DNA of 64,000 nt from Campylobacterota bacterium (GTDB lineage: Bacteria > Campylobacterota > Campylobacteria > Campylobacterales > Arcobacteraceae): positions 1 through 64,000 of the forward strand of contig QMKX01000001.1 of the NCBI GenBank assembly GCA_003643835.1. The letters run 5' to 3'. The notes below the pieces were generated by a model. It was not told the origin of the DNA. It made no database searches and saw nothing but the letters and a program-made list of their open reading frames with translations. Positions 1 through 64,000 of the stretch are shown here, one piece after another. A program made the position numbers and the translations under genes. The stretch's first letter is position 1. Each line of letters begins with the position of its first letter.

Positions 1-735
1 AACACCCGTGCCACTTCCACCAGTTGCCTCTTGTGTGAAAGGAGCATCACCGAAAGATTTGCCCGGTTTGTCGGTGCCTGCATCTAATGGGTCTTGGACG
101 ATTTTGGCTACTGTTATATCATAGCTGTCATCTGTTACATAATAGTTTGTATTGGCGGCTTTAGTTGCCGTGATAGTCGCTGTTCCTGCTCCTACAATTG
201 TAACTTCGCCTGTAGTGGCATTTACATCTGCAACATTTGTATCGTTTGAGGCATAAGAAGTCGCACCCGTGCCACTTCCGCCTATGGCTTTTTGTGTGAA
301 GTTCGCATCGTCGAAAAATTTGCCAGTTTGGTCGGCACCTGCGCTTAGTGCGTTTTGATTTATCTTACGAACAATCGCTCTTAGTGTGGTCGTGGCTGCT
401 CCACCGATGCTACTTTTTACTTGAACATCTATATTGTAAATTCCTGCTACAACTGTGTCGTCAAGCATAACTTCGCCAGTTGTAGAGTTGATAGTTATGC
501 CAGAAACTGGAGCTGAAGTGATTTCATATGTTATTATTCCAACTTCTTTGGTCAAATTAGTATCATCTACCGTATATGATTTGGCAGTTTTATATGGTGT
601 GTTGCTATTGGTATAACTAATAGTCCCAGACAGCGACGAACCTGCTATAGCAGATCCATCTTCTTTGCTACACCCAGCACCAAATAGCACCACAAGTGAT
701 ACCATCAAGATATTTACAAAACCTTTTGTTCTCAT
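1..735 (-). CDS. Repeat-domain surface lipoprotein, Ig/cadherin-like (partial, C-terminus off the window)
   Basis: The frame is open from an ATG at 735 to the left edge, so only the first 245 residues are seen. AAGGAG lies just upstream of the ATG. The N-terminus is a lipoprotein signal peptide with a lipobox ending LFGAGC, followed by a Ser/Gly linker. Next comes a cadherin/dystroglycan-like segment (SGITINSTTGEV then AGIYNIDV). After it comes a BIG2-like Ig segment (TTGEVTIVGAGTATITATK), flanked by FTQKAIGGSGTG and then FTQEATGGSGTG. The two FTQ motifs are about 86 residues apart, which marks the start of a tandem array that continues off the window. The protein is probably an outer-surface adhesin or structural lipoprotein; the ligand is unknown. 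It is divergent from accD. Confidence 0.75.
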   Translation of the reverse strand, partial: MRTKGFVNILMVSLVVLFGAGCSKEDGSAIAGSSLSGTISYTNSNTPYKTAKSYTVDDTNLTKEVGIITYEITSAPVSGITINSTTGEVMLDDTVVAGIYNIDVQVKSSIGGAATTTLRAIVRKINQNALSAGADQTGKFFDDANFTQKAIGGSGTGATSYASNDTNVADVNATTGEVTIVGAGTATITATKAANTNYYVTDDSYDITVAKIVQDPLDAGTDKPGKSFGDAPFTQEATGGSGTGV

Positions 736-897
736 ATATACTCCTTGTTTATATTTATATTCTCTTGCTACAACAAATAAAAGCACTTGTTGTTTGTCAA
801 GGGGGCAACAATTATACCAACATAAGCTTAAACTTTGCTTAAGAAAAGTTTCTAATATCTTAATCAGAAATAGCTTTTAGTAGTTTTATAAAATTAT

Positions 898-905
898 GAT
901 ACAAT
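898..905 (+). promoter_or_regulatory. Probable -10 element of accD
   Basis: GATACAAT ends 17 bases before the GTG start of accD. The same octamer precedes the genes at 2369, 7597 and 48305, which supports it as a sigma-70 -10 element. The implied leader is only about ten bases and consists of little more than the Shine-Dalgarno sequence AAAGGAAA. Confidence 0.5.
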
Positions 906-921
906 TACAAAAAGGAAAATC

Positions 922-1770
922 GTGAATTTAAAACAGATATTCAAAAAACTAAAAGGCGAGAAGGAAAAAGAAAGCGCACAAGCACAAACTACAAGCCACT
1001 GGATCAAGTGTAAATCTTGTTTGTCATTGATGTTTTTCAAAGAGGTTGAGTCGTTGGCTATGGTCTGCCCCAAATGTGGCTACCATATGCGAATAAACAC
1101 AAAAAAAAGGATAGAACTACTATGCGACGAGGGTTCATTTGTAGAGTTTGACAGCGAGCTACACCCAAACGACCCTTTGAAATTTGTAGATAAAAAAAGC
1201 TACAAAAAACGGCTTGAAGAAGCTTTCAAAAAAACAGGAAAAACATCTTCAGTAGTCAGTGGCGAAGCGACTATAAACCAACTGCCTGTATCTTTGGTAG
1301 TGTTTGATTTTTCATTTATGGGCGGGTCACTTGGCTCTGTAGAGGGAGAAAAAATCACAAGAGCTTGTATTCGTGCTATAGAAAAAAAACAAGGTCTCAT
1401 AATCATAAGTGCCAGCGGGGGTGCCAGAATGCAAGAGAGCACTCACTCACTGATGCAAATGGCAAAAACAAGCGCGGCATTGAAAAAACTTCACAATGCA
1501 AAACTACCATACATATCAATACTCACAGATCCTACTTTTGGTGGTGTGTCGGCTTCTTTTGCTTTTTTGGGTGATGTTATCATAGCAGAACCCGGAGCAC
1601 TTGTGGGCTTCGCTGGTGCTAGGGTCATCAAACAAACCATAGGCAAAGATTTGCCAGAAGGTTTTCAAAAATCAGAGTTTTTGCTTGAACACGGTTCTAT
1701 CGATATGGTCGTAGAAAGAAAAGATATAAAAAAAACAGTATTTGATTTGATGAGTATGTTTTATCAATAA
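922..1770 (+). CDS. accD: Acetyl-CoA carboxylase, carboxyltransferase beta subunit
   Basis: AccD pairs with AccA to transfer the carboxyl group from carboxybiotin to acetyl-CoA, giving malonyl-CoA for fatty acid synthesis in the cytosol. The N-terminal zinc ribbon is visible as CKSC and CPKC (about residues 31-53). The crotonase-like carboxyltransferase core follows, with [12 protein letters not shown] and the glycine-rich [14 protein letters not shown]. The length of 282 residues is normal. Translation starts at GTG 922, eight or so bases after AAAGG; no ATG fits better. The next gene follows with almost no gap, so the two are probably co-transcribed. Confidence 0.95.
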
Positions 1771-1771
1771 A

Positions 1772-2344
1772 ATTTATGCTATATGTGATAGTTATGTGTT
1801 GTCAAAAAACAACCTAAATATAAAAGATTTTATTCAAATTGTTAAAAAATTTGAGCCTGTGTATATACAATACCGCAACAAATCAGCACAAAAAGATAAA
1901 ATCATATCAAGCATAAAAGAGCTAAAAGGCTGCACGAATACAAAAATAATCATCAATGACCATTTTGACTTGATGGGATATTGCGATGGATTGCATATAG
2001 GACAAGAGGATATAAAAAAACTTCAAATATCTTTGAATATAAACGAGCCTGCAAATTTATTTAAACTTATAAGGAAACTACACAAAAATAAAATTATAGG
2101 TATATCAACCAAAACAAACGAGCAAATACTTCAAGCAAACAGCTTTGATATTGACTACATAGGCATAGGAGCCTACAAAGACACAACTACTAAAAAAATA
2201 GATAAGATATTAGGCAAAAATATATCCTATATGGCAAAAATATCAAACCATAAAACTTGTGCTATAGGTGGTGTGAAAATAGACGATAACATCAAAAACA
2301 TAGACTATCTTGCTATTTGTAGCGGGCTGTTAAAGACACATTAG
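1772..2344 (+). CDS. ThiE/TenI-like thiamine-phosphate synthase family protein, non-ATG start
   Basis: This is a short TIM-barrel protein of the thiamine-phosphate synthase family. Family signatures are YRNK near the start, IINDHFDLM, GLHIGQED, IIGISTKT, DIDYIGIGAYKDTTTK, and CAIGGV near the end. The first GTG is at 1796, but the open frame runs upstream and encodes IYAICDSYV, which matches the first beta-strand of the family. No ATG, GTG or TTG precedes it in frame; the candidate is ATT at 1772, one base after the accD stop. The protein is shorter than full ThiE (about 190 against 205-220 residues), so the enzyme may be a divergent paralogue. It is translationally coupled to accD. Confidence 0.7.
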   Translation: MYAICDSYVLSKNNLNIKDFIQIVKKFEPVYIQYRNKSAQKDKIISSIKELKGCTNTKIIINDHFDLMGYCDGLHIGQEDIKKLQISLNINEPANLFKLIRKLHKNKIIGISTKTNEQILQANSFDIDYIGIGAYKDTTTKKIDKILGKNISYMAKISNHKTCAIGGVKIDDNIKNIDYLAICSGLLKTH

Positions 2345-2351
2345 ATACAAT
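2344..2351 (+). promoter_or_regulatory. Probable -10 element (GATACAAT) upstream of the aminotransferase gene
   Basis: GATACAAT overlaps the stop codon of the ThiE-like gene and lies 17 bases before the ATG at 2369, with AAAAGG in between. It repeats the arrangement seen before accD and the SIMPL-like gene. Confidence 0.4.
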
Positions 2352-2368
2352 AGTTAAAAGGAATACAG

Positions 2369-3454
2369 ATGAAAATAGACTTCATAAACCTACAAGCCCA
2401 ATACCAAAAATACAAAAGCGACATAGACAAGCAAATACAAGAAGTGCTTGAAACATCTGTGTATATCGGAGGCAAAGTAAAAGAACTTGAGCAAAATCTT
2501 AGCAAATACACCTCTTGTAAACACTCCATAGCCTGCAGTAGTGGCACCGATGCACTTTTGCTATCACTTATGGCGATAGATATAAAGCCAGATGATGAAG
2601 TTATCACTACGCCTTTTACTTTTATAGCTACTGCTGAGGTTATAGCATTTTTAAAAGCCAAGCCAGTATTTGTAGATATCGATGAAAAAACATTTAACAT
2701 AGATGCCGACAAAATAGAAGAAAAAATTACCTCTAAAACTAAAGCTATCATACCGGTATCATTGTTTGGTCAAGTGCCCGATATTGACACTATAAACCAA
2801 ATAGCAAAAAAACATAACCTAAAAGTCATAGAAGACGGAGCACAAAGTTTTGGCGCAACATACAAAAATAAAACCTCTTGTAGTTTAAGCGATATTGGCA
2901 CGACATCGTTTTTCCCTGCTAAACCACTTGGGTGTTATGGCGATGGTGGAGCGATATTTACAAACAACGATAAGCTGGCATCTAAAATTAGAATTCTTTT
3001 AGATCATGGTCAAACCAAAAAATATACTCACAGCCACATAGGTATCAATGGCAGGCTCGATGCCCTGCAAGCAGGTGTGTTGATAGCCAAGCTAAAATAC
3101 TACAAAAAAGAGTTATCAACAAGACAAAATATAGCTTCGTATTATGGGCGGCACCTAAAAAATGTGGCAACTCCTTTTGTGCAAGATGGTTGTGTTTCGG
3201 CATGGGCTCAATACTGTATATTAGTCAAAGACAGGGACAAAATGATAGAACACTGCGAGGCAAATGGTGTGCCTACTGGAGTGTATTATCCTATTCCTTT
3301 GCATATGCAAGAGGTATTTAAATACCTAAAACATAACGAATATGATTTTCCTATATCTTTGAAAGTTTCCAAAGATATTTTAGCATTACCTATGTCGGCA
3401 TTTTTAAAAAAAGAACAGCAAGACTATATCATAAAGGTTGTAAATCATGGTTAA
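2369..3454 (+). CDS. DegT/DnrJ/EryC1-family PLP aminotransferase (sugar-nucleotide)
   Basis: The 361-residue protein is a fold-type I PLP enzyme of the family that aminates keto-sugars on UDP or dTDP carriers. Visible family marks are CSSGTDALLLSLMA (phosphate-binding loop), TPFTFIATAE, EDGAQSFGA, and the PLP lysine in SFFPAKPLGCYGDGGA, followed by INGRLDALQAG. The closest functional type is the WbpE/WlbC class, because the next gene is a Gfo/Idh/MocA dehydrogenase and overlaps it by 8 bases. That pair is the usual way to make a 3-amino-uronic acid or similar sugar for LPS or glycans. The actual substrate cannot be read from the sequence. Confidence 0.85.
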   Translation: MKIDFINLQAQYQKYKSDIDKQIQEVLETSVYIGGKVKELEQNLSKYTSCKHSIACSSGTDALLLSLMAIDIKPDDEVITTPFTFIATAEVIAFLKAKPVFVDIDEKTFNIDADKIEEKITSKTKAIIPVSLFGQVPDIDTINQIAKKHNLKVIEDGAQSFGATYKNKTSCSLSDIGTTSFFPAKPLGCYGDGGAIFTNNDKLASKIRILLDHGQTKKYTHSHIGINGRLDALQAGVLIAKLKYYKKELSTRQNIASYYGRHLKNVATPFVQDGCVSAWAQYCILVKDRDKMIEHCEANGVPTGVYYPIPLHMQEVFKYLKHNEYDFPISLKVSKDILALPMSAFLKKEQQDYIIKVVNHG

Positions 3455-4340
3455 AATAGCGATTGTAGGTATGGGTGTGATGGGCAAAAATCACTACAGA
3501 GTGCTTCAAAAAATTCAAGATGCGAAGATTGTTGGCTTGTGCGATCCTGTAGCAAAAGATGAGTTTTCACACAAACTATATAGAGATTTAGACAATATGT
3601 TAGATACTATAAGCATAGATTCTATAATCATAGCTACACCTACATTTTTGCATAAAGATGTAGCTATGAGATGTATGCAAAAAAATATCCACCTATTTAT
3701 AGAAAAACCCGTAGCATCGACAGTAATTGATGGCGAAATCATACTACAAGAAGCAGAAAAAAGAAAACTCAAAGTAGCTGTGGGACATATAGAGAGGTTT
3801 AACCCAGTGGTGCAGGCACTTAAAAATGAGATAAAAAACAAAGAGATATACAGCATAAATATCACAAGAATAGGGCCATTTCCGCCAAGGATTGCAGATG
3901 TAGGTATATTGACAGATCTGTCGGTGCACGATATTGACCTCATACGATTTATATCTCAAAAAAGCATAAGCAAAAAAAGTATATTTAAATCAAAAAAGAT
4001 TCACAACCACCACGAAGACAATGCGATATTATCATTTGCTATGGAAAATGACATAGTAGCATCTATCACAACAAATTGGCTAACACCGTTCAAGAAAAGA
4101 AAAGTCGAAGTAGCCTGCAAAGAAGCTTATTATGAGGCTGATCTTATGACACAAGAGTTGTTGGAGTATTCAAATTTCAAAGTCAATAACTCATTTGTCA
4201 TTAGAAACTGTTTTGTGAAAAAAAGCGAACCTTTATTTGATGAACTATCAAGCTTTATAAACTATATAAAAACAGGACAAAAACCAATAAGTGCGACTAT
4301 TGAAGATAGCATAGAAACACTACAAACCGTTTGTGAATAA
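3447..4340 (+). CDS. Gfo/Idh/MocA-family oxidoreductase
   Basis: The Rossmann start KIAIVGMGVMGKNH binds NAD(P). EKPVAS (about residues 86-91) carries the conserved lysine of the family's EKP motif, and GHIERFNP with SVHDIDLI marks the substrate side. The length of 297 residues is a little short for the family (330-380). It overlaps the upstream aminotransferase gene by 8 bases, so the two are translated together and probably act in sequence on a sugar nucleotide: oxidation to a keto sugar, then amination. No glycosyltransferase or other glycan gene follows; the TRAP transporter downstream has its own promoter region. Confidence 0.8.
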   Translation: MVKIAIVGMGVMGKNHYRVLQKIQDAKIVGLCDPVAKDEFSHKLYRDLDNMLDTISIDSIIIATPTFLHKDVAMRCMQKNIHLFIEKPVASTVIDGEIILQEAEKRKLKVAVGHIERFNPVVQALKNEIKNKEIYSINITRIGPFPPRIADVGILTDLSVHDIDLIRFISQKSISKKSIFKSKKIHNHHEDNAILSFAMENDIVASITTNWLTPFKKRKVEVACKEAYYEADLMTQELLEYSNFKVNNSFVIRNCFVKKSEPLFDELSSFINYIKTGQKPISATIEDSIETLQTVCE

Positions 4341-4409
4341 ACCGACAAAACAGATATAGATATTTTTTTTAATAAATATTTTTTTTTGGTTTCTATAAGT
4401 TTTTTATTG

Positions 4410-4448
4410 TATAATTTCAAAGCTTTAATTATAATTTGTCGTTATAAT
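4410..4448 (+). promoter_or_regulatory. Three overlapping TATAAT -10 candidates upstream of dctP
   Basis: TATAAT occurs at 4410-4415, 4430-4435 and 4443-4448 in a 136-base gap that is very T-rich upstream, as is usual for sigma-70 promoters in this phylum. AAAGGAG at 4465-4471 is the ribosome binding site of dctP. Which hexamer is used cannot be decided by eye. Confidence 0.5.
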
Positions 4449-4476
4449 TATTGGCAATTTTTTTAAAGGAGATTAT

Positions 4477-5568
4477 ATGAACATAATCAAACAATCGATA
4501 GTGTCGTTGTTTCTTGTTCTGTCATTGGGTTTTATAGGCTGTGGTGATAAAAAACAAGAGAGCAAAGACGAAGTAGCAAAAACAGATGGGTCACCAACTG
4601 AAACGAAAAAAGATGAAGCAAAAGCAAACGATGGCAAATTTGTCCTGAAGTTTTCGCATGTAGTAAGTGAAAATACACCAAAAGGCAAAGCAGCGAAATT
4701 TTTCGAAGCAAAATTAGAAGAGTTAAGCGGAGGAAAAATAGATGTGCAAGTATATCCATCGTCACAGTTATACAAAGACAAAGCGGTCTTAAAAGCTATC
4801 AAAATGGACTCAGTTCAAATGGCGGTTCCTAGTTTCTCTAAGTTTGGCAAAATTGTACCACAGTTGGCACTTTTTGATTTGCCATTTTTGTTTAGAGATA
4901 TAAACCACTTGCATAAAGTGCAAGATACCGATGTAGGAACAAAACTTAAAGATATGGTCAATGCCAAAGGTTTTATCGCTCTTGATTTTTGGGATAATCA
5001 CTTCAAACAATTAAGCTCATCAAAAAAAGCTTTGTTAGCTCCAGCAGATGCAGCAGGACAAAAGTTTAGAATCATGAGCTCAAAAGTTCTTGAAGCACAA
5101 TTTAAAGCAGTTGGAGCCAACCCACAAATGATGCCATTTAGTGAGGTATATTCTGGCTTACAACAAGGTGTAATAGACGGACAAGAAAATACAAACTCAA
5201 ACATATTTACAAAAAAGTTTTATGAAGTTCAAAAACACTTATCGGTGACAAATCACGGGTACTTAGGATACTTGGTAGTTATGTCAAAAAAGTTTTGGGA
5301 AAGTTTGCCAGCAGATTTGCAAGCAAATGTTACTCAAGCTATGAAAGAGGCTACCGCAAAAGAGAGAGTATGGGCAGAGGAGTTAAACAACTCACAATTT
5401 GCAAAAATAGAAGAGTATGCTAAAACATCTGGAAAATTAGAAATTCACAACTTAACACCAGAACAAATACAAGCATGGAGAGATGCCGTCAGTCCTATAT
5501 ATTCACAATTTTATGATGATGCCTTGATAGGAAAAAGCCTAATAGATGGTGCGATAAATACAAAATAA
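4477..5568 (+). CDS. dctP: TRAP transporter substrate-binding protein, lipoprotein type
   Basis: This is the solute receptor of a tripartite ATP-independent periplasmic transporter. Family marks are KFSHVVSENTPKGKAA at the start of the mature domain, LPFLFRD, and QKFRIMSS with the conserved arginine that holds a substrate carboxylate, then VIDGQEN. The signal sequence ends LGFIGC, a lipobox, followed by about 25 charged residues before the binding domain begins. The receptor is therefore probably tethered to a membrane instead of free in the periplasm. It is followed in the same direction by dctQ (gap 9 bases) and dctM. C4-dicarboxylates or other organic acids are likely ligands, but this is inferred only from family. 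Confidence 0.9.
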   Translation: MNIIKQSIVSLFLVLSLGFIGCGDKKQESKDEVAKTDGSPTETKKDEAKANDGKFVLKFSHVVSENTPKGKAAKFFEAKLEELSGGKIDVQVYPSSQLYKDKAVLKAIKMDSVQMAVPSFSKFGKIVPQLALFDLPFLFRDINHLHKVQDTDVGTKLKDMVNAKGFIALDFWDNHFKQLSSSKKALLAPADAAGQKFRIMSSKVLEAQFKAVGANPQMMPFSEVYSGLQQGVIDGQENTNSNIFTKKFYEVQKHLSVTNHGYLGYLVVMSKKFWESLPADLQANVTQAMKEATAKERVWAEELNNSQFAKIEEYAKTSGKLEIHNLTPEQIQAWRDAVSPIYSQFYDDALIGKSLIDGAINTK

Positions 5569-5577
5569 GGACAACAC

Positions 5578-6159
5578 ATGATATACATTAGTAAAACAAT
5601 AGGGTTTATCAACCAATTTATAGCTGCTTTTGGCATAAGTGCTGGTGTGGCTTTGGCTTTTACCAATGTTGTCGTGCGATATGTTTTCGATGGCTCACTT
5701 GTGTGGGCATCGGAACTTACCATATATCTTTTTTTGTGGAGCACTTTTTTTGGCGCAGCATACTGCTTCAAACAAGATGCTCATATAAGCATAAATATCA
5801 TACTGGAAAAAGTTAAACCTACTACTGCAAAGAGCTTGTTGCTTTTGTCGCATAGTATCACGGCTATATTTTTATTTGCTGTGGCATATTATGGATACGG
5901 TTATTTGCTTTTGGTGCATAGTTTAGATGAGATGTCTATAGATTTAGGCATACCTATGTGGATAATATATTTAGTCATACCAATATCTTTTTCTTTTGCG
6001 GCATACAGAGTGGTTGAAAAAATTTATGAAGTATTTATAACACCGGCAGACCAAGTAGTTCAACATAGCGAGGCAGAGATGATTATAGAACAAATGAGCG
6101 AAGGCGAAAACGAAAAACTTTTAAAAGAAGTAGAGAGAAAAACAGGAGGTTTATTATGA
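5578..6159 (+). CDS. dctQ: TRAP transporter small permease
   Basis: The protein has 193 residues and four predicted membrane helices. The family pattern is visible: NVVVRYVFDGSLVWASELT near the end of helix 1, then FFGAAYCFKQDAHISINI, and a C-terminal helix around residue 130. The last 45 residues are soluble and highly charged, longer than in most DctQ proteins. It overlaps dctM by 4 bases (ATGA). It forms the membrane complex with DctM and uses an ion gradient to import what DctP binds. Confidence 0.9.
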   Translation: MIYISKTIGFINQFIAAFGISAGVALAFTNVVVRYVFDGSLVWASELTIYLFLWSTFFGAAYCFKQDAHISINIILEKVKPTTAKSLLLLSHSITAIFLFAVAYYGYGYLLLVHSLDEMSIDLGIPMWIIYLVIPISFSFAAYRVVEKIYEVFITPADQVVQHSEAEMIIEQMSEGENEKLLKEVERKTGGLL

Positions 6160-7436
6160 GTGTTGCTGTTTTATTTATTTTATTTTTCTTTTTGTTGATA
6201 ATTGGTTCGCCAATCGCTATAGCTTTAGGAGCGTCTACATTTGCTACGCTTGTGCTTTTTACTGATATAAATGCTATTGAGATATCATCTATGATGTTCG
6301 AAAAAATAGAACACTACTCACTTATGGCGATACCTATGTTTATACTCGCAGGCCAGCTACTAAGCAAAGGAAGCAGTGCAAATCGTATAATAGAGTTTGC
6401 CAAGTCAATAGTGGGGCACATGCCTGGAGGCCTTCCAATGGCTGCGATATTTGCTAGTATTATATTTGCCGCAGTTTCAGGAAGTTCGCCTGCTACTGTT
6501 GTAGCTATCGGGTCTATTATGTTTGGAGCTATACAAGAAGCCGGATATCCTAAAAAATATGCTATAGGCACTATAGCTACTGCCGGAAGTCTAGGCATAC
6601 TTATACCTCCATCAATTGTGATGATAGTATATGGAGTTACAGCTGAGGTGAGTATCGGCAAGTTATTTATGGCAGGAGTGATACCGGGTATCATGATAGG
6701 TATCATGATGATGGTTATCACATACATAGGAGCCAAACGACTTGGTTTTGAGAGCACTACACCAGAGTCATTTAAAGTGAGGCTTAAAAAAATGACAGAT
6801 GCCTCTTGGGCTTTGATGACTATCGTCATAGTTATAGGCGGTATATATGGTGGTATATTTACTCCAACTGAAGCAGCTGCTGTTGCTGCGACTTGGGCAT
6901 TTTTTGTTTCTATGTTTATATACAAAGATATCAAATGGTCAAATATTTACACCATATTTTTAGAATCAGCTAAAACTAGTGCGATGATTATGTTTATCAT
7001 AGCAAATGCCATGCTTTTTGCTCACTTTTTAACACTTGAAAATGTGCCACAAACTATCACAAATACACTTATGGCTTGGGATGTTGGGGCTATTATGTTT
7101 TTGATGTTAGTCAATATATTGCTGTTTTTTGCAGGCGATTTTATGGAACCATCGGCTATTATTATGATAATGGTTCCTTTACTTTTACCCGTAGCAGTTG
7201 CTTTAGGTATTGATCCTATACATTTTGGCATAGTTGTTGTGGTGAACATGGAGTTAGGTATGATAACCCCTCCTGTGGGGCTAAACCTATTTGTAACAAG
7301 TGGTATAACTGGCACAAGCTTAAAAGATGTAGTAGTGTATTCACTTCCGTGGTCTATGACTATTTTGGTAGGGCTTTTACTGGTAACTTATATACCGATT
7401 ATTAGTCTTTGGTTGCCGCATATTATGTATGATTGA
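6156..7436 (+). CDS. dctM: TRAP transporter large permease
   Basis: The product is 426 residues, typical for DctM, and almost entirely hydrophobic with about 12 membrane segments. Family signatures include AIPMFILAGQLLSKG, AVSGSSPATVVAIGSI, GSLGILIPPSIVMIVYG, TEAAAVAATWA and ELGMITPPVGLNLFV. It carries the ion-coupled transport path of the DctPQM system. It ends the operon; an inverted repeat lies 30 bases after the stop. Confidence 0.93.
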   Translation: MSVAVLFILFFFLLIIGSPIAIALGASTFATLVLFTDINAIEISSMMFEKIEHYSLMAIPMFILAGQLLSKGSSANRIIEFAKSIVGHMPGGLPMAAIFASIIFAAVSGSSPATVVAIGSIMFGAIQEAGYPKKYAIGTIATAGSLGILIPPSIVMIVYGVTAEVSIGKLFMAGVIPGIMIGIMMMVITYIGAKRLGFESTTPESFKVRLKKMTDASWALMTIVIVIGGIYGGIFTPTEAAAVAATWAFFVSMFIYKDIKWSNIYTIFLESAKTSAMIMFIIANAMLFAHFLTLENVPQTITNTLMAWDVGAIMFLMLVNILLFFAGDFMEPSAIIMIMVPLLLPVAVALGIDPIHFGIVVVVNMELGMITPPVGLNLFVTSGITGTSLKDVVVYSLPWSMTILVGLLLVTYIPIISLWLPHIMYD

Positions 7437-7466
7437 TGGCGGATAAATATTGAGAGGTTGTGCTAA

Positions 7467-7498
7467 ATCTCTACAAAATATCTGTATCTTGTAGAGAT
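7467..7498 (+). terminator. Possible terminator hairpin after dctM
   Basis: ATCTCTACAA at 7467-7476 and its exact complement TTGTAGAGAT at 7489-7498 enclose a 12-base loop. There is no clear T-run after the stem, so intrinsic termination is plausible but not certain. Confidence 0.45.
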
Positions 7499-7523
7499 AA
7501 TACCTATTTATTAAGTTTAATAC

Positions 7524-7531
7524 GATACAAT
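7524..7531 (+). promoter_or_regulatory. Probable -10 element of rplS
   Basis: GATACAAT lies 65 bases before the rplS start in a T/A-rich gap. It matches the octamer found before three other genes here. A leader of about 55 bases would remain, long enough for some regulatory structure, though I see none. Confidence 0.45.
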
Positions 7532-7596
7532 AGCTAAATTTTTAAACATATGACAGCAGGGCGATGATTTTCATGCTCTATATAAAAAGGCAAAAA

Positions 7597-7962
7597 ATGA
7601 AAAATAAATATATCCAAGCATTTGAAGATGGCATGATAAAAGATATCAAAATACCTGAGTTTCGTGCAGGCGATACTGTAAACTTGGGAGTTGAGATAAA
7701 AGAGGGCAAAAAAACGAGAGTTCAGGCATATGAAGGTATAGTTATAGCTCTAAGAGGCGAAGGCGCTAGCGCTACATTTACAGTGAGAAAAATGGGTGCA
7801 AACAAAGTTGCCGTTGAGAGAATATTTCCTCTGTATTGTGCCAGCATCAAGACATTTGAAGTTGTGCGTAGAGGTAGAGTTAGGCGTGCAAAACTACACT
7901 ATTTGCGGGGCATTACTGGCAAAAAAGCTAGAATCAAAGAGCTGAAAACTTACAACAAATAG
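7597..7962 (+). CDS. rplS: 50S ribosomal protein L19
   Basis: L19 sits at the 30S-50S interface of the ribosome. The sequence follows the family throughout: [50 protein letters not shown]-type region ([10 protein letters not shown]), and [15 protein letters not shown] near the end. The ATG at 7597 is chosen because it gives the usual N-terminus and has AAAAGG seven bases upstream; an in-frame start at 7564 would add eleven unrelated residues. The usual neighbours rpsP, rimM and trmD are not upstream. Its 3' end overlaps the convergent ribD by 13 bases. Confidence 0.95.
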
Positions 7963-8948
7963 TATATAGTATCATTTGCTATATTTACTCTATATAACAA
8001 TTGATACTTATCTACGAACTTTTGGTATTTTTCTGATTTGCTTGTAGTGGTATTGACTATGAGCATTGTCATATCTATATGATTGTGAACTGCCTTTATC
8101 ATATCAAATCCGCCCTCAATCATAACAAATTTGTTTTTTGTAGCTTTGTTTAAGTTGCTTGAAACGGTTACATCTCTATGTTTTATTTCAAATAGTTTTA
8201 TAGTTTTGTCAAAATTTGTTTTTTTTGAATATATCAAAACATCGGGGTTTTTTGAGCTTTTTTTATACATTCTTGTATCTAAAATTGGTCTGTCTGTTCT
8301 AACAGTATTGCCACCAATCACAAGCAAATCAACCAACGACCTTAATTTATGAACTATCTTTGTAGTTTTTTTAGATGATATTTGTCCGTGGTTTATAGTG
8401 CCATCTGCTCTCATGGCGAGTTTGAAAAAACAAAATCCTCCTTGTTGGTATTTATAAAATGGTGACAGCAAAATACCGCAGTTTTGTTTTGATATGCCTA
8501 TGCTTACATCTATATTTGCGTTTTTTAAAATTTTTGCTCCGTTTGAAGCTATTATATTAAAATCAAGCGAACCTATATAAACATTTTTAAAGCTCATTTT
8601 TTTTATAAGCTTGGCACAAGATGGTGTCTTGCCTTCGTGCGAACAAGGCTCCAAAGTCGTGTATATATCACAATTTTTAAATATGTTGTTGTGATGTATT
8701 ATAATATAATCATATATTTTTTGTGGTTCTTTTATCTTCATAATTTTTTTGTCGTCACTGATATAATGATATGCTTTTTTTACAACTTCAAGCTCTGCGT
8801 GGGTGTCGCCAGCTTTTTTGTGTGCCTCGCATGCGATAATTTTATTTTCTTTGACTACGACAGCGCCCACAGCTGGGTTTGGATAGGTTAGAAGTTGGTA
8901 TCTCCAAGCCTTTTTTATAGCTTTTGACATATAATAGTTTTCAAGCAT
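7950..8948 (-). CDS. ribD: Bifunctional riboflavin biosynthesis protein RibD
   Basis: RibD deaminates and then reduces the pyrimidine intermediate of riboflavin synthesis. The N-terminal deaminase has the zinc motifs HAELEV (about residue 51) and [11 protein letters not shown] (about residue 102). The C-terminal reductase begins near residue 165 with [12 protein letters not shown] and contains [15 protein letters not shown]. The total of 332 residues is slightly short, and the end of the reductase looks divergent. The start codon overlaps the stop of the upstream ABC-F gene by 8 bases. A second ATG at 8930 would also leave the deaminase intact. Confidence 0.9.
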
Positions 8949-10884
8949 TTTGTATCTTTTCTCGTTTTAGTTCCAACTCCAAAAATCTATTGGCTTTTTT
9001 TTCATAATCTTTTGTGATATCATCAAGCTGTATGGACAATGCTACCAATCCTTTTGTTTCATAGCATATTTTATCTTTCATACATTTTTGGATATCGTCT
9101 ATTTGCTTCTCCAATTGCTCAATTGTTTTTGACAAGCTATCAAGCTCCCTTTTGTCATTAAAACTAAATTTTATCGGTTTTGGTTTTGGTTTTATTTGTT
9201 GGACGGAACTCTTTTTTGTTTGCTTGTTTAGTGTTTTTATCTGTGATATTGATTTTTGATATGACAAATACTGCGAGTATTGGCAGTAGCTTTCTACTAT
9301 ATCGCCATCTTGCTCAAATACAAAAAGTTTTTTCGCTATTTTGTCTACAAAATATCTATCATGCGAAACAAATATTATCGCTCCTTGGAAGCTGTTTAAA
9401 TACTGCTCCAATATATTTATCGTTGGTATATCCAAATCGTTTGTGGGTTCGTCAAGTATCAATAATTCAACTTTTTTAGTAAACAGCAAAGCTAATGCAA
9501 CTCTGTTTTTTTCTCCTCCGCTTAAGTCCCCAATTTTTCTATGTAGATACTCTTTGGGAAACAAAAAACCTTTCAAATACCCATATACATGTGGCTGCCT
9601 ACCATCGCTTAACTTTATATGCTCGCCACCATTTGGACAAAATGTTTGCAAAATAGTATTTTCATCATTTACCAACTTCCTATTCTGGTCAAAATATCCT
9701 ATACCAAACTCTGCTTTTTTGATAGTCCCTGTGTCTTGTTTGATTTTATCTATAAGTATGTTTAACAAGGTTGATTTGCCACAGCCATTTGGTCCCACTA
9801 CTGCTATACAATCTTTTTGTCGTATAGTCGTGGAAAAGTTTTTTATTAGAGTTTTGTTCTCTATAGTTTTTGATATGTTGTCAATCTCAAACAATAGTTT
9901 TTTTTTGTTTAATGACTTTTCGTGATTGAAGCTTCGCTGTTCTCTTTGAAGCTCTATCGTCATTTTATTTATCTGTTTCGGGTTTGTTTTGACAAACTCT
10001 TTTAGTTTTAAATAATCTTTTTTTCGTCTTTCATCTCGTTTTCGCCTTGCTTGCACTCCCTTTTGCATCCACAATATCTCCTCCTTTAACTTTTTTTTGA
10101 GGTTGTCTTGTTCTTTTTGTTTTGTATTTACAAGTTGTTCTTTTTGTTTCAAATAGTCAGCATAACCACCTTTATATTTTTGTATTTTTGCGTCATTTAT
10201 CTCATATATGTTAGTAGCAATTGCATCTATAAAATACCTATCGTGCGATATAAACACCAAAGTTATATTTGATTTATAAAGAAAATTTTCTAAATATTCT
10301 ACCATATGCACATCTAAATGGTTCGTAGGTTCATCGAGCAGAAGCATATCTGGATTTTGCAACAGTATAGCACTCAATGCAACCCTTCTTTGCTCGCCAC
10401 CACTCAATGTGCCAATTAGTTTGTCTTGAAACTCCACAAGCCTAAACTCTGTCATAACTCTTTGTAGTTTGTGTTCTATATCCCAACCATCTTTGTCGTC
10501 TAAAAAATTTGAAAGATCGCAATGCTCTTGTATTAGATTTTTGTTTTCAAAGTCTGTTGATAGTTGATTTGTAAGATATTCGTATTTGCTTTTTGCTTTT
10601 GATAGCTCTTCTATATGCGCTTCTATCGTTTGTTTGACAGTGTTTTGGCTGTCCATTGTTGGGTTTTGGTCTAACTTTTTTATAGACAAGCTATTGTCTA
10701 TCGATATGCTGCCACTATCGGGCTGTAAATTCTTTATCAGTATATTTATAAGCGTTGATTTGCCTTGGCCATTTTGTCCTAATACCGCAATTTTTTGATG
10801 CTTGTGGATATTTAAACTAACATCGTCTAGCACTACTTTGGTATCATATTTTTTTATTATATTTTGGGCAGTTATTAGCGCCAT
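8941..10884 (-). CDS. ABC-F family ATP-binding protein (Uup-like)
   Basis: The protein has two ABC domains in one chain and no membrane segment, which defines ABC-F factors that act on ribosomes or translation. Domain 1 has Walker A GQNGQGKST and signature LSGGEQRRVAL with LLLDEPTNHLD. Domain 2 has GPNGCGKST, LSGGEKNRVALAL and LILDEPTNDLD. A charged linker of about 80 residues separates them, and the C-terminal 100 residues are a likely coiled coil, as in Uup. The ATG shares one base with the gpsA stop (TGATG). Resistance function is not indicated. Confidence 0.88.
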   Translation of the reverse strand: MALITAQNIIKKYDTKVVLDDVSLNIHKHQKIAVLGQNGQGKSTLINILIKNLQPDSGSISIDNSLSIKKLDQNPTMDSQNTVKQTIEAHIEELSKAKSKYEYLTNQLSTDFENKNLIQEHCDLSNFLDDKDGWDIEHKLQRVMTEFRLVEFQDKLIGTLSGGEQRRVALSAILLQNPDMLLLDEPTNHLDVHMVEYLENFLYKSNITLVFISHDRYFIDAIATNIYEINDAKIQKYKGGYADYLKQKEQLVNTKQKEQDNLKKKLKEEILWMQKGVQARRKRDERRKKDYLKLKEFVKTNPKQINKMTIELQREQRSFNHEKSLNKKKLLFEIDNISKTIENKTLIKNFSTTIRQKDCIAVVGPNGCGKSTLLNILIDKIKQDTGTIKKAEFGIGYFDQNRKLVNDENTILQTFCPNGGEHIKLSDGRQPHVYGYLKGFLFPKEYLHRKIGDLSGGEKNRVALALLFTKKVELLILDEPTNDLDIPTINILEQYLNSFQGAIIFVSHDRYFVDKIAKKLFVFEQDGDIVESYCQYSQYLSYQKSISQIKTLNKQTKKSSVQQIKPKPKPIKFSFNDKRELDSLSKTIEQLEKQIDDIQKCMKDKICYETKGLVALSIQLDDITKDYEKKANRFLELELKREKIQNA

Positions 10885-11777
10885 CAGCTTTTTAGCAGGT
10901 CTTGAAGCGATTCTAAAGGCGGCTTGCCATCAAGCATTAGTCCCACTTCATAAGCTATTGGTGTATATAAACCTTTTTGTATCGATATTTTATTTATAGC
11001 CTTTGCCGTCATGACTCCCTCTGCTACCTCGCCTATATCTTCAAGTATTTGTGGTAGGGGTATATTTTTTGATAGTCCTAATCCTACTTTGTAGTTTCTA
11101 CTTTTGTTGCTTGAAGCTGTCAAAAATAGATCGCCAGCACCGCTTAATCCTACAAAGCTATCTGTAGTTGCCCCAAACTTATATCCAAATCTCGACATCT
11201 CCACCAAACCTCTCGATATCACTCCAGCTCTTGCGTTGTCTCCTAATTTTAAACCATCGCAAATACCTCCGGCTATTGCTATGACATTTTTGTATGCTCC
11301 TGCTATCTCTGCTCCTATTATATCGTCACTATAGTATGTCTTGATGAACTTTGGAAAAAACAACGCAAACTCATCGTAATACTCTTTTGATATTGAGTTT
11401 ATGACCAAAGCGGTAGGTAGCTGGGCCTTAACTCCATAAGCAAACGATGGACCAGATACAAAACCTAAGTTTTTAATATCGATATGTTGTTCGTATATCT
11501 CTTTAAGGAACCTACCTGTTTTTGCTTCAATGCCTTTTGAAGCTACTAAAATTTTTTGGTTTTTATTTATAAAATTATTTTCTAACCAAGAAGATATGTG
11601 TTGTGTTGATATCGCTATTATTATATATTGGCAATCCAAAGCTTCTTGTAGAGTGCAAAAATGTTTTATGTTTTTTTTTGTTCTGCTTGTTATGAAACAT
11701 TTATGATTTATGTTTATGCTCTCGTATAAAGCTTGTCCCCATTTGCCGGCACCTATGACAGCAATTTTATCTTTCAT
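10884..11777 (-). CDS. gpsA: Glycerol-3-phosphate dehydrogenase [NAD(P)+]
   Basis: GpsA reduces dihydroxyacetone phosphate to sn-glycerol 3-phosphate, the backbone of phospholipids. The Rossmann motif IAVIGAGKWGQAL opens the protein. SKGIEAKTGRFL, GPSFA, the catalytic lysine in AGAYKNVIAIAGGI, and GLSGAGDLFLTASSNKSRN match the family closely. The length of 297 residues is usual for this phylum. A good AGGAG lies before the ATG. It is followed without a gap by the ABC-F gene. Confidence 0.95.
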   Translation of the reverse strand: MKDKIAVIGAGKWGQALYESININHKCFITSRTKKNIKHFCTLQEALDCQYIIIAISTQHISSWLENNFINKNQKILVASKGIEAKTGRFLKEIYEQHIDIKNLGFVSGPSFAYGVKAQLPTALVINSISKEYYDEFALFFPKFIKTYYSDDIIGAEIAGAYKNVIAIAGGICDGLKLGDNARAGVISRGLVEMSRFGYKFGATTDSFVGLSGAGDLFLTASSNKSRNYKVGLGLSKNIPLPQILEDIGEVAEGVMTAKAINKISIQKGLYTPIAYEVGLMLDGKPPLESLQDLLKS

Positions 11778-11786
11778 CTTAATCTC

Positions 11787-12557
11787 CTACAATACAATTA
11801 TTTTTGAGTTCTCTACTTTGATTTTGCCCATAAGTTCATACTCAAAAATTTTATTGCCAAACTTTTTAACACATTTTTCATAATCTTGTATTTTTTTACA
11901 ATACTTAAGCAACCTATCGTTTGTTTTATTTTGTTTTGTATTATACCCAAGAGATATTAAAAACTCATCTATGTCATAAATTACTTTTGCATCGCCATTT
12001 TGTATCAACTCTTTGGTGCCTTGACTCTCTTCGTATCTATGCGGTATAGTATATATTTGTTTGCCCATAGCTTTAGCAAATTTAGCACTTGTTATGCTGC
12101 CGCTATTTTTGTCTGCTTGTGTTATTATGAGTATATCGCCCAAAGCCACAACTATCTCATTTCTCAATACAAAACTATACTTTGTAGCTTTTTGTCCTTC
12201 ATTATAGCCACTAAGAACAAGTCCGTTGTTTTCAATTTGTTGTATCAAGTTTCTATTTATCGCTGGATATCTTATGTCAAGGCCATTTGCCACTACTGCT
12301 ATAGTATTGTTTGTCCCGCCATATTCGTGTGCGATAGCATCAACTCCCATGGCAACACCGCTTACGATGGCTACATTTGCCTCTTGGAATTTTGAAGCTA
12401 TTGTTGCTGTCATATTTTTAGTGTATTGGGTGGGTTTTCTCGTGCCTACTATTGATATAGCTTTTTTTTGAAGTAGCTTTAAACTGCCTATATAGTTGAG
12501 TTTTTTTGGATATTCGCTCATATCATCAAGCTTGTCTATGTGCAAATCAACATTCAC
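11787..12557 (-). CDS. dprA: DNA-processing protein DprA
   Basis: DprA binds incoming single-stranded DNA in natural transformation and loads RecA. The Rossmann-like core is clear: KAISIVGTRKPTQYT, IVSGVAMGVDAIAHEY, TIAVVANGLDIRYPAINRNL, then SGSITSAKFAKAMGKQIYTIPH. The N-terminal SAM-like domain of longer DprA proteins is missing, as in other campylobacters, and the winged-helix tail is reduced. It starts at GTG 12557 and overlaps the upstream deacetylase gene by 4 bases. The order ilvC, deacetylase, dprA is also found in Campylobacter. Confidence 0.9.
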   Translation of the reverse strand: MNVDLHIDKLDDMSEYPKKLNYIGSLKLLQKKAISIVGTRKPTQYTKNMTATIASKFQEANVAIVSGVAMGVDAIAHEYGGTNNTIAVVANGLDIRYPAINRNLIQQIENNGLVLSGYNEGQKATKYSFVLRNEIVVALGDILIITQADKNSGSITSAKFAKAMGKQIYTIPHRYEESQGTKELIQNGDAKVIYDIDEFLISLGYNTKQNKTNDRLLKYCKKIQDYEKCVKKFGNKIFEYELMGKIKVENSKIIVL

Positions 12558-13411
12558 AATATTTCTTTTATGTATACGATATTCACGCCTTTTAGTATAT
12601 CTTTTGATGTTTTTATCGTCTGCACGCTTAACTTATGCGGGTGAAATATCGCTATAGCTTTACCTTTTCTTTTAGCTACAGATACAGCAATTTTGAGCTG
12701 CTTTCTTATATATTGCCTATTTTGTATATTGTCAAGAAATACATCTCTTTGCAGCAATCTCACTCCGTGTTTATCCGCATATTTTTTCGCTACTGTTTGC
12801 CCAACTGTTTTGCTATCAAGAAATATATAGTTGAGCTCTTTTAAGCTTCTCATAAGTCTATCCATAGCTTGCCCGTCTTTTGTAAATAGACTGCCTGTGT
12901 GATTGTTTGTGATATTGGCATTTGGATACCAAGCTTTGAGCTGCTTTGTTCGCTTTAGTATTGTATTGTAGCTATCATCAATTCGTATTGTATTTTCCTC
13001 TTCAACTTTTCTTCCTATCGCTTCCATAGGATAATGAACCATATAGTTTGAGACACTTGTGGCTATTTTAGCTGAGTTTTTGTGTCCTGATGTAGGTGGC
13101 AAAAAAGATATAGTTATATTCTCTTTTATTGTATTTATTTTATTTATTTGGCTACTTGTTACTACATCATCACAAATAAGAACCAACATAGGTTTTGTTT
13201 TTTTGATTATATTTGTATTTTGTTTTTTTGTGTTTGTTAATATAGGCTCTTGTTGTTCTTTTTGTATTTTTGTCTTGGTGCTTGCCTTGATAGCGGGCTC
13301 TATGTTTGTCTCGCTGTTAATTGTAGGCAAAAATATAAATACTATCGTCAATACCAAACAAAATATCAGTGCTATTTTGATGTCTTGTGAAATATTAAAA
13401 CTTCTTATCAA
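12554..13411 (-). CDS. Divergent polysaccharide deacetylase family protein
   Basis: A single membrane anchor (about residues 13-29) is followed by a low-complexity linker and then the YibQ/DUF610-type deacetylase-like domain. Family marks are LICDDV near residue 78, ITISFLPPTSGH, YMVHYPMEA, NNHTGSLFT, LDSKT and AIFHPH. The domain would lie in the periplasm. Enzymatic activity has not been established for most members of this family, so the substrate is open. The likely start is TTG 13411, eight bases past the ilvC stop; its ribosome binding site is poor, which suggests translation coupled to ilvC. Confidence 0.8.
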   Translation of the reverse strand: MIRSFNISQDIKIALIFCLVLTIVFIFLPTINSETNIEPAIKASTKTKIQKEQQEPILTNTKKQNTNIIKKTKPMLVLICDDVVTSSQINKINTIKENITISFLPPTSGHKNSAKIATSVSNYMVHYPMEAIGRKVEEENTIRIDDSYNTILKRTKQLKAWYPNANITNNHTGSLFTKDGQAMDRLMRSLKELNYIFLDSKTVGQTVAKKYADKHGVRLLQRDVFLDNIQNRQYIRKQLKIAVSVAKRKGKAIAIFHPHKLSVQTIKTSKDILKGVNIVYIKEIL

Positions 13412-13422
13412 AAAATAACTTG

Positions 13423-14469
<1,047 letters not shown>

Positions 14470-14555
14470 CTAAAAAATATAAATTTATATTTTTTTGGGT
14501 AAAATACAACTATCTAAATAGTTCATAGTTTAGTGAATATAAAAAAGGAAAATAT

Positions 14556-15316
14556 ATGAAAAAAATCATAAACATGAGGGGGGGGGTAAATTAACTCCTC
14601 AAATCTTTAGTAGGTTTAGTGTTTTGGCGGTTGTTGGCGTTTTGATAGCTGGTTGCGGTAGTGGCGGAGGAGGTGACGGTGGCTCTTCTGGTGGTGGAAG
14701 TAGCGCTGTAGTTGTTGAGTTCAATGGCAAAACTTATCAAGAGGTAACATCATCAAGAACTACTAAAATTTGGTTAGATAGAAACCAAGGAGCAGACCAG
14801 GTATGTGTCAGCAAAACTGATACTAACTGTTATGGCGATTTGTATCAGTGGGGTAGACAAATAAACGGTCACGAAATACGAACAAGCACGACAACAACAA
14901 CACAAATGATAGCTATAGATGATACAAATGATAGCTTTGTTTATAGCAATTCTGATTGGGCGAGCGTAGATACAGATGGCTCAGCCAGACAAGCTTTGAT
15001 GACTTCCAATGACAACGACAAGTATTGTCCGCCAAACTATAGAGTGCCAACAAAAGCGGAACTACAAGCGGAGCTTGATATAAGCACTCCATTTGATGAT
15101 ACCAATTTTGACGGGTTTCTCAAAATTCCGCAAGCAGGGTATAGATATAGTGGAGATGGAGTTTTGACAAATGTTGGACTTGAAGCTGATTTTTGGGTAA
15201 ATGACACAAACGACACAACAAATGGTTGGTCAGCTTTGATAACAAGTGGCAGTTTACAAAGTCCGCAAATTGCAAACAGAGCATATGGTTTTAGTGTGCG
15301 TTGTATCAAAAATTAA
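14556..15316 (+). CDS. FISUMP-domain lipoprotein, predicted phase-variable and out of frame here
   Basis: The body of the protein (from about 14700) matches the Fibrobacter succinogenes major paralogous domain: KIWLDRNQGA, CYGDLYQWGRQINGHE, CPPNYRVPTKAEL, KIPQAGYRYSGDG, and the end GFSVRCIKN. A normal ATG at 14556 with AAAAAAGG upstream begins MKKIINMRGG and then runs into TAA at 14592. Between them lies a run of nine G. Adding one G joins that ATG to the downstream frame and yields a complete lipoprotein signal peptide ending VLIAGC. As read, only a TTG at 14624 could start the body, and that would delete the basic part of the signal. The gene is therefore probably a surface lipoprotein switched by the G-tract. 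Confidence 0.75.
14578..14586 (+). repeat. Poly-G tract of nine bases within the 5' coding region
   Basis: Nine consecutive G occur eight codons after the ATG at 14556, in a genome where G-runs longer than five are otherwise absent from this window. Slippage by +1 (or -2) would restore the reading frame of the FISUMP lipoprotein. The position and length match contingency loci known in Campylobacter and Helicobacter. Confidence 0.85.
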
Positions 15317-15350
15317 AAAAACATCAAACTACAAAAAGTTTGTTTATACT

Positions 15351-15385
15351 ACCCCTATTATAGCTTTAAAAGTTAGAATAGGGGT
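15351..15385. terminator. Hairpin between convergent FISUMP and bioC-like genes
   Basis: ACCCCTATT at 15351-15359 pairs exactly with AATAGGGGT at 15377-15385 around a 17-base loop. On the + strand TATTTTGTATTT follows. It can serve the convergent genes on either side; its right arm touches the stop codon of the methyltransferase gene. Confidence 0.65.
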
Positions 15386-16086
15386 TATTTTGTATTTGTG
15401 TTGATATAAATAACTTCAAACTGCAAATAATCTTTATCATAATTTTGCCATAAATTTTTAGCTTCTATAAAGTTCAATTTAACACCCGCTGATACTCCGC
15501 TATTTTTGATAAATCTAAAAATATCTTTTTTGTTTTCAAACTTAAGTTTATAATTGTGTGTTTCATATTCACATAAAAAATATTTATCAAATCTTTTTTT
15601 TATACTATTTTTATCTAATATCGGTGAAATTTTTTTTGTGATATCAAAAATATTTTTAAATGTATTTGAAGTGAACATAGCTATGGCGATATTTGGCGAT
15701 ATTTTTTGTAAAATTTTTAATAAATTGTCTATATTGTTAGACCACTGTAAAGCCGAAGATGAAACAACATAATCATATCTTTCGTTTTTCAAAATTTTCA
15801 AAAAATTTGTATCATCAAAATTTGCCAGCACTACTTGTAAATTTTTATCTTTTGGGTGCTGGTCACACATAATTTGCGAAAAATCAACTGCTTTATATTG
15901 TTTTATCTCCCAGTGTATTTGTTTGTATATTTGTCCGCTACCACAACCTAGTTCGAGTATCTTTTTTGGCTCGTTTTTTATATCACGAACCACTGCCTTG
16001 CTGACAATTTTTTGAATTATATTAAAGTTTTCATATATATTCGCTTTTTTATCAAAACTATTTTGTATCTGGTTAGATGTTGTCAA
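15385..16086 (-). CDS. BioC-like SAM-dependent methyltransferase
   Basis: A class I methyltransferase of 233 residues with the SAM loop ILELGCGSGQIYKQI and the downstream YDYVVSSSALQWSNNID. The SSSALQW sequence and the opening FDKKANIYENFNIIQK are typical of BioC, the malonyl-ACP O-methyltransferase that starts pimelate synthesis for biotin. No other biotin gene is nearby, so the assignment rests on these motifs alone. It starts at TTG 16086 within the 3' end of the DHH gene (overlap 14 bases). Confidence 0.65.
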   Translation of the reverse strand: MTTSNQIQNSFDKKANIYENFNIIQKIVSKAVVRDIKNEPKKILELGCGSGQIYKQIHWEIKQYKAVDFSQIMCDQHPKDKNLQVVLANFDDTNFLKILKNERYDYVVSSSALQWSNNIDNLLKILQKISPNIAIAMFTSNTFKNIFDITKKISPILDKNSIKKRFDKYFLCEYETHNYKLKFENKKDIFRFIKNSGVSAGVKLNFIEAKNLWQNYDKDYLQFEVIYINTNTK

Positions 16087-17125
16087 GTTTTTGTTGTATA
16101 AAATTATTTATATTGGTATAAAATATATCTTCTCTAAAATCGTTTAGGCTAACTCCGGCAGCATTTTTATGTCCTCCACCTTCATTTATGTCAAATGCCA
16201 GTTTCGATACATCTATCTTGTCATTTGAGCGAATACTTATGCGACCTTTTTTGTTTATATCCATAAAAAAATCAATATCGTTATTGGTTTTTAAAAATTT
16301 GTTTGCCAATATAGATATGTTGCCCATACTATATGTCAAAATGCCCTTGTAGTTTAGATATTTGACCATGAGTTTTTCTTTTTCATCGCTTAATATTTTT
16401 GATATATATTGCGACCTTATATTTTCAAAAGTATCATTTGTATTTCCTATTCTCATAAAATCTTTTTTGAGAAAATATAAAGTTTCATCGAGTTTTATAT
16501 TTGCATCTTTTTCGTGTATTAGTTTGATGCTTTTTTCTATCAAATAAAATCTATAATTTCTACTATTTGTATCAAACATAAGACTATTTATCTCAAAAGA
16601 CTTAGATATCATAGTCAAAAGAACTTTGCCATATTCAAAATAGATATCTTTTTCAAGCCATATATCGACAGCATTTACTGCTTTTATATAATCGTCAAAC
16701 CCATTTTCACAAGTTTTTTCAAAATTTTCAAAATTTGTTTTTAAGTATTCATAAGTTATTTTACTAGCGCTTTTTGTATCGTCTAATTTATACCAACTAA
16801 ATCTATTTGCGCATTTTAAACCACTTATATGGTGGTCAAGTAGTTGCAGTTTGATATTAAATCCAAGACTATTTTGTTTTGCTACAAAATCATCTATTTG
16901 TATGGCTTCTTTTATAGACAAATTAATATCAGTTATCAACAAAAAAATATCTTTTTTTTCACTATTTTTAATCAACCCAAATATATATTTGATATTCTCT
17001 TTGACCTCAAAACCATAATTGGCATTTAAATATATAGCATTTGTGTATATTTTCTTTGTCATATATTGACAACAATATCCATCTAAATCAGTATGAGAAA
17101 GATGAATAAAATTATATTTTATCAT
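16073..17125 (-). CDS. DHH-family phosphoesterase-like protein
   Basis: The N-terminal DHH domain shows HLSHTDLDGYCCQY near the start, LLITDINLS, and LLDHHISGLKC near residue 100. The C-terminal DHHA1 domain ends with GRISIRSNDKIDVSKLA and GGGHKNAAG. Family members hydrolyse phosphodiesters such as oligoribonucleotides, pAp or cyclic dinucleotides; which one applies here cannot be read. The classical DHH triad appears as DHH in LLDHH. I place the start at ATG 17125, with AAAGG seven bases upstream, instead of a longer form that would overlap the Rrf2 gene. Confidence 0.8.
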   Translation of the reverse strand: MIKYNFIHLSHTDLDGYCCQYMTKKIYTNAIYLNANYGFEVKENIKYIFGLIKNSEKKDIFLLITDINLSIKEAIQIDDFVAKQNSLGFNIKLQLLDHHISGLKCANRFSWYKLDDTKSASKITYEYLKTNFENFEKTCENGFDDYIKAVNAVDIWLEKDIYFEYGKVLLTMISKSFEINSLMFDTNSRNYRFYLIEKSIKLIHEKDANIKLDETLYFLKKDFMRIGNTNDTFENIRSQYISKILSDEKEKLMVKYLNYKGILTYSMGNISILANKFLKTNNDIDFFMDINKKGRISIRSNDKIDVSKLAFDINEGGGHKNAAGVSLNDFREDIFYTNINNFIQQKLDNI

Positions 17126-17135
17126 AGTTGTGCCT

Positions 17136-17531
17136 TTATTTGATATCATTCAATGTTAATTGTTTTAAAAAACTATCTATTTTATTTTGTAAATTATTTA
17201 AAAGTGGCCAAATTTGGCAAAACTGTTTTTTTTGATTACATTCTTGTATATTTGCGGAACAATCAAACACAGAAGCAGTTTTGTTTTCTGCTATATTTAT
17301 GATATCAAAAATATTTATATTTTTTGCATTTTTATTTAATTTAAAGCCACCATTTTTGCCTTTGTTTGATTTTAAAATATCGTGTTTTGTAAAATTTTGT
17401 AAAATTTTGGCAAGATATGTTTTTGATATATTGAGCTCTTTCGATACCTCATCTACACTTATATAAGCCTCTTTATTAGATATATAAACAAATGCCAATA
17501 GGGCATATTCACTTTTTTTTGTCAATAACAT
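17136..17531 (-). CDS. Rrf2-family transcriptional regulator
   Basis: A 131-residue winged-helix protein with the usual Rrf2 opening MLLTKKSEYALLAFVYI, then VDEVSKELNISKTYLAKILQ (recognition helix region) and KGKNGGFKLNKNAKNI (wing). Three cysteines, in DCSANIQEC and QFC, lie where IscR/NsrR-type proteins bind an iron-sulphur cluster. It may therefore sense redox state, NO or iron. It begins at the base after the gyrB stop codon, so it is probably transcribed with gyrB. Confidence 0.85.
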   Translation of the reverse strand: MLLTKKSEYALLAFVYISNKEAYISVDEVSKELNISKTYLAKILQNFTKHDILKSNKGKNGGFKLNKNAKNINIFDIINIAENKTASVFDCSANIQECNQKKQFCQIWPLLNNLQNKIDSFLKQLTLNDIK

Positions 17532-20926
<3,395 letters not shown>

Positions 20927-20945
20927 TTTTTTCCTTTATTTATTT

Positions 20946-21042
20946 TAGTAGTAGTAGTAGTCATGTTGAATATGTGAATAACTACAATTTACTTCCTATT
21001 TAAGCTAATCTTATAGTGAAAAGATTAGTAGTTTTATTCACA
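20946..21042 (-). other. Replication origin unwinding element: DnaA boxes plus DnaA-trio
   Basis: The dnaA-dnaN gap contains two copies of TTATTCACA, the DnaA box form known from epsilonproteobacteria: one on the minus strand at 20973-20981 and one on the plus strand at 21034-21042. Twelve bases beyond the first box are five uninterrupted TAG triplets on the plus strand (20946-20960), then AT-rich sequence. Read on the minus strand the order is box, spacer, CTA repeats. That is the order of the DnaA-trio element described in Bacillus subtilis and later proposed for Helicobacter oriC2. This is the best candidate for the site of strand opening. Confidence 0.8.
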
Positions 21043-21043
21043 T

Positions 21044-22360
21044 CTAATTATCCTGTATCTTTGTTGTTTCTATTTTTTTCTTAATACTATTTATCAATTG
21101 TTCAAAATCTTTATCCTCATCTATTAGTTGCTCTGTTTTTTTTATATTTTTTGATATAGATGAGTGATTTTTCATACGAAGATACTTTGCAATCTCTGGC
21201 ATTGAGTTGTATGTTAGTTTTCTTGATAAATATATAACAATACGCCTAGCTTTAACTATTTTTGCTGTTCTTTTGCTACTTTTTAAATCTTGTGATTTTA
21301 TATTTAATTCTTTTGTAATCGTTTCAATAATATCAACAATAGTGATGAACTTATTTTTTTCTGATATTTGATTTTTTAATAGCTCTTTAACCAATCCTAA
21401 GTCAATATTTTGATTTAATAGATTTACACTTGCGTTTATTCTTACCAATATACTCTCAATTTCTCTTATAGAACTATCTATATTCAAAGCTATATATTGT
21501 ATAATTTCATCATCTAAAATAATACCATTTAATTCACTCTTTTTTTTGATTATATCTATTTTTGTTTTTAGTTGTGGAGGTTTTATGTCTATTATTAAAC
21601 CCCATTCAAATCTAGTTTGCAATCTATCTACTAAGTTGTGTATTTTAGATGGTAGTCTATCACTTGTCATTATTATTTGTTTATTTGATGAATGAAGTTC
21701 ATTAAATGTATGAAAAAATTCATCTTGCGTATGTGGTTTATTTGTTAAAAATGCCACATCATCAAGCAATAGAATATCACATTTTCTGTATTTTTCACGA
21801 AATTTAGGCATAGAATCAATTTTTATAGAATAAGTATAATCATTCATAAAATTTTCCGCTGATATATATAAAACATTTTTATTTTTTTCTAAAAGACAAT
21901 TTCCTACAGATTGCAGCAAGTGAGTTTTTCCAAGTCCTGTGCTACTATATATAAATACAGGATTATATTGTTTGCTATTTTTTTCAACAATTGTTTTACA
22001 CACTGTGTATGCTTCTTCATTTGATGGACCAACAACAAAATTTTCAAAAGTATATGATTTGTTGAAACTTACTATGTCTTTTGATTTATTTGTATTTTGT
22101 TTTTTCATGCTATTTTTTTCACCCAAAATAGATAAATTTATATTTTCTATATTTTTAAAGGTTGGATTTTTTTTTAAGATTTGTTTAAGAGTATCTAAAA
22201 ATTTTGTTTTTATATAGTTTGAAAGATATTTATTTGGAATTTCAAAAGTTATAGTTTTGTTGTCATCACTTAATTTTTTGAAGTTAAGTTGTGATATATA
22301 ATTTTCATAATAATTTTTATTTATATCTTTTTTAAAAATTTCTAATATCTTATTTTTCAC
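21044..22360 (-). CDS. dnaA: Chromosomal replication initiator DnaA
   Basis: DnaA opens the origin and loads the helicase. The AAA+ domain has FVVGPSNEEAY, Walker A SSTGLGKTHL, Walker B DILLLDDV and RLQTRFEWGLIIDI (sensor/arginine finger area). The DNA-binding domain ends with KSSKRTAKIVKARRIVIYLS and LRMKNHSSIS, where most bacteria have the GRDHSTV form; the MKxHxxIS variant is usual in campylobacters and fits the altered DnaA box TTATTCACA. It starts at GTG 22360 after AAAAGGAG. Confidence 0.97.
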   Translation of the reverse strand: MKNKILEIFKKDINKNYYENYISQLNFKKLSDDNKTITFEIPNKYLSNYIKTKFLDTLKQILKKNPTFKNIENINLSILGEKNSMKKQNTNKSKDIVSFNKSYTFENFVVGPSNEEAYTVCKTIVEKNSKQYNPVFIYSSTGLGKTHLLQSVGNCLLEKNKNVLYISAENFMNDYTYSIKIDSMPKFREKYRKCDILLLDDVAFLTNKPHTQDEFFHTFNELHSSNKQIIMTSDRLPSKIHNLVDRLQTRFEWGLIIDIKPPQLKTKIDIIKKKSELNGIILDDEIIQYIALNIDSSIREIESILVRINASVNLLNQNIDLGLVKELLKNQISEKNKFITIVDIIETITKELNIKSQDLKSSKRTAKIVKARRIVIYLSRKLTYNSMPEIAKYLRMKNHSSISKNIKKTEQLIDEDKDFEQLINSIKKKIETTKIQDN

Positions 22361-22469
22361 TATACTCCTTTTTATATCATATTATACCATAATTTTATAA
22401 AATTATTATAAAATAGATAAAATTTTATGAGTGAAAAACTTTTCATAAATAAAGAAAAGGTGTGAAAAT

Positions 22470-22946
22470 ATGAAAAAACGCATAGTTTTAGGCATAGATC
22501 CTGGAACTATAAACTGTGCATGGGCTGTATTAGATGTGAAAAGAAGTGAAAAGAAACTTTTAGGTGCAGGGTTATTTAATATAAAATCAAAAATTTTACA
22601 AACACAGATGGTAGAGTTATCTTTGGGTATAGATATGTTGTTTGAAAAATATGATATAAATGAAGTAGCTATAGAGGATATATTTTTTGCTTTTAATCCA
22701 AAAACAGTTCTCAAACTAGCTCAATTTAGAGGAGCGATAGCTATGAAAATACTACTAAAAACTGAAAAATTTTATGAATACACGCCACTTCAGGTTAAAA
22801 AAGCTGTTACAGGAAAAGCAAAAGCCACCAAAGAACAAGTAAGATATATGGTTAAAATTTTACTAAAAATAAAAAAAGAGATAAAACCTCTTGATATAAG
22901 CGATGCTATTGCTATAGCCTTGACACACACATATAGACACAAATAG
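22470..22946 (+). CDS. ruvC: Holliday junction resolvase RuvC
   Basis: RuvC cuts Holliday junctions with RuvAB. The acidic catalytic residues are in [16 protein letters not shown] (first Asp), [11 protein letters not shown] (Glu) and the last motif [13 protein letters not shown] (Asp pair). The length of 158 residues is normal. It is divergent from dnaA; the 109-base gap is extremely AT-rich and must hold both promoters. AAAAGG precedes the ATG. Confidence 0.95.
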
Positions 22947-22962
22947 AAAATAAAATTATTTG

Positions 22963-23493
22963 TCAAATAACTATTTTAAAACTTTTTCTGTGTATCGGTG
23001 TTAGACCATACTTTTTTATAGCTTCATAGTGCGTTTTGGTACCATAACCTTTGTTTTTATCAAAACCGTAGTTTGGGTATAGTTTATGTTGTGATATCAT
23101 ATGTCTATCGCGACTAACTTTTGCCAATATAGAAGAGCACATAACTTCATGGTATTTTTGGTCTGCTTTTATTTCATTTGATATATTTGGAACTTTAAAT
23201 GTAGTATTTCCATCTATGAGATATAAATCTGCTTTTATGTTTTTGATTATCTCTTTTATTGATTTAGACATACAACAACTTAAACCATATTTGTCTATCT
23301 CATAATTTGAACTAAACGATATAAAATAGTTTGAGTTTAATACTATTTTGTCATATAAAATATCACGATTTTTTGCAGATAATTTTTTAGAATCATTAAG
23401 CCCATCTATTTTGTTGTTTAAGATAACTCCAGCTACGACCAAAGGACCACATAAAGGGCCACGACCAGCCTCGTCTATGCCACAAAATATCAT
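22963..23493 (-). CDS. rnhB: Ribonuclease HII
   Basis: RnhB removes ribonucleotides misincorporated in DNA. The catalytic aspartate motif IDEAGRGPLCGPLVVAGV opens the protein, LNDSKKLSAKNRD follows, and YLIDGNTTF, KVSRDRHM and YGFDKNKGYGTKTHYEAI are conserved. At 176 residues it is a little short but complete. It overlaps the upstream ATPase gene by 4 bases (ATGA). It converges with ruvC, with only 16 bases between the stops. Confidence 0.95.
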   Translation of the reverse strand: MIFCGIDEAGRGPLCGPLVVAGVILNNKIDGLNDSKKLSAKNRDILYDKIVLNSNYFISFSSNYEIDKYGLSCCMSKSIKEIIKNIKADLYLIDGNTTFKVPNISNEIKADQKYHEVMCSSILAKVSRDRHMISQHKLYPNYGFDKNKGYGTKTHYEAIKKYGLTPIHRKSFKIVI

Positions 23494-24542
23494 AATGCAG
23501 CCCAGCTATAGAAGGGAATTACTTCACATTTGATTTTGTTTAAACTAAAACTCTCCTTTTTGTTTATTGTGATAATTATAATTTTTTTTATATCTTCTGT
23601 TTCTATAAATTCAAACACCTCTTGTTTTATATCATATGTTGAAAAAAATGGCATACATAAATATATAGTTTTTAAGCTTGGTATATAAAAATCAATTTTA
23701 TTTATATAAAATATAGTACATTGTGCACACAGCTCAAGATATACCATATTTTCAAACTGGTGTTTAAACTTATTTGTGATATTTAAGCTCGAAATATAGA
23801 CAAAATTATGTATAAACATCTTTTTTAAAGAGCCATCATAACCATATTTTGAAATAAAATAAATTATATTTTGAGATTCCAATTTTTTCATAAAATTAAA
23901 AAATTTGTCTTTTGATATTTTGATTTGTTTTTTTGTTCTGTGGTATATTTGATTTTTTGATACTATTGTGCCACCAACTTTAAGTATCTCTTTTAGTATG
24001 ATAAATTGTGTTTTGTTTTCACACAATGATTCCAAGTGAAGCTTGAGCTGATTTTTTCTATAGAGCAGGGGCGTTTTTATTGTTTGTGGTAAATTGCCAT
24101 ATTTCAAGAAAAAATCAAATGAAGTTGTGATACTTTGATGCTTGTCAAAAAGAAGAAACTCTTTGAATTTCAAAGCTTGCAAAAATATAGTTTTAAATTT
24201 TGGCTTTTTAAGCCTCTCTTCAACTATTATTATGATATTTTTGATGTTTGGAATTGGTAAAGAGATATCAAAATTATCCAATACAATAGTTTTGATATTG
24301 TTTGATAGTAAAAACTTGTTTATATTTTCAAAAAAAGCAAAATTGGTAAGTTTTGTATCTTTGAAATCAATATAAATATAGCTGTCATTCTTAAACCTGC
24401 TTAAATAATCAAACAATATGGTTGTCTTGCCGCTACCTTTTGCGCCACAAACAATAGCTTTGCTTGTGGTTATGTCTATGTCTCTTTCTACGAAATCAAA
24501 CTTTGAAAAGTTTGTATTGTAAAAGTATTCTAATACCTCAAT
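23490..24542 (-). CDS. AAA-type ATPase (AAA_14/DUF4143-like), non-ATG start
   Basis: Only a TTG at 24416 is a standard start, but the frame stays open upstream and encodes a Walker A loop, VCGAKGSGKTTILF, which the TTG start would remove. Upstream of that is FYNTNFSKFDFVERDI, typical of the first helix of such ATPases. No ATG, GTG or TTG exists between the in-frame TGA at 24564 and the Walker motif. The first plausible codon is ATT at 24542, ten bases after the rpsR stop. The C-terminal half (from about residue 200) resembles the nuclease-like domain fused to AAA_14 ATPases. The function is unknown; family members often look like toxin- or transposon-related NTPases. Confidence 0.6.
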   Translation of the reverse strand: MEVLEYFYNTNFSKFDFVERDIDITTSKAIVCGAKGSGKTTILFDYLSRFKNDSYIYIDFKDTKLTNFAFFENINKFLLSNNIKTIVLDNFDISLPIPNIKNIIIIVEERLKKPKFKTIFLQALKFKEFLLFDKHQSITTSFDFFLKYGNLPQTIKTPLLYRKNQLKLHLESLCENKTQFIILKEILKVGGTIVSKNQIYHRTKKQIKISKDKFFNFMKKLESQNIIYFISKYGYDGSLKKMFIHNFVYISSLNITNKFKHQFENMVYLELCAQCTIFYINKIDFYIPSLKTIYLCMPFFSTYDIKQEVFEFIETEDIKKIIIITINKKESFSLNKIKCEVIPFYSWAAL

Positions 24543-24552
24543 ACAAAAAGCT

Positions 24553-24819
24553 CTATTTAAATGTCATAAAAGCAGGAGCAGATAAGTTTTTGGTATCTAC
24601 TACATAAGGAATAATAGCCATATGTCTTGCTCTTTTTATTGCTATCTCTACCATCTCTTGGTGTTTTTTGCTTGTGCCGGTCAATCTTCTAGGCATGATT
24701 TTGCCTCTCTCGCTTAAAGATATTTTTATAAGAGATGTATCCTTATAGTCAATATAATCAACCTTCATCTGGCTGTATTTACAATATTTTTTTGCGAATT
24801 TTCTTTTTTGTGTTAACAT
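24553..24819 (-). CDS. rpsR: 30S ribosomal protein S18
   Basis: S18 binds S6 on the platform of the 30S subunit. The sequence follows the family: [17 protein letters not shown], the strongly conserved [17 protein letters not shown], and [13 protein letters not shown]. The last ten residues extend past the usual end. It lies 9 bases after ssb in the conserved operon rpsF-ssb-rpsR. Confidence 0.97.
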
Positions 24820-24828
24820 ATATTTTCC

Positions 24829-25284
24829 TTAAAATGGTATTTCGTCATTTGAGATATCTATCTCTTTGATAGGTTGGGATTGCGGTGATTGTTGGGGTTG
24901 TTTGTATTCTTGTTTTTGATTATTGTTGTAGCTATTTTGGCTTTGTGTTTGATTTTCACCACGATTGTCCATAAACTTAAAACTCTCAACCCTCAAAGAG
25001 TGCTTGCTTCGTTTGCTACCATCTTGAGCCGTCCATTGTTGCAAAACCAATCTGCCTTCAAGTAAAATTTTATGTCCCTTTTTGACATATTGGTTGATAA
25101 TTTCGGCAGGCTTTCCAAATACATCAAACTCCAAAAAGCATATTTCATCTTTTTTCTCACCACTGGCTGTTTTATAGCTATGGTTTGTAGCTATGCTACT
25201 TTTTCCTACTGCTGTGCCGCTTGACAAAAATCTAAGCTCTATATCTCTTGTCAAGTGTCCTATCATCACTATTTTGTTATACAT
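24829..25284 (-). CDS. ssb: Single-stranded DNA-binding protein
   Basis: The OB fold begins MYNKIVMIGHLTRDIELRF and includes FLEFDVFGKPAEII and GHKILLEGRLVLQQW. A Gln/Asn/Pro-rich linker follows, and the chain ends with the acidic tip NDEIPF that recruits repair and replication partners. The length of 151 residues is usual. Its ATG follows the rpsF stop codon directly. Confidence 0.96.
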   Translation of the reverse strand: MYNKIVMIGHLTRDIELRFLSSGTAVGKSSIATNHSYKTASGEKKDEICFLEFDVFGKPAEIINQYVKKGHKILLEGRLVLQQWTAQDGSKRSKHSLRVESFKFMDNRGENQTQSQNSYNNNQKQEYKQPQQSPQSQPIKEIDISNDEIPF

Positions 25285-25875
25285 CTATATATCCTCATCT
25301 TCTGGAGTTGATTTTTCAATCTTAGTTTTATATTCTGTGTTGGTTTCATCTTCTGGAGTTGATTTTTCAACTTTTGTTTCATTTTTTGTGTTGGTTTCAT
25401 CTTCTGGAGTTGATTTTTCAACTTTTGTTTCATTTTTTGTGTTGGTTTCATCTTCTGGAGTTGATTTTTCAACTTTTGTTTCATTTTTTGTGTTGGTTTC
25501 TTCGTTGGTTTCATTTTGCTGCTCGGTTTTTTTCTTTTTGCACAAAGCTACCATATTGTCCCAGTTTGCTATCTCTTTATTTGTATCAAATTTTATAAAT
25601 ATAAATCTAAGTATATTTTCATTTATTGTATTTAGTCTTTCTAACTCTTTGATACTACTTGTGGGCGCTTTGAAGTATATGACTACATAATGCCCTCTTT
25701 TATTTTTGTTTATCTCATATGCTAACTGTCTCGAACCCATATCGTCTATAGTTTCAATCTCTCCGCCATTTGACAATATGTTTTCTTTTATGTTTTCTAT
25801 TTGCTTCAAACAAATTTCAGGCTCTATCGTTGTTTTTAATATAAACATAGTCTCGTATCTTCTAACTCTACTCAT
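25285..25875 (-). CDS. rpsF: 30S ribosomal protein S6 with a tandem-repeat C-terminal tail
   Basis: Residues 1-115 are normal S6: YETMFILKT, a mid-region SRQLAYEINKNKRGHYVVIYF and LRFIFIKFD. The remaining 80 residues are not part of the conserved fold. They consist of four copies of a 17-residue acidic/lysine repeat of the form ETNTKNETKVEKSTPED, the last one diverged, ending EDI. Most S6 proteins have 95-140 residues; this has 196. The tail is probably disordered and exposed on the 30S platform. Good AAAGGAG lies before the ATG, and a strong hairpin precedes it. Confidence 0.92.
   Translation of the reverse strand: MSRVRRYETMFILKTTIEPEICLKQIENIKENILSNGGEIETIDDMGSRQLAYEINKNKRGHYVVIYFKAPTSSIKELERLNTINENILRFIFIKFDTNKEIANWDNMVALCKKKKTEQQNETNEETNTKNETKVEKSTPEDETNTKNETKVEKSTPEDETNTKNETKVEKSTPEDETNTEYKTKIEKSTPEDEDI
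25294..25497 (-). repeat. Four 51-bp tandem repeats in the 3' part of rpsF
   Basis: The period is exactly 51 bases, seen from the recurring CATCTTCTGGAGTTG on the plus strand. The middle copies are near-identical in DNA, and the copy next to the stop codon has diverged. The period is a multiple of three, so gain or loss of a copy keeps the frame and only changes tail length. Confidence 0.9.
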
Positions 25876-25896
25876 CTTTTTCTCCTTTTGGTTTGA

Positions 25897-25919
25897 GCCA
25901 ATAGTTTGGAACTATTAGC
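25897..25919 (-). promoter_or_regulatory. Hairpin in the rpsF leader
   Basis: On the minus strand GCTAATAGTT and AACTATTGGC form a ten-base stem (one G-T pair) around the loop CCA, about 12 bases before the Shine-Dalgarno sequence. There is no T-run, so it is not an intrinsic terminator. S6-S18 is known to bind a leader hairpin of rpsF in other bacteria; this one could serve that role, but it does not obviously show the published consensus. Confidence 0.45.
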
Positions 25920-26077
25920 AAGGCTTTTATCAAAACAAAATATATGATGATAAAAGTTGGATATTTTAGCCAAAAATTCTTAAAAACACCCCCAAACTTA
26001 CTAAACACAATAAAAAACAGATATTAAGCAAAAAATGATAAGATACATCAAACAATCAAAAGAGGCTCAAACATCCC

Positions 26078-27142
26078 ATGAAAATTTTAGTATCTGCTTT
26101 GGAAAAGTCGTCAAATATGCATCTCAAAGAGCTTATGAAGCATATGCATGAGAGTATAAAGTTTAGAGGAATATACAGCCGCGAGTTAGGCCATAGTGAC
26201 TACGATACTACATCTAATACTATCATGGGGTTTGTAGATGCATTGAAAAACCTAAGATATCTTATGCGACTAAACAAAGATATGGTTGCCTTAGCCAGAG
26301 ATGTAGATGTAGTGCTGCTCCTAGATAGCTCTGGTTTTAACTTACCGTTAGCCAAAAAGATACGAAAGGTATATCCTACAAAAAAGATATATTATTATAT
26401 TTTGCCGCAAGCATGGGTGTGGAAAAAGGGTAGGATACAAACTTTGCAAGCTACTTGTGATAAGTTATTTTCTATATTGCCGTTTGAGTCAGAGCTTTAT
26501 CAAGACAAAGAGAAGATATCTTATGTAGGACATCCGCTATTGGACGAGATAGATAAATTTGTAGATAAACCTGTATCAAATAACCGTATAGCATATATGC
26601 CCGGTAGCAGAAAAGCAGAGATAAGCTCTCTTATGCCAGTGTTTAGACAAGTTGCCACAGCTATACCACAAAAAAAGCATATATTAGTAGTGCCAGAGAG
26701 TTTTGATGATGAATTTATAGATAAGCATTATGGCGATATATCTAAGTTTATAGTTGAACATAATTCGAGAAAAGTTTTGCTTGGAGTTGAGTTCGCTTAT
26801 ATCTGTAGTGGCACGGCTACACTGGAAGCTGGTATCATAGGGTCGCCGTTTGCTCTTGTTTATATAGCCAAAAAGCTTGATATGTTTATAGCTCGGTTTT
26901 TTTTAAAGATACGATATATAGGGATAGCAAACATAATGTTCGATAAACTAAAGCAAACAAAATTTCACAACGAATATCTACAAGATGAGGTCAATGTGGC
27001 AAACTTAATAGATGAATACAAAAATACAGACAAGCAAAAATTTATAAGCAACTCAAAAATATTGCGAGAGTATTTGGAGCATGGAAGTAGCCAAACGGTA
27101 GCCAAGCATATACAAAAAACAAAGGACAAAAATGATAGATGA
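26078..27142 (+). CDS. lpxB: Lipid-A-disaccharide synthase
   Basis: LpxB joins UDP-diacylglucosamine and lipid X into the lipid A disaccharide at the inner membrane. It is a GT-B fold enzyme; visible marks are LLDSSGFNLPLAK, YYILPQAWVWKKGR, ILPFESELY with SYVGHPLLDEI, MPGSRKAEIS, and the C-terminal SGTATLEAGIIGSPFALVY. At 354 residues the length fits the phylum. The upstream 200 bases contain only the rpsF leader and AT-rich sequence. The methyltransferase gene starts inside its last codons (11-base overlap). Confidence 0.93.
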   Translation: MKILVSALEKSSNMHLKELMKHMHESIKFRGIYSRELGHSDYDTTSNTIMGFVDALKNLRYLMRLNKDMVALARDVDVVLLLDSSGFNLPLAKKIRKVYPTKKIYYYILPQAWVWKKGRIQTLQATCDKLFSILPFESELYQDKEKISYVGHPLLDEIDKFVDKPVSNNRIAYMPGSRKAEISSLMPVFRQVATAIPQKKHILVVPESFDDEFIDKHYGDISKFIVEHNSRKVLLGVEFAYICSGTATLEAGIIGSPFALVYIAKKLDMFIARFFLKIRYIGIANIMFDKLKQTKFHNEYLQDEVNVANLIDEYKNTDKQKFISNSKILREYLEHGSSQTVAKHIQKTKDKNDR

Positions 27143-28250
27143 AAAACTAAGATTTACTCCCAACGACTTGATAGAAAACAGATATAGGATATACAATGGC
27201 GATTGTATAGAAGTGTTAAAAAAAATACCAAAAAAATCGGTTGATTTGATATTTGCTGACCCACCTTATAACCTACAGCTAAAAAACGAGCTATACAGAC
27301 CAAACCAAACCAAAGCAGACGGTGTTGTCGATGATTGGGATAAGTTTGATACAAATGAACAATACGATAAATTTACAAAAAATTGGTTAGAGGCTTGTCG
27401 TGAAGTCATGAATGACGAAGCTACCATCTGGGTGATTGGGTCGTATCACAATATATTTAGAGTTGGCAAGATTATGATGGACTTGGGATTTTGGATACTA
27501 AATGATGTCCAGTGGCACAAATCTAACCCTATGCCAAACTTTAGAGGTGTGCGATTTACAAATGCCACAGAGACGATGATATGGGCAAAAAAAAGTGAAA
27601 CACAAAAAAAATATACTTTCAATCATAATGTGATGAAACAGCTAAACGGAGGTAAACAGATGACCTCTGTATGGAATATAGCACTTTGCACAGGACACGA
27701 GAGGATAAAAGGAGATGATGGCAAAAAGGCACACTCTACGCAAAAGCCAGAAGAACTACTCAAAAGAGTTATCTTGTCAAGTAGTAAAGAACATGATATA
27801 GTCCTCGATCCATTTTCAGGAAGTGGCACGACATGTGCGGTAGCCAAAAAATTAAACAGAAAAGCTATAGGCATAGAAAAAGAGATAGAATATATAGAAA
27901 TATCAAAACAAAGATTGGCACAAATAGATACAGATGATTACAAAGATATACAACTAAAAGAACCACCAAAAGAGGCTTTGATGAGAGTTAGCATGGATAG
28001 CTTGGTATCAAAAAACTATTTTGATATAGGACAAACCATATTTACAAAAAACAAAAAACATTTTGCAAAGGTATTGGAAAATGGAACTATACAAAATGAT
28101 GTGGGTATAGGATCTATCCATCAAATAGGTGCTAAAATCTTGCAAAGCGAAAGTTGCAATGGCTGGATGTTTTGGTGTTATGATGATGATGGGAAATCAA
28201 AATTGATAGATGAAAAAAGAAAAGAGTATAGGGTAGCATATGCAGGATGA
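27132..28250 (+). CDS. Beta-class DNA methyltransferase, CcrM/HinfI-like
   Basis: The catalytic motif LIFADPPYNLQ comes early (about residue 38), and the SAM-binding DPFSGSGTTCAVA comes late (about residue 222); this order defines beta-class amino-methyltransferases. VQWHKSNPMPNFRGVRFTNA and HSTQKPEELLKRVI are typical of the CcrM/M.HinfI branch, which methylates adenine in GANTC. The last 90 residues form the extra C-terminal domain of that branch. No restriction enzyme lies next to it, so it may be a solitary regulatory methylase. The GANTC specificity is inferred, not seen. It is co-transcribed with lpxB. Confidence 0.85.
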   Translation: MIDEKLRFTPNDLIENRYRIYNGDCIEVLKKIPKKSVDLIFADPPYNLQLKNELYRPNQTKADGVVDDWDKFDTNEQYDKFTKNWLEACREVMNDEATIWVIGSYHNIFRVGKIMMDLGFWILNDVQWHKSNPMPNFRGVRFTNATETMIWAKKSETQKKYTFNHNVMKQLNGGKQMTSVWNIALCTGHERIKGDDGKKAHSTQKPEELLKRVILSSSKEHDIVLDPFSGSGTTCAVAKKLNRKAIGIEKEIEYIEISKQRLAQIDTDDYKDIQLKEPPKEALMRVSMDSLVSKNYFDIGQTIFTKNKKHFAKVLENGTIQNDVGIGSIHQIGAKILQSESCNGWMFWCYDDDGKSKLIDEKRKEYRVAYAG

Positions 28251-28280
28251 TATGATGATTAAAAGCATAAAGGACAACAC

Positions 28281-30095
28281 ATGAACACAACCCAACTGAT
28301 AGAGATGTTAAAAGCAAATGACCTACTGCGTATCATAGACGAGCCACTTGATATAAATCTAGAGATCCCTCATATAGCATATATAGAGGTCAAAAAGCCA
28401 GACAGTCGGGCATTGCTCTTTACTCGCCCAATAGACAAAAAGCATAACAAAAAGTTTGATATGCCAGTATTGATGAATATATTTGGTTCGCACAAAGCAG
28501 TGCGACTTCTCATAGGCGATATAGACAAAATATCTCAAGAGATTAGCGGACTGTTCAAGCTTAAACCACCTGCTGGATTTATAGACAGGTTAAAGTTTGG
28601 CAAAAAGCTATTTGATCTAAAATACCTGACACCCAAAAGGCTCAAAACCAAAGGCAAATGCCAAGAGATCATCAAGCTAAAAGAGCATATAAACTTAGGC
28701 GATATACCAGTGCTGACTACTTGGGAGCAAGATGGCGGACCATTTATAACTACGGGCCAAGTATATACCACTTCGATAGATGGAACTATGTCAAATGTGG
28801 GGCTGTATAGACTACAAATATATGACGACAAGACAGTAGGTTTGCACTGGCAAATACACAAAGACGCCAACCACTTTTTCCACGAATACAAAAAGGCAAA
28901 AAAGCCTATGCCAGTATCTATAGCTATAGGAGGCGATCCGCTGTATGTATGGTGCGCTCAAGCTCCGCTACCTATAGGGATATTTGAGTTGCTACTATAT
29001 GGATTTATCAAAAAACAAAATGCCAAGCTGGTCAAAAGCATAACCAACGATATATATGTGCCTTTTGATGTAGATGTAGTCATAGAGGGTTTTGTGGATA
29101 CAAACAAGATGAAAACCGAAGGACCATTTGGCGACCACACTGGGTATTATACTTTGCAAGAGCAGTATCCAGTGCTAGATGTCACGGCGATAACATATCA
29201 AAACTCTCCTACATTTACAGCTACAGTCGTAGGCAAACCGCCACTTGAAGACAAATATATGGGATATGCTACTTCGAAGATATTTTTGCCACTACTACAA
29301 ACTACCGCTCCTGATATGATAGACTATTTTATGCCAGAAAACGGAGTATTTCACAACTTGATATTGGTCAAACTAGATCCAAAATACCCAAACCATAGCC
29401 AACAGATGATGCATGCATTTTGGGGTGTGGGACAGATGAGTTTTGTCAAACATGCTATATTTGTAGATAGCATAGCTCCATGTTTAGAGGACGGCGAAGC
29501 TATCACGAGATGGATACTAGATAGGTTTGATCCAAAAAATATGCTCATAACCAGCGGTGTGTTAGATGCTCTTGATCATTCCAGCAACCAGTTTGCTAGT
29601 GGAGGTAAGCTCGGAGTCGATGCTACTTGCGATAAAATCACAAACGATTTTAAACCACAAAACGATGATATATTATATGAAAAACTAAAGATCAAAAACA
29701 AACAGATAGTCGCCTGTCGGCAGTTTGCAAAAGAGACGAGCAATCCTATAACCGTGCTAAAAATAGACAAAATATTGACAGCCAAAGATGTTATAGATGA
29801 TATAAAGCAGATGAATGATTGTTTCAAGATAGTTGTACTGATAGATGACAAGAGAAACAACTTAGACTACCCATATATGATAGTATGGCGAGTGGCAAAC
29901 AACATAGATGCCCAAAGAGATATATATAATATAGATGGTGTCGTGTATATAGATGCTACCAACAAGACAAATATAGATGGCTTTAGCAGACGATGGCCAC
30001 ATGATGTGGAGTGTAGTAAAGAGGTGTTAGATAGTTTGCGACAAAGGGGTATCGTAGATATAGACGATGATTTTGTCGAGGAATTTGCCTTATGA
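28281..30095 (+). CDS. UbiD-family decarboxylase
   Basis: UbiD enzymes use prenylated FMN to remove an aromatic carboxyl group. The 604-residue length and the motifs KPPAGFIDRLKFGKKL, SIAIGGDPLYVWCAQAPLP, EGPFGDHTGYYT and the final block with LGVDAT fit the family. In Campylobacterota, which make menaquinone by the futalosine route, this type is usually credited with the late decarboxylation step; that role is inferred here. AAAGGACAACAC precedes the ATG. The gene overlaps gmhB by 4 bases (ATGA). Confidence 0.9.
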   Translation: MNTTQLIEMLKANDLLRIIDEPLDINLEIPHIAYIEVKKPDSRALLFTRPIDKKHNKKFDMPVLMNIFGSHKAVRLLIGDIDKISQEISGLFKLKPPAGFIDRLKFGKKLFDLKYLTPKRLKTKGKCQEIIKLKEHINLGDIPVLTTWEQDGGPFITTGQVYTTSIDGTMSNVGLYRLQIYDDKTVGLHWQIHKDANHFFHEYKKAKKPMPVSIAIGGDPLYVWCAQAPLPIGIFELLLYGFIKKQNAKLVKSITNDIYVPFDVDVVIEGFVDTNKMKTEGPFGDHTGYYTLQEQYPVLDVTAITYQNSPTFTATVVGKPPLEDKYMGYATSKIFLPLLQTTAPDMIDYFMPENGVFHNLILVKLDPKYPNHSQQMMHAFWGVGQMSFVKHAIFVDSIAPCLEDGEAITRWILDRFDPKNMLITSGVLDALDHSSNQFASGGKLGVDATCDKITNDFKPQNDDILYEKLKIKNKQIVACRQFAKETSNPITVLKIDKILTAKDVIDDIKQMNDCFKIVVLIDDKRNNLDYPYMIVWRVANNIDAQRDIYNIDGVVYIDATNKTNIDGFSRRWPHDVECSKEVLDSLRQRGIVDIDDDFVEEFAL

Positions 30096-30613
30096 CTAGA
30101 GCTTTGTTTTTAGATAGAGATGGGGTCATAAATATAGACAAACAATATTTACATAGGATAGAGGATTTTGAGTTTGTGGCAGACATATTTGATATTTGTA
30201 AGCTATTTTTGAGCCACGGATTTATCATAGTCGTCATCACAAACCAGTCAGGTATAGGGCGAGGGTATTATACGAAAGATGATTTTGAACTTTTAAATAG
30301 CTGGATGATAGACCAGTTTGCCAAAAACGATATAAAGATATCTTGGACATATTTTTGTCCACATACTCCACAACAAAATTGTGTGTGCCGAAAACCCAAG
30401 AGATATATGATAGACGAGGCAGTGAAAAAGTTTGATATAGATGTAGCTGGGTCTGTGCTAATAGGCGACAAAGATAGTGATATAATATGTGGCAAGAGAG
30501 CAAAAATAGGAAAAACAATATATATAAACAAAGATATAAACATAAACAGCGATATAAATATAGAAAATTTTAAAGAGTTAAAACAAAGGCACAGCCATCT
30601 ATGGAGCGGGTGA
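30092..30613 (+). CDS. gmhB: D-glycero-D-manno-heptose 1,7-bisphosphate 7-phosphatase
   Basis: A HAD-family phosphatase with the nucleophile motif ALFLDRDGVIN, then ITNQSGIGRGYYT and SVLIGDKDSDI. The zinc loop CPHTPQQNCVCRKP distinguishes GmhB, which dephosphorylates the heptose bisphosphate for the LPS inner core. The length of 173 residues is normal. The last 12 bases, including the stop codon, lie within the 3' end of the tRNA-Gly gene on the other strand. Confidence 0.92.
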   Translation: MTRALFLDRDGVINIDKQYLHRIEDFEFVADIFDICKLFLSHGFIIVVITNQSGIGRGYYTKDDFELLNSWMIDQFAKNDIKISWTYFCPHTPQQNCVCRKPKRYMIDEAVKKFDIDVAGSVLIGDKDSDIICGKRAKIGKTIYINKDININSDINIENFKELKQRHSHLWSG

Positions 30614-30678
30614 CGCGACTCGAACGCGCGACAGTCTGCTTGGAAGGCAGAAGCTCTAGCCAACTGAGCTACACCCGC
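30602..30678 (-). tRNA. tRNA-Gly (anticodon TCC)
   Basis: The minus strand folds as a 77-base cloverleaf: acceptor GCGGGTG paired with CACCCGC, D arm GCTC/GAGC, anticodon arm TCTGC-CTTCCAA-GCAGA, T arm with TTCGAGT, discriminator T and encoded CCA. The anticodon is TCC. The 3' end overlaps the stop codon of gmhB by 12 bases on the opposite strand. Confidence 0.95.
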
Positions 30679-30687
30679 AAATAGATA

Positions 30688-30764
30688 TGGTGGGTCATGA
30701 AGGACTCGAACCTTCGACCACTCGGTTATGAGCCGAGTGCTCTAACCAGCTGAGCTAATAACCC
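30688..30764 (-). tRNA. tRNA-Met (anticodon CAT; elongator Met or Ile2)
   Basis: The 77-base cloverleaf has acceptor GGGTTAT/ATGACCC, anticodon arm CTCGG-CTCATAA-CCGAG, T arm GAAGG-TTCGAGT-CCTTC, and encoded CCA. CAT can be elongator methionine or the lysidine-modified isoleucine tRNA. It lacks the three G-C pairs in the anticodon stem that mark the initiator. It lies 9 bases upstream of tRNA-Gly and is probably co-transcribed. Confidence 0.9.
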
Positions 30765-30844
30765 ACAAGCTGTGTCGCATTATATCACAATAAGTTTAAA
30801 GATACTCAAAAAACTGCCAATTTGAAAAATTTAGCAAAATATGA

Positions 30845-30850
30845 TATAAT
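30845..30850 (+). promoter_or_regulatory. Probable -10 element of the pilin gene
   Basis: TATAAT in the context ATGATATAATG lies 24 bases before the pilin ATG, with AAAGGG as the ribosome binding site between them. Confidence 0.5.
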
Positions 30851-30874
30851 GCTACATTCAAACAAAGGGACATT

Positions 30875-31279
30875 ATGAAACAAGCATTTACTTTGATAGA
30901 GCTTATATTTGTGATAGTAGTCATAGGGGTGCTTACATCATTTGCCCTGCCAAAGTTCAATGATACCAGAGAATATGCAGTAGCGAATTCCATAAAACAA
31001 GACATAAGTGCCATAAGCAGAGCTATCAAAAGTTATTATCTAATCAAAGGCGACATAAACGACATAAGCGATGCTACGAACTTCAACGACAACCTATGGA
31101 CAAAAGACAGCACAGGATTGAGGCTTGATTATAGTATAGCGTCAAGTAGTTGTGCCAGCATAGAGATAGACAAAGCACCGCCAGCAAAACTGATAGTAGA
31201 CATAGATGGCAGCAGCCACAAAGTTTGCCAAAAACTTGTAGAACTTGGTGTCAAAAGTTTCGAAGAAGAGCTGTATTGA
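30875..31279 (+). CDS. Type IV pilin-like / pseudopilin protein
   Basis: The N-terminus MKQAFTLIELIFVIVVIGVL is a class III prepilin signal: a short basic leader, cleavage before Phe, glutamate at mature position 5, then a long hydrophobic helix. The globular part is short (134 residues in total) and has two cysteines about 45 residues apart that could form the C-terminal disulphide loop. No pilus assembly genes are close. Pseudopilins of type II secretion or competence machinery have the same layout, so the system it serves is open. Confidence 0.85.
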   Translation: MKQAFTLIELIFVIVVIGVLTSFALPKFNDTREYAVANSIKQDISAISRAIKSYYLIKGDINDISDATNFNDNLWTKDSTGLRLDYSIASSSCASIEIDKAPPAKLIVDIDGSSHKVCQKLVELGVKSFEEELY

Positions 31280-32118
31280 CGATATATTTCAAGACCAAAA
31301 CAAAGCTGGTGCGAAAATTTATGGACAAATATGATTTTCAAGTATATAAAAAACCCAACTTAAAGCAGAAGTTATTTGAAAAACAAAAGATAGACATATT
31401 TTTTCACAACGACATAGTATCTAAAACAGACATATATTTTATAAATATCTCATCTGTATTGATAGTAAGCTCAAATGCCACAAAAGAGCTGATGACAAAC
31501 AACGACAAAATCAAAACAAGCCCACAAAATATATATGTGATATACCCAAGTGTTGATATACCAAAAATAGACAAGCAACAAAAAAAGATATTTTTAGAAA
31601 AACGAAACTTACATAGAAAAACTACTATATTATATTTCACAGCAAATGAGTTCAAAAAAACAGGAGTAGAGGTATTTTGTAAAATCATCAATAGCATCGA
31701 AGCTTCCAACTTCATAGCCGTGATATCTGGAAAAACATCTCAACTCAAACCAACGGTCCAACTTTTAAATGAGATGGGATTGTCAAAAAAAATTATATTG
31801 ACCAAAGAGACGATATTTGATATAAGCGATATATTTATATTGCCTACATCAAATAAGCTTTTCGCGTATAATTGTTTGATAGCTATGGCAAACAAAAACA
31901 TAGTATTCGCACCACAAACAAACAGCGCATCAGAACTTCTCGATAGTTTTTTAGTTATGGATAGTTGCTACGATGAAACTATAAGCTATAGAATAAATAT
32001 GCTTATAGAAAATACAGACGAGCTCAAACTTTATCAAAAAATAAATAGCAAAATAGCAAAAAAATGGACGATAAAAAAGCAGTTTAAACAACTTAAAAAG
32101 ATTATAAAAGCATTATAA
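31276..32118 (+). CDS. Glycosyltransferase-like protein (GT-B fold), coupled to the pilin gene
   Basis: I start this frame at TTG 31276, which overlaps the pilin stop (ATTGA); an upstream GTG frame would run through the pilin gene. The product has 280 residues. The second half resembles the C-terminal domain of GT4-type transferases: ILYFTANEFKKTGVEVF, NFIAVISGKTSQLKPTV, KKIILTKETIFDISDIFILP and ASELLDSF. The N-terminal domain is shorter than usual. The sugar donor and acceptor are unknown; the tight link to a pilin makes glycan or LPS-core modification possible, but this is only positional inference. Confidence 0.65.
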   Translation: MTIYFKTKTKLVRKFMDKYDFQVYKKPNLKQKLFEKQKIDIFFHNDIVSKTDIYFINISSVLIVSSNATKELMTNNDKIKTSPQNIYVIYPSVDIPKIDKQQKKIFLEKRNLHRKTTILYFTANEFKKTGVEVFCKIINSIEASNFIAVISGKTSQLKPTVQLLNEMGLSKKIILTKETIFDISDIFILPTSNKLFAYNCLIAMANKNIVFAPQTNSASELLDSFLVMDSCYDETISYRINMLIENTDELKLYQKINSKIAKKWTIKKQFKQLKKIIKAL

Positions 32119-32121
32119 AGT

Positions 32122-32198
32122 TGGTACGCCCAGCAGGATTTGAACCCGCAACCACCGGGGCCGAAACCCAGTGCTATATCCAGTTAAGCCATGGACGC
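32122..32198 (-). tRNA. tRNA-Arg (anticodon TCG)
   Basis: A 77-base cloverleaf on the minus strand: acceptor GCGTCCA/TGGGCGT (first pair G-T), anticodon arm CTGGG-TTTCGGC-CCCGG, T arm GCGGG-TTCAAAT-CCTGC, discriminator A, encoded CCA. The D loop has the adenine usual at position 20 of arginine tRNAs. It starts three bases after the convergent glycosyltransferase-like gene. Confidence 0.93.
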
Positions 32199-32262
32199 AT
32201 AAAGTTTGTGATTATAGCACAACAAGCTTAAAATTAGCACTAAAAAATAGGAAAAATTTTGT

Positions 32263-33015
32263 TCAATACACATAATAATATTTTTGAACACTATGCGAAG
32301 CATATGGCTTGACTATAGCTTCGTTGTAGTTTTGATTGTTTTTCATCACTTCTAAAACACGGCCAACTTTTAAGCCAGCATAAAATATATCATCCAAGCC
32401 GTTTGTTTCTACTTCATCTCCTACTTTTACTTTGCTATAAGTTGGGATAAATTTTATTATTATATTTTTTGTATTTTTGTGTCCGTGTGCTATGCCTAAT
32501 ATCTGGCTATCTCCTATACGAACACCATAATTTGCTTTCTCATCATGATTTAGATATATTATTGGTTTGTCTTGTTCTATTTTGACTATGCCAGCAGCAA
32601 AATTATTTGATATAAGACCAGAGATACCAGTGATTTTTTCATTTAGACTTATCCAAAATCTACTTGAGGTGTATATATTTTGAACTGCTATCACTTTCGC
32701 TATTTGGGTGCTATTTTTATCTGGAGTGTCCAAGTTGATAAAAACAGCCCTATTTTTATAATATTTTAAATCTTTTGTTAGTTGTATTATTTGTTTTTGA
32801 TACACACTATTGTCATTTTGAAGTTTGGTTATGCGATTTTTTTGTGAAATATGTCTTTGTGATATTTGACTTATAACTTGGTGTATTTCACTATATTTTT
32901 TCGATAAATTGTAGTTTATATTTTCTATATTTGAAGACAGTGCTTTATCAAAACCAAAAAGATAAATTATTCCTATTAGAAATAGAAATAAAAATATCAA
33001 AAATATCTTATTCAC
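32263..33015 (-). CDS. mreC: Rod shape-determining protein MreC
   Basis: A membrane anchor (about residues 3-21) is followed by a coiled coil (residues 35-85) and the beta-domain of MreC, with VIAVQNIYTSSRFWISLNE, GLISNNFAAGIV, YGVRIGDSQILGIAHG and VGDEVETNGLDDIFYAGL. MreC links the cytoplasmic MreB filament to peptidoglycan synthases in the periplasm. It overlaps mreB by 8 bases. The order fabZ-lpxA-clpX-mreB-mreC is the same as in Campylobacter. Confidence 0.92.
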   Translation of the reverse strand: MNKIFLIFLFLFLIGIIYLFGFDKALSSNIENINYNLSKKYSEIHQVISQISQRHISQKNRITKLQNDNSVYQKQIIQLTKDLKYYKNRAVFINLDTPDKNSTQIAKVIAVQNIYTSSRFWISLNEKITGISGLISNNFAAGIVKIEQDKPIIYLNHDEKANYGVRIGDSQILGIAHGHKNTKNIIIKFIPTYSKVKVGDEVETNGLDDIFYAGLKVGRVLEVMKNNQNYNEAIVKPYASHSVQKYYYVY

Positions 33016-34039
33016 CTGATATAAGTTTCAACAAGTCTTTATCTTCTATCACTTTAGCTGTGCCTCTCGCTACTGCCAACAAAGGATCTTCGGCTATTTG
33101 CACTTTGAGTTTGATGGCATTGCTTAGAAAATCATCTATGCCTCTTATCAGGGCACCGCCACCGGTTAAAACGATACCATTGTCTACTATATCGCCTGCC
33201 AAATCAGCTGGCATATCTTCAAGCACATTGCGGATAGCAGTGGCTACTTCTTTTAATGGTTCTTTCAGTGCATCTTTTATATCCGAACTCGTCAGTTCAA
33301 TAGTCGATAAAAAACCACTACCATCTCGGCCTTTTACAAACATTTTGATAGGTTCGTCAAGTTCATATGCTGCTCCTATTTTGAACTTTATATTTTCCGC
33401 AGTTCTTTCACCTATATTTAAGTTTGTTGTTTGTCTAACATAATCAACAATAGCTTTATCAAATCTATCACCGGCTACTTTTATTGATTTGCTAAGCACC
33501 AGCCCACCCAATGAAGTGACACCAACTTCTGTGGTGCCACCTCCTATATCTACTATCATATTGCCACAAGGCTCATTTACCGGAATACCAGCACCAAGGG
33601 CAGCTACCATAGGTTCCTCCACGAGAAAAACTTGCCTCGCCCCGGCACTCAAAGCACTTTCATAAACTGCTTTTCTTTCAACTTGTGTGATACCATGTGG
33701 TATGCATATAGCAACACGAGGCCGCACAAAAGATCTTCTTTTGTGAGCTTTTTCTATAAAATACCTTATCATTCGTTCGGTCATCTCAAAATCAGCTATA
33801 ACTCCATCTTTCATAGGTCGCACTGCGGTGATATTTGTAGGAGTTTTGCCTATCATATCTTTTGCTACGCTTCCCACTGCCAATATTTTGACAGAGCCAC
33901 TCTTGTCTGTTTTTGTGGCCACTACTGATGGCTCATTTATTATGATACCTTTGCCGCTAACAGACACTATAGTATTTGCTGTGCCTAAATCTATAGCCAT
34001 ATCATCGCTAAATATTCCTATAAGATTATCTAAAAACAT
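33008..34039 (-). CDS. mreB: Rod shape-determining protein MreB
   Basis: This bacterial actin has 343 residues and starts MFLDNLIGIFSDDMAIDLGT. The actin-like phosphate loops are IDLGTANTIV and MIVDIGGGTTEVGVTSLGG, and the adenosine motif is IVLTGGGALIRGID. PRVAICIPHGITQVERKAV and RAAGARQVFLVEEPMAAA-type sequence (GARQVFLVEEPMVAALGAG) are conserved. It directs lateral wall growth. Only one base separates its start from clpX. Confidence 0.97.
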   Translation of the reverse strand: MFLDNLIGIFSDDMAIDLGTANTIVSVSGKGIIINEPSVVATKTDKSGSVKILAVGSVAKDMIGKTPTNITAVRPMKDGVIADFEMTERMIRYFIEKAHKRRSFVRPRVAICIPHGITQVERKAVYESALSAGARQVFLVEEPMVAALGAGIPVNEPCGNMIVDIGGGTTEVGVTSLGGLVLSKSIKVAGDRFDKAIVDYVRQTTNLNIGERTAENIKFKIGAAYELDEPIKMFVKGRDGSGFLSTIELTSSDIKDALKEPLKEVATAIRNVLEDMPADLAGDIVDNGIVLTGGGALIRGIDDFLSNAIKLKVQIAEDPLLAVARGTAKVIEDKDLLKLISGE

Positions 34040-34040
34040 A

Positions 34041-35228
34041 TTATTTTCCTTTTAAATTTTTTTCTACTATATTTTTTGTTATTGTTGTTTGTTTGGTTTT
34101 TGTGTCTGGCAAATCAAACATAATATCAAGCATAATTTCTTCTAAAATCGACCTCAATCCTCGTGCTCCAGTTTGCCTTTGTATAGCTTTTTTTGCTATT
34201 AGTTGGATGGCTTCATCATCAAACTTCAGATTCACTCCATCAAGTTTAAATAGTTTTTTGTATTGTTTTACGAGTGAATTTTTGGGCTCTATGAGTATAT
34301 GTATCATATCCTCAAGCTTTAGTTTTTCTAACACCGCTATCATATGGAGTCTACCTATAAGCTCAGGTATCAAACCATAATGCACCAAATCATCTGGCGA
34401 CACATCGTTTATGATATTGTCTTTTGCTTGGTTGGTGATTTTCTTTTGGTTAAAGCCCATGCTATTGCCACCCAATCTTTTTGTGATGATCTTGTCCAAG
34501 CCATCAAATGCGCCACCACATATGAAAAGTATATTTGTAGTATCTACGGTGATTGGTTTTTCTCCTGGGTGCTTTCTACCACCCTTTTCTGGCACATTGA
34601 CCAAGCTTCCTTCTATTATCTTCAATAACGCTTGTTGGACTCCTTCGCCTGAAACATCTCTGGTGATTGATCTATTTTCACTAAGTCTTGCTATTTTGTC
34701 TATCTCATCTATAAATATTATACCGTTTTGTGCTTTTTTGACATCTCCATCGCTGACATTTAATAGTCTTGTGAGGACATTTTCTACATCATCCCCTACA
34801 TATCCAGCTTCAGTTAAACTTGTAGCATCGGCTATAGCAAGCGGCACATCAAGATAGGAAGCTATAGTTTGAGCTAAAAGTGTTTTGCCACTACCTGTAG
34901 GACCTATGAGAAGTAGGTTGGATTTTGACAATGTTGTGTCGTCTTCTTTTATATCTTTGAATACTCTTTTGTAGTGGTTATATACAGCCACGCTTAAGGA
35001 TTTTTTGACACTGTCTTGACCTATTATGTATTTGTCCAGAGTTGCTTTTAGTTGCGATGGAGTAGATAATTTTTGTTTGATATCTTTTTGATTTGAGTTT
35101 AATTGTTTGTGCATGATATCATGTGCTGCATCTACACATTCTTTGCATATAGATGCATGTTCGCCAGATATTATAGGGTTGTTGTCATTGTCAGTTTGCC
35201 CACAAAAACCACAAGTTATTTTACTCAT
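34041..35228 (-). CDS. clpX: ATP-dependent Clp protease ATP-binding subunit ClpX
   Basis: ClpX unfolds proteins for ClpP. The N-terminal zinc finger is CGFCGQ and CKECVD. The AAA+ domain has [20 protein letters not shown], Walker [31 protein letters not shown], and sensor 2 [17 protein letters not shown]. The IGF-type ClpP-contact loop region is around LLNVSDGDV and [13 protein letters not shown]. The length of 395 residues is normal. It overlaps lpxA by 4 bases. Confidence 0.97.
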
Positions 35229-36013
35229 CGATTTTTCCTGACAAAAGATATGCCGCGTTTTGTATTGACTACAAATTCACACAATGTTTTGACAAATTTA
35301 TTATCTGTAGTTTTTAGTATATCTTTCGCAGTTTGGCTGATTTGTTCGCCTGATTCAAATATCTGTTTGTAAGCTTTTTTTATAGCAATGGTGTCATCTT
35401 TTTGAAAATTTCGCCTAAGCCCTACGATATTTAGACCTCTTACAGCAGCTCTGTTTCCTTCGCACACACAAAAAGGAGGCATATCTTGCACCAATATAGA
35501 GCCACCCCCTACCATAGCAAATTCACCAACCGAACAAAACTGATGAATACCACTTAAGCCACCTATTATGGAGTTGTCGCCAAGTGTTACATGTCCCGCA
35601 ACTGCACATGCATTTGCTATGACGATATTGTTTCCCATCACACAATCATGCCCTATATGAGTGTATGCCATGATAAGATTGCCACTACCTATAAAGGTGG
35701 TGTTGTTTTTGCTAGCTTTTGTGCCTGTGTTTATGAAAGTATACTCTCGTATTTTGTTGTTGTCGCCTATGATTAGTCGCGACTCTTCGCCAGCGAATTT
35801 GAGATCTTGTGGAATAGTGCCCAACACACAATGCGAAAAAATCTGATTGTTTTTTCCTATCGTTGTCTCACCATCTATTACACAAAAAGGTGCCACAGTT
35901 GTGCCATCGCCTATAGTTGCATCTTTGCCTATTATGGTATATGCTCCCACAGTAGCGGTGTCGCTTATCTTTGCGCCTGTGTTTATGGTAGCAGTTTTAT
36001 GTATATTTGACAA
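35225..36013 (-). CDS. lpxA: UDP-N-acetylglucosamine acyltransferase
   Basis: LpxA makes the first committed transfer of a 3-hydroxyacyl chain in lipid A synthesis. The protein is a left-handed beta-helix with hexapeptide repeats over residues 1-185 and a short helical C-terminus. [38 protein letters not shown] (catalytic His in HIGHDC) and [20 protein letters not shown] are conserved. 262 residues is typical. It lies 2 bases after fabZ, another lipid A/fatty-acid gene. Confidence 0.96.
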
Positions 36014-36015
36014 GC

Positions 36016-36456
36016 TTATTTGTCCACTATCATAGCTTTTAAGTTTGCTTCACAAACCATTGTGTCGTCTACATAAGCTTTCGCCGACAAAACTATGAGA
36101 GTTTTTCGCAGTTTCAATACATCTACATGATATACTAACTTATCGCCTGGTCTTACTGGATTTCTAAACTTTGCTTTGTCAATACTTATGAAATACACCA
36201 CTTTTGATTTAGCCTCTTCGTGTGTAAAACCAGCACTTTTGAAAGCCAATATACCTCCCGCTTGTGCCATACCTTCGAGTATCATAACTCCTGGATATAT
36301 TGGGTGCCCTGGGAAGTGCCCTTGAAATACTGGCTCGCTCATAGAGACATTTTTGTATGCTACTATTTTTTTATTTTCTTGTATATCTTCAACTCTATCA
36401 ACCAACAAAAATGGATACCTATGTGGCAGTATGTTTTGTATCTGCATTACATCCAA
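36016..36456 (-). CDS. fabZ: 3-hydroxyacyl-ACP dehydratase FabZ
   Basis: A hot-dog fold dehydratase acting on 3-hydroxyacyl-ACP. [17 protein letters not shown] carries the catalytic histidine region, and [24 protein letters not shown] the active-site glutamate. The length of 146 residues is standard. AAAAGG lies before the ATG. It is the first gene of the operon that continues with lpxA, clpX, mreB and mreC. Confidence 0.96.
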
Positions 36457-36481
36457 TTTAAATCCTTTTAATTTTTAAGGC

Positions 36482-36489
36482 ATTGTATC
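36482..36489 (-). promoter_or_regulatory. Probable -10 element of the fabZ operon
   Basis: On the minus strand TAGATACAATG gives TACAAT about 26 bases before the fabZ ATG, in the same GATACAAT context as four other genes of this window. Confidence 0.45.
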
Positions 36490-36546
36490 TAAAATATATA
36501 AAACAAAGTTTGCTTTAAAAAAAGAGATAAATTAAAAGCATATGCA

Positions 36547-37791
36547 CTACCAAAATTTTGTCGGTGTATTTGCTTCGCTTAAAGCACTGCTATCACGAAA
36601 AAGGCTCCAGCTTGTCACATTTGCGACATTCCACCCGCTTATATTTTGGTCAAAGGCAGTAGCATTGAAAAACATCTGCTCCATATTAGTTACATTTGAC
36701 ACATCCCAACTACTTATATCATGGTTGAAGCTTGTAGCACCATCAAACATAAGCTTCATATCTTTAACTTTTGAAGTATCCCAATTGCTTATATTTTGGT
36801 CAAAGGCGGTAGCTTCAAAAAACATCTGCTCCATATCTTCCACTTTTGAAGTATCCCAGCTGCCTATGTCTTGATTGAAAATGGCCGCTCCAAAAAACAT
36901 ATTTTTCATATCTTCAACTTTTGAAGTATCCCAACTACCTATATCTTGATTGAAATTTGTCAAGCCTGCTAACATAGTTTTCATATCCTTAACCTTTGAA
37001 GTATCCCAGCTGCCTATGTCTTGATTGAAAATTGTAGCTCCACCAAACATACCTTGCATATCTATGGCTTTTGAAGTATCCCAGCCACTTATATTTTGGT
37101 TAAATGCAGCCGCCCCATAAAATAAATAACTCATATCTTCTACATTTGACGTGTCCCAGCCGCTTATATCTTGGTTAAAAACTAAAGCCCCATCAAATAA
37201 AGTATTCATGCTGACAACATTTGACACATCCCACACAGAAATATCGCCATTAAATTTTTTTGCATCCATAAACATAGCTATCATATCGTTAACTTTGCTC
37301 AAATCTGGTGTGTCTGTAGCAGTCATAGTCATATTTTCGCATCCTGCAAATGCTTGAAGCATATCAAGCCATACATTATCACCCCACTGAACTATCTGTG
37401 TAAGTTTTAAGTTATCACCATTTGCATTAGCATTGTCATCAAGATTTTGAACAATTGCAGGAAAAACACCTTTGATAGCTATGTCATATATTCCAGAACT
37501 ATTATATACACAAGTATAGTTGCCCTCTTGGCCTGTAGCTGTTGGAGTAAATGTGGCACCATCGTAAGCACAATCAACTTGATAGTTGTATTTATAAAGT
37601 TGTGGGATTGTCCCAATAGTAAACTCATCGTTTGCGCTTGTGCCGTTGTTGTCTGTTTTGACTTTGATTATGTATGGCACTTGTATGTCATAACCGCTTG
37701 TAGCACCACTACTTGAAGCTCCACCACCCCCGCCGGAACCTCCACATCCAACCATAAAAAACCCGATTATTATAAATATTATATATTTCAT
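36547..37791 (-). CDS. BspA-like (DUF285) repeat lipoprotein
   Basis: A lipoprotein signal ends FFMVGC, followed by a run of Gly and Ser. Residues 30-170 form an unassigned domain with four cysteines. From about residue 180 there are nine units of 25 residues of the type [20 protein letters not shown], the BspA/Mycoplasma lipoprotein DUF285 repeat known from surface adhesins. Units 4-6 are almost identical. The chain ends ten residues after the last unit. The protein is presumably exported to the outer surface; no ligand can be named. It has its own leader and faces the same way as the fabZ operon, downstream of which nothing continues. Confidence 0.85.
36580..37254 (-). repeat. Nine 75-bp tandem repeats encoding DUF285 units
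   Basis: The unit is 25 codons. On the plus strand CTTTTGAAGTATCCCA recurs every 75 bases through the middle of the array. Outer units are more diverged. Copy-number change would keep the frame. Confidence 0.9.
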
Positions 37792-37867
37792 ATCTTGTCC
37801 TTTTGTTTATTATATCATAATTTTCTCAAAATAAATAATTTTTAAGTTTTTTATGATACCATTAGAT

Positions 37868-38257
37868 ATGAAAATAAAAGCTCTATTAGCCCTAATAGTC
37901 GCCATACTGGCATACTTTGCCAGTGATTTTGACACCAAAGACAAACCACAAACAAAAGAAACAAAGAAAAACGAAAAGTATTATCAGAGCATATTTTGCA
38001 AAAAACATGGCGGACAAACAGAGGTGGTTTTAGACGATAACACCAGAGTTGATTGTCTCACAGCGAACTATGCCATAGAGGTAGATTGGGCTAAAAAGTG
38101 GGCTGAAAGTATAGGCCAAGCTTTGTATTATGGTATCAAAACAAACAAACGCCCAGCTGTCGCCCTAATCGTAGAACAAAAAGACCATAAACACAAAAAA
38201 AGATTGCAAACAGTAGCAAAAGTTCATAAAATAAAACTATATTTTATAAATAAATAA
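37868..38257 (+). CDS. Small exported protein with a possible PD-(D/E)xK nuclease-like domain
   Basis: I take ATG 37868 as start because it gives MKIKALLALIVAILAYFASD, a signal peptide or membrane anchor; an ATG 15 bases upstream is in frame too. The rest contains GGQTEVVLDDNTRVDCL, AIEVDWAKKWAESIGQALYYG, and a basic C-terminus. The spacing of Asp, Glu-x-Asp and the later Gln-x3-Tyr resembles PD-(D/E)xK nucleases, where the Gln/Tyr motif supports the active site. This is an inference from pattern only. The neighbours give no hint: BspA-like gene upstream (divergent) and nuoG downstream (convergent). Confidence 0.55.
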   Translation: MKIKALLALIVAILAYFASDFDTKDKPQTKETKKNEKYYQSIFCKKHGGQTEVVLDDNTRVDCLTANYAIEVDWAKKWAESIGQALYYGIKTNKRPAVALIVEQKDHKHKKRLQTVAKVHKIKLYFINK

Positions 38258-38268
38258 CAACACATCTC

Positions 38269-40551
38269 TTATGTGCCCAGTTTTGTTATTTTGACTTTTT
38301 TGTATCTATATCCCTCATCTATTTTGTCGTATTTTAAACCATTTTTAAATGTAGGATAAAGTGCTATCGTGCCTTTTATTGTTTTGTCTATTTTAAATGT
38401 TCTGATAGTCTCAAAATCCCCATAGGTTATCTTGACAATATCTCCCGCTTGTATTTTAGCAGCAGTTGCAAATGAACTTGAACCACGAAGGTGTTCGTCT
38501 GCTCTTAGTATATCTGATACATTGGTGTTGTGATTAAACTGATGAAGTGGTTCACACCTGTAGATTATGTTACCATCAAAACTTTCTATCTCGCCAATAG
38601 CGTCAAGACAGCTTGTATCTAAAGATTTTTTGCTCTTTTTTGTATCTAAAACATATCCGCGTTTATCGATACCACCATCGCTGTAGCCATTTTGAAGGTC
38701 ATCAAACTTTATAGCCCTAAAACCCTTGTTTTTAGGCAACATTTTTGTATAGTTTATGGTTAGGTTTTGTTTTTGGTCTAAAATCTCATTTGCTATGTCA
38801 TTTAGGTTGTATCCATCGAAACCTACTGCGACATTTAGGTTCACAACTTTTTTGTCTATAGTGCATATGGTGCCCTCTTGTTGATTTAGTGATGGCATAG
38901 CCATATCGACCTTGTCTATATTGCCTATAACAAAATCAGCACTTCTGTTGTAGCCAAATGTTTTGCCTGTCGTTTTTTCATCCATATCACAAATGAGAGC
39001 AACTCCCAAACTATTTGTTTGTGGAGGAACCAAACAAATATCAAATGTAGTGTATCTATCGACAAGACCAACCAACTTAGCTATATTTGTGGCATTTTTG
39101 TGCCTGTATATATCTTCTCCTATTATCAAGGTTTTGTTTTTTTGTTTTTTTGATAGTTTTTTTATATACTCTATCTCCTCTTCGCCTACGCTTGATTCAC
39201 CGCTTAAGTTTCCTATATCCAAGCTATCTACATATGTTTTAATCTGCGTATTGTCTTGAAGCAAACACGATACAAGCATCGCTATAACTGCCTCTTCGGC
39301 TCCTGCTTCATATTTGATAAATTTTGAGTATTTGTCGCTTAAGGCTATGTCATCGATAGGGTGCATATATATAAATTTGGCTCTGTTTTTTTTATTTGCT
39401 TGGGCTATAGCGTATTTCACCGCTGGGTTGTCGCGGCTTACTCTTGTGCCTATCAAAACAACCAAATCACTATTTGATATCTCTTTTGTGTTCGCTGTGT
39501 ATAAAGAGTTGTTAGATGTTGAAGTATAATTTTTTAGAAACTTTTTGTAGCAAAAGGCATCTTCGTTGTGTAGTTTTATACCCAATTTTGTTTTGAGTTG
39601 TTGAAGTATAAAAGCCTCTTCATTTGTGATGTATGAGTTAAAAAGTATCGTGTCAGCAGTTTTCAAAGCTTGAACTGCTTTATTGAATATATTTGTATCA
39701 TAACTTGATGAGGTATTTGCAAAATTAAAACCAAACCGTCCAGCTCCACACAATGTAGAAAATTCATAGTCATTTGTCGCTCTAACTATTTGCTCTGTTT
39801 GTTTGCCACTTTCATCTCGCACTGGTTTGCTTTCATATGACAAAGCACAACCAGCACTACAGTGAGCACAACTTGATGGAGTTTTAGACAGTTCCCAAAC
39901 ATTTGAACGGTATTTAAAATCGCTTGATGCCATAGCACCCACAGGACAAACCGATATACAATCCCCGCACTGCTCACACTTTGACATACTTATGTCTATG
40001 GTTGATTTGTAGCCACCAAGTTTGATATACAAAGATTTTGTGCCTATAATCTCGTTGCAAGTTCGCACACATTTTTCACACAATATACATAAAGATGGGT
40101 CATAACTCAACACACCCCAAGTTTTAATTTGCCTTTTTTGTTCTTTCGCCATAAACTCTTGAGAACCAACATCAAACTGCAAGGTTTTGTCTTGAAGGTC
40201 GCACTCGCCACTTTTGTCGCAAACTCCGCATTGTAGTGGATGATTTACATCATATAACTTCATGATATTTTGTCTATGTTTAAATAGTTTGTCGCTATTT
40301 GTCGTGATGATAGCATTGTTTATCGCTTTTTCTTGACAGCTTAATACAAAGCCATCTACACCTTTGACATCAACTATACACATACGACAGCTTGCTATTG
40401 GATATACTTTTGTAAGATAGCACATAGTAGGAATATATATATTGTTTCGTCTCGCTATTTGTAAAATTGTCTCGCCATATATGCCACTACAATTGGTGCC
40501 ATTTATCGTTATGCTTAATTTTTTGCCTCTATTTATAGTTCTTTCACTCAT
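38269..40551 (-). CDS. nuoG: NADH-quinone oxidoreductase subunit G
   Basis: NuoG carries electrons through several iron-sulphur centres of complex I. The N-terminal ferredoxin has CYLTKVYPIASCRMC. The His-Cys cluster region is HPLQCGVCDKSGECDLQD, and two 4Fe-4S motifs follow as CILCEKCVRTC and CEQCGDCISVCPVGA. The molybdopterin-type domain begins with CAHCSAGCALSYE. I start at ATG 40551, which overlaps the fusion gene by 4 bases; an upstream in-frame ATG would add twelve residues. At 760 residues it is average. No nuoH-N genes follow; a convergent gene does. Confidence 0.92.
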   Translation of the reverse strand: MSERTINRGKKLSITINGTNCSGIYGETILQIARRNNIYIPTMCYLTKVYPIASCRMCIVDVKGVDGFVLSCQEKAINNAIITTNSDKLFKHRQNIMKLYDVNHPLQCGVCDKSGECDLQDKTLQFDVGSQEFMAKEQKRQIKTWGVLSYDPSLCILCEKCVRTCNEIIGTKSLYIKLGGYKSTIDISMSKCEQCGDCISVCPVGAMASSDFKYRSNVWELSKTPSSCAHCSAGCALSYESKPVRDESGKQTEQIVRATNDYEFSTLCGAGRFGFNFANTSSSYDTNIFNKAVQALKTADTILFNSYITNEEAFILQQLKTKLGIKLHNEDAFCYKKFLKNYTSTSNNSLYTANTKEISNSDLVVLIGTRVSRDNPAVKYAIAQANKKNRAKFIYMHPIDDIALSDKYSKFIKYEAGAEEAVIAMLVSCLLQDNTQIKTYVDSLDIGNLSGESSVGEEEIEYIKKLSKKQKNKTLIIGEDIYRHKNATNIAKLVGLVDRYTTFDICLVPPQTNSLGVALICDMDEKTTGKTFGYNRSADFVIGNIDKVDMAMPSLNQQEGTICTIDKKVVNLNVAVGFDGYNLNDIANEILDQKQNLTINYTKMLPKNKGFRAIKFDDLQNGYSDGGIDKRGYVLDTKKSKKSLDTSCLDAIGEIESFDGNIIYRCEPLHQFNHNTNVSDILRADEHLRGSSSFATAAKIQAGDIVKITYGDFETIRTFKIDKTIKGTIALYPTFKNGLKYDKIDEGYRYKKVKITKLGT

Positions 40552-42560
40552 ACTGCTACCATACCTATATAATAACACCTCATACATCGCTGGGCTTCTG
40601 CTTTTGCTTCATCTTGAGTAAAACCCAAATTTACCTCAAGGTTGTTACTTTTTCTTATATTAGTAGAAAGTTTCTCGCTAACTTCTCTTGGCAAGCCCGG
40701 CATCCAGCCTGAGATTTTTTCATTTTTATCATATACTTTTAGACGACTAAAATGATCTTGCATTATCTCATCGTTTGTTAGACTTATGTTGCCATCGTAT
40801 ATGTATCTGCTTATGACCGAAGCTGCTCTTTTTGCTTGTCCTACGGCATTTACGATAGTCATAGGACCGTATTCACAATCACCTGAAGCAAATAAACCAT
40901 CACGACTTGTCATATAGTCTTTGCCATTTGTTTGTAAGGTTCCCCATGAAGTCATAGATAGTTCCCACTCTTTTGGCAAAATTTGCAAATCACAACTTTG
41001 AGACACAGCTGGTATCACAAAATCACACTTTATCTCATAGCTTTGCCCTTCTTGTTTGACAAGCTGTGCTCTGCCTCCATCTGGGTCTGGCACAAGCTCA
41101 AACTTATCTACTATGAGTGATTTCAAAACACCATTTTCATCTATGAGTTTGTTTATAGCACTATAAAACACAAACTCCACACCCTCTTCAACAGCTTCTT
41201 GATACTCTTCTAATGTAGTGTTTCTTATGATAGTTTTCTCGTCTCGTCTATACAGCATGACAACTTTTTTAGCACCTTCACGAATAGAACATCGCACCAC
41301 ATCCATAGAGGTAAATCCACCTCCTACGCACACAACTGTTTTTCCGTTTAAATCCTCTTTTGCAGGTGAGCCTATGCCATATTTGTGCCACAGATTAACT
41401 TTGTCAAGCATGGGTATAGCTCCCCAATACCCTATCATATCTGTGTTTTCATTTTCGCACCGTATCGCTTTAGACAGCCTAGCGCCAAAACTCAACATGG
41501 TAGCATCAAACTGCTTGTCTATCTCTTTTAGTCGTCGGGCTGTAACTTTGTGATTTTTTATTATTTTGACTGTCGGCATATCTTCTATTAGTTTGATATC
41601 TTGATTGTATTTATCTATAGGCATACGATATTGAGGAACTCCTACTGCTACTTCACCTCCAAGAACTGGTAGCTCTTCAAATATAGTTGTATCTATACCT
41701 TCTAAAGCCAGATAATATGCTGCGGTTAAACCAGCTGGACCAGCGCCTATTATAGCTACTTTTTTGCCATCATTTTTTGGTTTTTTTGGTTTAACTGGGT
41801 GAAACCATTGTAAAGAGTGTTCGCTTTCATAGTCAGCTCCTATTCGTTTGAGCTCCATGATCGATATAGGTTCATCTAAGTTTGCTCTACGACAGGCATC
41901 TTCACACGGATGTGGGCAAACACGACCACAAGTATGTGATAAAGGCATAGTTTGTCTCGTAGCTTTAAGAGAAGCCTCAAAATCCAAATCACGCACCCCT
42001 TCTATGTAGGCTGGTATATCGACATGAGAAGGACACAAATCAGTGCAAGGAGCTGTGACATTTGCTATGAAATCAGTAGTATCTTCACCATACCAAGGTG
42101 AGGACTTTTTGTTTTTGATACAAATATCAAAATCTTTTTTGAAATATTTTATCATATATAGTAGTGGCACTGGCACCGTTTTGCCTATTTCGCATTTGCT
42201 CGTTTCTATCATGGTGGAGCTTATCTCTTGTAGGTGTGTCAAGTCAGCATACTCACCCTCGCCACGACCAATTTTGTCGAGTATATCGTATAGTATCCTA
42301 CCGCCCCATCGTCCTGGAGCACACCTGCCACATGCTTCGCTATACTCTTGGTATTGTTTAGCATAATTTACAGCCAATTGCACAATATCAGTGCTTTTGT
42401 CAAATATCACAAAACCACTCCACCCTACAAATGCTTTTGTTTTTTTGTTTTTATCAAACTCTATTGGCAATTTGAACGATGTATCTTTTGTCTCATCGTT
42501 TGTTTTTTCTCTGTTATCTATAAGTTCATCTTGCCATATTGAAAAATATACTTTACTCAT
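40548..42560 (-). CDS. Fusion of a NuoF-type Fe-S module with a GltD-like NAD(P)H oxidoreductase
   Basis: Residues 1-150 resemble the C-terminal part of NuoF: SEACGRCAPGRWGGRILYDI, then SKCEIGK. The FMN/NADH fold of NuoF is missing, and the third cluster cysteine of CGxCxPCR is glycine. From about residue 165 the chain is like the small subunit of glutamate synthase: CTDLCPSHVDIPAYIEG, CGRVCPHPCEDACRR, FAD loop VAIIGAGPAGLTAAYYLA, NADPH loop CVGGGFTSMDVVRC and the end GDCEYGPMTIVNAVGQAKRA. It may bring NAD(P)H electrons to complex I in place of NuoEF. It sits between the nuoE-like gene and nuoG. Confidence 0.85.
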   Translation of the reverse strand: MSKVYFSIWQDELIDNREKTNDETKDTSFKLPIEFDKNKKTKAFVGWSGFVIFDKSTDIVQLAVNYAKQYQEYSEACGRCAPGRWGGRILYDILDKIGRGEGEYADLTHLQEISSTMIETSKCEIGKTVPVPLLYMIKYFKKDFDICIKNKKSSPWYGEDTTDFIANVTAPCTDLCPSHVDIPAYIEGVRDLDFEASLKATRQTMPLSHTCGRVCPHPCEDACRRANLDEPISIMELKRIGADYESEHSLQWFHPVKPKKPKNDGKKVAIIGAGPAGLTAAYYLALEGIDTTIFEELPVLGGEVAVGVPQYRMPIDKYNQDIKLIEDMPTVKIIKNHKVTARRLKEIDKQFDATMLSFGARLSKAIRCENENTDMIGYWGAIPMLDKVNLWHKYGIGSPAKEDLNGKTVVCVGGGFTSMDVVRCSIREGAKKVVMLYRRDEKTIIRNTTLEEYQEAVEEGVEFVFYSAINKLIDENGVLKSLIVDKFELVPDPDGGRAQLVKQEGQSYEIKCDFVIPAVSQSCDLQILPKEWELSMTSWGTLQTNGKDYMTSRDGLFASGDCEYGPMTIVNAVGQAKRAASVISRYIYDGNISLTNDEIMQDHFSRLKVYDKNEKISGWMPGLPREVSEKLSTNIRKSNNLEVNLGFTQDEAKAEAQRCMRCYYIGMVAV

Positions 42561-42567
42561 ATTGTGC

Positions 42568-42828
42568 CTAACTGCTTGTATCTACTATTTTTTGTTGTGG
42601 TATAGATTTTTTCACTACTATGGTCCAGTCTACTTCGTTGAACTTCAAAGAGTTCATGAGAGTCCAGTTGTTTTTTTTCACTATATCCGCTGACTTTTGG
42701 ACAGCGGTAAAGTCACCTATCTCAAATAGTATTATAGCATTTTCGCCATCTTTTATATCGCTGTTTATCAGCTGGACCATTCTTTTATAAAAGTTCTCTT
42801 TTAGTGGTCTTAGATCATATCTTTTCAT
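42568..42828 (-). CDS. NuoE-like small complex I protein of epsilonproteobacterial type
   Basis: 86 residues beginning MKRYDLRPLKENFYKRMVQL, with ILFEIGDFTAVQKSADIVKK and MNSLKFNEVDWTIVV. It has no cysteines and so no 2Fe-2S cluster like true NuoE; it matches the small protein found at the nuoE position in Campylobacter and Helicobacter. Its function is not established. Its Shine-Dalgarno sequence AGGAG adjoins a GATA repeat at the end of nuoD. Confidence 0.75.
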   Translation of the reverse strand: MKRYDLRPLKENFYKRMVQLINSDIKDGENAIILFEIGDFTAVQKSADIVKKNNWTLMNSLKFNEVDWTIVVKKSIPQQKIVDTSS

Positions 42829-42838
42829 ATTTCGCTCC

Positions 42839-42854
42839 TATCTATCTATCTATC
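42839..42854 (-). repeat. Tetranucleotide repeat, four copies of GATA, at the nuoD stop
   Basis: The plus strand has TATC four times in a row. It covers the last codons and the stop codon of nuoD and runs into the AGGAG before the nuoE-like gene. Slippage would change the NuoD C-terminus and the distance between the two genes. Confidence 0.8.
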
Positions 42855-44068
42855 TCACCAAACACTATGTTTAGATTTCCTATGATGGTAACCACATCAG
42901 CTAACTGGTGTCCTGGTAGTAGGTCTTGTAGCAAGCCTGTGTGCCAAAAGCTAGGTGCTCTAACTTTGAGTTTGTATGGGTATGGCGAGCCATCGCTGTT
43001 GATATAAAATCCCAGCTCACCTTTTGGCGACTCGGTAGCTACATAAATCTCCCCCACTGGTGGCCTCATACCTTGAGTTACTAAAACAAAATGTTGCATA
43101 AGTGAGTAGTTTTGTGTCATCATCTGCTCTTTGGTAGGAGATATATACTTTGGACTTTTTGCCATAAGATCACTATTACTTTGTTCGTATATTGGCACGA
43201 GTTGTTTAAGTATTTTCATAGATTCTCTCATCTCTTGCATATAACATAGATATCTACCATAAGAATCACACCGAGTAGATACAGGAACATCAAAATCAAG
43301 CTCTCCATACAGCTCGTATGGTATCTCTTTTCTCAAATCCCACTTGACACCACTTCCGCGAAGAGATGGTCCAGTCACCCCCCAACTTTTCGCCATCTTT
43401 TTAGTTATGATACCTACATTTTCAAGTCGCATTCGCCATATTCTATTTTTGGTCAAAAGCCCTTCATAAACCTCTATTTGTTCTGTCAAGGTTGTGATAA
43501 ATTTTTGTAAATCATCTATCCAGTTGTTTGGTAAATCAAGTGGCACTCCACCAATTCGCACAGCACTATGTGTAAGCCTCGCTCCACAATAGTCTTCCAT
43601 CAAGTCCATAGCAAACTCTCGCTCTCTAAAAGCATATAGAAATACACTCATAGCTCCTACATCTAATGCATGAGTAGCTAGCCAAAAAAGGTGCGATATG
43701 ATACGATTTAGCTCCAAAAGCATAGTGCGTATAGCTTGAGCTCTTCGTGGTGCTTCTATGCCTATAAGTCTCTCTACTGTCAAAGCAAATCCATAGTTGT
43801 TTGATGTAGCGGCTATATAATCCATACGGTCAGTTGTAGGCAAAAATTCATTATATATCATATTTTCACCCATCTTTTCCATACCTCTGTGCAAGTATCC
43901 TATGTCTGGCACTGCTTTGATGACCTCTTCGCCTTGAAGTTCAAGTATTAGTCTTAGTTGTCCGTGAGCAGATGGATGTTGAGGGCCAAAGTTTACCACC
44001 ATAGTGTTGTCTTCTCTGTCAAATGATATATTTTCAAAAAATGGTTTTAGCCTGTTTGGTTGTTGCAT
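42842..44068 (-). CDS. nuoD: NADH-quinone oxidoreductase subunit D
   Basis: NuoD forms part of the quinone pocket. [74 protein letters not shown] and the C-terminal [23 protein letters not shown] are all conserved. 408 residues is normal. It lies 9 bases after nuoC. Confidence 0.97.
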
Positions 44069-44077
44069 ACTACTCTC

Positions 44078-44881
44078 CTACTTTCTTTTGTCTAATATCT
44101 TAGACGGTTTTTTATCAAACTTTGTCACAAGCAAACTTCCACCATCTTCTTGATATCGTATAGGAGTATCTGGTTCGCCATTGGTTATATCCACACCTTT
44201 TGGAACTTCGTGCCCCAATCTTGAAAATCTATTTGTGTCATATCTGTCTACTCTTGCCGTATCTCTTAACTCTTCGCCTATTTTGTCTCTGTTTTGTTTT
44301 CCAAATATCTGATCAACTTCATACCAAGAAGCACTTTCATCGCCAGTTAGCGGGTAGGTCTTCAGTAGTGGATGGTCATGCCAATCATCAGGCATAAGTA
44401 TGCGTTTCATATATGGATGATTTTTCACTTTGATGCCATACATATCGAACATCTCTCTCTCGCTCCAGTTTGCCATAGCAAATATATGGCATACAGATTG
44501 AATTGTATCGTTTTTATTTAAAAAACACTTTAGTCTAATTCGTGTTTTTTTAGTAGTGGAGAGCATCTCATAAAAAATCTCAAATCCATCTTGGTCTTTG
44601 ATATAGTCAATAGCACTTAATTCGACAAGAAAATCATAAGCTCTTGTATCTCTCATATGAGAGATTGCTTTTTTGTTGTCTGTGTGGTTGATATATACGA
44701 TCATATGCCCTGCTTGTATATAGGCATCTTTTATATCTACAATACTTGCAAGGCTACTTAAATCCATAGCAAATAAACTATTTGAACAGACATCAAGTTT
44801 TGGCAGTGTTGGGGACTTATAAAACCTATCTGTGTGGTATGATTTTTTTTGCTTGTTTGTTTTGTCTTCGTATTTTCTCAT
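44078..44881 (-). CDS. nuoC: NADH-quinone oxidoreductase subunit C
   Basis: The NuoC core is seen in WSEREMFDMYGIKVKNHPYMKRILMPDDW followed by HPLLKTYPLTGDE (each block written in part). At 267 residues it is longer than E. coli's separate domain and has an N-terminal extension of about 40 charged residues. Its ATG shares one base with the nuoB stop (TGATG-type junction). It forms the peripheral arm with NuoD and NuoB. Confidence 0.93.
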   Translation of the reverse strand: MRKYEDKTNKQKKSYHTDRFYKSPTLPKLDVCSNSLFAMDLSSLASIVDIKDAYIQAGHMIVYINHTDNKKAISHMRDTRAYDFLVELSAIDYIKDQDGFEIFYEMLSTTKKTRIRLKCFLNKNDTIQSVCHIFAMANWSEREMFDMYGIKVKNHPYMKRILMPDDWHDHPLLKTYPLTGDESASWYEVDQIFGKQNRDKIGEELRDTARVDRYDTNRFSRLGHEVPKGVDITNGEPDTPIRYQEDGGSLLVTKFDKKPSKILDKRK

Positions 44882-45390
44882 TATATCAACCTTTTTGTTT
44901 TTTGAGACATACCGGCTTTATTTCTTCGTATCTTTTGTTGTAAGTGCATCAAAGCGTATTGAAGTGATTCAGGTCGTGGAGCACAGCCGGGTAAGTATAT
45001 ATCAACAGGTATCACTCTATCTACTCCTTGAACTGTAGCATAAGTGTTAAACATACCGCCAGTATTTGCACAGCTTCCCATAGATATCACCCATTTTGGG
45101 TCTGGCATCTGGTCATATAATCGCCTCATAAATTGAGCATGTTTTTTAGTCAGCGTTCCAGCTACTATCAACACATCGCTTTGGCGCGGACTTGCTCTAA
45201 ATATAGTGCCAAACCTATCAAAGTCAAAACGGCTTGCGCCACTAGCCATCATCTCTATAGCACAACAAGCTAATCCATATGTCATAGGCCACAAAGAATT
45301 GCTCCGCCCAAAATTTACTAACTTGTCTATAGTTGTCAGCACCACTGGTGCTCCGCCATCTTTTAGATAATCTACTTTATGCTGTGCCAT
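44881..45390 (-). CDS. nuoB: NADH-quinone oxidoreductase subunit B
   Basis: NuoB holds the terminal N2 cluster. [17 protein letters not shown] carries the paired cysteines, [18 protein letters not shown] the third and [20 protein letters not shown] the fourth. I start at ATG 45390, seven bases after AAGGAGC; a longer in-frame start would overlap nuoA further and lacks a site. It overlaps nuoA by 19 bases. Confidence 0.96.
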
Positions 45391-45761
45391 GTTAAAGCTC
45401 CTTTTTTCCATGCATATATAAAACCAATTGCAAGTAACAATATAAACAATATCATCTCAACAAAACCAAACCACCCCAAAGTTATAAAATTGACAGCCCA
45501 AGGAAACATAAATATAATCTCCACATCAAACAATATAAACAACAGTGCCATCAAATAAAATTGAGCTGATATACTATTTGGTTGTTTAGTTACCTCAGGA
45601 CCACACTCATAAAATGTGGTTTTTAATTTCTCTGTGTCAAGTCTCGCTAATCTTCTGCTGACAAGTCTTGCCAATGCCGTAGTAGCAATAAATGCTCCAA
45701 AAGTGATGACAAACATCACAAATACTCCAAAATACGGATGTGCTATATCAACTGGTGCCAT
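45372..45761 (-). CDS. nuoA: NADH-quinone oxidoreductase subunit A
   Basis: A membrane protein of 129 residues with three helices (about 12-32, 65-87, 95-115). The family motif [20 protein letters not shown] and [13 protein letters not shown] are clear. AAAGGAG precedes the ATG. It is preceded by the receiver-like gene with 14 bases between, which suggests that gene belongs to the operon. Confidence 0.95.
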
Positions 45762-45775
45762 ATTTAATTTCTCCT

Positions 45776-46489
45776 TTAACTACTTAGTTTTAGTTTCAAA
45801 TTTACCACTTTACCTCTCATGAGATTTGAGACAACATCTTTGTCAACAACTGCAAAAAGTGGCATAAGTTGTTCTAATAAAAATCTATCCAAAGTTATGG
45901 TATTGTTGATGGTTTTGTTTATATTTCTTCTATCTATTTGCTTGATGTTGCTATCATCATAACCCTTGACTTTGTCAATGTTAAGGTGAATGTTGTTTTG
46001 TTTTTTTCTTTGTGTAGATGTATCTTTTAGTAGATTTTTTATATTTTGTATTTCGTTTTTATCTAACACTTGTGTTCGTTTGCCTGTGTTTTTATGCGTT
46101 ATGATACTTTTGTCAATATTTTTCTCAAAATTTGTATCAGTAAGCTGGACTTTAAAGCTATCCATGGCATTGAATTGAGAGATAATCACTTGTATGAGAT
46201 GGTTTGGTAAAAATGGTTTATATATCACAAATGATACAAAATCTTTATCAAAATCTCGCCTACTTGTTAGTAGGCCTATTTTGTTGCATTGGGGTTTGAG
46301 CTTGCTAACATAAGCTTTTAGCAAGCTCAAATCACCATTTATAAAGCTTTCATCCAAAAGCACCATATCACTTGGAGCTATATGATCTACACTTTTGACC
46401 ACACTTAGATTTATATTTATATCTTTAAGTGATATTTGACAAATAGTCCTAACTTTGTCGCAATTTGTTAATAAAACTAAACTTTTCAT
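45776..46489 (-). CDS. Receiver-like protein of unknown function at the head of the nuo operon
   Basis: 237 residues, not recognised as a named protein. The first 110 residues look like a degenerate response-regulator receiver: MKSLVLLTNCDKV, a DMVLLDESF strand, IGLLTSRRDF and VIYKPFLPNHL, with the lysine-proline pair at the end. The usual phosphorylated aspartate position is not clear. The middle is lysine- and asparagine-rich and probably unstructured, and the final 50 residues form a hydrophobic amphipathic segment. It lies directly before nuoA on the same strand, so it may be linked to complex I, though no mechanism is visible. Confidence 0.55.
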   Translation of the reverse strand: MKSLVLLTNCDKVRTICQISLKDININLSVVKSVDHIAPSDMVLLDESFINGDLSLLKAYVSKLKPQCNKIGLLTSRRDFDKDFVSFVIYKPFLPNHLIQVIISQFNAMDSFKVQLTDTNFEKNIDKSIITHKNTGKRTQVLDKNEIQNIKNLLKDTSTQRKKQNNIHLNIDKVKGYDDSNIKQIDRRNINKTINNTITLDRFLLEQLMPLFAVVDKDVVSNLMRGKVVNLKLKLSS

Positions 46490-46612
46490 ATATGGCCTCT
46501 TTAAAAATATGCAAATTATACCTAATATAACTTAAGCACACATATAAGAGTTAAAAATTAAGGTTGCCTTAAGAAACTTGTGTTAAACTACATAACGGGA
46601 GAGTGAGAATAG

Positions 46613-46939
46613 ATGAGAGCAAAATTGATATTATCGTTGTTTGTGGCTTTTTTATTAGTTGGATGTTTTCAACTTAATACAAATTTGACACCAGCTGGCG
46701 CAAAAGTGCAAATAGTCAAAAATAAACCAAAAGGATGCAAAAGTCTCGGAAAATTTATCACAACCGCACTGCCTATAGAGAAATTAGGTGAAGAAAAAAC
46801 CATGAATGTGATACGAAATACTGTAGCAGATGAAGGCGGAGATACAGCAAGACTGAAAGATATGGCACAGCATGGAGTTTTTAATGGTGTTGAATATATT
46901 ACTTATGAGGGTTATGCTTATAAGTGCAAAAAGGATTAA
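46613..46939 (+). CDS. DUF4156-like lipoprotein
   Basis: A lipoprotein signal ends FLLVGC. The mature part has the DUF4156 pattern: AKVQIVKNKPKGCKSLG, a central stretch with TMNVIRNTVADEGGD, and VEYITYEGYAYKC at the end. The function of the family is unknown. It begins a run of three lipoprotein genes in the same direction; the next begins 13 bases after its stop. The ATG has GGGAGAG upstream. Confidence 0.75.
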   Translation: MRAKLILSLFVAFLLVGCFQLNTNLTPAGAKVQIVKNKPKGCKSLGKFITTALPIEKLGEEKTMNVIRNTVADEGGDTARLKDMAQHGVFNGVEYITYEGYAYKCKKD

Positions 46940-46951
46940 AAGGAAAAGATT

Positions 46952-47656
46952 ATGAAAAAATTTATTTATATTATGGCATTTGTTAGTGTAGCTGTTTTGT
47001 TTAGCGGTTGTGGTCAAAAAGCTTACAATATGTTAGAAGCTGGAGAAGCTCCATCTAAATCAAAAGCTATTTTAGTAGGCAAAGTTATATTGACCCCAAG
47101 TGTCAATGATGACGGAGGGGCTACAAAAACACAAGATGACCCACTAACATTTTATGCCTTGTTTACAAAAGGGCAAGGTAAGAAAAGAAAAAATACTATA
47201 AAACCAAACTATGATGATGATTATGATACATTTTACAAAGATATTCCCACAGGAGAGTTTTTTGCCGTAGAGGTTGATGAGCAAAATAAGATATCCTTAA
47301 TTGGATTAGAATTTAAAATAGAAGATAAGAGTTTTTTTTTCAAAAGTCATTTTTACGATAGCTGGTTGAGAGGTTTTGTGCTAACAACAAATGAAAAAAT
47401 AAAATCTGGCAAGGCATATTATATAGGCACTATTAAGATTGATTTGGCGAAAGATAGTTTCAAAGAAGTTGGTGATAGTGATTATGATATGGACGAATTA
47501 AATTATGTTATACCAAAAAAGTTTATAGTTGTAGATGAGTATAAAAAAGCAAAAGTTTGGACAAAAAAGAGTTTTGGCAAATCTCTAATAAAAGCCAAAA
47601 CAAGCAAAACAAAAACTAAAACACAAAGTAGTTATATACATACAACCGTGGATTGA
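46952..47656 (+). CDS. Lipoprotein of unknown function
   Basis: I do not recognise a family. The signal ends VLFSGC. The mature protein (about 215 residues) has acidic patches (YDDDYDTFYKD), an alternating hydrophobic pattern that suggests beta-structure (FFAVEVDEQNKISLIGLEF), and a lysine/threonine-rich C-terminal tail. AAAGGAAAAG precedes the ATG. It lies between two other lipoproteins and is probably co-transcribed with them. Confidence 0.6.
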   Translation: MKKFIYIMAFVSVAVLFSGCGQKAYNMLEAGEAPSKSKAILVGKVILTPSVNDDGGATKTQDDPLTFYALFTKGQGKKRKNTIKPNYDDDYDTFYKDIPTGEFFAVEVDEQNKISLIGLEFKIEDKSFFFKSHFYDSWLRGFVLTTNEKIKSGKAYYIGTIKIDLAKDSFKEVGDSDYDMDELNYVIPKKFIVVDEYKKAKVWTKKSFGKSLIKAKTSKTKTKTQSSYIHTTVD

Positions 47657-47684
47657 GTTTAAAATTTAAAAAAAAGAAGAATAT

Positions 47685-48224
47685 ATGAAAAAATATATAA
47701 AATTTACATTGATTATAGTGATGGGTTACTTGGTTAGTGGTTGTGGTGGTAAAGCAGCCACAAGTCCAAAAGAGTTCAAGCAGCAAGTGGGAGATGGAGG
47801 ATATTTCTTTAAAAAAGAGAAATTTGTAGTTGGCAAAAGTCATCAATTTATCACCAACATACTAAAAGAGAGGTCAAAAACATGCTTAAACAGAACCGTT
47901 AAATCAAGTGGTAGCATGCAAAATAGACAAGGAATTACCACTAGCTCATATACTGCAGCTGACAAATATATTTCTGTAGTATCAAAAAAGAAAAATGGCA
48001 CTCAAATGTATGTCAGAATGCATATGTCAAGCAGCAATATGATTGAAATAAGCAAACAACATAAAGATGGAAATTTTATCGTAGTAGCCGATATAGATAA
48101 AAAAACAAATAGTTCATCGGTGGTTAATTTTTATTATATAGATTCAAGCGCATATGAGACTATCAACAACACTATGAGAAAGTGGCTAAAAGGAAAAAAA
48201 ACACATTGTCCCAAACTTAACTGA
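47685..48224 (+). CDS. Lipoprotein of unknown function
   Basis: The signal ends YLVSGC. The mature domain begins PKEFKQQV and contains FKKEKFVVGKSHQFI and four cysteines in all. The pattern with VDKYISVVSKKKNGTQMYVRM-like strands suggests a small beta-rich fold. I know no function. A hairpin follows the gene and probably ends the three-gene lipoprotein unit. Confidence 0.6.
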   Translation: MKKYIKFTLIIVMGYLVSGCGGKAATSPKEFKQQVGDGGYFFKKEKFVVGKSHQFITNILKERSKTCLNRTVKSSGSMQNRQGITTSSYTAADKYISVVSKKKNGTQMYVRMHMSSSNMIEISKQHKDGNFIVVADIDKKTNSSSVVNFYYIDSSAYETINNTMRKWLKGKKTHCPKLN

Positions 48225-48229
48225 TACAG

Positions 48230-48266
48230 GACACTTCTATGAGTTATAGAGGCTTTTAGAGGTGTC
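48230..48266 (+). terminator. Hairpin after the third lipoprotein gene
   Basis: GACACTTCT at 48230-48238 pairs with AGAGGTGTC at 48258-48266 (one G-T pair). The loop is 19 bases and only a weak T-run follows, so termination is probable but not strong. Confidence 0.45.
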
Positions 48267-48280
48267 ATTAAGATTTATTT

Positions 48281-48288
48281 GATACAAT
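48281..48288 (+). promoter_or_regulatory. Probable -10 element of the SIMPL-like gene
   Basis: GATACAAT ends 16 bases before the ATG at 48305, with AAAAGGA between them. Layout and sequence match those before accD and the aminotransferase gene. Confidence 0.45.
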
Positions 48289-48304
48289 AGTCAAAAGGAT
48301 CGTT

Positions 48305-49000
48305 ATGAAAAAATTATTTGTATTGATATTGTTGACGACATGTGTTTTTGGGTATGAGTTAAGTTTTGATAGGCAGTTTAGCAAAGATGTAATAAAAGAT
48401 GAGATAAGAGTCCAGATATCTATAAGTGCCGATAGTCAGACAAAGCAAAAATTGTTAGACAATATGAAAGAAGTGTTAAAATTTATCAAAAATGACAAAA
48501 CAGTCAAGCAAACAAATTATACACAAACCATATCACCAAAATACGAGTATGGGTTTTTTGTCAAAAATAGACAATTTACAGGATATCAAGGTAGAGTTAG
48601 TTTTTTAGCTTCATCAAAAGATGAAAAAAAGATACAAAACTACATAGAAAAGATTATCAAGTTCAACACAAAAGAACTAAAAATATCACTATATGGTTTG
48701 GGTTGGGTAGCAAGCAAAAAACAGCAAAGCAAAATCAAAGATCAATTGATATTTGATTCTATAATGTGGGCAAAACAACACATAGAAGTATTGAAAAATA
48801 AAACAAACTCAAAATGCAAGATAAGTAACATAAGCACCAAACAGTTTTCAAACAAGTTTAGAGAAAGCCTTGAGCCAAACTCTTCATACTCTAAAAAAAG
48901 ATATTCCGATAAAAATACATTAAACGACTCAATAGTTATGCCAAGTAGGCAACTACAAAGCATATATTTAAATATGTTTTACATATTTGAGTGTAAATAA
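48305..49000 (+). CDS. SIMPL-like exported protein
   Basis: A signal peptide (MKKLFVLILLTTCVFGYE, cleaved near residue 17) leads a 215-residue periplasmic domain. ISPKYEYGFFVKNRQFTGYQGR followed by a regular alternation of strands and helices resembles the SIMPL (DUF541) family. The C-terminal 60 residues are Ser/Lys-rich and end with a cysteine. The function of the family is poorly known. The gene ends 13 bases before fabG. Confidence 0.6.
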   Translation: MKKLFVLILLTTCVFGYELSFDRQFSKDVIKDEIRVQISISADSQTKQKLLDNMKEVLKFIKNDKTVKQTNYTQTISPKYEYGFFVKNRQFTGYQGRVSFLASSKDEKKIQNYIEKIIKFNTKELKISLYGLGWVASKKQQSKIKDQLIFDSIMWAKQHIEVLKNKTNSKCKISNISTKQFSNKFRESLEPNSSYSKKRYSDKNTLNDSIVMPSRQLQSIYLNMFYIFECK

Positions 49001-49013
49001 AAAAAGGAAAAAT

Positions 49014-49757
49014 ATGAAATTTAGTGGTTCAAATGTATTAGTAACTGGTGCGAGCAAAGGTATAGGCAAAACAGTAGCTAAAGAGTTAGCTTCGTTTGGT
49101 TTAAAAGTATGGATAAACTACAGAAGCAACCCACAACTGGCCGATGAGGTTATGGACGAAATTGTAGCAAAGGGCGGAAAAGCAAGTGTCATCAAAGGCG
49201 ATGTCAGTATTGAGAGTGATTGGAAAGAGATATTGAAGGCCATAATAGACAGTGACGGAGCACTATCGTATCTTGTCAACAATGCCGGCATAACCAAAGA
49301 CAAGCTCGCTATTCGTATGAGTATAGATGATTTTGATGATGTGATAAATGCAAACTTAAAATCTACTTTTATTGGGTGTCGTGATGTTTTGAAGCTTATG
49401 AGCAAAAAAAGGTTTGGTAGCGTTGTCAATATATCGTCTATAATAGGCGAGATAGGAAACGCAGGGCAGACAAACTATAGCGCAAGCAAAGGTGGAGTTA
49501 ATACTATGACTAAAGCATTTGCTAAAGAGGGTGCTATAAGAGGTGTGCGATTTAATGCTATAACGCCGGGATTTATAGCTACAAATATGACCGAAGAATT
49601 AAAGCCAGAGATAAAAGAGAATTATGAAAAAAATATACCCATGGGACGATTTGGAAAAACCGATGAGGTAGCAGGAGCTGTGGCATTTTTGTTAAGTGAC
49701 CACTCATCGTATATCACAGGTGAGATACTAAAAGTAAATGGCGGATTGTATACATAA
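49014..49757 (+). CDS. fabG: 3-oxoacyl-ACP reductase FabG
   Basis: A short-chain dehydrogenase that reduces 3-oxoacyl-ACP with NADPH. VLVTGASKGIGKTVAKEL binds the cofactor, LVNNAGI follows, VVNISSIIGEIGNAGQTNYSASKGG has the catalytic Ser and the YxxxK pair, and the end SSYITGEILKVNGGL is typical. I start at ATG 49014 with AAAAAGGAAA upstream, which gives 247 residues; an earlier GTG would add nine residues inside the preceding gene. The family is broad, but length and motifs favour FabG. Confidence 0.9.
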   Translation: MKFSGSNVLVTGASKGIGKTVAKELASFGLKVWINYRSNPQLADEVMDEIVAKGGKASVIKGDVSIESDWKEILKAIIDSDGALSYLVNNAGITKDKLAIRMSIDDFDDVINANLKSTFIGCRDVLKLMSKKRFGSVVNISSIIGEIGNAGQTNYSASKGGVNTMTKAFAKEGAIRGVRFNAITPGFIATNMTEELKPEIKENYEKNIPMGRFGKTDEVAGAVAFLLSDHSSYITGEILKVNGGLYT

Positions 49758-50715
49758 AAAAAACTTAGTTTTATCTATAGAGTCAAGTTGCGATGATAGC
49801 AGCATAGCAATAACTTGCATAGATGACTACAAGCTATATTTTAGTGAAAAAACATCGCAAGAAAACGAACACAATAAGCACGGAGGTGTAGTGCCAGAGT
49901 TGGCAAGTAGGCTACACATAGAAGCTTTGCCCAAAATTTTATCTAAAACTACAAGATATTTCCCATATATTAAAGCAGTTGCTGTAACGACACAGCCAGG
50001 ACTTAAGGTGTCCTTGACACAAGGTATTAGTATGGCAAAAGCTATAAGTTTAGGTTTGGATGTTCCGCTTATTGAAGTAGATCATCTACAAGGGCATATA
50101 TATTCACTTTTTATAGAAAAAAAAGCGCAGTTTCCTATGTGTTGTCTGCTTGTATCTGGGGGGCATACAAAACTTATGCAAGTAGATGACAAAGGTTCCA
50201 AAACTATAGGCGAGACTATGGATGATAGCTTTGGCGAGAGTTATGACAAGGTAGCTAAAATGCTAGGTTTGTCATACCCAGGTGGTCCTATCGTAGAAAG
50301 ATATGCTTCGATGGGTGATGAAAACAGATATGATTTTCCAGTGCCACTTAGACAAAGCTCACAGATTATGTTTAGTTATAGTGGGCTTAAAAACGCAGTC
50401 CGAGTTGCCATAGAGAAAGAGGGCAAAATAGACGATATAACAAAGATGAATATATGTGCGAGTTTTCAAAAATCAGCTGTCTTGCATATAATCATGAAAC
50501 TAAAAAAATATTTCAAACAAAACACACCGACAAACTTCGCAGTTGTAGGGGGTGCTAGTGCTAACATGTATTTAAGAGAAAAATTAAAAAAGTTGCTCAA
50601 AGAGTTTGACTGCGAAAATTTTCAAGCACCACTTATAGAGTATTGTGGTGACAATGCTGACATGATAGGCAGAGTAGCACTACAAAAAATAAAATTAGAC
50701 GAGGTTATCATATAA
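49738..50715 (+). CDS. tsaD: tRNA N6-adenosine threonylcarbamoyltransferase TsaD
   Basis: TsaD forms the t6A base in tRNAs reading ANN codons. LVLSIESSCDDSSIAI opens the ASKHA fold, HGGVVPELASRLHIEALP and VDHLQGHIYSLF carry the metal-binding histidines, and LLVSGGHTKLM, DDSFGESYDKVAKMLGL, YPGGP and VVGGASANMYLREKL follow. It overlaps fabG by 20 bases and has no clear ribosome site of its own, which suggests coupled translation. 325 residues is normal. Confidence 0.95.
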   Translation: MADCIHKKNLVLSIESSCDDSSIAITCIDDYKLYFSEKTSQENEHNKHGGVVPELASRLHIEALPKILSKTTRYFPYIKAVAVTTQPGLKVSLTQGISMAKAISLGLDVPLIEVDHLQGHIYSLFIEKKAQFPMCCLLVSGGHTKLMQVDDKGSKTIGETMDDSFGESYDKVAKMLGLSYPGGPIVERYASMGDENRYDFPVPLRQSSQIMFSYSGLKNAVRVAIEKEGKIDDITKMNICASFQKSAVLHIIMKLKKYFKQNTPTNFAVVGGASANMYLREKLKKLLKEFDCENFQAPLIEYCGDNADMIGRVALQKIKLDEVII

Positions 50716-50731
50716 ATATATACTAATGCAC

Positions 50732-51217
50732 CTAATACAATATTTTTTTTTCTCGCAAACTGGTTGAGCTAATAGGGCAAGAAATATACAAAGTTTTGTA
50801 TGCTTTTGTATCTATATCATCTCTTGAGGCAACTATAAATATAGTTAGTTTTTTTAAATCATCGTATCCTTCCCATGTCTCTATATGGCATAGATTGTCT
50901 GCTCCTATTATAAGATATAGTCTGTCTATATCGTATAATTTTATCAAATGCTCGACCGTATTGATAGTCGGCACTGGTTTTTTTTGTCTGATTTCCCAAT
51001 TTGACACTTCGCATTTGTTTATATTTTCGCACATTTTTTTCATTTTGTTGAACCGAATTTGTGGGTCTAAAGCAAAATTTTCTTTAAATGGATTTAAATA
51101 TGTAGGCATAACGATAAGTTTATCTATATCTAATGTATCTAAACTTTTTCTTATGATAGTTTCATGACCTATATGCGGTGGGTCAAAGCTACCACCAAAT
51201 AGTGCTATGTTTATAAT
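50732..51217 (-). CDS. nadD: Nicotinate-nucleotide adenylyltransferase, ATT start
   Basis: NadD makes nicotinate adenine dinucleotide in NAD synthesis. The active-site motif ALFGGSFDPPHIGHETII is the N-terminus, and the C-terminal ISSTSLRE is also present. The first ATG, at 51109, lies after the active-site motif and cannot be the true start. Upstream in frame there is a TAA and then ATT ATA AAC ATA GCA, so translation must begin at ATT 51217 (or the ATA after it). AAAAAAGGA lies at a normal distance before the ATT. The protein has 161 residues, shorter than most NadD, because it stops soon after the LRE motif. Confidence 0.88.
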   Translation of the reverse strand: MINIALFGGSFDPPHIGHETIIRKSLDTLDIDKLIVMPTYLNPFKENFALDPQIRFNKMKKMCENINKCEVSNWEIRQKKPVPTINTVEHLIKLYDIDRLYLIIGADNLCHIETWEGYDDLKKLTIFIVASRDDIDTKAYKTLYISCPISSTSLREKKILY

Positions 51218-51313
51218 TTATCCTTTTTTGATTTACCGCGATGTTTTTTTTGATATTATAACATAAAATTATTTAAATCATAATAAAACCCAAAAATAAA
51301 ATAAACCCAAGCT

Positions 51314-51339
51314 AACTTTAAGTTTATTGTGATAAAGTT
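51314..51339 (+). promoter_or_regulatory. Inverted repeat upstream of nosZ
   Basis: AACTTTA and TAAAGTT, seven-base perfect arms, enclose 12 bases (51321-51332), in the 179-base gap between nadD and nosZ. It could be an operator or an mRNA hairpin. A TTGTGA within the spacer recalls CRP/FNR-type half-sites, but there is no second half-site. Confidence 0.35.
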
Positions 51340-51396
51340 TGTAATCGGTTCTGTGATTGAATAAATTTGGTGCCGAAATTTTATCGAGGAGTTGTT

Positions 51397-54060
51397 ATGA
51401 AAATGACACATAAGCTGATGGCTGTTTTGGTTTTTTTTATTTTATCTATACTAACCACTGGGTGTGTAGATGACAATAAAAAACCAGCTGCCGAAGCACA
51501 AAAAGAAGAGGCAAAGGGTGGCTCAAGCGATGCTATAAACCACAGCTTGCTAAGAGTTATGGAAAAAAGAGGTTTGACACAAAACGATGTCATAAGAGCA
51601 GCAAAAACATATTTGCCAACAGGCGGAAGAGATGAGTTTGTGGTATTTAGTTCAGGTGGTCAAAGTGGTCAAGTCATAGTATACGGTGTTCCGTCTATGA
51701 AAATACTCAAGTATATAGCGGTGTTTACACCGGAACCTTGGCAAGGGTATGGATACGATGAAGATAGTAAAAAAATTCTTCAGCAAGGAAATATACGAGG
51801 CAAAGAGATAACATGGGGCGACACCCATCACCCAGCCTTAAGTGAAACCGATGGCAAATATGATGGTAAATGGTTAGCAATCAACGACAAGGCAAACCCA
51901 AGAGTTGCTATCATAGATTTAGCTGACTTTGGAACTAAACAAATAGTGGTCAATCCAGTGTTCAAAAGTGATCACGGCGGTGCGTTTTTCACACAAAATA
52001 GTGAGTGGATAATAGAAGCAGCACAATATGGCGCTCCATTTGACAACAACTATCACCCAATAGAAGAGTATAAAGAGACTTATCGTGGTGGTGTGACTAT
52101 GTGGAAATTTGACCCAAAAATAGGACGAATAAACGAAAAAGCATCATATACTATAGAGATGCCTCCATATATGCAAGATCTAAGCGATGCTGGTAAATCA
52201 GTGTCTCATGGTTGGGCATTTACAAACTCATTTAATACAGAGATGTATACAGGTGGTATAGAAGTTGGTATGCCGCCAAATGAAGCTGGCATGAGTAGAT
52301 ATGATACTGACTTTTTACATGTGTATAACTGGGAAAAGTTAGCAAAACTTGCAAAAGACCCTAAAAATATAAAAATTATAAATGATCACAAAGTTATCAC
52401 TATGGAAGTAGCCGTAGCAAACGATGCACTGTTTTTGATACCAGAGCCAAAATCACCTCACGGAGTTGATGTATCACCAGACGGCGAATATATAACTGTA
52501 TGTGGTAAGCTTGACACTCATGCTTCTGTATATAAATGGAGCAAAATCAAAGCTTTGATAGATGCAAAAGAGTTCATAGGAAAAGACCCATATGGAATAC
52601 CTATTCTCGATATGAAAAAATCACTTCACGGACAAGTAGAGCTAGGTCTAGGTCCTTTGCATAGCCAATACTCAAATGTAGATGGCGAGATTTATACTTC
52701 ACTTTATGTTGATAGCCAAGTAGTTAAATGGAATTACAAAGACTTAAAAGTTCTTGACAAAGAAAATGTTCACTACAATATAGGACACTTAGCTGGTATG
52801 GAGGGTAAATCTGCTGACCCACAAGGAAAATATATAATCGCATTGAATAAACTATCTATTGATAGATTTCAAAATGTTGGCCCACTTCACCCACAAAATC
52901 ATCAGCTGATTGATGTAAGTGGCAAAACTATGGACTTGCTATACGATATGCCTATACCTTTGGGTGAGCCACATCAAGCAGTTGCGATAAGAGCTGAGAA
53001 GTTGCACCCACATGTGAGATACCCTATGGGAACAAATACCAAAACAGGTAAAATTCACAAAGGCAAAACTCTTGCAGGTCAAGAGAGAATCGAAAGAGAC
53101 GGCAAAAATGTAACAGTATATGCGACAATGGTTCGCTCACATATTAACCCAGAAAGAATCACAGTAAATAAAGGTGATACGGTTACTATGCACTTGACAA
53201 ACTTAGAGAGAGCTCAAGATGAAAATCACGGATTTACAGTAGATATTTACAATATACATGCCTCACTCGAGCCGGGCGAAACCTCGACTGTCAAATTTGT
53301 AACTGACATGGAAGGTGTATTCCCATACTATTGTACAGAATTTTGTTCAGCACTTCACTTAGAGATGATGGGATATTTGATGGTCAAAGACCCAAATAAA
53401 ACATACAAAAGTGCAAAAAAACTCAAAATGCAAAGTATGACAAAAGAGGAACTCGAAGCAGAATACAAAAAAACAGTTGCTACAAATGACGCAACCGATG
53501 CAGTCATACAATCTGTTGTTAAGTTTTTGAAAGAAAACAGTTTTGACAAACATAAAGTTGTCGCAGATTTGGTTACTGATGCATTTGACCAATATGGACA
53601 AATCAAAGCACAAAAAGAACTTAGCGACAAATCTTATAAAGCAGGCGATGTTGAAAAAGCGATATTGTATGAAAATATGATATGGCAACTTATGGTCAAA
53701 ACAGCCGATGTTGGCATTAGAGCAAAAGATACTTTAGTGCATCTTGTAGCTACCAAACAAAACCCAGCAGCTATGAGAGGTGAAGTTGCATTTAACGAAG
53801 GTGGATGTAGCGGTTGTCATGTTGTAGGAAAAGTATCATCTGGACCAGATCTTACAGGTGTATTAGCACGACACGAAAATGGTGAACAATGGGTAAAAGA
53901 CTTCATACTTGACCCAGAGAAAAAATACCACGAAGAGTATGTTAAGGGTATGATTGATTATTTTAAATTAAAAATGCCAAACCAAAACATGAGCGAAAAT
54001 GAAGCAAACGATATAATCGAATACTTCAAATGGATCGATGAAAATGCTAAACTCTTTTAG
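51397..54060 (+). CDS. nosZ: Nitrous-oxide reductase, clade II, with C-terminal cytochrome c domain
   Basis: NosZ reduces N2O to N2 in the periplasm. The signal is Sec/lipoprotein-like (ILTTGC) with no twin arginine, which defines clade II. CuZ histidines appear in WGDTHHPALSE, SDHGGAFF and PHGVDVSPDGEYI. CuA is in YYCTEFCSALHLEMMGY (about residue 645). A 140-residue extension ends with the heme site GGCSGCHVVG (about residue 804), as in other epsilonproteobacteria, so electrons can enter through the attached cytochrome. ATG 51397 is chosen for its GAGGAG site; an earlier in-frame start is poor. A hairpin terminator follows. Confidence 0.97.
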   Translation: MKMTHKLMAVLVFFILSILTTGCVDDNKKPAAEAQKEEAKGGSSDAINHSLLRVMEKRGLTQNDVIRAAKTYLPTGGRDEFVVFSSGGQSGQVIVYGVPSMKILKYIAVFTPEPWQGYGYDEDSKKILQQGNIRGKEITWGDTHHPALSETDGKYDGKWLAINDKANPRVAIIDLADFGTKQIVVNPVFKSDHGGAFFTQNSEWIIEAAQYGAPFDNNYHPIEEYKETYRGGVTMWKFDPKIGRINEKASYTIEMPPYMQDLSDAGKSVSHGWAFTNSFNTEMYTGGIEVGMPPNEAGMSRYDTDFLHVYNWEKLAKLAKDPKNIKIINDHKVITMEVAVANDALFLIPEPKSPHGVDVSPDGEYITVCGKLDTHASVYKWSKIKALIDAKEFIGKDPYGIPILDMKKSLHGQVELGLGPLHSQYSNVDGEIYTSLYVDSQVVKWNYKDLKVLDKENVHYNIGHLAGMEGKSADPQGKYIIALNKLSIDRFQNVGPLHPQNHQLIDVSGKTMDLLYDMPIPLGEPHQAVAIRAEKLHPHVRYPMGTNTKTGKIHKGKTLAGQERIERDGKNVTVYATMVRSHINPERITVNKGDTVTMHLTNLERAQDENHGFTVDIYNIHASLEPGETSTVKFVTDMEGVFPYYCTEFCSALHLEMMGYLMVKDPNKTYKSAKKLKMQSMTKEELEAEYKKTVATNDATDAVIQSVVKFLKENSFDKHKVVADLVTDAFDQYGQIKAQKELSDKSYKAGDVEKAILYENMIWQLMVKTADVGIRAKDTLVHLVATKQNPAAMRGEVAFNEGGCSGCHVVGKVSSGPDLTGVLARHENGEQWVKDFILDPEKKYHEEYVKGMIDYFKLKMPNQNMSENEANDIIEYFKWIDENAKLF

Positions 54061-54083
54061 GAGTTAGTTTTTGCACTACAATT

Positions 54084-54106
54084 AGGGGCTTAAAAGCCCC
54101 TTTTTG
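54084..54106 (+). terminator. Intrinsic terminator between nosZ and nosB
   Basis: AGGGGCT (54084-54090) and AGCCCCT (54095-54101) form a seven-base stem with a four-base loop followed by TTTTTG. This is the clearest intrinsic terminator in the window. Confidence 0.85.
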
Positions 54107-54159
54107 TTTAAATATGGTTATTTTAAATTAATTATTTTTAAACAAAAAAAAGGAAAAAT

Positions 54160-54945
54160 ATGCACAAAAGTTTAAAAAAGGCAAATATATTTGCCACAAT
54201 AGCTGTGGTGCTATTGTCGGTTTCATTTACGCTTCCTATGATCACATTTCATAGCACACTCAATAAAATTCATGACAATAAAATTGATGAAGTATCGTCT
54301 ATAGCTAAAACTACTTGGAATATATACAATCAAGGTAGATATAAATCAATAGCTACAGACAAAAAAGCACACAATAATCTGGACAAAATGATAAGCACAC
54401 AAAGTGAGATAGGAGTAGCAAGTTTGCCTATATGGGCTGTATCGCTTGAAGCTCCAAACTATCCAAAAGAAGCATTTCCAAAAGGAATACCTGTGTTTTT
54501 TCATTTTGATGGATTTAGTGGAGAGGTTCACGAGATGAATACTATCAATCACTATGTGGGTATGGACCCTATGTGGGTAGGAGGAATAATAGAGCGAGAG
54601 ATAGGCATATATGCATTACTTACTTTGACATTGGGTATGATATTCTTTATTTTATACAACAATAAGATATTAAGCTATATAATGCTTGTCCCCGCTTCAC
54701 TTCCCGTGCTATTTATAGCTGATTTTTCGTATTGGCTATATTGGTTTGGTCACAACTTGCATGACTGGGGGGCATTTAAAATCAAGCCATTTATGCCTAC
54801 TGTGTTTGGCAATGGCAAGATAGCACAGTTTACAACTCACTCTTATCCTGCTATTGGATTTTATATACTTATTGTTATAAGCTTGTTTAGCCTTTTGGCA
54901 TATTTTTCAAAACAAAAAGCCATAAAAGAGACAGCAGTTAGATAG
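54160..54945 (+). CDS. nosB: Membrane protein NosB
   Basis: 261 residues; helices near 10-28, 152-170, 177-196 and 235-252. Between helix 1 and 2 is a periplasmic region with FFHFDGFSGEVHEMNTINHYVGM. Its place right after nosZ and this shape match NosB of the Wolinella nos cluster, where it is required for N2O respiration in an unknown way. SYWLYWFGHNLHDWGAF is conserved and rich in His and Trp. AAAAAGGAAAA precedes the ATG. Confidence 0.8.
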   Translation: MHKSLKKANIFATIAVVLLSVSFTLPMITFHSTLNKIHDNKIDEVSSIAKTTWNIYNQGRYKSIATDKKAHNNLDKMISTQSEIGVASLPIWAVSLEAPNYPKEAFPKGIPVFFHFDGFSGEVHEMNTINHYVGMDPMWVGGIIEREIGIYALLTLTLGMIFFILYNNKILSYIMLVPASLPVLFIADFSYWLYWFGHNLHDWGAFKIKPFMPTVFGNGKIAQFTTHSYPAIGFYILIVISLFSLLAYFSKQKAIKETAVR

Positions 54946-54953
54946 GCTATGTT

Positions 54954-56171
54954 ATGTTGCTAAGAGTTCTATCTATATCTATATGTTTGTGTCTGTTTTC
55001 GTGGGGCAACTTGCTTCAAGAAGCCATAGACAAAGCCCCAGCTGGGTCTATCATAAAGCTACCTGCCGGAGTTTATAAAGGCGGCATAATCATAAATAAA
55101 CCACTTTCAATCATAGGTCAAGACAGCGGTGTCATAATAGATGGCTTGCACAAAGGCACGGTTATACAAACAACTGGTTCATATATAACCTTGAAAAACT
55201 TAACTATCATAAATAGTGGAGACTTCCATCATACTCTTGATTCTGGTATAAAGATGAACGATGGCAAACAAAACGAGATAAGCAATTGCGATATAAAAAA
55301 CTGCCTATTTGGTATAGATCTACAAAAGACAAGCAACTCAATAGTGCAAGAAAACAACATAACTTCAAAAGATGTAGACTTAGGACTTCGTGGCGATGGA
55401 TTGAGACTTTGGTATAGCAATGATAACATAATCAAAAAAAACAGATTGGTCAAATCAAGAGATATGGTAGTATGGTATAGCCATGGCAATGAAATTGTGC
55501 AAAACTACGGAGAGCTTGGGCGATACTCTTTGCACTTTATGTATGCAGGCAAAAACTTTGTAAAAAACAACACATATCAACACAACTCGGTGGGTATATT
55601 TTTTATGTATTCGCAAGATACAATAGCTATAGGAAATACAATCCAAAACTCCCTTGGAGCTACTGGCATGGGCTTGGGGCTTAAAGATGTTTCAAACTTC
55701 ACTATCAAAGACAACACTATTTTGTATTGTGCGCAAGGCATATATATAGATAGGTCGCCATTTGAGCCGGGGACGAACAATTGGATAGAAAACAACAAAA
55801 TTCTATACAACAGTGAGGCAATTCACTTTCATTCACTTAGCGAAAACAATGTTCTAAAAGGCAACACAATAACAGGAAATATAGAAGACATAGTAAACGA
55901 CAGTCGTGGTAGCAAAACAAATGACAATGAAATAGTAGGTAACTACTGGGACAATTATGAGGGATTTGATAGAGACAATGATAACATAGGAGACACACCG
56001 CACAAGATATATAAGTATGCCGACCAGATGTGGATATACAATCCATCTGTGAAGTTTTTTTATGGTTCACCTGTGATATCTATGCTTAATTTTTTGTCTA
56101 AACTCGCACCATTTTCAAAACCTTTGTTTTTATTAGAAGATCAAAAACCAAAAATGAGGAGCAATAACTGA
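54954..56171 (+). CDS. nosD: NosD, periplasmic copper-site maturation protein
   Basis: A signal peptide leads a right-handed beta-helix with repeated N-x-I patterns: LKNLTIINSG, ISNCDIKNCLFGIDL, IKKNRLVKSRDMVVWYS and NVLKGNTITGN. Near the C-terminus GNYWDNYEGFDRDNDNIGD is typical of NosD. It works with NosF and NosY (ABC transporter) to build the CuZ sulphide cluster. It begins 8 bases after nosB. Confidence 0.92.
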   Translation: MLLRVLSISICLCLFSWGNLLQEAIDKAPAGSIIKLPAGVYKGGIIINKPLSIIGQDSGVIIDGLHKGTVIQTTGSYITLKNLTIINSGDFHHTLDSGIKMNDGKQNEISNCDIKNCLFGIDLQKTSNSIVQENNITSKDVDLGLRGDGLRLWYSNDNIIKKNRLVKSRDMVVWYSHGNEIVQNYGELGRYSLHFMYAGKNFVKNNTYQHNSVGIFFMYSQDTIAIGNTIQNSLGATGMGLGLKDVSNFTIKDNTILYCAQGIYIDRSPFEPGTNNWIENNKILYNSEAIHFHSLSENNVLKGNTITGNIEDIVNDSRGSKTNDNEIVGNYWDNYEGFDRDNDNIGDTPHKIYKYADQMWIYNPSVKFFYGSPVISMLNFLSKLAPFSKPLFLLEDQKPKMRSNN

Positions 56172-56911
56172 TGTCAAAAAACAGTATAAAACCAAAAAGA
56201 AGAGAGTTTATAAAATACACAACATTAGGTACGCTTGTAGCAGCCGCTGGCGTAGGCGTGGGTATAAGTCCGTACATATTAAAAGCAGAAAACAGACTAA
56301 GGCCACCAGGAGCCGTAGATGAAAAAGAGTTTTTAGCTTTGTGTATAAAGTGTGGACAATGTCTGCAAGTGTGTCCATATCACTCTATAGAGTTAACCGA
56401 TATAGCTTATGGGCATGGAGTGGGAACTCCACACATAGATGCAAATATTCGCGGGTGTTATGCCTGCAAAGCAGTGCCTTGTGTGCTTGCATGTCCTAGT
56501 GGAGCACTTGATCATAGTATTGAAAAAGCTACAGAGATAAAGATGGGTATAGCAGTGCTTGAATACCCAAAACGATGCCTCGCTGTTTTAAAAGAACCAG
56601 TGCCGGCAGGATACGATGAAAAGATGAAAAATTTTACAAACAATCACACGCATGTCCATGAATTAGAGACAAAACTATTAGAAAAGTTTAAAGGCTTTGA
56701 GGGCAAAGCCTGTACTTTGTGTGCCGATATGTGTCCTATGCCAAATGCGATTGAGTGTATAGAGGTCAAAGAAACAAAAGATGGCACAATTCGTCCAGTT
56801 GTTTATGACCAATGCACAGGATGCGGAGCATGCCAAGATGTTTGTCCTACAGATGGACCATCAATAATAATAAAACCAAGAATGGAGTATAAAGATGTAT
56901 ATAAAAGTTAA
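56171..56911 (+). CDS. nosG: Ferredoxin-type protein NosG (NapG-like)
   Basis: The N-terminus resembles a twin-arginine signal (KPKRREFIKYTTLG). Four 4Fe-4S motifs follow: CIKCGQCLQVCPYHSI, CYACKAVPCVLACPSGA, CTLCADMCPMPNAIEC, and CTGCGACQDVCPT. The protein is exported and probably passes electrons from the NosH quinol dehydrogenase to periplasmic cytochromes. Its ATG shares a base with the nosD stop (TGATG). Confidence 0.92.
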   Translation: MSKNSIKPKRREFIKYTTLGTLVAAAGVGVGISPYILKAENRLRPPGAVDEKEFLALCIKCGQCLQVCPYHSIELTDIAYGHGVGTPHIDANIRGCYACKAVPCVLACPSGALDHSIEKATEIKMGIAVLEYPKRCLAVLKEPVPAGYDEKMKNFTNNHTHVHELETKLLEKFKGFEGKACTLCADMCPMPNAIECIEVKETKDGTIRPVVYDQCTGCGACQDVCPTDGPSIIIKPRMEYKDVYKS

Positions 56912-57506
56912 AATTGTAGCGATTGTTTGTTTGATATTATTCACTGGATGTGATGATAAAAAACAAAATAAAAAAGTAGAAACCAACACCACTCAAGAGG
57001 CTTTAAACATAGAAGTGGTGGCAAATGAAAATTCACAAGAGATAAAAGTAGCTGAGAAAAACAAAACAGCAATACAAACAAAGGAGGGCAAAGCTTATTA
57101 TTATGATTATAATATAAAAAGCAAATATGACCCAAAATCACAACCTGCAAACAAAGATGCCAGTGTGCGAGTAAAGCCTAGGACTCAAACGGAAGCAGCG
57201 ATGAATATAAGAAGTCCATATGAGCATATAGAGATATCTTTGATGGTGAGAAAGTTAAGTCACAAGTTTATAGTTAAGTGTTCTGCTTGCCATAATGATT
57301 ATGCAAATGGCATAATAGGGCCATCGCTTTTGGATAAAACATCAGATGAAATTTTGCAAAATATAAAAGAGTTTAAAACAGGCAAAAAAAGTAATGCTCT
57401 TATGGATGATCTTATAAAACTTATGAGCGATAAAGAGATGAAAGAGATAGCAGATGAGATACACAAATTTAATAAAAAAATTAAAAAATTAAAAGGAATA
57501 AAATGA
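56895..57506 (+). CDS. nosC1: Monoheme cytochrome c NosC1
   Basis: A lipoprotein-like signal (LILFTGC) and an acidic/asparagine-rich linker lead to a c-type heme site CSACHNDY (about residue 130). IIGPSLLDKTSDEI carries the likely region of the second iron ligand (a methionine in LMDDLIKLM). It passes electrons toward NosZ. It overlaps nosG by 17 bases and nosC2 by 4. Confidence 0.85.
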   Translation: MYIKVKIVAIVCLILFTGCDDKKQNKKVETNTTQEALNIEVVANENSQEIKVAEKNKTAIQTKEGKAYYYDYNIKSKYDPKSQPANKDASVRVKPRTQTEAAMNIRSPYEHIEISLMVRKLSHKFIVKCSACHNDYANGIIGPSLLDKTSDEILQNIKEFKTGKKSNALMDDLIKLMSDKEMKEIADEIHKFNKKIKKLKGIK

Positions 57507-58000
57507 AAATTATTATAGCTATAACATCAACATTGATAACAGTAGGTCTTATGGTTTTGACATTTTCACAAGGTGGGGCATTTCAAGGTGGCCAACAAGC
57601 CAAAGGAATAGGTAGTTTTGCAGATGCAAATACTACACCATCAAGCCCAGTCGCACAAATAGAAAATAATAACAAACAAAAAGATGAACTTCAAGCACTC
57701 AAAGACAAAGCTGGTAATGCAGGTGCATTTGAAGTAAGTCAAAACTACAAAAGCAAGTGCGCTTCGTGTCATGGTGTAAATGGTAGCGGCTTTCAAAATG
57801 GTAAGCAAATGATGGGACCAAAACTCATAGGACAAACAGAAGATATATTATACAAAGATTTACTCGACTTTAAAGCTGGACGAAAAGAAAATGTAGTCAT
57901 GAAAGGTTTGTTGTTGAATATAGAAAAACCAGAGCTTAAAGAGTTTGCAAAAGAGATAGCACAGTTTCAAGATAGATTAGATAAACTTAACAATAAATAA
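57503..58000 (+). CDS. nosC2: Monoheme cytochrome c NosC2
   Basis: An N-terminal hydrophobic segment (about residues 2-20) without a lipobox, then a Gly/Gln/Asn-rich region. The heme site is CASCHGVNGSG (about residue 91), and GPKLIGQTED with the following helix is the normal class I pattern. Its pairing with nosC1 matches Wolinella and other clade II epsilonproteobacteria. Confidence 0.87.
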   Translation: MKIIIAITSTLITVGLMVLTFSQGGAFQGGQQAKGIGSFADANTTPSSPVAQIENNNKQKDELQALKDKAGNAGAFEVSQNYKSKCASCHGVNGSGFQNGKQMMGPKLIGQTEDILYKDLLDFKAGRKENVVMKGLLLNIEKPELKEFAKEIAQFQDRLDKLNNK

Positions 58001-58008
58001 GAGAATAT

Positions 58009-58914
58009 ATGGATAAATACAATAACAAAGAAACCATCAATCGTTCTACTTTTCTGAGCACATTTTTAGATATCACAAAACAAGGCAAAAAATTTTTTAG
58101 TTATAGGTCAAAAAGGTGGATACTAATTGTTGGTATTCATCTATTTTTCTTTTTGTCTTTTTATATTGACCTTCAACTACTTGAGGGTTCTATAAGTGGG
58201 TCAAGATTTTTAGGTTTTCATATGATAGACCCATATATATCTATACAGATGTTCGTAGCTACTTATAATCTACCTATAAATATGATAATAGGCATAACTA
58301 CTATAATTGTAGTATACTTGTTGGTGGGCGGTAGAAGTTATTGTGCTTGGGTTTGTCCATATGGACTTATAAGTGAAATAGGTGAAAAACTACACAATAC
58401 ATTGGTCCACAAACATATCATAAAAAACAGAACTTTTGACCAAAGAGTTAGGCATATATTTTGGTTTGTATTTTTAAGCTTGTCATTTAGCAGCGGGTAT
58501 TTGGTATTTGAAACATTTAATGTAGTAGGAATACTCAGCCGATTTTTTATATATGGCTGGTCTGTAGCTGTGATATGGGTGTTTGTGGTGTTTTTGATGG
58601 AAGTGTTTTTTTCACGCCGTGCTTGGTGTAAATATATTTGCCCTGTGGGCACTACATATGGCTACATAGGCAAAGGTTCGGCTCTCAAGATACAATGGAA
58701 CGACAACTGCGACCATTGTATGGTATGCCATGATGTCTGTTTTGAAAGTCAAGTACTGGAACTAACCAAATCAAAATACGATGAAGAAAGAGCAAAAAAA
58801 GGTATAAAAACACAATATGTCACAGGAACTGAATGCACTTTGTGTGGCAGATGTATTGATGTGTGCCATCAAGATTCATTGAAGTTTGATTTTAGATTAA
58901 AGGAACTAATTTGA
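58009..58914 (+). CDS. nosH: Membrane ferredoxin-type quinol dehydrogenase NosH (NapH-like)
   Basis: Five membrane helices; the Cys-Pro motifs CAWVCPYGLISEI and CKYICPVG face the cytoplasm, and two 4Fe-4S motifs follow as CDHCMVCHDVC and CTLCGRCIDVCHQ. It is thought to oxidise menaquinol and pass electrons to NosG. Length 301 is normal. Its stop overlaps the TTG start of nosF. Confidence 0.92.
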   Translation: MDKYNNKETINRSTFLSTFLDITKQGKKFFSYRSKRWILIVGIHLFFFLSFYIDLQLLEGSISGSRFLGFHMIDPYISIQMFVATYNLPINMIIGITTIIVVYLLVGGRSYCAWVCPYGLISEIGEKLHNTLVHKHIIKNRTFDQRVRHIFWFVFLSLSFSSGYLVFETFNVVGILSRFFIYGWSVAVIWVFVVFLMEVFFSRRAWCKYICPVGTTYGYIGKGSALKIQWNDNCDHCMVCHDVCFESQVLELTKSKYDEERAKKGIKTQYVTGTECTLCGRCIDVCHQDSLKFDFRLKELI

Positions 58915-59552
58915 TACAGATAAAAAACCTCACAAAAAAGTTTGACAATCACAAATCACTTGATGATATAAACTTAAATATAAACATAGGCGATAGTATC
59001 GCCCTTATGGGTGCAAATGGTGCCGGAAAAACAACACTTGTTCGATCTATTCTTGGATTTTATCATACTGATAATGGCAGCATATCTATAGATGGGTTAG
59101 ACCCCATTAAAGATAGAGTAGAAGTGCTACAAAAGATAAGCTTCGTGCCACAGCTTCCCCCTCCTATCAAACTAAATGTTTATGAGCTTCTTGAGTATGT
59201 GAGCAAAAGTAGTGGCATAGAGATAAAAACAATCAAGCAGTTTGCCAATGAGCTAAAACTCAATATAGATGAAAACATAAAAAAATCATTTTTCTCTTTG
59301 AGTGGAGGTATGAAACAAAAGCTTCTCATAGCTATAAGTTTATCCAAAAAAAGCGACATAATAATATATGACGAACCTACAGCTAACCTCGACCCAAAAG
59401 CCAGAGATGATTTTTATAGAATTTTAAAACAAAACAACGACAACAAGGTGTTGCTTTTTGTGACACACAGAATAGAAGAGGTTCAAAATATGACAAATAG
59501 GAAAATATATATGGATATGGGAAAAATTGTATCAGATGAGATTACTGATTAG
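58911..59552 (+). CDS. nosF: ABC transporter ATPase NosF
   Basis: 213 residues with Walker A GANGAGKTTLVRSILGF, signature LSGGMKQKLLIAISL and Walker B IIYDEPTANLDPKA. This is the usual NosF. It starts at TTG 58911, overlapping nosH by 4 bases. Normally it pairs with the ABC-2 type permease NosY; here no such protein follows. Confidence 0.9.
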   Translation: MIQIKNLTKKFDNHKSLDDINLNINIGDSIALMGANGAGKTTLVRSILGFYHTDNGSISIDGLDPIKDRVEVLQKISFVPQLPPPIKLNVYELLEYVSKSSGIEIKTIKQFANELKLNIDENIKKSFFSLSGGMKQKLLIAISLSKKSDIIIYDEPTANLDPKARDDFYRILKQNNDNKVLLFVTHRIEEVQNMTNRKIYMDMGKIVSDEITD

Positions 59553-59724
59553 TCTATCGTTATTTATTTTTTCTTTGTGTTGTTTTGTGGTGGCCGATTA
59601 TATAAGTTTTGATAAGGCCAGCAAAAACAAAAAAATAACAAAAATAACAAAAAAAATAACATACAGCACAATATCAACACAATTTGAAACTAAAAGCTAT
59701 AAAGAGTTTGTATATGCCCAATAA
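59536..59724 (+). CDS. Small exported or membrane protein between nosF and the permease
   Basis: 62 residues: a hydrophobic N-terminus (LLISLSLFIFSLCCFVVA) followed by a lysine/threonine-rich part. It occupies the place where nosL or nosY may be expected but lacks the NosL copper-site pattern. It overlaps nosF by 17 bases and the next gene by 11 bases, which suggests it is translated. I cannot assign a function. Confidence 0.5.
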   Translation: MRLLISLSLFIFSLCCFVVADYISFDKASKNKKITKITKKITYSTISTQFETKSYKEFVYAQ

Positions 59725-60823
59725 AGAGTTCTTAAAACTCTGTTTTGTGTTGTTGTACAAAGACAAAACAGGTTATATATTTAGTGCATTTTTGTTTGTT
59801 TTTATAGTGTTTGTATTGAGTTCCGTATTGTTTGTATCCAACTCGATCAAATACGATATGTCGCAAACTATAAACCAACAACCACAAATAGTCATCAAAA
59901 ATCAAAAAGCAGGTAAAGATATTGAGATAACCGATGAGCACATAGACACTCTACTTTTGATAGATGGTGTCAGTGATGTAGTAGGCAAAATAGATGGGTA
60001 TTATTATTTCTCTCAAGATGATAGATATTTTCACATAATAGGCGATGACGACCAAGACTATGATAGTATGCTTATAGGCGATGGAATAGCAAAAATTTTA
60101 GACAAGTTTTATTATAAAGAGTATTTTAATTTCATCATTGACGGCGATATGCAAAAAGTAAACATACAAAACACAATCACAAAAAAAGCAAACATAATTT
60201 CAAATGATATTATGATACTAAATACCCAAAAAGCTATCGAAGTTTTGAAGCTCGGTGAGCAAGAATACTCATATATAGTAGTGCATATACCAAACGATAG
60301 CGAGATAGATTTTATATCTCAAAAAATAAAAGAGACATATCCACATATGAAAATCAAAACAAAAGAACAACTCCAAGCCGAATTAGACCACCTGTTTTAC
60401 TACAAAGGTGGGGTTTTTTTGATACTTTATATTGTTGTTTTGTTGTCATTTTTTGTTTTATTGAAAAACCAAGTAGCCTCTACTACAGGAAATTCAAAAA
60501 AAATTATAGCGGTTTTGCGAAGTATTGGTTTTAGCATAACACATGTTATATCATTGAAATTTATCCAAAATAGTATAGTGTCTATATATTCATATATAGC
60601 AGGTATCTTGATAGCATATGTATATGTGTTTGTGTTTGGAGCGCCACTGCTTAAAAACATATTTTTAGGCAGTGGTTTGTCAAATGATATAGTATTTACA
60701 CCTATATTTGATTTTCATATACTTTTTTTGATATTTTTATTTACTGTTGTGCCATTTCTATCGGCAGTTATTTTACCTTCTTGGAAGATAGCTATAAGCG
60801 ATATGAGTGAGGCTATGAAATGA
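59714..60823 (+). CDS. FtsX/MacB-type ABC permease
   Basis: A helix near residues 20-43, a periplasmic domain of about 200 residues, then three helices near 235-260, 280-310 and 340-360: the layout of FtsX, LolE and MacB permeases. It is not the six-helix ABC-2 type of NosY. Such systems move lipoproteins or peptides or transmit a mechanical signal. The start ATG 59714 was preferred because an earlier ATG has no site and lies in the previous gene. It overlaps the next ATPase by 4 bases. Confidence 0.8.
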   Translation: MPNKEFLKLCFVLLYKDKTGYIFSAFLFVFIVFVLSSVLFVSNSIKYDMSQTINQQPQIVIKNQKAGKDIEITDEHIDTLLLIDGVSDVVGKIDGYYYFSQDDRYFHIIGDDDQDYDSMLIGDGIAKILDKFYYKEYFNFIIDGDMQKVNIQNTITKKANIISNDIMILNTQKAIEVLKLGEQEYSYIVVHIPNDSEIDFISQKIKETYPHMKIKTKEQLQAELDHLFYYKGGVFLILYIVVLLSFFVLLKNQVASTTGNSKKIIAVLRSIGFSITHVISLKFIQNSIVSIYSYIAGILIAYVYVFVFGAPLLKNIFLGSGLSNDIVFTPIFDFHILFLIFLFTVVPFLSAVILPSWKIAISDMSEAMK

Positions 60824-61485
60824 TAAAGATAAAAAATCTATATAAAATATACAACCAAAATAAAGCAGACGAGCTTCAAGCACTTAAGAATATATCAATA
60901 AATATAAACAAAAATGAGCTTATAATTTTAAAAGGTATAAGCGGTAGCGGAAAAAGCACATTGTTGTCGGTCATCTCTTCATTTACAAAACCAACCAGCG
61001 GCGTTGTAATTTGCGACAATAACAATATATCAAAATTACCAGATAGACATGCATCTATATTTAGAAACAAAAGCATAGGCTTTGTATTTCAGGCTTTTAA
61101 CCTAATCGATGAACTGACGGTTTATGACAATATCAAGATACCTCTAAGTATAAACAACAATACAGACATAGAAAATAAAATAAAAACTGCGATAAAACAA
61201 GCAAACATATCTCACAAAAGCAAGCAATATATCAAAAACTTAAGTGGGGGCGAAAAACAAAGAGTGGCGATAGCCAGAGCCATCGTAAATAATCCAAACA
61301 TAATATTGTGCGATGAACCAACAGCGGCACTTGACAAAAATAACTCTTTAAGGTTCATAAATATATTAAAACAACTTAAAAAAACTGGCAAAACAATCGT
61401 GGTAGCTACTCATGATAGTTTGTTTGATGAGCTTGATTTTGTAGATAGATATATAGATATAGAAGATGGAAAGATAAAGCCATAA
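60820..61485 (+). CDS. LolD/MacB-type ABC ATPase
   Basis: 221 residues: Walker A LKGISGSGKSTLLSVI, the LolD/MacB-like SIGFVFQAFNLIDELTV, signature LSGGEKQRVAIARAIVNNP and Walker B IILCDEPTAALDKN. It pairs with the FtsX-type permease before it. This is a second ATPase in the nos region besides NosF. The pair ends the operon. The following 95 bases hold a promoter for the yjbR gene. Confidence 0.88.
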   Translation: MIKIKNLYKIYNQNKADELQALKNISININKNELIILKGISGSGKSTLLSVISSFTKPTSGVVICDNNNISKLPDRHASIFRNKSIGFVFQAFNLIDELTVYDNIKIPLSINNNTDIENKIKTAIKQANISHKSKQYIKNLSGGEKQRVAIARAIVNNPNIILCDEPTAALDKNNSLRFINILKQLKKTGKTIVVATHDSLFDELDFVDRYIDIEDGKIKP

Positions 61486-61539
61486 GGGTATTTTGTGAAC
61501 ATAAAATTATTTAGTATTTAAATTGAAATTAAACACTGC

Positions 61540-61545
61540 TATAAT
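61540..61545 (+). promoter_or_regulatory. Probable -10 element of the yjbR-like gene
   Basis: TATAAT follows CACTGC, 35 bases before the ATG at 61581, with AGAAGGA as the ribosome site. There is no -35 at normal spacing, as is usual in this phylum. Confidence 0.5.
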
Positions 61546-61580
61546 CTTTTAATTTATTTATAACAAGAAGGAATAAAATT

Positions 61581-61940
61581 ATGAATTTAGAACAGTTAGA
61601 AAACATACTTAACTCAAAAAAAGGCTCAACTAAAGAGTATCCATTTGGTGATGATGTAGCGGTGTTTAAGGTTATAAACAAAATGTTCGCATTGGTTTTG
61701 TGGCGAGAACTACCACTTAAAATAAACTTAAAATGCTTACCTACCGATGCTAAAATATATCGTGAAATATATAAATGTGTAAAACCTGGGTATCATATGA
61801 ATAAAAAACACTGGAATACGATAACAATAGACGACACAATAAAAGACGAGATTGTTATAGATATGATAAACGAATCGTATCATTTAGTAGTATGCAAACT
61901 GACAAAAAAAGAAAAAAATGATTTACAACACCATATTTAA
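61581..61940 (+). CDS. MmcQ/YjbR family protein
   Basis: A 119-residue protein with the MmcQ/YjbR pattern: KEYPFGDDVAVFKVINKMFAL at the N-terminus, PLKINLKC, PGYHMNKKHWNTI and the final helix with ESYHLVVCKL. Family members have a double-wing-like fold and are often called DNA-binding, without firm proof. It is followed at 18 bases by the phosphatase-like gene. Confidence 0.85.
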   Translation: MNLEQLENILNSKKGSTKEYPFGDDVAVFKVINKMFALVLWRELPLKINLKCLPTDAKIYREIYKCVKPGYHMNKKHWNTITIDDTIKDEIVIDMINESYHLVVCKLTKKEKNDLQHHI

Positions 61941-61958
61941 AATTAGTTTTAAACCCTT

Positions 61959-62542
61959 ATGAAAAAAATAATTTTATTAAGACACGGTGAAGTAGATATC
62001 AAGGAAAATAAAAATATTTTAGCAAATCAGCTTGGCAGATGGATTATAAAATATGACAATGAATATATAATATACAAATTTTCATCAAAAAAAAAGATTA
62101 AAAACTTATTTGATGATGCAGACATTTTAATATGCAGTAGTCAAAAAAGGTCAATACAGTCAGTTGAGATATTTGGAAAAACACCATTTGAGATAAATAG
62201 TGTTTTCAACGAAGCCCAGCTTCCATATGCAAGTTGGGCTTTACTTAAGCTGCCACCAAAAATTTGGTTGATATTTTTTAGAGTATTGTGGTTTTTTGGG
62301 TATTCACAAAATTGTGAATCTTTCAAGGAGACAAAACAAAGAGCAAAAAAAGCTACTAAAAGATTGTTGCAGTTATCAAAACGATATAAAACCATAGTTT
62401 TAGTAGGACACGAGTTATAAATAGACTTATTTCAAAAGAGTTGATCTTAAAAAAATGGGAAAAAACAAAAAAACAAAAAACAACAACCGGGATTTTGAGA
62501 TATTTGAGGTATGAGCATGATATAGTGTATCTTGGTATATGA
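61959..62542 (+). pseudogene. Histidine phosphatase (phosphoglycerate-mutase-like) gene with a frameshift
   Basis: The first frame encodes IILLRHGEVDI (RHG phosphohistidine motif), ILICSSQKRSIQSVEIFG, and RYKTIVLVGHEL before TAA at 62418. At the same point the +2 frame continues in register with INRLISKELILKKWEK and ends at TGA 62540-62542. Normal members read VGHGxxNRLI, so one base (a G in CACGGAGTT) appears to be missing at about 62412. The second catalytic His sits in VGH, just before the break. Either the gene is inactivated, or this is a sequencing error. The truncated product would lack the last 40 residues. Confidence 0.75.
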
Positions 62543-62646
62543 CTACCTGAACTTCCCTATAAATACTATATTATGTGGAAAGCCGACCAAATCTTAAGAG
62601 CTTGTTGATTAATCCACATGGTTCAAAATAAAAATATCTTGATTTT

Positions 62647-64000
62647 TTAATCCCGCCTAACATTTAAACTATAAGAACCTGTTCTTCTTCTTGAATAGTG
62701 TCTCACTTTGACATAATACCAACCAGGGTTTAGCGTTTTAACGAATTTAAAATTATAACCTGGACCGCTGTCGTCATTGTCGCTTATTTGACTTCCGTGT
62801 TGATTGTATAAGTAGCCATAAGTATCAGTTGAGCCTGTGGTATAGATATTGATATTTTTACGAGAACTTAGATAAAAACGAAAAAAATCAACATCTCCCA
62901 CAGAATTAATAGTCCCTACTTTTAAACCACTCGATGAGATATATGTAGCACCTGTAAAGGAGTTGCTGTGGTCATCTTTGCTGCTTTTGGCTATTGGTGT
63001 TGTAGCGCTAACACGTAGTCTATAGCTGCCTGTATATCTGTTGGAATAGTGTCTGGTTTTTATGTAATATGTGCCAGCATTAAGGGTCCTATTGATACGA
63101 AAGTTATAACCAGGCCCACTATCATCATCTTGAGTGATTTGACTACCATTTGAGCTGTATAGATAACCATATGTATCTATTGAGCTATCTGAGTATATTA
63201 TCACATCTTTCTTTGATGATAGCACGAATTTAAAGAAGTCGACATCACCACTTTTTTCAAATTTACCATCTGTAGTTGAATTTGAGTTTATTTGAGAGGC
63301 TGATACTATGGTGTTGCCGTGATCATCAGAACTCATAATCGCTCTTAATGCCGTTAAAAGTTCTGGTGTTAGTGTTCTTGATCTACGATTTCCAAGGTCT
63401 TGAAGACCTGAATAGAAGTTTGAAAATGTATATGCAGAACTAAAATCATAATTAAAATCAGTGATAAGATTGCCAAAACCAAGATCAGGCAAGATAGTCA
63501 AAGACGAACCGCCACCAAGATTGATATATATCTTCAAATCAGGTAGATTGTCAGCATATTGCAACAACGGTACACTTGGTCTATCAAAGCCCCATTTGGT
63601 ATTAACCATGGCAAGAACTTTTTGCTGTTTTGCTTTCTCCTGTTCTCTTGTTATTCCTATAGGTTTTTTATACGCAGCTGGATACCAATATCGCCTCGGC
63701 AATTCAGGCAACAGAGAGTTTGTTGTGTTTGTAATCATCTGTTCATTGGCAAGTTTTGGAACAGCTTTAGGGATAACGCTAGTCGGTAAGGAATTATCTC
63801 CAAAAAGCCAACCCCTTTGAATTCTTTCGCTGGCATGCAATGTTTCATGAATAACTACTCTCTCTAAAGTCATAGGATGCCAAGAAGACGCTAAACTATC
63901 ACTCACGCTTAAGTATTGGATATAACCATTAAATGTTATTCCTAATTGTCCATTGTGGATAAATTGTGAATAAATTACATTTGTTCCATCCTTCATTGTA
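62647..64000 (-). CDS. Exported protein with HExxH motif and two PPC domains (5' end off the window)
   Basis: The frame is open to the right edge, so the N-terminus is missing. VVIHETLHASERI contains an HExxH zinc-protease-like motif (about residue 49 of the visible part). After a region of about 180 residues come two copies of the bacterial pre-peptidase C-terminal domain. Each copy runs from GDVDFFKF or GDVDFFRF through TYGYLYSSNGSQI-type sequence and DDSGPGYNF to SYRLRV or SYSLNV. These domains are found at the ends of secreted proteases. The function is inferred; no other protease signature is visible. Confidence 0.7.
   Translation of the reverse strand, partial: TMKDGTNVIYSQFIHNGQLGITFNGYIQYLSVSDSLASSWHPMTLERVVIHETLHASERIQRGWLFGDNSLPTSVIPKAVPKLANEQMITNTTNSLLPELPRRYWYPAAYKKPIGITREQEKAKQQKVLAMVNTKWGFDRPSVPLLQYADNLPDLKIYINLGGGSSLTILPDLGFGNLITDFNYDFSSAYTFSNFYSGLQDLGNRRSRTLTPELLTALRAIMSSDDHGNTIVSASQINSNSTTDGKFEKSGDVDFFKFVLSSKKDVIIYSDSSIDTYGYLYSSNGSQITQDDDSGPGYNFRINRTLNAGTYYIKTRHYSNRYTGSYRLRVSATTPIAKSSKDDHSNSFTGATYISSSGLKVGTINSVGDVDFFRFYLSSRKNINIYTTGSTDTYGYLYNQHGSQISDNDDSGPGYNFKFVKTLNPGWYYVKVRHYSRRRTGSYSLNVRRD

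Follow-up and report, generated by a model that had tools for sequence, protein, structure and literature searches.

A putative phase-variable poly-G leader on a FISUMP-type lipoprotein gene in an uncultured Arcobacteraceae genus

The poly-G locus and its lipoprotein

The window, a 64 kb stretch of contig C1, belongs to the genome of an uncultured Arcobacteraceae (G000; 1.43 Mb draft in 40 contigs), which was compared with three congeners (G001, G002 and G003); loci are named below by genome and contig. At the locus, ilvC and a lipoprotein gene are divergently arranged, and the leader of the latter contains a run of nine G (Table 1). Direct reading of the sequence places the start of this run 22 nt past ATG 14556, with its first G in the eighth codon of that frame. 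The initial annotation had described a start codon with a good ribosome site that reads through nine G into a stop at TAA 14592, and each of these elements was confirmed. Tract length sets the reading frame here: the ATG frame ends just past the tract, and the passenger frame is open from 14544 to a stop at 15314-15316 (257 codons stop to stop). No ATG or GTG lies ahead of the signal peptide in the passenger frame, where the first TTG is at 14624, in agreement with the earlier description of a long frame lacking a proper start. At nine G, the rest of the n-region, the hydrophobic core and the lipobox are not joined to ATG 14556; the tract alone separates the start and passenger frames, and the annotated arithmetic, in which one added G yields a continuous frame, is correct. 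None of 20,000 Markov simulations with the same dinucleotide make-up remained open across 243 codons, and the passenger is therefore a real coding frame. A promoter scan upstream of the window gene returned no plus-strand site.

Table 1. Features of the window locus and poly-G tracts at other loci of the genus. Positions refer to the window unless a contig is named.
Feature or product	Location	Strand	Tract and frame	Basis
ilvC, ketol-acid reductoisomerase, divergent from window gene	13423..14445	-		Named by sequence inspection
Upstream leader block: TAAAAT 14500-14505 (-10-box-like), ribosome site, first codons	14484..14578	+
Ribosome-binding site AAAGGA	14544..14549	+		Direct reading
Leader frame as sequenced, ATG 14556-14558 to TAA 14592-14594; 12 codons plus stop	14556..14594	+		Direct reading
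Homopolymer, proposed slippage switch (window gene, C1; FISUMP-type lipoprotein)	14578..14586	+	G9, out of frame	Direct reading and run counts
Rest of n-region, hydrophobic core, lipobox IAGC (Cys codon 14654-14656)	14587..14656	+		Passenger frame
Passenger: mature FISUMP-type lipoprotein, 220 aa, Gly/Ser linker	14654..15316	+		Profile matches, alignment
Best-scoring PF09603 stretch	15128..15310	+		Profile search
Methyltransferase-like downstream neighbour, outside switch	15385..16086	-		ORF; sequence inspection only
Cadherin + DUF285 lipoprotein	G000:C6		G9, in frame
Beta-barrel-like protein	G000:C13		G10, out of frame
Cadherin-like lipoprotein	G000:C36		G11, out of frame
Tract in short leader ORF	G000:C16		G14
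MBOAT acyltransferase gene	G000:C17:10-21		G12	Pfam
MBOAT acyltransferase gene	G000:C28:20963-20973		G11	Similarity to C17
FISUMP lipoprotein	G001:C87		G9, in frame
Cadherin lipoprotein, orthologue of G002:C53	G001:C96		G12, in frame
Cadherin lipoprotein, orthologue of G001:C96	G002:C53		G18, out of frame
Beta-barrel protein	G002:C22		G9, in frame from TTG
Short leader ORFs with poly-G (L224, L194, L198, L186, L188)	G001:C40, G001:C26 (two), G001:C96 (22013), G002:C54, G002:C62

Inspection of the passenger frame also upheld the lipoprotein signal peptide, with a hydrophobic core and an IAGC lipobox. The FISUMP domain named in the initial annotation stood as homology, but not at the curated cut-offs of either family: the window protein matches PF09603 with E 5.5e-8 and 33.7 bits, just under the cut-off of 33.9, and TIGR02145 with E 2.8e-7 and 31.4 bits against a cut-off of 41.65. 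It is 32-48% identical to 14 related frames, and in the alignment of these 15 sequences homology spans the whole domain, with 12 invariant columns. Other FISUMP genes of the genus, at G001:C87 and G001:C40, score 89-95 bits. Judged from these matches, the window protein appears to be a divergent FISUMP relative, with a genuine but marginal match, rather than a filed member. Compared with the homologue at G002:C20, it differs by 0.41, 0.37 and 0.57 per codon at the first, second and third codon positions, which is modest evidence that the passenger may be under purifying selection.

Domain homology is shared with the FISUMP proteins of Fibrobacter and Flavobacteriaceae (PF09603/TIGR02145), and FISUMP genes form large paralogous sets, with up to 17 per genome in 'Ca. 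Ornithobacterium hominis' (PMC6421346). A PDB sequence search with the window protein returned chance matches only. Its structure model is poor (mean pLDDT 57.7) and the fold matches are weak and serve only as a hint; the top Foldseek match is the Lcl_C domain of PDB 8q4e (probability 0.90 but E 0.07). FISUMP relatives show a weak domain relation to Lcl_C (PF07603; E 1e-4 to 4e-4), and the window protein itself has no sequence match to it. Elsewhere in G000, tandem FISUMP gene pairs occur at C24:455-1833 and C9:19522-21071, and their N-termini (e.g., NMSNNTISNVAMPTDDNDAATKSYLAGKK) resemble phage tail-fibre or trimeric-fibre stems. At the start of contig C10 (2-1238, L226), frames for cadherin repeats and for a FISUMP domain overlap in different registers; they are perhaps the distal part of a frameshifted, leader-switched cadherin lipoprotein.

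Poly-G tracts across the genus

The window tract is the sole G/C run of 8 or more within the 64 kb. In G000, ten G runs are at least 7 long (lengths 7, 8, 8, 9, 9, 10, 11, 11, 12 and 14). Expected numbers, derived from the window's own run-length statistics, are about 10 for runs of at least 7, matching the number seen, but 0.35 for runs of at least 9, of which seven were observed (Poisson P ~1e-7); the genome is therefore abnormal in its excess of long runs and not in the total of G runs. Four of the seven (C1, C6, C13 and C36) lie 22-54 nt after an SD-preceded start and before a signal-peptide core, a placement with binomial P ~3e-5 to 2e-4 at an assumed rate of 3-5% of positions. Tracts at G000:C9, G002:C59 and G001:C15 follow the lipobox, in Gly/Ser linkers, and were excluded from the leader switches. 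The tracts of the two MBOAT-type genes of G000 (C17 and C28) are at homologous internal positions, and both genes are at contig ends; these tracts likely confer phase-variable O-acylation of a surface polymer.

The initial annotation had proposed a comparison of related strains as a check; at the level of species, the sister species G002 offers one. The ilvC orthologues of the three congeners are 88-89% identical, and at G002:C47 ilvC adjoins a divergent FISUMP lipoprotein gene with G9 between its start codon and signal-peptide core. This tract is at the same place as that of the window but in frame, and tract position is thus kept in the syntenic orthologue. Other genes lie beside ilvC in G001 and G003. 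A further homologue, at G002:C20, is in frame at its G9 leader; away from the tract, about 59 residues into the match (~387), it carries a second frameshift, which could be either decay or an assembly error.

Leader tracts are not universal in the genus, since none of the three G runs of at least 9 in G003 is in a recognisable leader; such tracts may have been lost there or never gained. Outside the genus, the fetched flanks of FISUMP relatives contained no G/C run of 7 or more. A genome-contig search with the FISUMP protein returned no named relative. The nearest named relative by GyrB (80%), 'Arcobacteraceae bacterium isolate GMC9.metabat2.86', has a single G8 that lacks a clear surrounding leader ORF and is followed by a separate start, and it is therefore uninformative. 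On contig C18 of G000 there is a second FISUMP lipoprotein gene with an intact start of its own. About 240 nt ahead of it, a leader-like ORF that also has a ribosome site of its own contains a G7 (C18:18755-18761, L177); this ORF is possibly an orphaned leader.

Probable slippage at the tract and alternative readings

We conclude that the locus is very probably a phase-variable surface lipoprotein gene, switched by slipped-strand mispairing and OFF at the consensus nine G, with the switch belonging to the leader. Translation would begin at ATG 14556 and pass the poly-G tract in the signal-peptide n-region. Mispairing in replication, unchecked by MutS1/MutL repair, would alter tract length. Signal peptide and FISUMP domain would be in frame with the start codon in only one register of three; cells with nine G would therefore make just a 12-residue peptide. 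The switch would reside in the leader as a whole, that is, in the upstream region, start codon, tract and signal peptide. We infer that tract length changes within the population and turns expression ON and OFF, and that the protein is exposed at the surface in an adhesin-like role.

The annotated claim of a slippage switch gains from the conserved tract position, from the occurrence of both states among other leaders, and from tract length and repair gene content; its OFF state holds for the consensus assembly only. Orthologous tracts, compared between species with one genome per species and at sites other than the window tract, differ in length: 12 and 18 in the leaders of G001:C96 and G002:C53 (ON and OFF, respectively; 85% identical over 482 nt), 14 and 10 in those of G000:C16 and G002:C62 (87% identical over 232 nt), and 10 and 9 at G001:C15 and G002:C59. 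These differences suggest instability at the DNA level. MutL C-terminal and MutS_I domains were found in none of the four genomes of the genus, and 11 of 14 control genomes have them; the absence of detectable MutS1/MutL in the genus would favour slippage. With regard to diversity-generating retroelements, one reverse-transcriptase domain frame (PF00078, E 9e-12) was observed at G000:C2:71094-71510 (L235), on another contig than the window gene and without a link to it.

Errors are common in homopolymers, and in this draft genome contigs C16, C17 and C28 break within ~70 nt of a G run, so the nine G could be a consensus or assembly error, with the true tract in frame and the gene simply expressed. 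We consider this unlikely. Out-of-frame counterparts exist in the same genome (C13 and C36), the tract would still be a slippage-prone run at a conserved place, and such an error would alter the state and not the mechanism. It is also quite improbable that transcriptional or ribosomal slippage, replacing or adding to genetic switching, always provides some full-length protein. The reading frames do meet at the tract, and nine identical bases could slip at various levels; however, what is known of long poly-G tracts in Campylobacterota is mainly slippage in replication, and the length differences between species again point to the DNA.

A pseudogene that simply broke at the G run is a very unlikely reading, even though the window gene is out of frame and the G002:C20 homologue carries its separate internal frameshift. 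About 240 codons are free of stops and other frameshifts, the sole frame break is at the tract, the conserved FISUMP columns are retained, and the same tract in the syntenic orthologue is in frame. Least probable of all is constant production of the lipoprotein from TTG 14624 with the tract irrelevant. An AGG ~10 nt upstream of this TTG and the lipobox after it would allow such a start, but it leaves just 10 residues ahead of the Cys and an n-region without positive charge, and the upstream leader, which has a start codon behind a good ribosome site, is found again in related genes and species.

Shared leaders and comparison with known systems

Phase variation by slippage at the leader, the reading preferred above, would extend to other genes of the genus. 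The leaders of G002:C20 and C47 are 93% identical over 264 nt that include the tract and signal peptide and end just past the lipobox, after which identity drops to about 40-70%. The window passenger has 48% amino acid identity to that of G002:C20 vs 36% to that of the syntenic G002:C47. Leaders at G001:C40 (FISUMP) and G001:C26 are 100% identical over 239 nt and diverge past the signal peptide, the C26 passenger being an unrelated 395-aa lipoprotein without a Pfam match. A third G001 gene there, for a DUF285 lipoprotein, has a leader 85% identical to these two; contig C26 ends in sequence that matches the beginning of the C40 leader, and the three genes may lie in tandem. G000:C36 and G001:C87 share 80% identity over 170 nt of leader and have different passengers. 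A weaker case is the window leader itself, which is 76% identical over 100 nt to that of the unrelated beta-barrel-like gene at G000:C13.

The same kind of leader thus precedes cadherin/DUF285, beta-barrel and other passengers, and FISUMP is not a special target. As near-identical leaders precede unrelated surface proteins, the unit appears to be the leader and not the FISUMP gene. We tentatively propose, at somewhat less than even confidence, a portable phase-variable leader (upstream region, start codon, poly-G and signal peptide) that was copied by recombination onto unrelated surface genes and occurs in a fused form and a split form, the latter coupled by reinitiation. Recombination is presumably how the leaders came to be shared. 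In the fused form, as in the window, the tract lies in the signal-peptide n-region. In the split form, the tract is in a short leader ORF of which exactly one register reads as far as a TGA that overlaps the downstream ATG (ATGA) and the other two end earlier; the downstream genes encode a lipoprotein or secreted protein. The TGA in this overlap is unremarkable, since many downstream genes begin ATGAAA; what is notable is that the register reaching it is open for ~20-33 codons in every case. Reinitiation would couple passenger expression to the tract, a coupling that we offer as hypothesis only, because the downstream genes possess their own ribosome sites and the loci, being partly homologous, count as about three independent cases.

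If this is true, an uncultured, small-genome Arcobacteraceae genus would be a case of phase variation evolving by switch sharing, its surface repertoire could be rewired by exchange of switch or passenger, and selection at the cell surface would likely act on FISUMP-type and DUF285 lipoproteins. Genes of this kind will be truncated or given a wrong start by automatic annotation, as in the window, where a 230-aa ORF from TTG is without a proper signal peptide. The claim that a FISUMP lipoprotein is an undescribed target stood in part: no paper joining FISUMP with phase variation was found, which is weak evidence because most subscription journals lie outside the coverage of the search, and FISUMP itself is one passenger among several. 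The FISUMP literature found for Fibrobacter and Flavobacteriaceae nowhere reports phase variation. Within the same coverage no paper on an Arcobacter phasome was found, and none on a shared switching leader was among the few matches listed.

Pathogens, and genes that each have a repeat of their own, provide most of the known contingency loci. In Neisseria, the repeats of pilC and opa are placed in the signal-peptide region. Neisseria poly-G loci and the opa CTTCT repeats represent repeat slippage in surface-protein genes (PMC5953494), and differ from the present case in phylum, in having a separate repeat for each gene, and in that the opa genes are one family. Closer at hand, the poly-G contingency loci of Campylobacter, catalogued with PhasomeIt as G tracts of at least 7 that are mostly inside ORFs, likewise switch surface-related genes of Campylobacterota at translation (PMC6321876). 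That catalogue is limited to the genus Campylobacter, and the word 'lipoprotein' is absent from its text; here, in contrast, tracts are concentrated in the n-regions of signal peptides, and leaders reappear on passengers that are unrelated. The autotransporters capC and capD have a conserved poly-G position, upstream of the start in capC and within the ORF in capD; CapC proteins have signal peptides in common, and capC tract length did not follow intact or inactive status (PMC7168839). These constitute one autotransporter family with related passengers, whereas the passengers described here are unrelated.
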